NCBI RefSeq assembly: GCF_021134715.1
Contig: NC_060024.1
Span: forward strand, 14,062,974 to 14,126,973
Direction of reading: 5' to 3'
From: Daphnia pulex
Taxonomy: Eukaryota; Arthropoda; Branchiopoda; Diplostraca; Daphniidae
DNA: 64,000 nucleotides
Below the pieces are notes generated by a model. It saw only the letters and a program-made list of their open reading frames with translations, ran no database searches and was not told where the DNA came from. Below, piece by piece: positions 1 through 64,000 of this stretch. Made by a program: the position numbers and the translations under genes. How positions within the stretch are numbered: position 1 is the first letter of the stretch; every line of letters begins with the position of its first letter.

Positions 1-997
1 AAAAAGTCAGGATTTCCTGCTAGTCAAAAGTACAGTTTCAATTCTTTGAGCCCCAATTGCTTATCTATGCAAGAACTTTGCATCCTGTAGAGGATGTAAA
101 TTTTAATGTTATGCACCCAGACATATCGACTGCCCCCAATTTCCAGATATTTTAACTTTAAAAAAATTACAAATTGAAGAAATTTTGCCGAAAGTGAATA
201 GCAAAAAGTAAATTCTCGAATCTCGAATGAAACCTGTCCTGTCGGCTGTCTGCTCTTCCTCACAATAACAATGCCAATGTGAGAAATTTGGGGGAAGCGC
301 CAACTGGCATTTTTAGGCAACATTAGACGCACAAAAAATTGATTTCTTTTACAAAATTGATTAAACAATTCGTTGATTCCTGATTTTAAAAGTGACGATT
401 AAAATTTTTTAAATTAAATTTTTAATTAAAGCGCTTGGCTGCGGCGTTGCCTATAAACTGGATGTCAGATCTCGACCCGCTAAAATTCAAATGTATACTT
501 GAGTTCCTACTTCCTAGTTCTTGATTATCTACTGATTAAAAAGTTTAGTTGACAATTTACACACAATTTACGAGTTAAGATTGATACAAACAAAATTAGT
601 TTCTGATTTTTGCCGTAAGAGAAGATTTCTGTTTTTTCTTATTCCTTATAAATTTGCCGCCATACAGAACACAGAGCATTGTTTCCAAAGATCAATAAAG
701 AAGATGGATGACGATTAAAGCTTCATTCAGGGTCGGATTCACCGTTAAAAATTATGAACGATTTTCTTTCTACAGAAGAATGGAAACGATCAATATGGAC
801 ATTTTTTCTTTATAAATATGAAAAGATTTTTTCTGAGATTCCATTGCCCTTGTCCATGAAAAGAAGTGGGTCATTCGAGGTCACGTTGCCATGCCAACAC
901 TAAGGTCAGAGTCTTCTCGTCTGCAGAAAATAGAAGAACTCATTTAATCGTTCCCACACCAAATGACAATTAACGCAGTGGTTTTATTTGATTAAAA
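1..997. other. Intergenic region, no supported gene
   Basis: AT-rich sequence. Open frames on both strands lack family resemblance or splice-consistent partners. A TATAAATA at 811-818 lies about 185 bases before the protease start codon and could be its core promoter, but this is weak. Confidence 0.5.
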
Positions 998-2601
998 ATG
1001 GCTTTGATTGTTTTATCTGAATTGATACCCCTTGTTTGTTTAATTTTAACTTCAATACATTCAACAGTAGCAAAACCAGGTATTTATTACATTTTAAACT
1101 CTTTTTCTCATCTGTAATGTGAAATTTTTTTCCATTTTGTTCAGACGGGTGTGGAATTAGGGCAAATACTCAAACGAGAATCGTTGGTGGTGAAATATCG
1201 TACCCAGGAAAGTGGCCCTGGATGGCTGGTAATAAATGTCTAAATCAAGCCTATAAACTGTGAACAAAAAGTGCAGCCCAGATAATATTGCATTTTTGTC
1301 ATGCAGCTTTTTATCGCTCCAATGCAAATCAATACTGTGCTGGAGCCCTGATCTCTGACCGCCATGTCTTGACTGCTGCACACTGTGTCAGTGGGTAAGG
1401 TACCTCATTTCACAGCTTCCACGATTGACTATGACATTTGCCAACATTCTACAGGGTTCACCCGAGCAAGTTACAAATCCGACTGGGAGAATTTGACTTG
1501 GCAGGAAGGTTGCCTGCGACTCAGATCCCAGACAACAGTAACAACAACTCTGCCCGAGCATTATTGGAGGAGAACAGCACAGTCAACAACATATTCAACG
1601 TGGAGAAGATAACTGTGCACCAGCAGTACGAGCCACGATCTCACCTGCACGACATCGCCATCGTTCGATTGAATCGACCGGTTGAATTCTCCCCCGTCAT
1701 CCAGCGGATCTGCCTGCCCCCTCCGTCCCTGCCGTCACTGGAAGATCGAACAGCTTTCGTCGCAGGTCTGCTTTAATAAATGAAGAAAAACCTTTAAAAC
1801 TGAATTGAATTGAACCAATCGATATTTAATTATTTTACTCTCTTGTGTGCGTCCATTGAAGGCTGGGGCACGACTGCATTTCTAGGCAGTTCTAGTCCGT
1901 CTCTCCGCGAAGTGGAAGTGCCCATATGGAACAATCAGGCGTGTCTGGAAGCCATCGGGAAGAATGTCTTTGATACGACGCTGTGCGCTGGTGGACGAAT
2001 CAAATCGGCTGACGCTTGCCAGGTAGTACGACTACTATCATGTTACGTTATCCAATTTCATCAACCGGCTCCCATCGCATTATTATTATTTGCACATCGC
2101 CCTTAAAAGAGATGACGAAGCTAATTCATTTTTGCCTCAAAACGCTTTGATTGCATCTCGCGAGTAACTCGATGCGCATTTTGTTGACGTGAGAGCGTGT
2201 GGGCGAGCCGGAGGTCACGTTTCACTTATTGGGGCTGACCATTTGTATGTTAAATAATCTCAATTTTGGTTTGGCCCTTTGCGGCCGGTAAGGGTCGGGT
2301 TTTAACTGGACCCATCTTCAGTGTCCAATTCGTTCAATTTCCTTATTGTTTTGTTTTCCAGGGCGATAGTGGTGGACCGCTGATGATGTCCATGGTGGAC
2401 GATCGGTGGGCGGCCATTGGTGTCGTTAGTTGGGGTATCAGATGCGGAGAACCCACCAAACCCGGCCTGTACACTCGAACTAGTAAAATTGCCATTTTTT
2501 AACAAACCAATTTTCTTTTGAAAGGAAAAATATTAAATTTCACCCCTGGCACTATAGGTCATTACACGGACTGGATCCTATCCACCGTCCAGCGAACCTG
2601 A
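998..2601 (+). CDS. Secreted trypsin-like serine protease (peptidase S1)
   Basis: Seven exons join in phase: 998-1079, 1145-1228, 1307-1394, 1455-1765, 1862-2022, 2362-2482, 2558-2601, giving 296 residues. A hydrophobic signal peptide (about residues 1-25) is followed by a very short pro-segment containing one Cys (residue 30), then the activation site TR|IVGGE (cleavage after Arg39). The catalytic triad is visible: His81 in LTAAHC, Asp151 in HDIAIVRL and Ser245 in GDSGGP. Asp239, six residues before the catalytic Ser, occupies the S1-pocket position (chymotrypsin Asp189), so cleavage after Arg or Lys is expected. No CLIP domain is present. Cys30 probably forms the usual disulphide to the catalytic domain near the ICLPP segment. 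An Asn-rich loop (about residues 110-130) is longer than in digestive trypsins. It could act in haemolymph or gut; the sequence does not decide. Splice joins are by eye. Confidence 0.9.
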
Positions 2602-3909
2602 TTCATTCCATTGCTGCCAAGGAAATGCACGAGAATAACACCAAACTATCCAATGTCGGAATCTACACTGACGACAATGAACATAAATTCATTAAACTAC
2701 GACGCCTTAGTTAATATACCCCCCGGCTCCCACTGTTAATTAAAAACAAATCATTTGCAAACAAAACAAAAAATATCTTTCAGCTCTCGTAATATTTTAG
2801 AAGCTAAGAAAGAAAACAATTTTACGTGTTTCAATATGCTTCAGGTGGCGGGTTCTACCTCTGAATTTTATATCTATAATCTTATTTTCCTTATGACCAA
2901 CCTCCGTTCTTGTTTCCACCCATGTAAATTGGCGATACACACTCTCTCTACACAACGTTTTCGGTTGTTTCAGGCCAAGACTTTGCGTCTATTACTTTAA
3001 AATAGAAAAAAAAGGCTACGGAAAAAACGTATTGACGTTGGCTGACATCCGAGATGTGTTTGTTTCCCCGCGGGATTTTTCGGGATCCCTTTTTCTAAGG
3101 CTCCCAATTTATGGGCGGCGGCTCAGCTTCGACTTCATATAAACGCGTTTGTAGGTTCGTGTTGTACTGATTGAACCATTTATCTCTCTACTATGACTTC
3201 CTTTGCCCGTCAAACGCTTGCCCCACCCCGACTCTTTCGTAATATTACGCACACCACGGATATATAATAATATCGGCCGGGAAAGAAAGTCAGAAAAAAC
3301 GGCCAACCTTGGCACTATCGACTGACTTCTTTTTTAAAATTCTCCGGGACTTTATTTCCCCCCTTCCAGTTTAACGCGACGAAACGGACAAAAAAGTTAC
3401 ATCTTGGTGTATGTGGGAGAAGTGGTTTGTTGTGTTGGAGAGTGTCAAATCCATCCCGGCCGGCAGCCGCCACCAACCCAAAAGGATTTGTGTCCAAGTG
3501 CTGTGTCCAATGTGTAGAACTAAAAAAAGAAAAAATGTCAAATGCGTACACTGTGTGTGTTCTCTTGTACGCACTCTGCAACAGTTCCGGCTCGAGTTGT
3601 CTGTAAATATCTGGGGCCGTCTTCCGACGTCATTGGCAGCTGCGGTTATTATACCATTGAGTTGTCATGTTCGCAATTCTTCATTTGCGTAGCAGTTGGG
3701 AAAACAAAAACAGTTGCAACTGAGCGGGAATCCTGCGGCTGACAGACTTTTTCCAATCCTGAAATTAACCGACAACAAAAAGTGAAGTAAAGAACTGGTC
3801 CAGATATTGGAAATTTAAAAGCGTAGGAGAAATAGACGACGACGACCTTTATCCGCGACTGCGTCAACCGGTGGGCACACGCCGCTGGACCAGAGGGATG
3901 GGAAACGGG
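2602..3909. other. Intergenic region between protease and NPF
   Basis: Holds the protease 3' flank and the NPF upstream region. The overlapping open frames at 3300-4000 on both strands are not coding-like and match nothing I know. Confidence 0.5.
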
Positions 3910-3917
3910 TATAAAAA
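3910..3917 (+). promoter_or_regulatory. TATA box of the NPF gene
   Basis: TATAAAAA starts at 3910. An arthropod initiator-like AGTCAG lies about 25-30 bases downstream, near 3933-3938, implying a 5' UTR of about 70 bases before the ATG at 4008. The spacing fits a focused TATA/Inr promoter. Confidence 0.7.
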
Positions 3918-4007
3918 GGTGCCAAATGGCCCAGTCAGGACACAGTCGACACTTGCCTCTTCTACCTCCCTCATCATCTTCTTCCACTAGACTCACCCAA
4001 CCACAAA

Positions 4008-5223
4008 ATGTCCAGCAGCAGCATCCAGCAATTCCTTCCCCGCTCCTGTTCGTTGGCCGCTTTGGTCTTCCTGGTGGTGATGGTCGTGTTGGCCGTTTGC
4101 GTCACTACCACCAAAGCCGATGGCGGAGACGTCATGAGCGGAGGTGAAGGCGGAGAAATGACGGCCATGGCTGATGCCATCAAATATCTTCAAGGATTGG
4201 ACAAAGTCTATGGTCAAGCCGCCCGGCCCAGGTATAATACAAAATTCAAATTTCTAAAAAAACAATTTGCCAAATTTTTTCCAACAATTTGTTTGATTTT
4301 TACGTGTGTGTTTTACCTTTGTGTGTGGTCGTTTTGACCTTTTCTCTTGAAACATTCATCGACAGGTGACGTGTACCGTCATCGATTGCATGTATATCCT
4401 AATTCAAAGTGATTAGTTCGATCCTCTTCATTGTGTTTTTTGAGACTTTTCCTTTTTGCTCTCAAATGAACCTCAGCAGAGCCGTCCATTGTTTTAACAT
4501 TGAAACTGTGTTAGCGTATGTTCAGTATCAGGGGCGGTAAGATTGTCCAGTTACTGCAGCTGAAGCAACTCGACCGGCGCTACGACAACTCACTCGTTCG
4601 TCCCAGGTATCAACTCAAATTCAAATCCAAAGACTTTTGATTTTTCCCGCTCAATTCTAAATTTAAAAAAAAACAAAAAATCACAACATTTTCTTTAAAA
4701 AAGCAATTTTGATCACCGCGCAGCACCTCAATAATGAATCAAATAATTTTAAAAAGCAAATTACCTTCACACCAGTCACACATATAACTCACAGCTAGCG
4801 ATTCTCCCGCAAAGGTTTCTTTCCTATTTTGCACGCACTGAAAACAAATCAAAATTAAAAATTTGTTACACTTTTTTCTCAATTAATAAATACGAACCAA
4901 ATTGCTAAAAGATCAGCAAAAACCATTTGGCTTTAGCATGTGGAATGCACGGAACTGTTTGAATGATTGTCTAGCTGCACTCACCCATTATACTTCAGCT
5001 ATTTCAACTTTTCACGCATGATGTAATCGCGTCAATTGTTAATTCCAATCATCCATTTCCGTTGGGTTCCTGATTGCAGATTCGGCAAGCGAGGACGTCT
5101 GCCATACTTTGACATGGAAGACCTTCCCCTACACCCACAAGTTTGTTCATTCTTCTTTTCTTATTTCTAACAAAATTAAATTAAATTAATTAAACACTTT
5201 GGAACACTCAGCACGCTTATTAA
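4008..5223 (+). CDS. NPF: Neuropeptide F precursor
   Basis: Exons 4008-4231, (optional 4532-4606), 5080-5140 and 5212-5223. The short form is 98 residues. A long hydrophobic signal sequence ends about Ala37. The 39-residue peptide from Asp38 ends RPRF, followed by Gly77 (amide donor) and the Lys-Arg cleavage site. The core contains MADAIKYLQGLDKVYGQ. Arg75 is split across the exon junction, as in other arthropod NPF genes. The C-terminal remnant GRLPYFDMEDLPLHPQHAY is not an obvious second peptide. NPF is a brain and gut hormone acting through an NPY-like GPCR and controls feeding. The mature peptide agrees with my memory of Daphnia pulex NPF, which identifies the organism. Including the optional exon gives 123 residues. 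Confidence 0.95.
4532..4606 (+). other. NPF: In-frame cassette exon of NPF
   Basis: A 75-base segment sits between a cag acceptor ending at 4531 and a gtatca donor at 4607. Its length is exactly 25 codons and its phase (2 in, 2 out) matches both flanking exons. It encodes GGKIVQLLQLKQLDRRYDNS followed by LVRPR, so both splice forms end in RPR before the shared FGKR exon. Long NPF forms with such an insert are known in penaeid shrimp. Confidence 0.8.
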
Positions 5224-8200
5224 GTCGCCGGGGCAGGATCGACCCGAATAAGCCAAGCCGATGACAAATGATTATTTCTCCACTCCATTTCCGGCTTGGG
5301 AGAATGGACAAGGCGCGAATTGCTTTGCTGACTTGCAAAATCCTGAGGAAAAGAAGAAAAGAAAGAAAATATTTAATTTGTAGTTTTGATTTGTGTTGTG
5401 AAAATTATTTCTGTCCGTTTCCTTCCAATTATTGATTATATTATTTTAAGCGGTATTATCTTAAACTCTACTATATTTGAAATTATTCGTGGAAAACGGA
5501 ATAACCAAACGTTTCGTATTCTGCATTGTCGTCGACCTATTTATTTCCTGGCGATTTTACTGATGAATGTGTCACTCGACTTTTGATTGCTTCATGTATA
5601 ACCATTTCAATCTTTCGTCTTATTTCTGCTGTATGAGTCTTTTACGTAGATATTGACTAAAATACCTAGTGTGCAACATACACGCCTCGTTCCAGCATCT
5701 CTCAGCCTTCCATTTCTTTTTACGACTTACACAATCGATAGACACACGTTCAATACATGAACTCGACATCCAATGTGGACGGCAAAAGTGTCAATTGAGA
5801 ATTGATAAAAGACTTCCCATAATTACCACTTTGTCGGAGCAAATATTTTATTCTTCAAGTGCCACCAAAGATGTAGAGAAAAAGCACCAGAGAGAATAAT
5901 CCTGGTATTCCCGTCTAGACCATTCCGCTTTTATTTAAGCCTAAAAGTTTAAACTTTGCCATCCGTTTTCGATCAAAAGAAGATGGAGAAACTGCTGACG
6001 AAAGAAAACAAAATGTCACTCTGATTCCCGACCTGTGTTCTCATGTTGTACAAAAAGTATTTGCAAAACTATTCCGCGCACGCAAGTGACTACAGCAGGG
6101 CCTCCAGAGATGATAATAATTCCGTGAGTGCTCTGCGCTCACGGAGCTAGTCGCACGTGAATGTTTCATGCACCCACATCCGACAGGGGGCAAGACAAAA
6201 AAGCCTGAAAAACGGAAGTGCGTTCTAAAATTCACAAGACGTGGGGGGTTCGATAGATCATGTGTCGGGATAATCGAATCCCTTAGATAACACCCGAAGA
6301 ATATCTTAAGGGTTTTTTACAAATGCTACATTGTAAATAATAAGCAATAACTGGCATAACAAGGATCATTGATCCTAGCTTGGCGCTCCATCTTGTCGTC
6401 CAACAAATAAAAGATGAAAGTGGAGTAGCAATCGCCATGGAAAAGGGTGGATCCTAATTGTATATAACCTACGCTCAATATTCAATTGGGAGAGAGACGA
6501 GGACTTACGGACTGATAACTCTAAACATTTCCAGGTATTCCAGTTTAACACTAGGGGGATAGGAGAGGCTATTACTCGAATTCGTAGAAACCTAAAAACG
6601 AGATCGCGCTTTTGTGCAATTGTGTAGAAATGAAATCAATTATACGGAATGATTGATGAATTTACGAGTCGATGCGCTCTCTCCCGACTTTTAGAAGGTT
6701 CGCTGTAAACCAAAAATTATAATTTCAGTACTAATCATGTCTAAATTTAGAAAATAATACCCTTCAATAATCAATAACATCAACGTCCGTGTTTTGTTTA
6801 AGTATTCTCACGTTTAGGTACGTAGACTTTCAACAATAACTAAATCTAGCCAAAAATAAAAAGCTATTAATAAGACCAGGTAATAATAATCAGCACCAGT
6901 TTTCTAGTGGAACGAAAACAGTTTCAAAAGATCTCAATCCAACAATCAATGTTGGGTGTTTTTTTTTAATCAATAGATGTTGAAAAGTTAGCAAGATTAG
7001 CAGGAAAAAACTGTTTAAAAAGTTTTCAATGTAGCCTACCTTTATTCTGATTAGCTTGTTGCTGCCGAAATAATCTTGATGTCCAATTTTGCTGGTTAGA
7101 CCTGCCTATTCTAAACAAACCTGCAGAAAAAATGTAAGTATTAAACTATTGATAAGGTTGAGTTTAGCTCAACTGTAGAAATAGACACCAACTTGTTATC
7201 GAAAAAGAAATGGTCTTTAATAGATTCAACACAATCTGGGATAAACATGGCTTACAGATAATAACTGGGTAGATTTTTCATTATTTCACATTTGTTGCCG
7301 AGTTTCAATTGATTAACTTGTTAAGTAATTTACTTCAGACTCTTGCCATGCTCTTGCTGCTTTGGCATTCAGGGTTTCTACTGCTACTATCAAAACTACT
7401 GAAATGTGAAAACCAGTCAAGTATTCAGTAACGTTTTTTTATTGTTGAATAAGTTAAGTCACCAATATGAATCAACTATTTTTCCTTTTTAAAAAAGTAA
7501 GGATTGAACAGCATGAAAGAGAACTTTGAAAAGAATCAATTATTTTGTTCCTTCAAAAATTCGACAAGGAAATGACGTAACAGCGTTGCCATGAGGAGCC
7601 ACTTGTAAATACAACTGAATAAGTGTATTATTAAATCGGTTTTTTATTAAGCGTACAACAATACCAGAATAAAAGTAAAGGGACCGTAAGGAATTATAGA
7701 AAAAAAAACTTTTAAAAAATTTCGGGGATGGCGAGAGGATAAAAGTGCTGAGAGACACGTAAAATATGGAGAAAAATTGTTTCCTTTTTTGACTTTTTCA
7801 ATCTATCGCAGGCGATTTGCAGGTGAATCCGAAAATGGAAAAATTCTCAAGTCCATCAAGCTAACGACCATTGTACTCATATTTCCCAATTCGGTTTTCT
7901 TTTGTTAATAATTTCTAACAACAATCAAGTTGAAGAGGTGTGTGTCACAGTGCGTTAAAACACTCAATGAACGAATCGACGATTTTCTTCTTTTTTTTTT
8001 TTGTACCGTCGCGGTATGGCAGTTGAAAAAGGTTCGACAATGAAAAAGAAAATGAAGAAAAAACCCAATGATTTCCAAATATTAAACGTCTCCAACTACA
8101 TTCGCTACAATAATATTGGAACGCGTCGTCATACACAAATAGAAATGGGGGTGGTGTTAATTAAGATTGGTTTCTTTTTTCCGTGTTGACCCACCAAAGA

Positions 8201-8716
8201 ATTGGAATGGATCCCCGTTGTGTTTGTGTGTGTGGTGTAATAATAAGAGAAAAAAGAGAAATAAAAAAAAGGGACAAGAATTTAAAAAAAGACACAATCG
8301 AAACTTTTTGACTAAACTAGAATTAATTTCTTTTTTTGTAATTTTTTGGCGCAATTTTGAAATTTTTTTTTTGAATTTTCGAACAAGTTAAGGATCGACA
8401 ACTCACTTGAGGAGAAAAAAAATTATAGATGAAATCAGGGCGATTGTTGTTAATTAATAAAAAAGGTGGGTGGGGAAAGAACCATTATTCTGAAGGATAA
8501 TGAAAAAGAAAACAAAAAAAACAGCAAAATACAGGCTCGTGCACAGCGAAATAGACACAAGAGACGAGAGAGAAAGAGAAAAGGGGTAAGAGCTACTAGG
8601 TGGTGGTGGTGGTGGTGGATCTTTTTGCCTAAAATGAAAACGGGCCCCAAAAAAAAGTAAGTTGGGCTACTGAGCGCCCCCTTCTTCTTCTTTCTTCTTC
8701 TCTTTCCTTTTCAATT
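5224..8716. other. Long intergenic region
   Basis: Contains the NPF 3' UTR at its left end and probably the antizyme 3' UTR at its right end. No open frame over 76 codons exists and none resembles a known protein. A GGT trinucleotide run lies near 8599-8618. I see nothing else I can support. Confidence 0.5.
8599..8618. repeat. (GGT)n microsatellite
   Basis: About six to seven perfect GGT units, just downstream of the antizyme stop codon (minus-strand gene), probably in its 3' UTR or flank. Confidence 0.8.
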
Positions 8717-9466
8717 TCACTCGAGACTGCAGGCCAGGAAGAGATTGTTGGAGTTGGCCGGCACCAGTTTATGACCCGGTGGCAAAATGGAGAAGCCGAG
8801 GAACATGAAGGTGCGAATGACGTCAGCGCGATCGGCCCGATCCTTGGACAGGGCCAAAATGACGTGACTGCATTGCAGTTCTTCCTCGGCGTACTCCAAA
8901 AGAGCCACGAATCCTTCCTTGGAGCCGGTCTGGACGAGACGTGATGGAACCTCCAGGTAGAGGCGACCCCGCCACAAAACACCTTCCCAGCGCCAATCTC
9001 GAGTGGCCGTCAATTCCAACACAAACGCCAATCGAGTCGGTTGTTGACGCGACGCTTTGACCAATTCCGCTCCCTTTTCAATCAAAAGATTTATTAAGTA
9101 AACTTGAACGAATTAAGCTAGAAATAAATAAAAGTATAGATTTACAATGTGTTGTTGTTGTTGAATAACTTCCTGGCTGTTGGCAGAGAGCTGTTGTTGC
9201 TGTTTATTGTTGTGATTATTCCCCACACCACCGTGGCTACTACTGAGGCCCTCTGGCGGTGTCGATCCTACTTGATTATTAGCGGCGTGGGGCACATCAG
9301 GACCACCACCGAGGCCCCACCCCCAGCCTAATTGAACAGCAAATCAAACACGACGTTGTTATTATTATTCCAATCCATTTGGCACAAGATGAAAAATCAA
9401 TTTAGTATACCTCACGACGAATGGCTCGACCGTGGCCAAGGGCGTAACATCAGACGATCCAGACAT
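8717..9466 (-). CDS. Oaz: Ornithine decarboxylase antizyme, made by +1 frameshift
   Basis: Exons, read on the minus strand: 9466-9411, 9327-9146, 9073-8717. Frame 0 starts ATG-TCT-GGA and runs 28 codons to TGA at 9299-9297. Skipping one base there opens the second frame, which is phase-consistent to the stop at 8719-8717, for a product of about 197 residues. The C-terminal part is clearly antizyme: GVLWRGRLYLEVP, then GSKEGFVALLEYAEEELQ, then IRTFMFLGFSILPPGHKLVP. Antizyme binds ornithine decarboxylase, sends it to the 26S proteasome without ubiquitin and blocks polyamine uptake; polyamines stimulate the frameshift, closing a feedback loop. The linker after the shift site is Asn/Gln-rich, unlike vertebrate antizymes. 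An upstream in-frame extension through a further 5' exon is possible, because the sequence before the ATG stays open to an acceptor-like cag near 9498. Confidence 0.93.
9296..9302 (-). promoter_or_regulatory. Oaz: Programmed +1 ribosomal frameshift site of antizyme
   Basis: The minus strand reads TGG-TCC-TGA-TGT-GCC-CCA, the canonical antizyme slippery site: TCC in the P site, TGA stop in the A site, T following. Frame 0 enters as GVGPRWWS-stop and the +1 frame continues DVPHAANNQ. The frame-0 TGA is an intact stop. Confidence 0.95.
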
Positions 9467-12400
9467 GGAAACACCTCCCCTCACCTCACTTGACGACCTG
9501 CACAAATGAAATTTGGTTAAGAAACGACACAACAACAAATCGGATTAAGGTAAACAGTTGAAGAGAAGACAATAAATAAAGAATTAACTCATCGGGTGGG
9601 ACAATCAACAGCAGAGACATGGCATCGGAAACTCATTCAGTCAACAACTGAACTGCAAATGTGGTGGCAACACACACCAACCCCCCCACTCCTACTCCTG
9701 CTGGAGGAAAGATTCTTTTTCTTTTCTTTCACATGACGCCCGATCGCATTTGCACAAGAGCCAGGAAATCGGCCCAGTGCCAAGATCGCCATCACGTTGG
9801 TGAAAAATATATAAGTAGAAGAAGAACTTGGGGGGAAAAAAACTCTGTGTGAAAGAGAACGACACATTCCTTCATGTTTGTCTGCAGAGTCTTCCATCTG
9901 GTGGCGGCTAAAAATAATACAAGAAAACGCCCCCCTTTACCAACAACAAGAACCCCATTTTTTTTTAAATCATTCCAAACAAAATAAAACGTGTGACGTC
10001 AATCTTTTCTTTTGCCACTGCAACCAAATCATTCACCCATGACAATTTGTAAATAAATAACAATGCAGGACGGACCGGATTCTTATTTCGACCGTTGCCA
10101 TGGAGATTCAAACTCTTTGCGTGTGCTTTGTTTCTGCAGTCTTGGTGACGTCACACTAGCCCAGATAGCAACTTTATCGATCGGCGAACAAAGTCTACGT
10201 TCCCAACGGCCGATCGATTGCGAAATTCGGGAACAAATAAAAGAAGCCAAAAACATTTCCAAACAAATTGCATCACCCACCGAAAAGAAGAAATTCGGCT
10301 TTGTTCCGTTAGTGGACGGAATTATTACCAGGTCATGAAACATCCATTCGAATAATAATCTATGAAAATATACGTCGTAAAAAGAAACAAGATATCGCCA
10401 GGGTTTCCAGTATCCCGGCCCAATTCCCAGGAAGCTTGGTTCGTATACGACCGGATACCATTCGATGACGGCGGTTTAGAATATCGTTCACAGTGGCAGA
10501 AAAATAAGAAATGGTTAGGACCTGCTTGGCCTGTCTCAAGTTTGGAAACTGTCCAGGTTTCACAAGATCTCAAATGGCGTAGTTGGAAGTCGACACTATT
10601 GACGTCTATCGACTCGGACTTCTTCTTTTTTGCTTTTTACCCATTGTTATCAACCGGACCAAATATTGAAAGAGGAAACCCTGCAGGAGAAATTGTAACA
10701 CGGGGAACCGAGACGACGTCAGCGATTTGGAAATAATTGAACAACCCTTGAACCAGTCGAGCACGAGCACAAACGGTGACTAGGTACGTGATCAAATAAG
10801 ATTGGAACATGCGAGCAGATGGCGATTACATTAATAACGAAATGTCATCCATGTCAACGAATTGTGCCAAGGATTATGCGCATGGAAACTTCTGGAATAT
10901 TGGCGAAAAAGGTCAAACGGCCATTGCAGATGCCAAGATGCGGCGTTTCTGGCTGTGCAATAAAACAAGAAGAAAATAACAGCAAAACAAGGCCGAAGGG
11001 CTGCGCAGCGCAGTATCAACGATGACGTAACTAAATTTTTATTTTTTTTACCAGAACCTTTACTGAAAATTATTTCTAAAAAACATTTTCTATCGAAAAA
11101 TGGGACACGAGACATGACTGGGCCTTGATCCGCAATCGTTGAACTATTCGATTAATAGATAAATTTATCGTAGACATATAATTTGTTCTGTTGCTACCCG
11201 CTTTGGCAGCAGCTGAGAGAAGAAGGACAAGAAGGGGAGGGAGACGTCACGAAGCAAGATGGCCGCTGCCACCCTTTAGACTTTTTCCTTCATTGCGTAT
11301 TTTCCCAAACAAGAACAAAAGAGACCATCAACAGGACTAATGCCAACAATTCAAGGACTAGGTATAATGAAGTAAAAAACGTGAAATCAAAATATACTCA
11401 CGAATAAAATGTTAGGGCTGGCATGGCTTTTAACTGATGAGGACTATTGTTGACTTCTCCAATTAACGATAACGCTTCAGAACCGAAAATAATCATACTC
11501 ACTACTACTTAACCACCAAGTTTGTTTGGTTTCACTTATCGAATCGTCGTCTTCTGCTGTTACTTCCAACATAAGGATCCAATTCTGGATGGATCCGACT
11601 CTGTGAAATGTTCGTTTGAGACTATTATCTTCTGGATCGAGTGCTGCTTCCTTTTATAACCTCCCCTCCCAACCACCCCTTTTCTGATCAGATTTGGCCA
11701 TCTAGCGGCCGTGACCGTCAATCCTTCGGGAAAGATCCGAGTCATGCAGCAACACGAGTTTTTATCCATCAGTTTCAATCGAAACTCGCCAAAATCTTTC
11801 AATCCCGACTTGCTTTTTCCTCATTTCGTTTATGAATAAGTAAGCACGTGAACTGGTAACAAACTGCTGATTCGGAATTTTAAGAAATCAAAACTTCCGT
11901 GTTGCCAATTATGCAAACACAGGAAATCTCAGCGTGTAACGCAATTCGAAGCGAAGGTTGTTCGTCCTTTGTTCCACCGAATATCTCGTATCGACATCCT
12001 TTCTAAATCATTTCCAACCCTTTTCCATTTGACCTATTCAATCTGCTAGCTGTCAAACCCGATATACCTCATCAGCATTAATTTATACAATAATGCTCCA
12101 ATAACAGTTTTGATTTTTATTGCCTTTTATTATATTTGAGAAGAGTGGAATTTCTTTTATGTAACGTTTAGACATGAACAATACTTACATTACTTTCGAC
12201 ACACTTTATAAAGATTTCATCATTCGACATGACTAGCACAGATCATTTCTATTTGTCCAAGGTTAAACTTATTGGATTACATCTAGCTGACTGATAGCCA
12301 AGATCCCCTGCCAAGAAGATAATAACCTTCACAACGCAAGATAAACGAATTAAAGACATATAAACTTTTATCTGCACTGAGAGATTAGTGTTATAAACTA

Positions 12401-12912
12401 TAATGGCAATTTTCTGTTACTTAATTTTACCAACACTGTTATAGTCAGACAAAAGATATTCCGATTGATCTGAACATTTATTCTTCTTTCCATACCAATT
12501 CTTCAATTAATTCTCCTTTTAGATTCATTTCTGGTTACTTTTAACGACGTATAATGTCGTCAGAATTCAATATACACTCTGATCGACTTGACCATATATA
12601 ACGACTATGACGTCACAACTTCTTGGTATTTATTCAAGGCGAACCGGAAAATCTTTGCATACAAGTTGTCGCAAGTTGTTTGAGATGTTGGCAGAGTTTG
12701 ACTTTTTGACTGTTAAATGAGCGCTGGGTCCAACAGAGAAAAATGTAAGAAAAAATTATACTCGTGCAGAATCACGGTAGGTCTATCATTTGATTGAGTA
12801 TTTCCTCTACTAATACTAGCAACAACACAAATCAGAATAACGACGCGCTTATTTAAATATTAATCAATTATATCAAAACTGGAATTGCAATCTGCTTTTT
12901 TGGATAGGCTAT
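9467..12912. other. Long intergenic region with two CRE palindromes near antizyme
   Basis: Includes the antizyme 5' flank, with perfect TGACGTCA palindromes at 9994-10001 and 10146-10153 and a third at 12608-12615. Open frames such as 10063-10338 (+) and 10362-10736 (+) show no family resemblance, and I do not call them genes. Confidence 0.5.
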
Positions 12913-13919
12913 TTACAATTTTATGTGATTTCGGGACAATAATTCCAAGGTTGACTGCTTGTGAATGCAAAACTCGGACAAAGTGTGGCTATCGAACCGA
13001 CCGATCTGCTTTCCAGCAAACATTAGACATTGCTCATCAGACGGGAGACCTTCCCTTTCCTGAATTTTGTCTTTCACCCAAGCGATAGTGTTTGAAGGCT
13101 CAACTGTAAGAGTGATAGTCCTACCGGAAAATGTCTTGACAAAAATCTGCATTTCGATCTATTCAATAACAAAAGAACTCTTATAAATTGTCATTATAAG
13201 AAAAGGAGAAAAACTTTTTAAACAAATCTTACCTCATTTTTCTTCGGAATTGTTGACGAGGAAACTCGGATTGATTTCATGGCACGATTAAAAGCATCCA
13301 GATACTTTTGTTCGTCTGATGACGGTATTGAAATCTGGAGGAGTTGAGTTGCCTCAGCGACTTTTAATTCGTTGATTCTGCAATTTTTGCACAGCATTGA
13401 AACGATTTCCTTAATGGCTGAAGCATCTAAAGTGTGGGGAATTAAAGTCATTCTTTTTTCGATCTCTTTAGTGCTCTGGGAATTCCAGTAAGGTCCATTT
13501 TGGTCAAGATTCAACAGATTTGAAACATTTTGGCTCAGTTCAGGGCTGAATGTCAAGAAAAGAACTGGATGAGTTGGGTGGAAATGAGATGAAAATTCGA
13601 GCAGTTCTTTGACAGGGAAATGCAAATCAAATTGAAATGCACCAACATTTGATTGTGATTCTTGGTTGTTGGAGGCTGATTCTAACAAAACCTCTGTTGA
13701 TGACACCTGTACGATAAATGAAGATCCACTTAAATTATACGACCCGAGACGAATAGATGAGCATGGGAATTCTATAAATTGTTTCTGCATCTGGTTTTCT
13801 TGAACCTGTAAATGTAATAACAATCAAATGACCTTGTACTTTTTAAACTTATGTGATAACAAAATTACCAATAAAGCAGGTGCAGCTACGTTTATACGTT
13901 TTGTATCTCTAGAAGACAT
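12913..13919 (-). CDS. Unrecognised protein with C-terminal ubiquitin-like domain
   Basis: Three phase-0 exons on the minus strand, 13919-13869, 13805-13233 and 13158-12913, give 289 residues. The first 208 residues match no family I can name. They have a globular, beta-rich look ([15 protein letters not shown], then [23 protein letters not shown]) and a helical C-terminal half. I suspect a PH-like fold but cannot show it. The last exon starts [20 protein letters not shown] and is plainly ubiquitin-derived through AGKQ. Relative to ubiquitin, Lys6, 27, 29, 48 and 63 equivalents are kept, Lys11 and Lys33 are Arg, Leu8 and Ile44 of the binding patch are Phe and Met, two residues are inserted after AGKQ, and the LRLRGG tail is replaced by SRNHIKL. 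It therefore cannot be conjugated and probably serves as a built-in interaction module. The alternative is two neighbouring genes, but the shared splice phase favours one. Confidence 0.7.
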
Positions 13920-14802
13920 GGCGGACTTTGTTTGACTTTGAAAATAGTTGAAACCACGTTGATAAGACAACTAACTTACACGATGAAACACGATAACTTG
14001 GAAGTTATCTTTCGCGATTTCACGTGGTTGTTGACACATTTTGAACCAACGACGTTGCCATTTTCTTTGATACACCGATAAAGAATTAATCTTGGTAATT
14101 AACTCATTAAGACGAGAGGCTGAAAATGAGTCCACGTTGGAAGCGAATTGGTTTGAATAGGTGTATAAGTGTAAAAACAATCCGTACAGATAACAAAATT
14201 ATAATTGGGCGACTTGATTTACTTTTTTCACTGCAAGTTGCTCTATGAATCATTTCTTCAATCTTCAATCATTCAAATGGTGGCCGACGAGGGAATTAAG
14301 TCAAGGCAAAACTCATCAATCGGGGGGGGGGGGGGGGGGAAAGAAAATGCAGAAAACAATCAGAGGAAGAGGAGAGAAGGAAGGAAAGAAAGTTAAAAAC
14401 AACAATGACGCCAATTCAATCGAATGAATGGGGGCCACGGGATTCTCGGCCCTTCCACCAAGCCTTTCCATCCGAGACACAAATGAACGACGACATAATT
14501 CCAGACACAAAATGTACAACACAAATATAGACGGGAGGACTAAACAATTCGCAATTACACCCACACGCACACACGCACAATCACACAAAGTTGTGACACA
14601 TTCCCCACAATGGCAAAAGAAATTAAAGAACAAAAAACAAAATTTTCCCACTTTCAATCCTTTGTACAGATTATAACCATTGCACAGGCGACTAAATACA
14701 AAAACAGAAAAAGAACATTATTTTTTTGTTTGTTTTCTCTTATAGAAACAAGGCAGACAGACAGAGTCTCATCCATCTCAAATTTGTCCAATTTGGTTTC
14801 AA
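13920..14802. other. 5' flank of the ubiquitin-tail gene and 3' UTR of KMT2C/D
   Basis: The segment nearest 14803 should be 3' UTR of the minus-strand methyltransferase gene. A run of 18 G lies at 14322-14339. A 69-codon minus-strand frame at 14180-13971 ends at a good donor-like gtaagt, but it does not join the next gene in frame. Confidence 0.5.
14322..14339. repeat. Poly-G run (18 G)
   Basis: Uninterrupted 18-base G tract (C tract on the transcribed strand of the methyltransferase gene), probably within its 3' UTR. Confidence 0.9.
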
Positions 14803-17800
14803 TCAGTTCATCCATTTGCGGCAACTAGCGGCCCCGCAAAGGCACGGAATCTTGTGGTCGTCTTCAATGTCGAACTTGTAGTCGTACGAAAGCTGCAAAC
14901 CAAATCAAAATGAAATGATTATTATCTTCTGCAACGAAAGCGGATAAACTTGTGTGCGACTCTCACCTCTTCGCCTCTGGCGATCCTCCGGCTGGCAAAG
15001 ATGATGATCCTCAAGTCGCGCTCGACTTCGACGGCCTCGGCGACGCAGTTGGGCCCGCACGAGTGGTTGATGTAACGGGCCAATCCGCCGCACAGGGTGG
15101 CGTCGATGACTCGCTGCTCGTCCAGTCGGAACATGTAAATGCCGCGGTTGGCCGCCTCGTAGCGCTTCTCCCGGCACTCGGCCAATTCGGCACGGATCAT
15201 TTCGCCAATGTACTCGATGACCATCGTGTGTTTCTCAATGTCACGGGCGGCGTAGAGGCCCAGGCCCTGGATCTTGGAGCGGGCCAGGTAAATGTTGTGA
15301 CGCCACTCTTGTTTCATCTTCTTGTACTGCGAACTCTTTGAGTGGACAAACTGTTTGGAATACGGACCCGGAAGGTCCACCATCACCAAACTGCTGGCCA
15401 GGCTGCTCGAGTGGCTGCTGCCACCGCCGCTGGATGACGACGTCGACGCGTTGGTTGACGAACGCGAAGTGCCAAACTGTTGGAATAAAAAACAAATCGA
15501 CCAAAAATGTTTAGCGACTTAAAACAAATTTGCAATTGAATTCAACAAACGGACCGTCCGATGGGCGTGGAATCGTTTGACATGAGTTCGCAGTTTGGGT
15601 TCAGAACGGGCTGATCCTGTCGGGTTGACGGCCAACGGCAATTCCAGCAGAGGATTGCGGCCGTATTTAAAGTTGTAATCCGTCAGCGACTCAATTCCAG
15701 GCAAGGATTCAAGGACACGGACGATTGCCGGCTCGTTGAGTCCAAAAAGATCCTCGCCGTTGAGAAACTGAGGGAAAAGACGGACGACACCTTCCTGCCG
15801 CCGCATTTCTTCAATGGCGCCGAGAATTTGTTGCCAAACACCTTGACACGTCCAGTCCTGGAATTTAAACAAAAATCCGTCAGTTGAATTCCCACAAATA
15901 ATTAAAAAAACGGAATTTTTACCTTGAAGGAAAGGTCGGGCAGGTTGGGGCGATCGGGTTCCTGGACGACAACGTTAAACTGCGGCCGGCCCTCGCATTC
16001 CTCGATGGAGCAAACGTATCGGCACCTTTTGTGGATCTGCCGCGGGGACCAGTAGAAGCGGACCACCTGATAGCCGATGGGGTAAATGCAATTGGGTGAG
16101 TGGAAGGCGGCCAACTGGTGCGGCAGCAGCTGGCCCACCGACAGGAACGTCAGCGACCCGACTCTCAGCAGGTAACTCTGCTCTCCGGCGTCCACCGCCA
16201 CTCCGCCGCTGTGCATGACAGTGGCCACCTGGCGGTTCTCGTCGCGGTTGATGTAGACCCGCCGGAAAACGGACAGAGTCGTCAGCTGCTCCTCCTTGAT
16301 GTCCACCACCGAAGTGGAGCTGGTGCTGGAGCACTTGGGCAAGTGCTGGGAGCAGTAGACGGACTTGTTCTTGAGGAAGACGCAGCCCTCCTTGACGGCG
16401 CAGCCCAGGTGGAAGACGGACGAGCAGCGCAGTTTGAAGCACTTGACGCTGGCGCCGTTGCGGCCGCAATGGAGGCACGTCTGCGTCAGGCTCTGCTTCA
16501 GGGCCGTGTCCACGTTCATCAGGGCCCCGTTGACCATCTCGAAGACCTCTTCGTGCCACAGGGCGCAGTTCAAGTGAACCCAACGGTCCACGTCGTAGTT
16601 GATGAGCCGGGCAGGCCCGTCCGACACGCCGTCACCTTGGCCACTGCAAAAGAGACACTGGCGCTTGTCGATCGCCTTTTCGCCCGTCGGGCGGATGCAA
16701 ATGGCCGCCCTGTACAGCATTTCCGTCAACTCGTTGTCCGTCATCTTTTTGTTGTGGTTGCCCGGCTGCTGCTGCTGTTTCCTGGCCACCTGCTGCTGGA
16801 AATTCGGTGACCAGTTGCGGTACCGCAATCCCTTCCACTTGGGAGCGGGAGGAGTCACCGGAACCGGAGTCTGGGCCTGCGACGGAACTGCAACGGCGAC
16901 AGCGGCGGCTGCGGCCGCAGCGGCAACGACACTGGCGGCCGCCGCGCTGGCCGCCGTGTGGCTGTGACTGGAGACGCCCGAATCCTGGACGCAGACTTGT
17001 TGCCCCTGGCCACCGCCGCTGCTGATGTGAGCCACAACGGCGTTGGCTTCTTTGGCTTCGATGGCCGACGGCCGGGTGTTGTGCGCCACGGCGAACTGGA
17101 CAAAACAGACGGAACTGCAGAAATGGTAATCTTCGTCTTCTCCGTCGGGATCGTCCGGATCGGGAATGGTCGTCGCCGTCGTCGTTTTCTTTGGCTCGGC
17201 GCTGCTGCTGTCCAGTCCGGCGGCGGAGAAGAGCTGGGCCTTTTTGGTGATTTTGTTGTTGCCCAAAATGACAACGTCGCAATGGCGGCAGAATTTCGTC
17301 GTCCCGTTCAGGATCGACTGGATGTCAACCGGAGCGCCTTCCTTCCCGTCTTTGCCCTTGAAACGGTAAAGTCCGAGGCGTTGCGACGGGCCGGGCGGTC
17401 CGCCTCCACCGCCGGGAGTGCCGGCGCCAGGCCGTTCGATGATGCGGTAATCGGTAGGCGGCGGGACTCTGAGGAGGGCGGCTAATCGGCACAGGACCTG
17501 GTTGACATCTTCGGCCGCCGACGCGTTCAAAGTTAAAGTCACCGTCACGTTGGTGCTGTCCCGGAGCGGAAGTCCGGAACCGCCCGTCATCAGTCCGAAC
17601 GCCGAAGGTGCGAAGCTGCTGGATTTGCCGGGCTGGAGGCTGTTGTTGGTCGGCTGATTCTCCGTGTCCAGGCAAATGACTTCCTTCTTCATCGAAACGG
17701 GCGGACAAGGAGGGGCGGACACGGGGGGCGGAGCAGCAGGCGGAGTGATGTGAACTTGGGTCGGCGGTGTGGGCCGGATGGGCACGGGGGCGCAGATGAT

Positions 17801-20800
17801 GATGGGGATATCGGGCGAGTTGCAGTAACTACTCCGCCTGGACGTGGAAGAATCTTCCGGACTCTTCGAGTTCTGTTGCCTGTCCGATCCGGCCGAGTCC
17901 ATGGCCAAGTCGATGAATCGGAGGCCGGGGAAACGGACAATCGGTTCCGGCATGACGCACTCGGGTGACGACGAACTGACTACCGTGTCCGGAGTGTCGC
18001 ATCCGTCACCTCTTCCGCCTGCCAGATTGTTGCTGTTGTCCAGGAGGATGGAGCAGCTCGAGCTGCTGCGGCTGTTGCGCGACGCGTAGTCGTCGTGATG
18101 ACGTGACGATCCGGCCGGATCCCATCGAGGCCAAGCAAATTCCTGGTGGTAGAAACCCCTCTGGCTACTACTACTACTGCTGCTGCTGCTGTTGCTTCCG
18201 GCAGCGCCCTGTGTGTTGTTGTTGTTGTTTGCCGACGGAGTGGGCGGATTGTTGGGCGGTGGAGGGGCCGCCGCCGCCACGGGTTCGATGTCGCCAAACG
18301 GGCGAGTGTTGTAGTAATCCGAGACGCCGGGCAAGTGGGCCGAGCCGTAAGAGCCTTTGAGCAGTCCGTTGCGATCCACCTTGACGGCGCTTGCCGAGTA
18401 GTTGCTGTAGTTGTTGTTGTTGTTGTGACTTTGGATCCTCGAGGCGAACGGGGTGAGATCGCCAGCGCCAAAGATAAAAGTGCCCGTCGACGAAACGCAT
18501 CCACGTCCCAGCTGGGGCTCCTGGACCGTCAGCGGAGGCAAAGCCGTGCGGATTTGAGTCATGACCGACTCGATAAAGGCGTCGTAATCCACAATCTCCT
18601 CGTATTTCGATCCTTTGCGACTTCTCTTCTTGGCCGACGGATTGGGAGTCGACGGAATAGAAACTCCAGCGATCGATCCGGTCGGCGTCATGGGCGCCGA
18701 TCCCGACGTGTTGAGATTGGCATTTCCAGCGGCACCAGGGCCGACTGTCACGACTGTGGCGGCCGACGGGACCGTAGCCACCGAAACGGCCTGGTTGTTG
18801 TTGTTGCTGTTGGACATGGAAACAGCCGGAGGGAGAGTGACGCCCAAAACGTTCATTCCGGACGCGTTAGCTGATGAATCCGGTTTGTTGTTGGCGGCGA
18901 CGCTTTGCCTCCGCTTCTGCTGGTATTGGCGTCGCTTCATTTTGCGGATTTCCTCGCTGGTCGCCGCCGAATTGGTCAAAGCCGTTGCGCCTGTTGTTGT
19001 TGTCGCTGGCGTCGTGTTGTTGTTGTTGTTGGCCGTCAACCGGTTGGTGGGCTGTGGCTGCTTTTGATGTTGTTGCTGTTGTTGTTCCGACTGCGTCTCT
19101 GAATTGGACAAGGCCGTGACGGAATCCATCGAATGTTCGCTCTCCTCCAGTTCCATTTTGACGCCGACGGCGGAAGAACAAGTCGCCTGCTCGTTCAACA
19201 CGACAACTTCCTGTTTGACCACCACCATTTGCCTCTGTTGTTGCTGGCCGACGAAAGGAGCCCTGACCATCATGCCGGCAGGTCGGTACGCGTTCTGCTG
19301 CTGTTGTTGCTGTTGTTGTTGTTGAGTCGGAGTCGGCGGCTGAGGGACGCGGGAGACCATCTGGGCCATTTGCGACGGCGGAATCTGAGCCACGGCCAAC
19401 GAGGACGGGGTGATGGGCTGGGCCAGTTGAGAGGCCAACGAAGTGGCAGCGCCGAAAAGCGACCGCGACGCCGAGGATGTCGGTGTAGTTGGCGTCGAGG
19501 AACTGGTGGCAACTCCACCACCGCCAGGGGCAGGACCTCCGCCGTAATTGGTTGCCGAGACGCCGGATGAAGAAGACGAGACGGGCACTTTGCTGGGAGT
19601 CAACGGCTTGGCCAGCAAACCCATGAGCGACGTCGGTTTCGTCGAGTTGTTGGTGGTGGTGGTGGTCGTCGTCGCAGAGTTGCTGGTCGTCGACGAAACG
19701 GCGGACGTCGAGGCCGAGGAGGACGACAAAGTGGATGAGGCCGACGAGGCTGCGGCAGCGGCTGCAGCGGCCGCAGCCGCCGATCCTTGCAGCAACTGCT
19801 TGAGCAGGGCGTTCTGGGGAAACAAGAAAAACTACTGAATTAGGAACGCGGGTGCCTGGAAAATAGAAATTCATGTTAAAAGTCATTTGCTAAAGTCACC
19901 TGCTGTTGTTGCTGCACCAGAAGCGGATTGCTGGATTCCTCGGCATTGGCGCTGGATTCAGACGTTGACTGTTGAGCTGCCACTGGTTCCTCGTCCACTT
20001 TCTCTTGTTTGACCAACACCACCGTTTGTTGTTGCTGTTGTTGCTGCAGAGTCGCTTTGGGCTGATTGGCCGATGGCGGAGGATTCTGAGCGGACGACGA
20101 GTTCAACGTCAGAGTGGGCAGTGGCCGTTGGTTGATGATCAAAGGTGATGAGAGTCGGTTGCCCATCGGAGCTCGAACGAGGATCGACGTCGGCACAGTT
20201 CCAGGGACGGACACTGTCCGAACTGACGTCATCGGAATCGTCACGTTCGGTTGAGGATTCGACTGGATTGTCGTGGAATGGGTGGCCGATTGGGTCGACG
20301 GAGGCACATTCGAAACCGGAATGGCCGACAGTGTGACGGTGGTGACTGTCGTCGTCGACATGGACGATGGACTCGACGAATAAGAGACTGGGGCCTTCAG
20401 CGAGACTTTGGAAGCCAAAGTGACTGCAGGAGAGAGCGAGACCGAGGGTATCACAACGGCCGGTGTCAAAACTGGGGGCGGAGCAGCCGCCACAGCAACA
20501 ACTTCCGCTGGAGGCGTTGGTTTCTCTGTTTCTGGCACCACTGGATCTTGAACCGTGGGCGCTGAAACCGTTGCTGGAACTGGTGGAGTCTCAACTTGTT
20601 CCTGCGACTCGGTGGCCGATACGACAGGAGCGGCCTCAACTTCTTCGTTCAGAATCACATCGGGCAGCGATTCGGATTTCGGAATGACGGAAGGATCAAA
20701 CTGCTGAGATTTTACAAGCGACGATTCGACAGGATCACTGGACGCGATAGACGGCGATGACTGGGAATTGGCTCCAGCTCCAATTTCGAGGGCTGGATCG

Positions 20801-23800
20801 GCAACAGCGGCTGTTTCTGGCATCAAAGGATCCACTTCGACCCGGGCCACTGCCCGTCCTTCTTTCCTCTCTTCCACCAATTCGATGGGGTCGTGGATTG
20901 GCGCCATTTTGCCACCGCCGTCGATTGGCCGGGGTGAAATCATGTCCACTTCCGTCACTTCGGGCACTTCCACCAAGTGGAACATTTCCAGCGTCTCCAT
21001 TTCTCCTCCGCCGGGCAAATCCATCAGCATCTGGTCGTTGACCATCATCTCGTCCGCCTTCGTCATCGTCGGTTCTTCACGAAGGGCCGGCACGACCACC
21101 TCAGACATTTCCGACGTCGAAGTGGTTGCCAGCGGATCCATGAGCCCCTCCATCCCGCCAACTTCTTCGACGGCCTTCGTCAATTCGACGACCTCGGCAA
21201 CGACGATGGGCCCCTCATGACTGGACGTGGCCGATTCCAAATCGGCTGCCAACAACTGAGGCCCTTTGTCTTGTTCGCTCTTCTCCGTTGCCGGAAGAAT
21301 GGGAGCAGGTGGGGGAGGGGGAGAGAGTGGACCATCGGTGCCACCTCCTTTCAATCCGATTTTAGGGAAACCAAACGAATCGTAGACGATCCAGTGAGGG
21401 GCCACGTTCATCGAACCGATTCCTCCTCCACCGCCTCCACCGGCCGACGGATCAGCAGAGTCGAGCGTCTGATTATTAACTGGAGGAGCTTGTTGTTGTT
21501 GCTGTTGTTGAGCTGCTGGGCTCTGGAGTGGAGGAGGAGCCACAACGTTTCCGACGGAAGAGTCGACCGAGAGTTGCTGCTGGACGGTGACAGGAGTTCC
21601 AGGGGCTCGAGGTCTCATGACCGGATTGTAGTTGTTGCCGTTGCCTCCGTAAACTTGTTGCTGTTGCATTGGCTGGTGGTGCATGGGTTGTTGTTGTTGC
21701 GGCTGCTGCATGTACTGTTGCTGCATCGGCTGGTTGTTGTTGCCGTACGTTTGCTGTTGCGGCTGGAAATGCCCTTGAGGTGGTTGTTGTTGTTGCTGGT
21801 GATTCAATGGGCCCTGGACTCCTTGTTGTATTGGCTGCTGCATTTGTTGTTGCTGCATCTGGTGCTGAGGGGCTTGTTGTTGTTGTTGCATTTGCTGCTG
21901 TTGCATGGGTTGTTGCATGGCGAATTGTTGTTGTTGCTGCATCATCTGCTGCTGCCGTTGCATTTGCATTTGGGCCGCTTGCTGTTGATGCACCTGCTGT
22001 TGGTTGACTTTCATCGGCTGTTGTTGCTGTTGTTGCATTCCCTGCATGTTGCCTTGCATGGGCGCGTGTTGTTGCTGCTGAATCTGGGCCGCCTGTTGGA
22101 GGGCGGACGCCATAGGGAAGCGCTGCCGGATCATCATCACCGGCTCACCACCAGGCCCTTGACCACCGGGTTGTTGCTGCACCACATTGGCTGGCCGAAT
22201 GAATCTCTGCTGTCCCATCATTTGTTGTTGTTGTTGTCCAGGCATCACCTTCATTAAAAACCAAATCAATTGAAAATGAATTCCAAGAGTTTACTAGAAA
22301 TAAAATGTTAAGAATAGACATACCATGTGTTGCTGCTGTTGTTGCATGTTGCCGGCCGGCCTCTGCATCATCACTTGGCCAGGTCCGCCTTGCATCTGTT
22401 GGTGCTGGTGTTGTTGCTGCATGTCAACGTATTGCTGTTGTTGCTGCATGGGCGGGCGTATCATAACGCCCGGGCCAGGATGGCCCATCATCCTCACAGG
22501 ACCGCCTCCGACATTCTGCTGGACATTTTGCATTTGCTGTTGTTGTTGCTGCTGTTGTTGCGGTGAAGGCAACCGCGGAGGGTGAGATTGGGGCGACGTC
22601 AATCGCATCGTCATTCCCACTTGGCCTTGCCCAGTCCCGACGACGTTGGGATTGTGACCCGACTGGCCCAGGACTCCGACGGGTTGCGGGGAAGCCATCG
22701 GCCCAGGGCTGAACGGACTGTTGAGGGCCACGACGTCGTTGTTCTCAGAGTGTTGAGACAGAGGCGTGCCCACTTGCTGTTGCTGGCCCATACCTCTAGG
22801 CGACGACGAGGACATTTGCATCTGCCCTTGTTGACCGACAGGCCCAGCGCCGCCGCCAGACGCCGTGTGGGGCGAAGGCATAGGACTGGGTTGTTGCTGT
22901 TGTTGACCTGTGCCACCGGGGGTCATGGGGCCGGGCGTCATGGGCCCACCGCCACTCATCGACCCGTGAGGCGAGTGGGTCATCATCATCGAGGGCGAAG
23001 GTGAAGGTGCGGGCATGGGGCGTTGCTGTTGCTGCACCTGTCCGGCTACTCTGCCCGGCATTTGCATCTGAGGACTCGGCGACGGCTGGGGCGTCGTCAT
23101 CATTTGGGCAGGACTGGCCACTTGGTGGATCATCCGGGGACTCTGAACGGGTCCACCGCTGGACGTTGCCACTTGGGGACTGGACGGGCACATGGGTGAG
23201 CCGTGCGGATGTTGTTGTTGCTGCTGTTGGCGCACCTGCTGGAACTGGGCCTGCTGACCGACGACGATGTTGCGGTTGGGTTGCATCATCATTGGCTGGC
23301 CAGGTTGTTGCATTGCCTGGACCATGTGCGGGTGATTCTGCTGGTGCTGCTGGCCGGCGTGAGGCGACGTGGCGTTCTGAACGCTGGGGTGTTGTTGTTG
23401 TTGTTGCTGCTGGTTCATCATCACCATCATGTTGCCGCCGGGTTGTTGCTGTTGCTGCTGCATCATCTGGCCGTGCATTTGAGGGTGGACTTGTTGTTGC
23501 TGTTGTTGCGGGTTCATCGGCGGCCGCAGGGGACCGGTCATGCCCATGTGGCCGACTGGCGACAAGAGCGGATGCGGCGATTGAGGAGTGACTCTTCCGC
23601 CGACCACCATGCCGCCACCTCTTGGACTGGCCTGCTGAGGATGTTGTTGTTGTTGTCCCTGCTGCTGGATCTGCAACTGCAACTGCTGCGGCTGGCCGAA
23701 CGCGGCGAAATTGCCCGACCCATCCGCCACGACCATAGGAGACGGCGAGGCGGGGAGTTGTTGCTGGCCTTGGCCGGCCACGGGTGGTCCCACCACGCCC

Positions 23801-26800
23801 TGCCTCTTCTGCTGTTTGTTGCGGTAGTCCTGCACGAGCATCGTGTGCTGCCTGGCCTGTCGGCGGACTTGATCCAGCTGCTTCTGAAGGCCCTGCTGTT
23901 CTGTCGTGATGCGATCCAACTCGCCAGCATCCGCGTCGTTCAACTCCTGGTTGTTCTTCCGCAATTGCCTCTGGCGGCTGTTGAGCGATTTGCGCTGCTT
24001 CCGCAACTTGCTCACTTCCGTCTCGTAATAAACTTGGTGCTGCCGGATCTGCCAGAGATAAAAGAAAAAGTGAAAACAAATTTATTTTAGAAAACCCAAA
24101 ACTCATCGGGGATCAAAAAATGGCGAATTGAATTTACCAGGTGCTGTTGCTGGCCGAGCCACTGCTCGTAGGTGACTTGCTGTTGCCGTTCCGCCTCGTT
24201 GGTGACGTTCTCCGACGGAGCCGCCATGGCCGGCAGGAGAGGAGGCGGCAACGGAGGTCGAGCAGTTGGAGCCGATCCGTTGGATTGAGATTGAAGTAGG
24301 GCCGGATGGAGTCCGGTATCGGGCGGAACCGCTGACGCCGAGCCAGGCGACCGCTGCTGGTGAACGTGCCACTGTTGTTGTTGCTGCTGCTGCTGCTGGA
24401 TGGGCGGTCCAGCACGAATGAAAGGCTGCTGTGGCTGTTGCGGATTCACCATGTGCGGATGGACCGTCTGGAAATTGCCTTGAGGTCGGTGCATCTGCAT
24501 CGTTTGTTGTTGCTGCTGGATCTGCTGGTGCTGGACAACACTGGGAGCGTGCGGATGCTGGAAATGTTGTTGTTGCTGCTGCTGTTGGGGATGTTGAACT
24601 TGCCCCTGATGCAAGTGAAGGTGTTGTTGTTGCTGCTGCTGGTGAATGTGATGCTGTTGGTGTTGTTGTTGTTGCTGCTGCATGTGATGCGGATGAACAG
24701 CGGCTGGTGGCGAAAGGGAAACGGACGGGCCGCCGGCCAGGACGTCGGCTTTGAGTTTCTCAAAATCCGTGTCCGAGAGAAACGGTTTCTCCGGCGTCGA
24801 CCCGATGGGGGCCGAATTGATTCCGGCACCGAACGGCATCCCGCCGCCCAACGGCGACTGTTGTTGTTGTTGTTGCTGCTGCTGCTGGTGCTGCATGTGC
24901 TGTCTCTGCAGCTCCCTCTTCTCCTGTTCCAGCAAATCTTCCAGCAGTAGGGGTTGTTCCTGCTGAGACGACAACAAAAGCGGATCGTGCGGATCGGAAT
25001 CAGAGAAATGTCGAAATGTTTAGGACACAACGAGGCAGGCGGATGGAACAAGAACCGAACCAAAAAAGAAAAGTTAAGGTCTACTACGAAACAACCAACG
25101 AACGACAACAACAAAAGGAGAGTAGGAAGGATGGACCAGAGGACGGACGGACGGACGGACACACAGACGAGACAGATATTAGGGCTCCTCACCTGTAGGA
25201 GCAATGATCGTCTTTGTTGTTGTTGTTGTTGCTGCTGCTGTTGTTGCAGTTGCTGGTGGTGGTGAAAAGCCGCCGGAAGAGAAGGAGCCGAAGGAGGGGG
25301 AAGAGGAGGAGGCGGTGGGGGAGGAGCAAGGGAGGTGGGAGTAGGTGGGGGAGAGACCAGATAGACGGGACTGCCAATAGCGGAGTTAGGAGAACAACCG
25401 TGGACAACAACACCGCCACCACCTGCACCACCGACACTTGGGCCACCGGGACGGACAATACAACCGTAGCCCAGCTGCAGAGAGAATCAAGGAAACAGCA
25501 AGGGCCAGGAAATGAAACAAGGAAAACATGTTCAAGGATTTTTTCTCCACTTTTCCACCGCGGCGCAATGTTGACCAGTTGCCAACTGGGCAACCTCTGA
25601 CCAGGGCCAGACAAATGACACGAAACAAGCGACTCACCTGAGAACTTGACGGAGCCCGCGGAGTCCCTGGATAGGGCGGAGGAGGACCTCGGTAGGGCGG
25701 AGGAGGCTGAGCCGCCTGTTGTTGCGGGTATCCGCCGACGGCACCAAATTGTTGTTGCGGCTGCTGCTGTTGCTGCTGCGCTCCTGGAGAGGACCCGACC
25801 GAATCCGGTCCTTGCTGCAATTGGTGCTGCTGATGTTGGGCATTCTGCTGCTGCTGCTGCTGTTGTTGTTGTTGCTGCTGCTGTTGAGCTTCAGCTTTCA
25901 ATTGTTGTTGCTTCTTCTGTTCGGTGAGTTCCAGCAGTTTGGCCTGGAACTCGTTCATGTCCTGAGCCACTTTGGCCGCCTTCTCTTCGGCCTCTTTCTT
26001 GCGTCGAGACAATTCGTCCGGCGACAGTTGCTCATTGGACGGCCGTTGGTTGTTGGCATCATCGCCGGGGGCTGTCGTCGTCGTCGACGTTCCATCCAAC
26101 TCGCCAGGATCGGCGTATTCCAAAATGTTGAAATCGCTGGGACTGTCTGCGCCACCAGCGCCGCCGTTGCCGGTCGACGAGGAGGATCGATGGCCCGGGT
26201 GATCGTCTTGGCCGCCGCCCATCATGTCGTCCATGGCGTCGTGCAGTTCAGGATCGGCGTACTCCAAAATGTTAAAGTCGTTGCCCAGGCCGAGCAGCTC
26301 GTCGTCGTCAACGCAGCCGAGACCCAAGTCGCCGAAATCGTCGTCGGCAGGATCGTGTTGTTGGTGCAGGTTGTTGTGGTTCTGTGACTCGGCCACGGCG
26401 GAAACGGCCACAGCGCACGGCGTCGGCGGCTCCTCGTGGATCATCTCCACTTTCATCGGCTGCTGTTGTTGTTGTTGCTGCTGCTGGATTACCGGTTGTT
26501 GCTGTTGTTGCATCATCATGTGTTGTTGTTGTTGCTGCTGCTGCTGCATAGCCATGGGATGGACATTGGGCTGCATTGGTTGTTGTTGCTGCATCATGAC
26601 GCCCGGATGAATTTGCCGGATGCCACCAGGATGAACCGATTGAATCTGTTGCTGCTGTTGTTGCTGTTGGGGATGGAGTTGTTGTTGTTGCACTTGGCCG
26701 ATAGGACGTTGCATCTGCATTTGCTGCTGCTGCTGCTGTTGTTGAGGTGGTGGTTGTTGCTGCATCATCATCATCCGCATTCTGGGATCCTGGAAATGAC

Positions 26801-29800
26801 CTTGGACCAGTTGCTGCTGCTGCTGTTGGGGAGGAGCAACAACTTGAATGGGTTGACGGAATTCAGCCGAGCCGGGCTGGAAACCTCTCGGCCTGGGTTG
26901 CAACTGTTGTTGTTGTTGCATCTGCATCTGCATGTGTTGCTGCTGATGTTGAGGTGACATCATGCGAGGGGCTCCCTGCATTGGTTGTTGCTGTTGTTGT
27001 TGCTGCATGACTGGTCCCTGGGCCACGACATTCGGTCCAGTGGCGGACGGAGGTAGAGGGTAGCGGAACTGAGGCCTCTGCTGCTGTTGGTGTTGCTGCA
27101 TGGCGAATTGTTGTTGTTGTTGCTGCTGCTGTTGTTGCGGGGGCATGGAATTGATGACGACCCCATCCTCCTCCCTCTTGACGTTCTCCGCCTTGATGAA
27201 ATGCGGCTGTTGTTGCCGATGTTGTTGCTGCTGCTGCATCTGCTGGCGCTGAAGCAAATCGCGGAGTTGCTGCCTCGAAGGATCGACAACGACGCCACCG
27301 CCAATCACCACCGAAGGATCCACCCCTTCTACTCCATCGGGAGCGATGACCATGGAAGGTGGGACCACCGCCGTTTGCTGTTGGACGTTCGGTGGATTGC
27401 CAGGGCCGCGGAGCATGAAAACGGGTCCAGTGGGACCGTTGACGGGCTCACCAGGAGCGCGAACTCGAGAAACTTGAATGGGAGTGGCGAAACCACCTCC
27501 CAGTTGTTGTTGCTGCTGCTGTTGGTTGGGCATGGGAGGCTGTTGTTGTTGTAAAATCTGTTGTTGTTGTGCTACAACTGCTTCCGGTTGGCCAGGAGGC
27601 ATAGCCATGGATCCGGCAGGAACTGGAACGTGTCCGCCGAGAGGTACAATCTGTCCGCCACTGGCCAACTGTTGCTGTTGTTGCTGTTGTTGTCTGAGGG
27701 CCTGTAGTTGCTTCCACTGGCGCTCCTGTTCCGTTTCGACAACTCCGCGACGAGGAACGGCCATGACTGGCCTCTCGATTTCCTGCAACCACAGACGGGA
27801 AATGCAAAGGCCCGAAATTAGAAACGGAAATTCAGAAAGAAAAGAAAAACTGAAATGACTCAACGACGAAAATAGAATTTCCAACGATCCAAATCAAAAC
27901 TCGAAATCATAAAATAAGAAAACAACAACTGACCGATCGATCGTCATATCCAAATCATAGAAACAAACGATTCCATTCAAAAACTCATTTGGACCAAATA
28001 ACAAATAAATAAATAATAACTTCCGGATCGAAACTGAGCGTTCGATGAGAATTAAAAGATAAAGTCGACCCAAAATATTGAAATAAAAACAATTGCCGGA
28101 CGAAATGAGGAGAATAAGATGACCATGATGATGTAACCATTTAAAAAAAGAGACATGCGTCGAAGGATTGATCCCTCCACTCATGCGGGAGAAAGAAGAG
28201 TAGCCGAGGAAATCAAATAACGAAAAATTCCAACGGAATAAAAAAGGAGGGGGAGACCGGAAGGGGGGGTGGAATCAAAATGAAAAGAATCCATCCAAAA
28301 TCGATCAATCGAGTCCATTCCAAAAATCCGCATTCCACAGGAATTGCCTGGACGATATTTTAGGCCTACGAAATGTACTGGTGCCATTACAGCTGGGTGA
28401 TGATGGTGGAGCTGTTGTTGTTGTTGCTGCTGCTGCTGCTGGAGATGTTGTTGCAGAGCAACCGGGTGATGGTGGAGGTATTGGTGGTGGTGGTGGTGAT
28501 GTTGTTGTTGTTGGTGAAGATGGTGGTGATGGTGTTGTTGCTGCTGCTGCTGCAATGGAAGGGCTGGACTAGGGCAAGGGCCGGAAGGAAGATTCGGATG
28601 CTGGGCGTGTTGGACGCCGTTGTTGGCAGCGGCGCCGATGGATGGGAGGGTCCGCATAATCTCCGACGGCGTCAGAACGCGAATGCCGTGCGACTCGATT
28701 CCGGTGGTGACGTTGCGGCCCACGGGTGGCTCATCCACCACCACGACAGGCCCCTCGTCATTGGCCAACTGCATGGACCTGATGTTCGTCGTCGTCGTCG
28801 TCGTGGCCGCCGAGGACGAGGCGAAACAACAACTGGACGGGGCCATGGAATCGGCGACCGTCACGACGGCCATCGGAGTGGCTCGTTGCCCTCCGTCCAG
28901 CACCACCAGCGCCGCCGCCGATCGTTGGGCCGTTGGCGGTGGATGTTCGCCGGACCCGTTTGACGAATTCGAGGGCGAAGGCAATTCGACGGCAGACGGG
29001 CCAGGCGAGGCGGCCGAAGAAGACGAGGAGAAATTTCGCTGCAGCGTCGGAGTTGCGGCGCCACCAGTCGACTGCTGACGTGAGGAGGAGGAGGAGGGTG
29101 ACGGAATAAGAATAAGAAAAAGAAGGACAGGAATTGCCAGCCACCCAACAAGCGGACCGGGAATGAAAAGACCAGAGAGAGAGAGACGGACAGGAGATAT
29201 TTGAGTTTCATATTTTTATCAGGTGACACATTGTGTTGTGCCCAGTCGGAGATAACCCAACAACTCAACAACAAGAATACACAACAATTCTCCAGGATTA
29301 GGAGACGACAAGTCGAGGGGGGAAAGTGGATCCCACAGTCTCCCTTCCCGATAAGAAACGACGTTCTCACAATCACCACAACTACCACAGCGCTCGTCTG
29401 CTGTTGGTCAAAGAATCAAGATTAGCCAAAGGCGTTGTTACCTGTTGCGTTTGCTGCTGGTGGTGCGTCTTCTGGAGGCGGACGGCCGCCCGGTTTTCAC
29501 GGGCCTTTTGCAGGAACGGCGCCTTCTTGTCGGCCGGCAACGAGCGCCAAATTTTGGCGATCTGCTTCCATCGCTCCGTCCAGGCTGCAATCCAACAAAA
29601 AACAAAATGATCAAGGGCGTCAATCGAGTGAGAATGTTGTTGGGGATAAGTACCTGGGAAATCGCGTCTCAATTCCGGGTGATTGGTGTTGGCAAAGAGG
29701 ACGGCCGAAATGGTGGCCGACAAGCCCAGGGCTTCGTCCGCTTCCCACTTGAGCGCGTTGCGTTGATTGGCTGTGGCGCCGGGTCCGCCTCCGTCTCGAT

Positions 29801-30136
29801 CCTGGAGATCACTGGAGCCGCCGTGAGGATCGCCGCCGCCAGACAACCCGACGTTGCTACCGGACGATGACGGCCAGGGACTTTGCGGCGGTTCGGAAAA
29901 GGCCGGGCTGAATCCTGGACTGGAACTGTACTCGGAGAAATAGGGCGAACAAGGCGGAGGTAGTTGCGGTTGTTGCTGGACATTTGTGTTGGGCGAGGCA
30001 GTTCCTTGCTGCGACTGTTGCTGCGACAACGCTCTGACTAGAGCTGCTGGACCGCCAGAGGCTACTGGAGGCATCAAGCTGCCAGGATTGCCTCCGCCGT
30101 TGTTGCTGTTCAAATTGAAACCAACAGCCATGGAAT

Positions 30137-30167
<31 letters not shown>

Positions 30168-33100
30168 GACAGGGGCCATTTGGGAAAAATCTGCCGACTG
30201 CGACTCTTGCGACTCGTCCGTCAAGACTCCCTTGAAAATGTCCTCGACGTCCTTGCAGTCCATGTTGGGCAGGCCGCCAACTTCAATCGTTTCCAACAGA
30301 ATGTCCGCCAGCTCGTCCCTTTGCTGCTGGCCAGCACCTTGGTGGACCTGGGTCGGTGAGTCGTCCTCCAGTTCCAGCGGATTGTGATCTGGATTGACGT
30401 CGTCGTCGTCGACAGCGCATCCGGCGTCACCCTCCTTCATGATGGAATCCACCAGGTCGTCCGAGTCCAGCAAATCGCCAGCCAGCGGCAGAATATCTTT
30501 TAGGGCTTCATCCTCTTCCTCTTCTTCGTTGTCGCCGGCCAGTTCCAGCGGGTCTTCTTCCACTTCGGGTTTAATGGCACCCCCAAGTGTCACCTGGGCA
30601 CGGACCACCGGCTTGCCAGCAACCGAGACGTGGACAATTGGTTGGGCCACGGTAGGAACAACGACAGGAGCCACTCGCAGGTGACTCTGCTGTGGTGACG
30701 ACTGGACAGTCAGTGGCGGGTTGTTGGGTTGTTGTTGCTGTGGAATGGGGACCGGTGCGGGTGTTGCGACGACGCTGCCGCCAACTGGAGCAGATCGCCT
30801 CTCCAAATCGGCCACTTCTTCCTTCGACAAGTGAATGATGGACGGATTTTTGACGGCTGGAATGGCGACATCGTCGGTTGGCTCCGAGTCACTGCCGCTG
30901 GCCCTGGCCGTCTGCGAGTCGTTGGCCGACAACGAGTCGCTGAGGAAGGAACTCGAGTTGTTGGTGGCGCCAGAATTGCCGCTGGGCTTGACCAGGAGAT
31001 CCCGTCCGAAAAAAGCTTCCTGTAAATACGTCGGGTACGTTTCGGCCAATTTGTTCTTGGCCTTGCGCCTTTGCGGCTTCCGCTTGGGCTTGCCCGCATC
31101 GGCGGTGACTTGATCGACCGCCGTGGTGGCTGCCGTCGTCGTCGTGGGAGGCGTCGGCGTCGTCGCTGTCGTTTCCTTCAGCTGCTGCAAAGTCACTTCG
31201 GCCGTGTTGTAATTGTCCATGGCGTCCTCTTCCTTGTCTTTGACGCGGGCCCAGGGTCGACGCACCTGGAAGCCTCCGATGCCCAGTTTCTGCAGGTTTC
31301 GCTGGCGCTTCTTGCGTAAAATCAGCGCCCCGTTGTCGCCCTGGACGATGGCGTAACCCTCGGGGACGTCGGGCATCCGCCCGTCTTCACGAGGGGTCAA
31401 CACCGTCCCGTCTTTGAACAGGGAATCTTCTTGGCCGTCTCCTTGGACGTCGTCTTGGGCGTCAGACTCGAGCGATTTTTTGTTGCGACACCGGCGACGG
31501 GGCTGGTCCAGTTGCAGCGACCGCAAGTGGTTCATTCCGCCTTCCGACAAAGAGACGCCGTCCACTAGGAATTGGCTGGAAGAAGAGGCCGACGATTTGG
31601 GCCGGATGCTGTTGGATGATCCGTTGATCAAGGAGCCACCGGCCAATTCCTGTAGTAGACCTGGAACGGGACTAGGCGGCGGAGTGGCCGATGACGACTG
31701 TCTGTTTTGTCGATGGCCGGCCTGATTGGAGGCGGAGGCCTGGACCGAGAGCGAAGGCGGTGGTGGAGCCAGTGCCAAGGCAGCAGCGGAAGCGTTGGAT
31801 GGGTGCAGGTGCGGAGGCTGTTGGTCGGGCGGGCGACAGAGGACGCAAGTGTATCCGTCCTCGGCGCAAAATTCCGCCTCCCGCTCGTTGCGGATGAGGT
31901 CGCAGGCGGCGTGGAGCCACTGGGCGCACTGCTGGCACTGGATGATGAGCTCACCTTCGTTGTAGGACGAGGAGCACGACGGGCATTGGCGCAGGGAGGC
32001 GCAGGGGCCGCAGAGGGAGCCGTTGGCCTGGTGAGTCCAGTTGGCGTTGAGGCCCGGCTCGTTGGAGCCGCAAACTTGGCAGACGGCGCACCACTTGCAC
32101 TTCCAGTTGCCCTGCGGCACGTAGTCCAACGGCGGCTCCATGCAGTAAATGTGGTACGAGATGTCGCACTCGTCGCACAGGAGCAGACGGGCCTCGTCGT
32201 GACGCTCGCCACACCCTTCGCACACCGTACAGTCCAGGCAGCGCCAGCCCTTTTGCAAAATGACTTTGGTGACCTTGACGTTGGCACAGAACGGATGGTA
32301 GCACTGCAAATGGACCAACCGGACGGGAAATTGAAGAAAACATTTAATTTACTTTAAAAAAAGAATTTAGAAATGACAATTGTACCTGGCCACACTGGGC
32401 GCAAGAGATGAGACGGCCTTCCTGGTCCAAACCGAAAGAACCGCACATGGCACAAGCGTCTTGCTCCACTACAAAACTGTCGGATGACGAACAAAGGATC
32501 AACTTGTTCTCCAGGCAGGGCTCCCCTTCAATTCCTCCAACGCCAGTCGACGAAACGCTGCCCGTCGCTGCTGCTCCTCCACCGGCTCCGCCTCCACTGC
32601 CAGTCCCATCTGCTGGCCGTTGGAGACCGACTCCAGGGGCACCGAAAACGCCCCGCATCTTTGGTTTGGGTCCTCTCTTCCGTCCGAAATCGGCCAACTT
32701 GTTGGCCTTGCGGTTGTAAGCGGCGCCTCCGGCGCTGTTGGATCCAGTGGCTCCAAAGGACGAGGCTTTGCCCGATCCTTTGGGTCGGCCACCGGCTCCA
32801 CCACCTCCCCCACCGGCCGCAGCCGCACCAGTCATCCGCTTCCGGGCGATTTTGCCGGCAGACTGCTGCTGTTGAGACGCCATGACCTTCTGCCCGACAC
32901 GAACGGCCAGCGGTTTCGTCTCTTCTTGTTGGATTTGTTGTTGCTGAAGCTCGTCAGAGTAGGTGGGGGTGCCAGGAACATCAACGTCGATCATGGCCTG
33001 CTGCTGCTGCTGATGCGTCGTCTGTTGCTGCGAATTGTCTTGACTAACCGATCCCGGATTGCTTTCCGACAGCGGGTCGAGTTCCATGGCCGATTTCGGG

Positions 33101-35370
33101 GTCGGCACAGGCGACGAGACTTTGCAGGGAGGACAAAGGTACTCGTAGTCGGAATTCATGTCTTTCTTGCGCTGAACCAGCGTCCGATCCGCTTCCGGAT
33201 CGCATCCAGAGTGCACGTATTTGCGGCATCGTGTGCACTGGCTCATTTCTCGCTGCGAATGGCGATAAGCTTTACCGCACCTGATTGAGCCGAAACGTCA
33301 AAAAAGAATAATTTTAATGAAATAAATGTGTCGAGGTGAAAAAAGTAAATGACGTACATGGGGCAGGAAACGCCCTTGTTCCTCTGTTGATAACAGGAAT
33401 CGCAGACAGTAAAACAGGCGTGCCAGCGAGACGAAGGACCCGATCCGGGCGTCCTGGACCCGCAATCGCCGCACACTCGGCAATTTTTGCATTTCCAGCC
33501 AAGTTTGGGAATGTTGGAAATCAACGGCCTGTCAGAGAATTTTTCAAAATGTGGTCAACTCGATTCTGGCGAAATTATTTTGAGGCGGAAGAAAATCCAA
33601 CTCACCGGACACAAGAGGGGTGGTAATTCTTGTCGCACGTGTCGCAGACGAGCATTTTAGTTCGGTCGGTGACCGCCTCGGCTCCAGTTCCTTGTTGGGC
33701 CACTGGAGTCCTGCAGGTGATGCAAACTTTGCACTCGTTGCATTGCCAGGCCGTTCGGACTCCCGGGCTGCTACCCAGTCCGACACAGGAGCCGTGGTAA
33801 TGTTTGCCGCAGGTAACGCAAAAGAGCTAGAGCATTTTTTTAAATAACAGCATTCCATTAGAATCGATAGAAAGACTTTAAATCATTCATTTATTCATTA
33901 CCTGATTGGCCACATTGGATGGCGAATGACAGACGGCACAATTGGCGTCTGATGGGCCGGCCATGATCGATCCCTGATGAATATGATCCGGACAATGCAA
34001 TCCTCTCGTTTTGGCGTTCAGAAAAGCCTAGGATAAGTCAATCGTATTAATCCGCAAATCAATTTCAATCAAAATTTTGTTTATTCAAAACTTACTCCGC
34101 CACTGACTGCGCAGGGAAAGTGGAAAGATTTAGGGCATCCAGTGCCCCCGGTCGTCGCGTGCTGACAGGAAAGGGAGGCGCCGAAAGAGCCGCACAAGTG
34201 GCATCGCAGGGAGGCGGCCCGGATCAGAGCGGAATCGGCTCCGGCAACTTCTGGCCAACTGCTGGCCGAGCAAACCGACACTACACTGGGACCGGCGTTG
34301 GTGTCGTCGTCGTTCACCACCTTGACGCCCTTCGACCAAATGGCGCACATCCGGTGAGCGTAAAAGTAGCCGCAAGGCTCGACGATGGCCAGCAGATCCG
34401 GCTCTTCTGCGTAGCCCACGGCCATCAACTCCTCCTGGAGTTCAGAGCGAAACGATTGCGACGCGTCAAACGACGATGTCCGTCGTCCTTTCAGCGCCAG
34501 CCGCGGTTTCTTGATGCTGGACGGCTGCAAAGAGGTGGCCAAATGACTGCTGGAAGTATTGCCGCCGACTGGGCAAGGGCCCAGCGACGTCTTATTGGTG
34601 CTGACGGCCCCGGCATTGGCGGCCAGCGATTGGAGACGCTCTTCACTGTGCAACGTGCTCTGGCGTAAACTTTCAAAATCCGACCCCACTTCCAGCCTCA
34701 GCATTTCACCCTGTCCCAGCTGACTGCGTTCGCCTAGGTTGCAAAACGCACACACTTTTCCCGGCCAGGTTTCTTCAATTAATTCCAATTCACTGTCGCC
34801 ACCTCCCGTCGAACCGTTGGCCCCCTGATCCGACGCTAAATCCAATATGCAATCCGACGACTGCGACGACGAGCCTACAGGTGTATCTGCACTGGTAGAC
34901 TCCCTGGTTGGTGACTGCGACAGTGTGGAGACCTCCTCCAGAGCTTTCTTCAGGCCTTTTACGGGCCCACCAAACACTGATGTCATTGCGCCACTGCTCA
35001 ACTGTTTTAATTTCACGCTGGGATTCTTTCTTTGGGTCAAAACTCTTCCAGTTCCACTGAGATCTGTCTTCACGGGTCTACCCACAACGTTATTCCTCTT
35101 CAAACTGAGCGAACCACTGCCAAGAACTCCAAAGCTTGTCGACACAGTGTGGATTGGGAGTCTCACAGTGACGTTGGAAGCCCCACTGGTTGTATCCTCT
35201 GCCATTATTCCGTGGCTGCCCCATGATTTTGATAGCGCTTGGGCTGCAGCTTGACTTGCAGGGTGATTAACCATGGGTGATGCTCTTGGTAGTAGGGCTG
35301 TGCTGTCCAACGTCAGCATGGATTCCAGGAGGGATGAACCCGGTTTGGTGACTTCCTCTGTAGAGTCCAT
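14803..35370 (-). CDS. KMT2C/D: KMT2C/KMT2D-type histone H3K4 methyltransferase (Lpt + trr in one gene)
   Basis: Seventeen minus-strand exons join in phase: 35370-34096, 34027-33902, 33826-33606, 33528-33358, 33280-32386, 32303-29654, 29584-29442, 29071-28379, 27782-25638, 25474-25193, 24962-24138, 24048-22324, 22248-19900, 19813-15923, 15857-15555, 15476-14967, 14892-14803; about 6,097 residues. Order: extended PHD (about 210-465), PHD cluster (470-620), second PHD cluster (885-1000), HMG box across the 29654/29584 junction ([16 protein letters not shown]), long Gln-rich middle with [15 protein letters not shown], second extended PHD, FYRN, FYRC, WDR5-binding motif [11 protein letters not shown] ([10 protein letters not shown]) and post-SET ending [13 protein letters not shown]. 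The enzyme monomethylates H3K4 at enhancers within the COMPASS-like complex. The start follows an acceptor directly, so an earlier coding exon is possible. Donors at 28379 and 15555 are the least certain. Confidence 0.93.
25141..25160. repeat. (GGAC)n tetranucleotide repeat
   Basis: Five perfect units inside the short KMT2C/D intron between the exons ending at 25193 and beginning at 24962. Confidence 0.8.
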
Positions 35371-37540
35371 CTGAATGGAATGAATGAAAAATAACCAGAA
35401 ACAAAAAGAAAACAAAAAATTAGTTAATGGATCAACAACCCAAGCCGTTTGGTGGCGGCAGCGCCTTTACTACAAGGCGGGAGAAAGATGGGCGTCCTTG
35501 AATCCAAAAGCCCACGACTAAATATCGACTCAGCACATCCCCGCCAAGAGAAACGAGACCATAAACCTTTGCATTTCTTGAGTTATTTACCTTTCCGAAT
35601 TATTTTCGGCTAGCCGGTGTTGATTTCAACTGGGACACATCTCTAATTTTGTTTCGAAATCCACGTAAGCTGCGTTCGATGACTGCACTCAGACGCCATG
35701 TTGTTTGGGCTTTTTTTCTGTCGAATCTCGTAGTAGCCGATAGATGGCTCTCATCAACCACAAGCCCTCGGGCGGTGAGCAATGACACAATGACGCGGGA
35801 AAATATTCAATTTATTGACATTGGAAAAACAATTCCCTCCAATTTGTATTCATTGCTTGAAATGTCTGATGCCAGATAAGTGACGAATGGAAATGCAAGT
35901 CATCAAATGTTCATACTTAAATGTTTTAAAAAAGTTTGCTCAAATTTTGTGCTAATTTCCTCCGCTATTTTTAAAGCTAGTCTGTGAGAAAAGATAAACA
36001 TACCAAATTGAACGAATTAATGATGTGGTTGTTCAGATAATCAGAGTTGCCTTGTTCTGATTTAAAAAATAAACAGCCGAACCTGCCAAATGGCGACCTT
36101 GCCAAAAATAAGCAATGCTCCAAGTTTTGCCATGTGGTCCAGTTTCCTGTCAAAGTCGACGCCCTCTTTTTCCCTATCTTCATCTTCAGCACAAGCACCG
36201 TGTTCTAACTCACCATAAAAATGAAAGGTGATTGTTTACGGCGGGCGTAGACATGTCTACCTGGCAAGCTAGGCCTACCTGAAAAGCCCTTAACTAGAGG
36301 CTGGACTTCAATTCGCAGACGATATTTTGGGATGTTTAGTGAAGGTTTTAATTACTTAGAAAACCAAGTAGGAGAAACCGCATGTACATCCATTTACGGG
36401 GAACGGTAAAAAATCTGGTTAAAACGACAGCAGATAATGCAATAAAATTCTGACGTCAAGTTTTATTAAAAGAATAGCGCTTCTAAAGTATTGTCACCCT
36501 ACAGTTGTTCGAAATTGTTATCTATTTAGCATACTAATAATGCCGATATAGAGCTAAAATAAAATTGCAGGTAAAATTCAATGTGAAGCAAATGAATTGG
36601 CCTTTTGCTATCTGAAAAGATTAACAGCGCCGATAACTTGGCGCAAAAAAAAATTAACGCAGCATTTAATTAATCACTAATTATTTTAATGGAATGGTTT
36701 TAATTAAAAATTGCTGCACGGACAGGCAGGGGCGTATAGCACATCCATCAAGTAGATCTAGTTCAATGGATCGATGTGAAATTTTGAGGTCAAGCAATCT
36801 TCAAACCTTGAACATTTTTTTCTAGGGTGTTGTTTTGTTTCCTTCGAGGGTAAAACTAAAATCACGTAGCCTGGCCGTGATCACTATGCACAGCACACCA
36901 AAGCTAAGGAAACACTTCCGACAAGTAATGAAAATATCTTATTTTGGAACAAAGAGACCAACAATCGAGCCAACAATTGACCCAGACTAAAGTCCTAGAT
37001 CACGCATTGCCCATGCACATCCTATTCCATTGAATTGCTTTTCATGTATTTCATGACATTTAATCACAGTATGTCAAGGATTGAAAATTAAAAATTAGGT
37101 TTGTTATCGGCATTCCGTTTTCTACTTGGAAAGATCCGGCTTAAATAAAAACATATTGATTATTTAATTATGTTGAAACAGTTATCCTGTAATTAATAGA
37201 AATTTAATATGCTTATTTTTGTTCCTTTGCTATTCATTTCGAATTAATTTTAGAAATTTAAATTCAGAAAAATTCAAACAAATGATTGCAAAACCGCCAA
37301 AATATTATTCGCGATTGGTTGTTCCCCTAAATCATGGGCATTGGTGTATTATGAGAAAACAGCTGTTTTGTTTTATTAGACAGCACGCTTTTCTGCTACT
37401 GACGCAGTTTGGGATTTGATTAATCCGGAAGTGAAGTGGGAGGATGTTTTTCCTCATAATTTGATGGCCAAATAATCATTAGACACTCCCATTATTAGTG
37501 TGGTTTGTTGAATTTCAAATATCCATGTAAGGCTGAAACG
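35371..37540. other. Intergenic region between KMT2C/D and STK11IP (divergent genes)
   Basis: Contains the methyltransferase 5' region (probably a non-coding first exon near 35590-35700) and the STK11IP upstream region. A perfect TGACGTCA is at 36451-36458. A 76-codon plus frame at 35649 begins inside the presumed promoter and looks non-coding. Confidence 0.5.
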
Positions 37541-40500
37541 ATGCAGTCGTTGTTTTCCCACAGACGATCAACCATGGCTCCTGCAGCCAACAGCAACACA
37601 ACTCAACAGTCTCGTTTACAAGACATAATTTTTCTTTTGCATAACAAACGAGAATCTTTGGCTGCTAGCCGATCTCGACTTAGTTTGACCAGCAGGCAGA
37701 TTCAAGACATCTGCTCTGCGCTCTATTCTTCCTCTCTTCATTCTCAGAATACTGAATCTTCGTCCCTCCACAATTTGTTATCCAATGTTAAAGCCATCAA
37801 AATTGTTCCAGAGCCTGCCAGTAGTTCTTTGCTCTTAAACGAAACAATTAATTTGTCCCCGTTTCACCAATTAACTCATTTGGAAGTTAGAAATGTCCCC
37901 ATTTTGCATGTCATCCACCTGTCACAACTACGGTCGCAACTTCATCATTTGGTCCTCTATGCCTGTCTCGATTCCCTGGATGAAGTATTACAAGGATGTG
38001 GAGGTGACAAGTGCTCTGACACTTTTCTCTGGTCAGAGTTGCATTCTCTGCATGTGACAAGGTATTCATCTTCAAGCTTCTCATTTATTTAACAAAACTG
38101 TTATTATTTGATCTTACTAGCTGTCAGACGATTGACCTTGGAACTGGACTTCAATTAGCCCCATGGCTTAAAACTCTTAATTTGACGTGAGTAGTACTTT
38201 TTGCAGTATAAATCAAGTAAACAAAACAAATCAATAAATTCATTTATTTTTCAAGTTTCAATGAGTTGACTGACAATTCCATACAGTCCCTTTCAACTTT
38301 ATTGACTCTTCATAGTCTCACATTAGACTTCAACAGCCTTCAAAGAATCCCTGTTTTAGCTCCAAGTGCTAGGACTACATTGAAAGTATTACGACTCAGA
38401 CAGAACCAGCTGGACAGTCTAAGAGGTGCAGTAGAAATAATTCTCTCTAAATTACCAATAATGCAAACATTGTTTGACATTTCAACCAGGAGTGGAGCAG
38501 TTGGTTTCTTTGGAAGAATTGGACGTCGCCTACAATTGTATTTCTAGCGGGGAAGCATTATCAGCTTTATCCTCCTTGACCCATTTGATCAAACTCAGTT
38601 TAGAGTTTAATCCAATCAGTTATGTCAAAGATTATCGACAAGTTGTTTTACGGCGCGTTTCATCGGGGATAAACCGGAAAAAGGTATTTTTAAATAATGA
38701 CACTACATCATCAAACCCGTTTAACTAAGAAATGTTAATTCCCCTTTTAGTTTCGACTCGATGAACAGCCATTAAGTTCCATCGACAAGGATGCTGTGGG
38801 AACGATGGCGGCCTTGTATTCAATCCAACCCGAGTTGAGCGGATCGTGGAGCACTTCTCGACTCTTTCAGCAACAACAAACGACGGTGGTGATCTCGTCG
38901 GTCGATGACGCGATGGAAGAAAACGCCCAACAATCTCTAAACCCCGACGGCAGCGAAATCCACAAATCGCTGTCGAATTCAGAAAGACTGCGGCCTTCTC
39001 CCTCATCTGTCAAAGTATCAAATTCTTTATGCGTTACTCCAAATAACGCCTTGTCATTGTCGGCGGTGAAACGTCGCAAAGCCAGCCGAATGAGAGAAGT
39101 TGAAATTGCTGATCCCCAAATCGTTCCGCATCCCGATGCATTCCTGAAACCTGATCAAAACCCTGTGGTGTCGACTGCCGAGACCCTGACGACGTCATCA
39201 GAACAACCGCCCCCATCGAGTGACTCGGGACATTTGACGACCAAGCAGCGAGTTGAAGAACTACGCCGAGTTTTTGGTCAAGAAAACTGGCTGACTAGTC
39301 AAGCGGGAAATGAAGTCCGGTTGCTTCTTGGCTGGCAAGAAACAGAAACGCAGCTAAAGCAGACGACTAATAATGGATGCATGGAGGCGAAATCTCCAGT
39401 CAAAGAAGAAACCGCCGAGTCTTTGGGAAAAGATGACGCCATTGTTGTACTGGAATCTGAAAGCGGTTTGAACATGTCTGCCGAAGACGACAACTGTATT
39501 GTCGTCAGCCAGGACGATTCCAACGACGAAGAAACGGATGATTTACATATCTTTGTTGTCCAACGTCAAATCAATGCTGAATGCCAAGAGGAGAGATTGA
39601 TGACCGTCTCGGCTGGTTATCTGTGCGAAAAAGATTCGTTAAGTGGCCAGACACTTTCCTGTTGGAAACGTTCCAGTCTTCAGAGCATGACGGTTCTCCA
39701 GCAATCAAATACATCCCGCCCAATCGTTCGGGTTCAACTGACTTTTTATTCGGCTTTTCGCAATAGTAGCGAGCCCATCTACGACATGGAACAAGACGAT
39801 TTCAATGTATGATCATCATTTAAGAGTTAAAATGTCGATTCTTGTTACTAATTTGCTGCCTTTGTTCTAGGAGCTGGAAAAGATTTTCGCTAGCTGCTCA
39901 AGGTCATCGGCAAAAGTTGCCAATCCGGAGAAAGAGGATCGATTATTGAGAGACGATATGAGCTGCATGAAATGCGATCGCAAATTCCCTTTGATTCGAG
40001 CGGCTATCCGGCTGCGAAGTTCTACAGTTTCTTCTCCTCTTTTGAAAGGTAACGCAGTTCTCTCTTGTGTTAATTCAAACAGTTTTATTTGATGCCTTGT
40101 TAATTTAGGTCAACTGGAAGAATATTCTGTCTGCCCCTACTGCTCAAGTGACATGGTATTCGCCTTGGAACAACAGCAGCAGCAGCAAAAACTAGTTGCA
40201 GTTCCTAATAATGACGTGTCTGGGTCTGAATCAACGTCTTCCTCGAGTAATCATTCGGGCAGTGACGTCATTGTGGCATCCAATGAACCTTATTCACCCG
40301 CCATCAGCGGTGAGGAGGCGTCCGACACTTCGGAAGAAGGAAGTGTCGAGGTGGTTATGGATAAAGTCATGCGACTCGCTTCCATGACCGAGTATTCCGT
40401 TTCTCCGTTCAATATCAACGGTGCAAACTTCAACACAAAGTCAACGGGTAAATCCCTGTCGTCGCGCTCGCACAGCAGCAAGAGCAGCAGTCAAGCAAGT

Positions 40501-41956
40501 CACAAAAATGGTTCTTCGGCAGTTCGATCTAATTCGTCTGTCCGCTCGAGCTCATCCTCGGTCCCGCCCTTTACATATTCTTACGCCGACTTTTCTCAGG
40601 TAAACTAGCAAAAGTTTTATTTTACGAGTGACTCATCCAAGTTATCGTTTTAATTCATTAGGTGGATCATCGGTTGAGACTTTACTGCGAAATGTTCTTG
40701 TTGGGCCACCAAACGGAAGAATTTCACGGCCTCATCAAGGTGAAGAAGAGAGTAAATTATTCATTCAAGGTCCTTTAAACTAATAAAATTTTGAATTCAA
40801 GGTTGAGTTGGTTACGATGAATGCCATCCCGGCGGATGAGGAACTGACTCCATTTCCTGCCCTTTTGGTTGTAACCAGTCATAAAGTTTACTTCCTTCGG
40901 ATTACAGGATCACCCAGCAGGTAAGCAAATTTTTCCTGTTGGGTTTGTCACCTTTGTTTTATTAACATTTTGCGTTTCTAGTGAGCAGCCAGAAAAGTGG
41001 CTCAATTTGGAAACAAGTTACCCGCTTAATCAACTAGTTAACATGTTGATCGTCATCGGTAACCAAGGTGTTGTTCTCAAGTTCGGAACGAGTTGGTCTC
41101 ACCTCATTTTGCTTCGTGATCAAAGACGAACCAAGAACGTGACTCACTTTCTCACTGGTAAATCGTTTTTATTGTCTTGTTCTTTTATTTAACTAATATT
41201 CTGTGGTTTAGATATTCTTGAGAAATCCGGATTGACTGTTCCGCCCTTACGGACGGATCTCATGGCGGATCAATGGCTGGCTTTGGATGGACTCGTCAGA
41301 GGAGATCAGGACACTGTTTCGACGGGATCTGCGGATGACGGTGAAACGGACGGTGTTGTAGGATCTACGAGGACGAGTACCCGATTCATGCCGGATAGCA
41401 ATTCTCGCGTCTTCCTCTTTTGTGTAAACTGCCGGGTCGAATGGGGCAATAGTAAGCAGCAACAAAATCACCAGCAAACGGCCAGTTATAGCAACACAGC
41501 CTTGATGGTCACAAGTGATCGTATGGCATTAGTACGTGGTGATCCTCGTTGGCTGATGAGCCATCAAGTTCAGTTTCGAACGTGGGGGGTATCACTTCTC
41601 AGCCTTCAACAACTTGTCAATCTCGTCTCTTTGGTAAAATGACGGCCAATTTCTTGTCTATTTCACCTTCATTTCATTTTTCTTATTTTTTTTTCCAGGA
41701 AAGCTTTGTGAGCAAACCGGAACAAATCCGGTGTTATTTTCTCGATGAAGCATCGGGTATGGAAGAGAAATGGACTGTTTCTTTGGCTACCAGAGAGGCG
41801 GTTGATCAACTGGTGATATTCTCTCCTTTGTTTTGTCCCGTCTTATTATTAATCCTTTTGTTTTTCCTAATGTTTTGAACATAGATTGAAGCTGTACGAT
41901 ATCCTTGGGAAGCCGTCTTCTCCGTTGAGCTGGAAATCAACGAGCTCGACGAATAA
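37541..41956 (+). CDS. STK11IP: Serine/threonine kinase 11-interacting protein (LKB1-interacting protein 1)
   Basis: Thirteen exons join in phase: 37541-38061, 38121-38186, 38256-38425, 38490-38683, 38751-39806, 39871-40048, 40109-40599, 40662-40739, 40802-40920, 40982-41157, 41212-41633, 41699-41812, 41885-41956; 1,218 residues. The N-terminal third is leucine-rich repeat (FHQLTHLEVRNVPILHV, LHSLTLDFNSLQRIP, LEELDVAYNCISSGEAL). A conserved RRVFGQENWL-type segment and an acidic Ser-rich linker follow. A CxxC pair splits over two exons (SCMKCDRKF, then CPYCSSDMV), matching the zinc motif of the human protein. The C-terminal PH-like part includes VDHRLRLYCEMFLLG, and the end YPWEAVFSVELE parallels human EPWEELFSIGL. 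In mammals it binds the kinase LKB1, and also SMAD4 and the V-ATPase at endolysosomes. Two in-frame ATGs (37541 and 37574) are possible; I took the first. Confidence 0.9.
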
Positions 41957-42176
41957 CATCATGTAATATCCCCCTCTCCATTAGACTTATTGTTTTTCTT
42001 TATTGTTACTTTGCTGTACACGAATTCTGTGCGAAGTGCAATTATTTTGTTTCAAACGTGAGCCTTTTCAACTTCTAATTCATTACACAATGTGCATTCA
42101 GATAATAAGCAATTTATAACAAAACTATTATTCATGTATTTTTTTATTATTACTGCTTATTTAAAACACAAATTCA

Positions 42177-42817
42177 CTAAGCATGTTTCCAGAAGGGTGA
42201 CTTTGTTTTGGTATTCAAATATTTGTAGAGCTTTTTGATTCTGACATTCAGCTCGGCCCACTTTGTTGGATGGGTGATAGGGTAACCTTCCTTTTGAACA
42301 AATTTCCTCTTGCGCAACAGGACCTAAAATCAAGTTTGAAACAAAATGGTCTGGTATACTATTTTCTTTCAGATCTGGAGTTTAGTAGTACCTGATACTC
42401 GTTTCCTTTTACTCCTCTTAACCAGTGAGGAACATTGTAGAGCAATTGAGTTGGGTGTAAGGTCTTTTGAGTGATTTCATTTGATGGGCCAAGGATATCG
42501 ATGTAGTCATTCTGGCCAAAAAGTGCTCGTTTTTCATTCCAGCTGTTTTTCGGCTTGTAATCTGGTATGGGTAATCGTTTGTCCTGGTAAGCTGTTCTGG
42601 GTAAAAGACCACCCTTGAAAATTTTGTCTTCATAACCAAAACGTCGGGGAACTGGTCCTTTGGCAACTTTATCAGCGTGGAAGCGAAATCGCACTGTGGT
42701 CCATTCTGGACTGAACAAAGCTACAACTTTTGAAGCTTGATTAGCAGTTCCAACTAATGAGCGATATTTCAGAGTTGCACCAAGAGTGGAGATCATGGAA
42801 CCTATCAGAGATGTCAT
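42177..42817 (-). CDS. MRPL51: Mitochondrial ribosomal protein L51
   Basis: Two minus-strand exons, 42817-42392 and 42323-42177, joined in phase 0, give 190 residues. The conserved block [20 protein letters not shown] and the [11 protein letters not shown] segment identify mL51, a component of the large mitoribosomal subunit. The second exon encodes the basic C-terminus (VLLRKRKF to FWKHA). The first roughly 45 residues are rich in Ser, Thr, Arg and Lys without acidic clusters, consistent with a mitochondrial targeting peptide. It lies head to head with TBCD, 561 bases between start codons, suggesting a shared promoter region. Confidence 0.92.
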
Positions 42818-43378
42818 TTTTCATGGGGTTTGACACTTTGACCTAAAGAAAAATATTCACAAATAAATTAATTGAATAGTTAAAAGCTGAAAGCGTTAAA
42901 AGTTCTCTTTTTTTTACCGGTAACTTGCTAAACTTATTTATACACGGGATATAATTAAATAAAATGACTTTAGAAACCAACTAGTTGAAAACATGCAGAG
43001 CAGACGACGCAATAAGCGTTGCGGAACATGTGCCGCACTATCATTAAAACGTTAACACGTTAACGGCCTGCCAGGGTCAGAGCCATACACCATGCCAGAG
43101 CCCCAGAGCTATAGACTCCTCTGGTTAAGTGTTAAAGGAACTTGCTAGCAGCTAGTAAGAGCTAAGCTTAATAAATTTAACAAGTATAAGGCAATATAAG
43201 CTATAAGGTATAGGCTACCGACCGGTTTTTTTTTAAATTATTCATTTCCACAGAGATTTTCACAGTTTAGATTCCTGCTTTTGATAAATACAAATTACTG
43301 CCGAAATCATTTGTTGACATTCGGGTTGCTGTTTACTCATACCCTCTTCTTCTTTGACAACTTTTTTGAGAAATCAAA
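42818..43378. promoter_or_regulatory. Intergenic region between divergent MRPL51 and TBCD
   Basis: 561 bases between opposing ATGs. No TATA box stands out. Both genes are housekeeping, so a bidirectional promoter is plausible from layout alone. Confidence 0.4.
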
Positions 43379-47914
<4,536 letters not shown>

Positions 47915-48069
47915 CATTCTTAAACTCTCATTCAAATTATTTGCTTATTTAAAATTAAATAACCACTCGAAATTGTGTCATTCGCTAATAGGAAATACAA
48001 TTTCGATTGTTTGGCTGCACAATTGATTGGTTTTTAGTTCGAAATAATCAAGTTTTTCTTATTTGGAAA

Positions 48070-48469
48070 ATGCTGACCGTTTACACAATCCGTCAAAAGA
48101 TTCAGGTGAGTTACAAAGTTAAAATGTTGTTAAACCAATAAGGCAATAAATAATCAAATTTTAATGTGGATGCTCACACAGGACGAGTTGAATCGATTTT
48201 GTCCGTTATCCCGTCATCCGGCCGGATTCCTAGGACGTCATCCTCATCCATGCGATATCGACTATGCTGATCGGAGGAATCGTCCCATCAAACCCATTTC
48301 GGCCATTATCTGGGTGACTATATTTTTATTATCCTTAACGCCGAAATGTTGGAAAGCGGGGATGGTTCTTAATTTTAGTTGTAATTGCGTAAACATCTGG
48401 CGTATGAATATTTGTAAAATTTGTATTCATCAGGCTAATCATCAAGAGAAAATAAGGTTTCACTGTTGA
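48070..48469 (+). CDS. Possible small spliced gene of unknown function
   Basis: A 12-codon exon (48070-48105, MLTVYTIRQKIQ) ends at a good gtgagt donor. A cag acceptor ending at 48181 opens DELNRFCPLSRHPAGFLG in the matching phase, running to a stop at 48467-48469, about 107 residues in total. The first half of exon 2 (Cys, His, Arg and Pro-rich) looks more protein-like than the second. I recognise no family. It lies in a segment whose left end is duplicated near 51544-51610, so it may be a gene fragment carried along by duplication. Confidence 0.25.
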
Positions 48470-48636
48470 TTATTGAATTCAGTCTTAAAACAAGACGATA
48501 ACAAAACGTTTGAGATACAAAAACTAAATAGAGAGGTTAAAATGCTTATTGTTAGTAATGACAGGAGATGGCAGTCGATAGGGTTCTTCAACATGTACTC
48601 ATTTTTGTTATTGCTCCTTTTTCCAACCTTCGTCGT

Positions 48637-49420
48637 TCACTGTATAGGAGAAACTATTTGAGAAACAAGATCTGGAACAGCGTTAGCGGCAGAGCTCCCG
48701 AGCGATCCTGCGAGGTAACTTAAATATGTTTGAGTCTCGGGAATTTTCTTATATAGCGCTTGCAACAAATTTGGAGAAATCAGATCTAAAAATTCTCTCA
48801 GCCACGTTTGACAGTTATTTTTAAAAACGTTGTAGCATGGGGATTGCTTGGTTGTTGAAACTTGTTTGGCTTTCGTCAACAGTTCACTGGGACAAGTCTC
48901 GATCGTGCCGAAATACTTGGCTTTCTCGAAGATTTCATAGTCGACACCCTCTGCACGGCTGGCTTGAAGAAGGCCATTTTCACCCTTGCCAGCTTCAAAG
49001 AGATACGTTTTCTTGCCTCTGGGAAAGTGAACGACCAGGGCCCAATGCTGGATGTTCTTAGGATCCGTGTCTGTGTTTTCTTCACCTGCGGAAGAAGGAA
49101 AAGCAGCCCAGCTGCCTAAATCGGTGGATCGAAATGCAAATTGGGCTTCTCTGATCTTTTCGTCACATTCTTCTTCACATTCTTGTAATTTCACAAGGTG
49201 AGCGTTCACAGATGGGGCGCAACTTGAACTGTCATTTTGGTACAACAAACAAGAAGAATCAATGAGACGAGTTGTTTTAAAAAAAAGTACAATTTGAATA
49301 CCTTGGGAGAAGGGAACTGCTTGCAGCTCGTCTGACAACGGCAGATGCAGCTGAACCCATTTTATCGTAAACAGAAATTTGGTCCGAAAGGTTGAATATT
49401 TTTTGGGGAATGAAACTCAT
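48637..49420 (-). CDS. LRAT/NlpC-like permuted papain-fold protein, copy 1
   Basis: Two minus-strand exons, 49420-49302 and 49228-48637, joined in phase 2, give 236 residues. After a low-complexity N-terminus comes a block with the two-part signature of permuted papain-like folds: a His in NIQHWALVVHFPRGKKTYLF and a Cys in FKNNCQTWLREFLDLI. The HW..V and NC-plus-aromatic spacing recalls the LRAT/PLAAT and PPPDE families, but I cannot place it in a named one. If active it would be an acyltransferase or thiol hydrolase. No transmembrane segment is obvious; the last 40 residues are small and hydrophobic, as in PLAAT tails. A paralogue with the same intron position and phase lies at 50227-51020. 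Confidence 0.75.
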
Positions 49421-50226
49421 TGCGTCGTCAGTTGGTTATTTCTTGTCAATTAAAATTGTAATTAGGAATTTGTATGAATTTGTATGATTTCTAATATGAT
49501 GCGGTTTGCACACGTTCTCCGCTCACGACAATCAAATTCGTTTTTTAAACTGTTGCTACGGTCATTAAAGATTGATTTATACCTTTATTAAGAGAGGCTA
49601 TTTCTTGCGATGAAATTTTCAAGAATGGCGTGCGACAGACGCGATGGATCGTGCGTGACTGCGTCGCTCGAAGAAATGGCCAAATGGCGGATCTTGAAAC
49701 ACCAGACCAAGGTCGCTCGAATCTATTTTAGATCTGTATAGAGCCTGTTTTGTGTCTGTGTATTGGTTTGAAACGCTCCACTCAAACGCTCAAAAATTGA
49801 AATGCGCTCGAGATTTGTTTTGGCTGTGCGAATATGTTAGTTATGCAATGCTAAAAAGGGTTGGGAGTGAAATAGCTGACGAAACAAACGAAACATAATG
49901 CGTATCAACTTGACTAAAAAAATATGATATTTCTTGGTTACATGTTTTGGTTCTTGGTGAAAATAAGAGGCTGATTTTTTTTTACGGCACAATGTTGTGT
50001 GTATTGAATTTGAAACATTCATTATTAACACAATATTGGGGGGTTTCAACATTCTACTTGGTAGCTATGAAAAATCTACGTCATCTTTCGATGTAATCAA
50101 ATTCCGTATCTGGGGTGGTCACTGCAATCTAGAGACAATATGTTTTAAATAGAGAAGACAGAAATTCTGATGAGTCGGAAATACCTCAAGTCGAACTCCT
50201 CAAGTATCTTACTCGCATTAGTTCAA
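49421..50226. other. Intergenic spacer between the two paralogues
   Basis: AT-rich, about 800 bases, with only a short non-coding-looking frame near 49837-50052. It presumably carries the copy 1 promoter and the copy 2 3' UTR. Confidence 0.5.
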
Positions 50227-51020
50227 TTATTCGGGAGCGTTGGAAGAGTTAGCCAGATTGGTGTGTTCGATAACGTTCTTCAAATAGAGATCCATGTCCC
50301 GGGTTGATTCAGACGACATGATTGTTTCAACCAGTGATTTCGACAATTTTGGGGAGGTTAGAACCAGAAATTCTCTCACCCACGTTTGGCAGTTGTTGTA
50401 AAATCTGTCGTACTTGGTTCCATTTGAAGAAACTTGCTTGGCTTTCTCCAATAATTCGCTGGGACTAATCTTCAGTGTATCGAAATATGTGGCTTTCTTG
50501 AATACTTCGGCATCCACATTTTCTGCACAAAGGACTTGAAGGTTCCCTTTATTGTCTCCCTCTGCGGATTCAACAGCTTCGAAAAATAGTATTTTCTGCG
50601 CGATTTTCTGGTTGCCTTCAGGAAATTGAACCAACAGCGACCAGTGTTGGGCTATGGTTGGATCCATGTCGGTAAACTCGCTGTTCTTTCGATCCTCAGA
50701 AAGTGATTTCAATTGTTGCAAATCGGTTTTTCGAAGTGCAAATTTGGCTTCCCTCTGTGTTTGGTCGAAGTTTTGGCATTTTTCCAGGTTTTTTTTCCCG
50801 TTTATCGGGGGCGGAATGTTTATTGGTTTTCCACTGATGAAATCCAAATCAACCAAAAGATGGACATTTATATAGTGAAACAATTAGAATTCAATTTCGT
50901 TGTTGCCTCTACGTACCCGACTACAGCAGGAGAGGGTGTGGCAGTGCCTCTTAAACCCTGCCGTTGTCCACCGGCCAATGCTACGGTCGGTTGGATATCC
51001 TTAGGAAAGAACCAGTTCAT
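50227..51020 (-). CDS. LRAT/NlpC-like permuted papain-fold protein, copy 2
   Basis: Two minus-strand exons, 51020-50917 and 50833-50227, joined in phase 2 (Gly split GG|T), give 236 residues. It aligns with copy 1 through REAKFALRKTDL, then IAQHWSLLVQFPEG with the candidate His, AEVFKKATYFDTLKISPSEL, and FYNNCQTWVREFLVLTSP with the candidate Cys. Exon 1 sequences differ (MNWFFPKDIQPTVALAGG here), so only the core is conserved. The N-terminal part has a short Lys/Pro-rich linker instead of the Cys-rich one in copy 1. Divergence between copies is large, so the duplication is not recent. Confidence 0.75.
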
Positions 51021-52422
51021 TATGGTCTAGATTTCCTAGTGAAAGAATTCAAAAAATCCATAAACGTATATTCTATCTCATTTTAACTATCTAACAGCTA
51101 GAAAAATAATGACTCAGGCGGTTATAAGTTTTTTGGTCTTGTAAAAAAAATTCGAATGCGTTCTGAGCAATAAATTTGTTAAATAATGGACAAAATTCTA
51201 ATGCTAATTTTCTTTTTTTTATATACTTGTAATTTAGATGAGCCAACGACGTTATACCGTAAGTACCAATTCGACTGACGAGTGATATTAGCGTTGAGTC
51301 TGATTTAACAAAGACGCTCAGATGCTTGCACAGTCTACGGGAAAAACGATAGTGCACTTTTGAAAGTGAAGAAATCGGGTGGTGATAACGAAAACGGCTC
51401 CTTATTTATTCAGATAGAAACGATTATGGAAGAGTTTGAAAGATTTCACACCCACGTCCTTCCATTCGATTATCTTTACCTTTGTTTTATTCCTTATCGA
51501 ATCTTTATCGAAATGTCAGGTAAAGGAGAATATTGCCTAACGGAAATAATCACGCGAAATTGTGCGTGTTACTAACTAATAGAAAATAGAATTTTGATTG
51601 TTTGGCTAAACACGACATAGCATATTTCAATCTCTGGACATTTTATTCGGATTTTTCTTAAACAATTATCGACACATTTTGACGTAGACAAACGAAAAAA
51701 GAGCCGGCTTCTTTAATTCGTCGCGTGCGTGCCGAAATTCACATAACGTGACAATAATATGTTGACAAACATAAAGTAAATAACAGTTGATTGTTCATGC
51801 TGTTGGAGAATCACAAATGATTCGAGTTTCAGTCAATCAACGAAGGCCTCATATAGAACTAGAACTTCATATAAAACGACCACAGTCCACAGCAACTTGC
51901 GAGAAATAAGATCCAAAAATTCTTTTAGCCACCACTGACAGTTATTGTCTAATAATGCGTCGTAGGCCCCTGCTGTTAGGGGCTTGTTTGGCTGCTCTTA
52001 TCTTTATTAAGCCATTGAACAGTACGTCACTGCAGAACCAAGCTTTAAATTTATTCACGAGTTTATTCACGAGGAAAAAAAAAAGAAAACGCAAAACATT
52101 TTAAAGTTTATGTGGTTTTGTAAGTTCAAGGATTCAAATTCACGCGCGAAAATCCCTTTAAAAAAAATATACATTTTTTTTGCTTGGCAACAACGCCAAT
52201 TATCATCGTCTGCTAGTAATTTGCATATTTAACGTTTTGCTTTTTCTCAAAGTTTCTACCTTCCTCAATCCCGCTCAATCCACAAGGAGCTGTGCTTTGC
52301 TGCACTACCCTTCAGCCTGCACTCAAGTCTAATCTCATTCTCATATTGTACAACTCCAATATTTAATTATTCAAATCTATTAATTCCATAAAAATAAAAC
52401 AATTTGATAAAGTCCTACAGAA
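51021..52422. other. Intergenic region with a paralogue relic
   Basis: Contains the broken third copy near 51890-52030 and a block at 51544-51610 similar to 47957-48020. The plus frame at 51360-51575 shows no family resemblance. Confidence 0.5.
51890..52030 (-). pseudogene. Degenerate third copy of the LRAT/NlpC-like family
   Basis: The minus strand still encodes YDALLDNNCQWWLKEFLDLI in one frame (NNC codons at 51946-51938), aligning with FKNNCQTWLREFLDLI of copy 1. The segment before it that matches the AKQ region lies in a different frame, and each alternative frame reaches a stop. The upstream half with the His motif is missing. It is a truncated, frameshifted remnant. Confidence 0.75.
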
Positions 52423-53090
52423 ATGTTGATCACACGAGTTCTGTGCAGTCGAACTCCCAATGCCGATGGTTTCTGGAAACGAAGACGAGTTTTTAAACTT
52501 ACTGCAGTAAATTCAATTTCCCTAAAATAATTATTGAATATTTCCCCCCATTAAATTGCCTGGTTCTATTTTTGGTTTCATCTAGCATTACTATGGCAGA
52601 AAAAGGAACTGCTACAGCATAGCCATCAGGTATCTCCACCGAGCATTGGTTTATGTCAGGAAAAGCCGTAAACTGAAAAAGAGAGATGCAGTTGAGGTAA
52701 AACATTGTGAAATAAATAAAAAAATGTCAGCCTTGTCCAAACAATAAACTACCATAATGATTTCACTTCCAGTTGTGGCAGCAACGAATTTCAGCAGGGT
52801 GCCGAGAGCTTGGCTCTTCTTATGAAGCCCTGGTCAGAGGGATGGCCAGATGCCAGATAGCCCTTGACAGAAAAACTCTTGCCAATCTGGCCATCTGGGA
52901 ACCAAGAACTTTCAAGGTAACCCATAATTCATGCAAACAAATTCGGGGAAACTTTTTATTGATACTTGTCTCAATAACTTTGCAGTCGTTGACTCACATT
53001 GCTGCTGCCAAACTGCAGCGAGAACCCATCAAAGGCTTGAATGACTTTAGTCCTCCACCGGCAGGAGTGATAACCAGAGGAATGTTGTAG
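52423..53090 (+). CDS. MRPL20: Mitochondrial ribosomal protein L20
   Basis: Four phase-0 exons, 52423-52506, 52586-52696, 52773-52916 and 52986-53090, give 147 residues. Family signatures are in order: FWKRRRVFKLTA, then HYYGRKRNCYSIAIRYLHRA, SRKLKKRDAVE, LWQQRISAGCRE, and ALDRKTLANLAIWEPRTFK. This is bL20m, an early-assembling, rRNA-binding protein of the large mitoribosomal subunit. Length matches the animal orthologues (about 149). The minus-strand frame over exon 2 is a shadow. Confidence 0.95.
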
Positions 53091-53664
53091 GTTCTTGTAT
53101 AGGAGAGCTTGACTGTACCAGCTGTAGAGTATTCTAATAAACTTTTGAAATAATCCTTTGGCTTCGAGTTACTGCCTATAGGTGGTAACGAGGCTGGATA
53201 ACCGATACCGTCAATTGAAATCCAAATGAGACGGGTGCAGGTAAAGGTTATTATATTCCTCTCTAAATCTCAAGTTAATGATACAAGAATTTGAAATCCC
53301 AATTTTAGCCCCTATCGATCAGCAAACTCTTGTAGAAGGAACATGCGTTTATTGATAATCAAATTGCCTCCGTATTTTCCTTATACAATAGAAAAAGGTC
53401 ATTGTTTTGAAACCCCCAAGTCCACCACCAGGGAACGAGATTTTGGAACGAGGAATAGCGAAAGAGACATGGAATATTCCTTCAACATTCTTGCAGTTTT
53501 TAGAGTGAAAAGGGAGGAACAAAAAGAAAAAGAGGATCCGAGACTAGTGCGCCTGTGTGTTGGTGACCGTTTTCCGCGCTCGTTTGAAACCGTTTGTCAA
53601 ACATTTTCATCTGTTTTAACTTTGAATTGAAATGTGGTTTTATCTTTCTTTTCCTTGTAACAAT
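53091..53664. other. Intergenic region between convergent genes
   Basis: Two gene ends face each other here. A 95-codon plus frame at 53343-53630 has no recognisable content. Confidence 0.5.
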
Positions 53665-56556
53665 TTAACCAATCCGGCGGTGGACGTTGCTGTAGGCTTC
53701 TGAGCGCTGGAAGGACGTGAACTGCCCAGCATCGTGTAAATCAATCACTGTAATCCGCCAGGAAAAGGAGAAGATTTTTTAGAAAATGTTTGATTTAATT
53801 TGTTGGGTTGCAATTTTTACCTTCGATATCGGCACTGAATCCAGTCGCACCCATTGTGAATGGCTGCGGATCCAAAGAATTGTTTTCATCCACACCGGTA
53901 ACGAACTGCTGTTTGAGGAGCGTGTTTTTGTTATTGTAGACGGAGACTCGTACCTCTGAGCGGGCGAAAATGACGTGCGATCTCACTCCTCTCTGCTACC
54001 CCACAAAAGAAAAAAATGCGTTAGACAATCTTTTTAAAAATGAATAAAGTTGAATTGTTTTTACCTCTCCGATGGGTTTTCCGCACCAACGAGCTTCGAA
54101 ACCGTTTCCTTCCCGTTCGATTTCGACGTAAGCTCCGGCGCAGTCTAATGTGTAGGGGGCGCTCATGTTGTGGAATGTCAGCAGCAGATGCAATCCAGGA
54201 TCCGTCTAAAGGTAAAACAAATTAATTATTTTTCACTTTTAAACATTGTCTTAAATTACTTTGATGTGCAAATCGCATTCTTCCCCATCCTCTTCTTCCT
54301 GGCCGCTGTTGGACGGAACCATTTGGCGGCTGAATCGGCCCGAAAAGTTTGGCGAAAGGGCCCGTCGTATGGGCAACGGCTGAGAGCGTAAGAACTGGCG
54401 GAATGCAGGACTGTTGACCACCTCTGCCGGATTAGTCGACCGTTTCGTCCGCTTGAAAACAGACTGGAGGAGCCCGGAAGTGCGGCGTAGGAAGGAGGAA
54501 GAAGAATCTTTGGGGTTGGTCAAAGAGTTGACGATTGTTCGGATGCGGTTGATCAAAACGTCGTCGTTGCGGAATTCGGGTGGCGATTCGTCCTCAACAA
54601 CTGCGGATGCCGGATCGTCACTCCGATCGACGACTGCGATGGATTCATCTGAAATGGGAAGAAGTGATCCGCTTCCTTCGATTGGCGTTTCTATTTTGAC
54701 GAGGAAAGGATTTTCCATTCCGTCCGTTCCCAAATTTTCGATGGGACCATTTTCTTCCGCCTTTTTTAGTTCCGGTTCTTCAGTGATGACGACGCCCATT
54801 GGAGAAATTTCCTTGGCGGCATTCAATCCACTTCCTTCCACTCCGTCGTCGATTTTGCTGAAAATTTCCACTGGATCCTCTTGAATGGCATCAGACAATC
54901 CGCTACCTTCAACCTTCAATTCCGGATGGTCCATGTGGACGCTTGATCTGCTGGGCGGGATAATATCTTCCACAGGATTCATTCCGCTTCCGTCAGATTG
55001 CGAAAGTCCAGCAACAGAAATGGTTTCCTCCGTTGTGACGTCCTCTTCCGGCTCCATTTGTTTGGTCATTGACTGGACGCTTGATTCTTCCATGCGGATT
55101 GGGAGAATAGCTTCGGTGCTGAAGAGTTCCGGCACTTCCGTCTGCGATCCGGTGATTTTCGCCAGCCATTCTTCAGAAACTGTAACCGGTTCGACCTCTT
55201 CCGCATGGATGTCGATGGCCGAGTGCAAATCGCTTTTGAAATCGGCAATCGTCACCGATTCCGGTTCTTCCGTTTGAGGATTTTCAACTTCTTTGACTTG
55301 ATTTTCGGCCTTTGGCAGTTCCGGAATGGACATGAGGATGTGGGCAATGTCCTGGAAATCGTCTTTCAGTTGAGAAGTGATGGATTCTTCCGGTGCGGAA
55401 TCGACTTTGGTTTGCTGATGTTTGGTGATTTCTATCTGGATGCTGTCGGTGGCCATTTCGGTGGGCTCCTGTGTGGTCGGCGGCGGTGGCGGCGGGTGGG
55501 CTTCTGTTGTGACGGGATGGAGGAGATCGGAATTCTCGACGGTGATGGATTCGTTATTCTTGGCCGACACTTCCGGTCGTGAAGTATGCGGCCTCAAGTT
55601 TTCCTCCTTCATGAGATTCTCCAGCAATTCCGCCTTGGTTTTTGTTTCCAGCAATTGAATGAAGTTCGTGATGGGTTCCATATTGATCTCTTCCGGCGTG
55701 GATTCCGTCGTGAATATTTTCTCCACTGGCGCCACTCGGCTTCCTCCATCTCGTTCGACTGCCGCCACCTCGGTCGTCTGTTCTTCTTCTTCCGGCCGGA
55801 ATTGCTGCTGCTGGTCTGCCACCCGTTCTACAAGCGGCCCGTCCGTCTGTGGTTCCGTTACGTCAACGGCTGGAAATTCCGTCGCGTCCGAGAGTTGATT
55901 ATTTCCATTCGTCTCTGGTGCTGGAATGTGGCCATTGACCCCATGAGCCTGGGGTGCGTGATGGGGAGCCTGGGAGGTAGCAGTTGCGAGAGGCGTGGTA
56001 GTGATGACGTCATCACTGCTGACCTTGAGTCCCGTAAAACCAGTCGATTCTTCTTCTTGTTGTTTGGATTCCGCTACATTAATGGAGTCGGCCAAGATGG
56101 GCATCTGGCTGGAAACAGTTAGACTCTCGTCTTTGATGGACGGCATGGAGGAAGTGGTGATTCTCCATTCGCCGAATTCTTCGTCGTTGGTCCGCCAGGT
56201 CGTCAATCCGCCCGTGGTCGACAATTCCACGGCTGGAACTTGGGTCGAAGACGATGGAACATTTTCTTCTTCTTCTTCTAATTCATCCAGACGCGATTGG
56301 AGGGACATTTCCGGTTCGGCCTGGAGGACGGGGGTCTCTGGCGGAGGGACCCAATACTCGACGGAACTTTTATCGCCGCGTTGCAGGTAAATCAAGGACG
56401 GGTGAGTGCCGCAATTTCGTCCTCCTTTTTATTTTTAAAAATTAGATAATTCCCCACTTGAATTTAATTTTATTTAAACGGAATTAAAATTTAGTGTTTA
56501 CCTTGAATGGAAGCAACGAAAGAGGCAGCGATGAGAAGAAGATGGTGAATAATCAT
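53665..56556 (-). CDS. Secreted acidic protein with C-terminal CUB domain, putative proteoglycan
   Basis: Five minus-strand exons, 56556-56502, 56424-54260, 54205-54065, 53995-53821 and 53747-53665, give 872 residues. The signal peptide is MIIHHLLLIAASFVASIQ. About 650 residues of Glu/Ser/Thr/Pro-rich, presumably disordered sequence follow, with four acidic Ser-Gly motifs (DGSGM, EGSGL, EGSGL, EGSGS; coding DNA about 54661-54990) of the kind used to attach glycosaminoglycan chains. A furin-type site KRTKR|S lies at residue 680 (codon 54442-54440). The last 140 residues form a CUB domain: EECDLHIK, LLLTFHNMSAPYTLDCAGAY, RWCGKPIGE, and RSHVIFARSEVRVSVYNN. CUB domains bind extracellular proteins, often through calcium. 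I know no named orthologue. The neighbour at 60593 also carries a CUB-like domain, in the opposite orientation. Confidence 0.78.
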
Positions 56557-59307
56557 GATGGCCGATGTGGACTTGCCGTGTGCTGTCTACTTGGATTGTG
56601 GAATGGAGGAGAGCTGGGCGGAGGTGAAGTGGAAGCGATGCGCTCCGTGTGAGGCTGATGGAGCGACTGCCTTTGCTGGCCGGAGCGGCTGAAAGCAAAA
56701 GTCTGTCGTCCGTCCCATGGCAGCAGCAGCAGTCAGGAAAGAAGAAACGAAGGGGCCCCCCTGCCGTCGTTTTTCGTTGGATGAGGAGAATCTTTTTTGG
56801 CGCAGGTCAACCGCCTCGCTCGGAAATGCTCTGCTCCGAGACTCGTTCTCTTATTTGGAGGTTGGCTGCCACGGCCATGGGCCAGCAGCTCCTCCTTTTT
56901 CTCCTCTTGCATTTCGACCTTTTTATTCTTTTCTTCTCCGCCCATTTCGCTGCTGCTGTGCTGCTCCACACACACACGACGATGGACATGGACGAGCATT
57001 GGCTTCTCCTTCCTTCTGTCAGGTAAACAATCATCCGCATTCCTTTTTATTTCTCTCAGAGTTTGAATTTTAGTTTTATGGGAGAAAGTGTGTAGTACAT
57101 GGGCAGGGCAGGGGGTAAGAGGGGGGCAGACATCTAAAACTTTTCTCTTTTTTGGTTGAAAAATGGATAAAAATGAGAAAGAGGAGGACCACCACCACCC
57201 CCGCTCCTTGACCTTCCAACTGGAATGGAAAATGGAACCATACCAGGAAGAAGAAACCATTTCATTTTCTCTTTTCATATAGAGATAATCACGTGGGCTC
57301 TTCTTCTTCCCTTTGAAAAAAGAACTATAGAGAGATATGCCTTACATTTGATCCCCCCTATGCCTATTTCTGTTATAACTTTCCCCGTCTGAATTGTATA
57401 ATTCATGAGACGTTTGATTCAAGTTCAACAGGCCGGAATGATATTCCCCCCAAATGTGTGCGGTGAAAGTGGTTTCCCTCCATTTCCCCAATGGGTTTTT
57501 CTTCTTCTTGTGAGATGGTGGGGTGAGGGTTGGAAAGGAGTGCGGGGATCAGAGATTTTAGTTGATATCCTAAACGGTAACTGGTAAAGACTGGCATTCA
57601 TTTTTACAATCATGTTTTTCTCCTCATCCGTCTGTCCATCGGACGAGCTTGAACAAATCAAATACGACCGCTCGTCGGCCGTCCCTCATGTTGTTGACGT
57701 TTCTCATTGTCGGCCTTGTCTTTTATTTCGTCCTGTTTTTACAAGGTGGTGGCGCCGGGTAGAACCTGGAAACGTTATTTTAAAACTCAAACAATATTTT
57801 TTCCTCTTTTTAAAATTTTTCTTTCTAAATGAGAATAATGTGACCCTGAACTGCTGCAGCTGCCGGTTGTGCTCGTGATGTTGCTCCGTCCGCTTGGCGT
57901 GTCATTAGCCGGGACGCCGCGTTTCACTGTAAATGTTCTCATTGCAACCGAACCAGCAAAGTCGAGTTGTTGTTGCACTTTGGAAATTTCCCATGTTCAC
58001 ATGAAAAGTCAGAAAAGCCATAAGGAAAAAAAAAGGTCGAGTCCTTCTTATTCGATCGAGTGCACAAAACAGCCTTGCCTTTTTATTTTTGGGTGTGTGG
58101 CCGCAGGTCTAATTGGAAGGTACTAGTCATTATTATTCCAGTGATTATTATTATGTTTCATCATCGGCAACTTTTTTTCCCTTTTGCTTTCAGCATTTTT
58201 GGCCTTGAGACGCACGTCGGGCCATGTGCAGCAGTTTCTTGAAAAAATTCCCTAAAAACCAGCGGGTGGGTGGGTCTCCGGTCGCGACCTCTCCGACCGC
58301 AATTCCCTTTTAGTTTCGTTTTGAGACGAGCGAAAATCTTTTGATTTAAATTTTACTAATTTCCAGAATATGGGGGGAAATGTGCGTGTTTATTAGAAAT
58401 AAGAAGAATAGCACCGGGCCCAAATTGTTTTTCCGTTTCACAGGTACGAATCGTCTTGTGCCCGTTGGCTCTGTGAAAAGGAAATCAGTTTTGATGTTGG
58501 GGTTTATTTGTTTGTTATTGTTGTTGGTTGGCTGTGCCATTCCCTTTCATCAGACGAGTGACGGTAACGGCACCCCCTAAACACGGAAACCCTTTTTTAA
58601 TTCCACTACATTGTGTTTGCTAGTGGAAACCGTTTTCGCTTTTTTCCCCTTTTCATTTCCTATTTTTCCATTCGAGTTTCTACTTTTCCAACGGTGAACT
58701 TTGGCCAGTCAATGTCGGGGCGTGAAACTTTTGTTTCTGTTTTACTTCCCGTTTTGAAATGAAAATGATTTGTCGCTCTCAATTTTACGCGATGGCGTAG
58801 AAATGTCAAGGACCTGCTCGTCTTATTCATTTCCTTTGGGTTTGAGACAATTTTGCGTTCGGCTTCTGCGACGATCGTTCAGCGATGATGGCCGGTTTTT
58901 CCCGTGCACGATCAGCAGCAGCAGCGATTGCAATCGAGTCAATGATGCCAAAGCAAATTGACAACTGAAATATTTACCGTTGTGGAATTCATTGGCTCTT
59001 GTCTAAAGAAATCAAAGCAAAAGGTGGAAACCTGTTGCAACAATCATCGACTCTATGGAATAATCCCCCGTGCAGATTGGCCGAATCTAAAGAAACGTGA
59101 ACGCGTAAGTGCTGCTCGAGTCAGTAACGGGTTTTTTTTTCCTTCTTTTCATCCCCGGGTTTTCAATCGCTCCCTTTATTCATTCTTCCACGTGGCCAAC
59201 TACTCCGGTACGTAAAAGGGCAAAATGAGATAATCAGTCGACGGAAATTTACGGCGCGCGTACGACCGACGCAGTGATGGAATCCATCAGATAAACCGGA
59301 CCTGAAA

Positions 59308-59321
59308 CCCCCCCCCCCCCC
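59308..59321. repeat. Poly-C run (14 C)
   Basis: Fourteen C followed directly by eight to nine A. Confidence 0.85.
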
Positions 59322-59410
59322 AAAAAAAAGGTGATTCCGGCACGAGGAAACTTGAAAAATATCTTGATGACCCAGTGCCCCGAACCTAAAGACGATTGTT
59401 TCTTTCTTTC

Positions 59411-59441
59411 CTCTTATTTTATTTTATTTTATTTTATTTTT
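59411..59441. repeat. (TTTTA)n microsatellite
   Basis: About six near-perfect TTTTA units. Confidence 0.8.
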
Positions 59442-60475
59442 CTCGTAAAAAAAGCGACGGTTCGTTATCGGCAAGTTTAACGATGCGCCACATCACCGCC
59501 GCAGATCCCGCCGAGTGTAGGGGGGAAGGGAGTCTGAACCCCCGGCCGCTGCTATTAGGGTCTTCAACTCTTCAAGTTGATGGCATTTGTCTTGCGGTGT
59601 GTACAGAATAAATTTCCAGATAGAAGAAAGATGGGGGGGATGTGTTATTAAAGAAAAAAGGAAAGGGGGAGATGAAAGGCCAAGGGGTTGTAGCAGTCGC
59701 CCAGGTGAAAAAATCGGGGTCACCGGTGTCAGTCGACAGCCCCCCCACGCATCCTCCTGAATCCATCGGATAGGACTAGAGGATAAGACTATCCACCACA
59801 ATATTAATGGAGGACGACTGTTCCATGAGGGGGGTTGGCATTTCTATGTGTGTTTCTCTAAATGCATAGAGGAAAAGAGAGATGCTGGATATTGCCACAA
59901 ACAAGCGAGTGGTTTTTCACCAGCCAATGAATAAACTAAAAGAAACAAACCAGAGAAATAGAAATAGAGAAAAAACGGATTTCTTCTTCTCCGGCGCTTT
60001 CTCTTTGATTGAAAAACCCACCCTCTCTCTTATCCACTCCCTCCCACGCGCTCATTATAATTTTAGAAGAAAGAAAGATGCGACGATTCGTTTCTTTCTC
60101 TCATAGCGACCGGAAAAGGGAAAAAATGCCCAGATTTATTTACAAGACAAAAAGAAGAAAACAAAGTTTTTAAATTGTTAATTCCACTCAACTGCAGTGC
60201 CCCTTTTGAAATTTTAATCGTCATTCATTATTCTATAGCCAAAATTCATTTTTTGTTTGTACAATTCTTTGATGTGAAAAGGGTCTTCGATCGTACAGGA
60301 GCTGCTAAAATGGAGTCAATTGAAATTTGTTTTTCCGTTTGTCACGCTCCAGCGGATGAGAGTCTCGACGAGGAAACGTAACACATTTTGGTCGTCGCTG
60401 GAAGAAAATGTTTGTCATTGGAGTGTTGGTGGTGGGCGGTTGTTATCGACGTGTGCTACAATCGTCGTTTACCCA

Positions 60476-60483
60476 TATATAAA
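60476..60483 (+). promoter_or_regulatory. TATA box of the CUB-like gene at 60593
   Basis: TATATAAA sits 110 bases before the ATG. About 40 bases downstream, TTGAGCAACTGAC (60518-60535 region) recurs upstream of the paralogue near 63235-63250, suggesting a shared transcript start or 5' UTR. Confidence 0.6.
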
Positions 60484-60592
60484 TGTCGACATGTTGCCCG
60501 TTGCTTCCTTAGTATTGAGACTATTGAGCAACTGACCAATTTCATCCATTCCGGCGCTCGCCTATAGCGGCGGAATAAATAATACGCGGAGA

Positions 60593-62734
60593 ATGTTAGC
60601 CCTACCGACATTGATCGCCCTCTCCTTTGTGGCCTTTTTCGCCTCTGCAGGTACGTAGAAATCGATTGACATTTATTCCAAAAGATTGAGACTAATCTAA
60701 ATGTTTTCCTTTGAACTTTACAGGCATATTGGAATCATTTTCACGAGGCATGCACGCAGCCACGACTTACAAATTTATGCGACCGGGTCCTGTGAAGACG
60801 GAGCCGACTCCTCCTCCTCCTGCATCCATCCCGGACGAGCTGATCGCCACACCCATCAATAATTACAACGGCGTGAATGATGGCTACGACGTCAATATCT
60901 CGTCGACGATGATGCCGACGATTAGCGGCGTCCTTCAGCGAGTCGGTAAGACCAAAACACAAATATTTAAAATTCAATTCAATTCCAATGAAATCCCTTG
61001 ACGCAGATTTGTGCCACGTTCAAAACATCGTCGTCCCGTTATCTCATCCCGACGGCCAGCCCCAAAAGGAATTGATTTTTAAATCCATGGAATTCCCGTT
61101 TAAACGCACCAATCCACTCGTCTGCTCGTGGAATGTCAAGGTATTTGTTATTATTAGAGATCTGGTTAAATTGAATTTGGCCACTTGTTTGTACTTTGTA
61201 GGTGAGCGACAATTGCCGCCGGGGACTCGTCACGATGAAGATAAACGAACGCAGTCGACTGGCCAGTGAGAAAGGCTGCAGGAAAGGATATTACCGCGTG
61301 TCGCCATTCATGAAGGAAGCCAAGTACGTACATTTACCAACATTTTGTGTGTGTCAATTGTTTGGTAAATCCCGTTTTCTCTATTGGCACAACAGAATCT
61401 GCGGCCGTGTCAATAACGTTCCGGCCTTTCAATGGTACATTGAGGATCAGCAGCCGGAAAATGTGACCATCACCTTGAAGCACAACGGACTCAATGACGG
61501 GTTCTCTGAAGGATTGGGTTTTACCCTGTCAGGTGGGTAGTTATTCTACTATTGGAAATTTAAAGTTGATTACAAATCCCGTTGTACCACCACACAACAA
61601 ACAGGTGAGTGTCTGCCTGACGAATCCGACTTGACAATCAGCAAAGCCATCAAATCCTACAAGAATTGGCTGGACCAAATCTCCAGGAGATCAAGGGGTG
61701 AACTGACGGTTGTCTTGCCGGACCTTGTTCCATTGGAGCCCATCATGAAATTATGGGAAACTCAGCCAAACGTCACCAAAGGTCCTATGGAATTTCCTAA
61801 CGTTACATCTGACGACTCGACAACTACACCAGCCCCGACTGTCCTATTATCAAACTCGAGTCCATCTTCTGACCAAACGGACGACAGCGACGATGTTGAC
61901 CTTCCCCCAATTGCAATGAATCCATTTACACAATCCAACGGATCCATTCGCCCGTTATTGCCGCAAATAGATGCCGATGAAGCTGATCCTGTTCATTTGA
62001 CGATCATTTCTGATGTTGTCACCGAGTCTCCCCAGCTGCCCATTACCACTACTACAATGCAATCGATTGAAACGACGGCCCAGCCTTTGCTGAGCGAATC
62101 TCCCGTTCCTGAGGGGATTTTAGCCGTTTCTAATCACAATTCTCCTTTAAGTTTCCCAATGATCCGTCGTCGTCCGTTACCTACCACCCCAAAGCCAATC
62201 ACCAGAGCCCCTATTAGTCGACGTCCGCCGACTAGCGTGTTCCCCGCCAGCAGAAAGCGGCCGGCCGTTCCAGTTTCCAACGATAATCCCTCGGAGATTC
62301 CTTGGCTCATTCTCAAATCTCCTGATGATTCGTCGTTAACGGAAATGTACCGGACTCCGTCGTCCACCACCGCTCGTCCTTTCATTCCAGACCATCAAGA
62401 AATGGTCCGTCCAGTTAAACGACGCCCACTCGTCCGTTTACCATCAACAACTGTCCGCCCAGCGTCAAGTTCTTCCAGAAATCCGTGGGTCATTTTAAAA
62501 TCTCCCCAAACCAACACAAATCAAAAGAAGAAGCGACCGGATCCAATCCGCCCAAAGGTTCCAGTTGTCGACCACCAAGGAATTCCGTGGCTCATTCTCG
62601 CCTCGCCTCCCGATCCTGCTCACCCGTCATCAGAATCCTCGTCGGAAATGAATCATTATTACCCAGACGTTCCTTCAAACCAACTTTACAAACGGAAAGA
62701 TTCATTCCCCGGCTATTTTGTTCCAACAATTTAA
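60593..62734 (+). CDS. Secreted protein with CUB-like domain and PW-ILKSP tail repeats
   Basis: Six exons in phase: 60593-60650, 60724-60945, 61007-61140, 61202-61323, 61396-61532 and 61605-62734; 600 residues. The signal peptide MLALPTLIALSFVAFFASAG ends at exon 1. A Pro/Thr spacer is followed by a CUB-like domain (about 95-235): DLCHVQNIVVPL, NPLVCSWNVKVSDNCRRGLV, KINERSRLASEKGCRKGYY, ICGRV, and FQWYIEDQQPENVTITLKHN with GFTLSGEC, so several Cys are probably paired. The remaining 350 residues are Ser/Thr/Pro-rich, low in Cys, and carry three copies of PW(L/V)IL(K/A)SP. No transmembrane segment or GPI signal is evident. It is likely extracellular matrix, cuticle-associated or haemolymph. I recognise no orthologue. 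A polyadenylation signal AATAAA follows near 62803. Confidence 0.78.
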
Positions 62735-63637
62735 CCACCAGACCTACTCAGAATTGACTTGTTTGACTCTTGTAATTTCGACTCTTTTTATTTATTACGA
62801 CAAAATAAAAGCCCAATAATAACACATTTCACGGTCGCTTGTAGTCAGCACCCAATTACCCACATTCATTGACGTTCAGCCCATTTTTATACGAACGTAA
62901 ACGCTTCCTTGAAACTCTCACCACGGGGGGAAACTACAAATAACAAATGAATAAAAGTTGTGGGTATGTATTAGATGCTATTATTGTTATTATAATGGAC
63001 GTGTGATCTGGCCCAACGCGTTTAATACGACTTTCGAGTTTTTAATTTCAATCGGCCTAGTTCTAACGTCAATTAAAAAATGACTCGTCCTCATTCTTGT
63101 TTTTATATTTATTTTTGGAATTGTTTATCTAGGAACGTCACGGGACGGACACAAGTGGCAACAGACTCCAGGAGGCAGCCCATTTTTGGTTATCCCGTCC
63201 GGCTGCATTTACAGTCGACAACTCATTTGGAAATGAATTGAGCAACTGACTGGACTTGTGTGTAAGTTTACCAGGTACCGAGTAGAGCTAGATTCAATTA
63301 CTTAATGGATGTGTCGAAGGTTTTTATAGTGTTTCCGTGTGTTTATTGTTGCAATAGTTGCCCTTCAATTGCCTAGCCTGCCGTGTCATTCCGCGGATGA
63401 TATTTTGTAACTTTTCTGTTGAAGGAAAAACTTTTGTGTGTACCTTTGGGTTACGTGGTCTGATGGACAATTTGTTTCTATTTTTTTCTAATTTCTAAAT
63501 ATGTACAACTTATTTCATGTTCTATCTATGGGAGGGCGGATCAATTAAACTCGGCTGTCATTTACCTTTCCAAACCAAATTCTTTTTCATTTACATCATT
63601 TTCTTTTTTCATTCTAGGCGGACAGCAACAGTAAGAA
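62735..63637. other. Intergenic region and 5' UTR of the last gene
   Basis: Contains the 3' end of the previous gene and a probable 5' UTR exon of the next: the shared TTGAGCAACTGAC near 63237-63249 precedes a gtaagt donor about 63262, and an acceptor lies at about 63616. Nothing else is supported. Confidence 0.5.
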
Positions 63638-64000
63638 ATGCGCCAACTATTTCTCGTTTTGTTTTTCGACCTTTGCGTCGTCGTCTACTTCACCTCGGCA
63701 GGTAAATAATTTGTCGAATCTGTCAAAAGTGATGAACTGCACAGAAAACGAGATGGATCAAATTCCAGTTCTGCTGCTGGCGTTTGATTAGATTTATTAC
63801 TCACAATGTCAGTTGAAATATTGATCAGGTATCCTCGATTCTTTCCTCCTCGGTCTGCATTCAGCCTCGGAAGGTACGACGTCGACTAGCAACAGCCCAC
63901 CGCCATCAGAGTCGACTGGAAATAGCCAGACGGCCATCGCCAAATACACCGGCAAGTGGCACACCAACAGCTCCTCATTTTATGTGCCGACCGATGACGG
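63638..64000 (+). CDS. Partial secreted protein, tandem paralogue of the CUB-like gene
   Basis: Exon 1, 63638-63701, encodes a signal peptide (MRQLFLVLFFDLCVVVYFTS) and ends in phase 1. Exon 2 opens at 63839 with GILDSFLLGLHSASEG and runs to the window edge. The previous gene has the same arrangement: a one-exon signal peptide, a phase-1 intron, then GILESFSRGMHAAT. This supports tandem duplication. The visible part ends in a Ser/Thr-rich stretch and YVPTDDG; the CUB region, if present, lies beyond 64000. Confidence 0.65.

Follow-up and report, generated by a model that had tools for sequence, protein, structure and literature searches.

A probable chimera of a SENP6/7-type domain and a ubiquitin copy in Daphnia pulex

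The gene and its surroundings

The window analysed here is a stretch of 64,000 nucleotides of Daphnia pulex DNA (C8:14062974-14126973); the genome that was searched for relatives of its genes comprises 13 contigs and 133 Mb. On the minus strand of the window, from 13919 to 12913, lies a gene of three exons. Its spliced frame is open and encodes 289 residues, 208 from the first two exons and 81 from the third. The initial annotation had described a ubiquitin copy in the last exon, at the C-terminal end of the protein, and this observation is confirmed. The spliced frame stops after the ubiquitin copy.

Exon 1 (13869..13919) contributes the start ATG and 17 residues. An in-frame stop is present 17 codons upstream of this ATG, with no other ATG between them. 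The genome search found no stretch similar to exon 1 elsewhere, although 17 residues are too short for this result to be judged. Intron 1 (13806..13868; 63 nt) leads to exon 2 (13233..13805), whose 191 residues make up the SENP6/7-type domain discussed below and which ends at a phase-0 donor (KKNE, then gtaaga). Intron 2 (13159..13232) is only 74 nt long, and its donor is equivalent to that of a related domain exon on contig C1 (KVE, then gtaagt). Both introns have GT-AG ends and lie in phase 0, in agreement with the splice that had been proposed between the ubiquitin exon and the 208-residue half. Exon 3 (12913..13158) consists of a two-codon linker, Ile-Glu, a ubiquitin copy without Gly-Gly, and the stop codon TAA. 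A candidate polyadenylation signal, AATAAA, is found at 12629..12634 on the same strand, about 280 nt past the stop codon, and a second AATAAA is present at 12482; both are motif matches only. We infer that the gene is transcribed and spliced. A scan of viral contigs with the whole protein revealed no relatives (14 pattern matches, 0 confirmed).

The neighbour upstream is a SET-domain gene (frame 15518-14922; PF00856, E=1.5e-22), and between it and the three-exon gene the minus strand carries a run of 18 C residues (14322-14339). Elsewhere in the window, a minus-strand ORF at 8720-9112 matches ornithine decarboxylase antizyme (PF02100, E=3.3e-19) and covers its C-terminal part; this family is known for programmed +1 frameshifting. 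On the plus strand, 4011-4337 encodes a short, secreted-looking precursor that contains MTAMADAIKYLQGLDKVYGQAARPR; its only Pfam match, to Moricin, is below threshold, and we take the precursor to resemble neuropeptide F.

The N-terminal domain and its relatives

The 208-residue half had been left unrecognised in the initial annotation. Pfam indeed has no family for it, and no match to it was found in the PDB by sequence; a profile search of the PDB with the N-terminal half gave non-significant matches only, the best at E=0.4. The AlphaFold2 models are unusable, both for the full-length protein from its own sequence alone (pLDDT 34) and for exon 2 aligned with its four paralogous stretches (pLDDT 38). 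It is the genome itself that places this half. A search with the window protein returned seven matches, which are the two exons of the gene itself, one match at chance level (E=0.79), and four further stretches that are related to exon 2. The latter are located at C1:4115223-4115756 (E=4.2e-19), C3:8075413 (E=5.1e-18), C7:8709396 on the minus strand (E=5.3e-17; domain exon C7:8709396-8709956), and C3:8074624 (E=5.1e-14), and the one on C1 belongs to a SENP6/7-type gene. The window domain is identical to the C1 domain at 56 of 187 positions (30%) and to the other three copies at 46-54 of 187-190, giving an overall range of 25-30%, whereas the C1, C3, and C7 copies are 67-84% identical among themselves. 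Thus, the window copy is either the oldest branch or the one that has changed fastest. Even so, 41 alignment columns are invariant across all five copies.

On C1, Ulp/SENP protease exons come after the domain exon, and one of them matches Peptidase_C48 (E=1.8e-9). The domain exon runs in frame into the exon that follows it, and the C1 frame reaches the protease only if the donor of the domain exon is used. When the catalytic fragment of this gene was joined by hand, its best match in the PDB was SENP7 (3eay, E=1.4e-17; 7r2e, 1.7e-17), as compared with 1.9e-7 for yeast Ulp2 and 3.2e-6 for SENP1. A downstream exon contains a DCG motif, the one expected at the active site. The closest structure and this motif together identify the C1 gene as SENP6/7-type, that is, of the Ulp2 branch. 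According to reviews, SENP6/7 edit SUMO2/3 chains, and their extensions contain SIMs (PMC12687455, PMC4281951). A genome-wide search for Peptidase_C48 (PF02902) gave 37 matches. Two fall on exons of the C1 gene; the window gene and the C3 and C7 copies have none of them. The window gene has no Peptidase_C48, since only ubiquitin-type families are found in its C-terminal half and its frame ends after the ubiquitin. Judged by sequence, exon 2 is a relative of the domain that directly precedes the protease in this genome's SENP6/7-type gene, and the window gene is SENP6/7-derived and not itself a SENP.

The two genes are alike in that exon 2 is homologous to the pre-protease domain exon and ends at an equivalent phase-0 donor. 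In C1, the domain exon ends with AAAGTTGAA followed by gtaagt (last codon GAA), and the next exon starts with ATACGAATAACC, encoding Ile-Arg-Ile-Thr. In the window, the domain exon ends with AAAAATGAG followed by gtaaga (last codon GAG), and the next exon starts with ATCGAA ATGCAG, encoding Ile-Glu and then ubiquitin. The genes differ in what follows this donor, which is ubiquitin in the window gene in place of a protease, and in the intron on the 5' side, since the C1 domain exon begins further upstream and in phase 1 while exon 2 of the window gene begins in phase 0. A comparison of the window gene with the C1 locus detected no match remaining at the DNA level. Exon 3 starts with ATCGAA, which was considered as a remnant of the start of the SENP exon, ATACGA, but the bases are too few to count. 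The exon capture suggested initially is supported, although it is better described as an exchange in which ubiquitin took the place of the protease at an equivalent intron, because the N-terminal half is no orphan.

A second chimera is present at C7:8704500-8714499 on the minus strand, where a SENP6/7-type domain exon leads through the same phase-0 intron as in C1 to a BTB exon. The C7 sequence is 87.5% identical to C1 at the DNA level over an alignment of 1,227 columns (C1 locus extract L016, 3750-4956, minus-strand numbering). The similarity extends across the entire intron that follows the domain exon and ends five bases past the acceptor. Beyond the breakpoint, C7 continues as a BTB gene of a local tandem cluster, 83% and 85% identical to two of its neighbours, and the frame that passes through the phase-0 donor runs into the BTB domain (E=5.1e-22). 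Because the similarity is lost just past the same acceptor, it seems that this one phase-0 intron was used for joining on two occasions, once for the ubiquitin of the window gene and once for the BTB domain of C7. The two genes share the source of the domain, the phase-0 intron, and the addition of a new C-terminal module. Unlike the window gene, the C7 chimera carries BTB rather than ubiquitin and, given its DNA identity to C1, is much the younger of the two by sequence.

The C3 copies form a tandem pair and are about 80% identical to C1. The similar block of the first copy stops where the domain exon does, and that of the second shortly after the next intron; beyond the blocks, the sequence resembles the region upstream of the C1 gene. 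Neither the ORF listing nor the PF02902 search of the genome revealed a protease exon for these copies. The four further copies of the domain are thus one with a protease (C1), one with a BTB exon (C7), and two with neither (C3). BTB proteins are often ubiquitin-ligase adaptors. On this link, two of the four protease-less copies, counting the window gene, carry a module of the ubiquitin system at the equivalent place.

The ubiquitin copy: sequence, source, and constraint

The product of exon 3 is ubiquitin by profile (PF00240, E=2.6e-19), scoring 69.2 bits where the cut-off is 25.4, and the E-values exclude a chance resemblance. It is identical to ubiquitin at 45 of 76 positions and changed at the other 31. 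The alignment bears out the two-residue insertion and the missing Gly-Gly that had been reported from the sequence: the insertion follows residue 51, and Gly75-Gly76 is replaced by Ile-Lys (G75I, G76K), after which come Leu and the stop. At its C-terminus, the copy has another sequence, of 13 residues, where ubiquitin has STLHLVLRLRGG. The Leu8/Ile44/His68/Val70 patch is also altered, as had been noted; it now reads Phe, Met, Glu, and Leu (L8F, I44M, H68E, V70L), and three of its four positions, 8, 44, and 70, are still hydrophobic. A further change is R42C. Among the lysines, K6, K27, K29, K48, and K63 are kept, and K11 and K33 have become Arg (K11R, K33R). Ubiquitin without Gly-Gly is neither activated by E1 nor released by deubiquitinases, as is established from its enzymology. 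Because the C-terminus of this copy has no Gly-Gly, the ubiquitin tail would likewise be neither activated nor released.

A polyubiquitin gene of ten repeats is located on the same contig (C8:13922109-13925720), about 150 kb from the window gene. Each of its repeats 2-9 has an intron after nucleotide 103, and repeats 1 and 10 have none; it is unusual for a polyubiquitin gene to have all its inner repeats interrupted by introns. Exon 3 is uninterrupted at the nucleotide-103 place. In repeat 1, the ATG comes six bases after what looks like a splice acceptor, which is also the spacing in exon 3, and the first polyubiquitin exon is a plausible source of exon 3 on this evidence. The nucleotide identity of exon 3 to the ten repeats is 144-152 of 228 (0.632-0.667), with repeat 1 at 149 of 228, and that to a ubiquitin copy on C4, putatively L40, is 128 of 192 (0.667). 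Since the identity to repeat 1 is no higher than that to the other repeats, no parent can be named. Diverged ubiquitin is also found inside five other frames, at C3:881819, C3:912311, C3:919651, C3:548022, and C12:222964, where it ends in LRLRGG or LRMRGG and is followed in frame by a domain that weakly resembles the PARP catalytic domain (PF00644, E=5.6e-4 and 0.014 for the two of the five that were tested, both below the cut-off).

Of 14 positions assumed, rather than computed, to form the buried core of ubiquitin, 13 are kept in exon 3, compared with 32 of 62 positions elsewhere (Fisher P=0.0035). When 12,000 copies with 31 changes were simulated under neutrality, the frame stayed open in 2,053, and only nine of these retained at least 13 core residues. 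Another set of 3,590 simulated neutral copies, each with exactly 31 changes, included 638 with an open frame and 18 with at least 13 core residues. A weaker measure, that all 14 core positions be hydrophobic, was matched by 189 of the 3,590 neutral copies (5%). In a comparison of exon 3 with five of the ten polyubiquitin repeats, pS is 0.65-0.78 and pN is 0.24-0.26, and the ten repeats are about as divergent among themselves (mean pS 0.66, range 0.16-0.93). For this reason neither dN/dS against polyubiquitin nor two simulations based on pS were used to judge constraint; the core-residue tests use no pS and are unaffected. The non-random retention of the core indicates that the ubiquitin fold has probably been under selection while the surface and the tail have changed. 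This pattern fits the use of the tail as a non-cleavable module, as first suggested from the sequence. The term degenerate, which had also been applied to the copy, is overstated, given the preserved fold core and the hydrophobic residues that remain in the patch.

These results also weigh on the possibility that the gene is a decaying chimera without function, a pseudogene in the making. The loss of Gly-Gly, the insertion, and the 31 changes in the ubiquitin part would all be expected of such a gene, and there are other partial, protease-less copies of the SENP6/7-type domain that may be junk, the C3 tandem pair for example. However, all three exons are in open frame, both introns retain GT-AG ends, the ubiquitin core is kept non-randomly, and the 41 columns of the N-terminal domain have remained invariant in five copies even though the window copy is otherwise so divergent. 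Decay is therefore unlikely, and the product of the window gene is probably functional and expressed.

The proposed protein and its relation to known systems

Together, the two halves make it highly probable that the window gene is a chimera of a SENP6/7-type domain and a ubiquitin copy. Taken as a whole, the explanation that we favour is a likely one: the gene would encode a protease-less relative of SENP6/7 in which a non-cleavable ubiquitin module has replaced the catalytic half. A diverged SENP6/7 domain exon would have been kept with its phase-0 donor at the 3' end but without the protease, and this donor would now lead to an exon with a whole ubiquitin copy. The product would be a single chain whose tail is beyond the reach of E1 and deubiquitinases. 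How such a protein might work can be suggested only tentatively. The SENP-derived domain may dock on partners of SUMO proteases or on SUMOylated complexes, and the ubiquitin-like tail may recruit, or block, ubiquitin-binding factors such as the proteasome or adaptors of Cdc48/p97. The protein could then act as a non-catalytic adaptor or as a competitor of the true SENP6/7, going to the same destinations and there presenting or withholding a ubiquitin-like surface.

Alternatively, the ubiquitin tail could mark its own protein for degradation, as a ubiquitin-fusion-degradation (UFD) signal in cis that makes the protein short-lived, rather than serve as a binding module. Consistent with this idea, K48 and K63 are retained and Gly-Gly is absent, and non-cleavable ubiquitin fusions are known UFD substrates. 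On the other hand, the known UFD signal is N-terminal in the fusion, and the copy has lost K11 and K33 and has an altered Ile44 patch that includes H68E, so that such a role seems distinctly unlikely. Very unlikely is an arrangement of two genes, one for the SENP6/7 domain ending after exon 2 and the other a monomeric ubiquitin-like gene starting from the Met in exon 3: unspliced exon 2 would indeed reach a stop after four more codons (KKNEVRFV), and ubiquitin has its own Met1 two codons into exon 3, but the halves are separated by 74 nt only, the donor of exon 2 is equivalent to the one that C1 needs to reach its protease exons, and the acceptor places two codons before Met1 in frame.

For a protease-less SENP6/7 relative with a ubiquitin tail, the best analogue in logic is OASL, an inactive relative of an enzyme, whose C-terminal ubiquitin-like domains can substitute for poly-ubiquitin (PMC4446440). 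OASL differs in that its N-terminal domain is unrelated, its ubiquitin-like domains are two, and its enzyme fold is kept, whereas the window gene has no catalytic domain. In algae, C-terminal and internal ubiquitin fusion proteins are known (PMC6332867); some thus have ubiquitin at the same end as the window gene, with other partners and in other lineages. The initial annotation had contrasted the gene with the usual tandem repeats and ribosomal-protein fusions that have ubiquitin first; these algal proteins and OASL provide precedents for C-terminal fusions. Among the matches listed from a mostly open-access literature without preprints, no title or abstract opening mentions a fusion of SENP6/7 with ubiquitin or with BTB. 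As a kind, then, the C-terminal ubiquitin fusion is already known; the combination with SENP6/7 and the exchange at an equivalent intron were not found described in those titles and abstract openings.

A more general idea, which we consider doubtful, is that in this lineage the pre-protease domain of SENP6/7 has become a mobile targeting module. At one phase-0 intron, a component of the ubiquitin system would have taken the place of the SUMO protease on two occasions, ubiquitin itself in the window gene and BTB on C7, and the resulting protease-less adaptors would carry ubiquitin signalling to the targets of that protease. If the favoured explanation of the window gene is correct, part of a SUMO-removing enzyme would have been turned non-catalytic by the exchange of a block of exons and would have gained a permanent ubiquitin-like tail. 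The gene would then be a natural test of the SENP6/7 domain as a stand-alone targeting unit and of how ubiquitin becomes a fixed interaction domain, and, with the C7 chimera in the same genome, two outcomes of one kind of joint could be compared.
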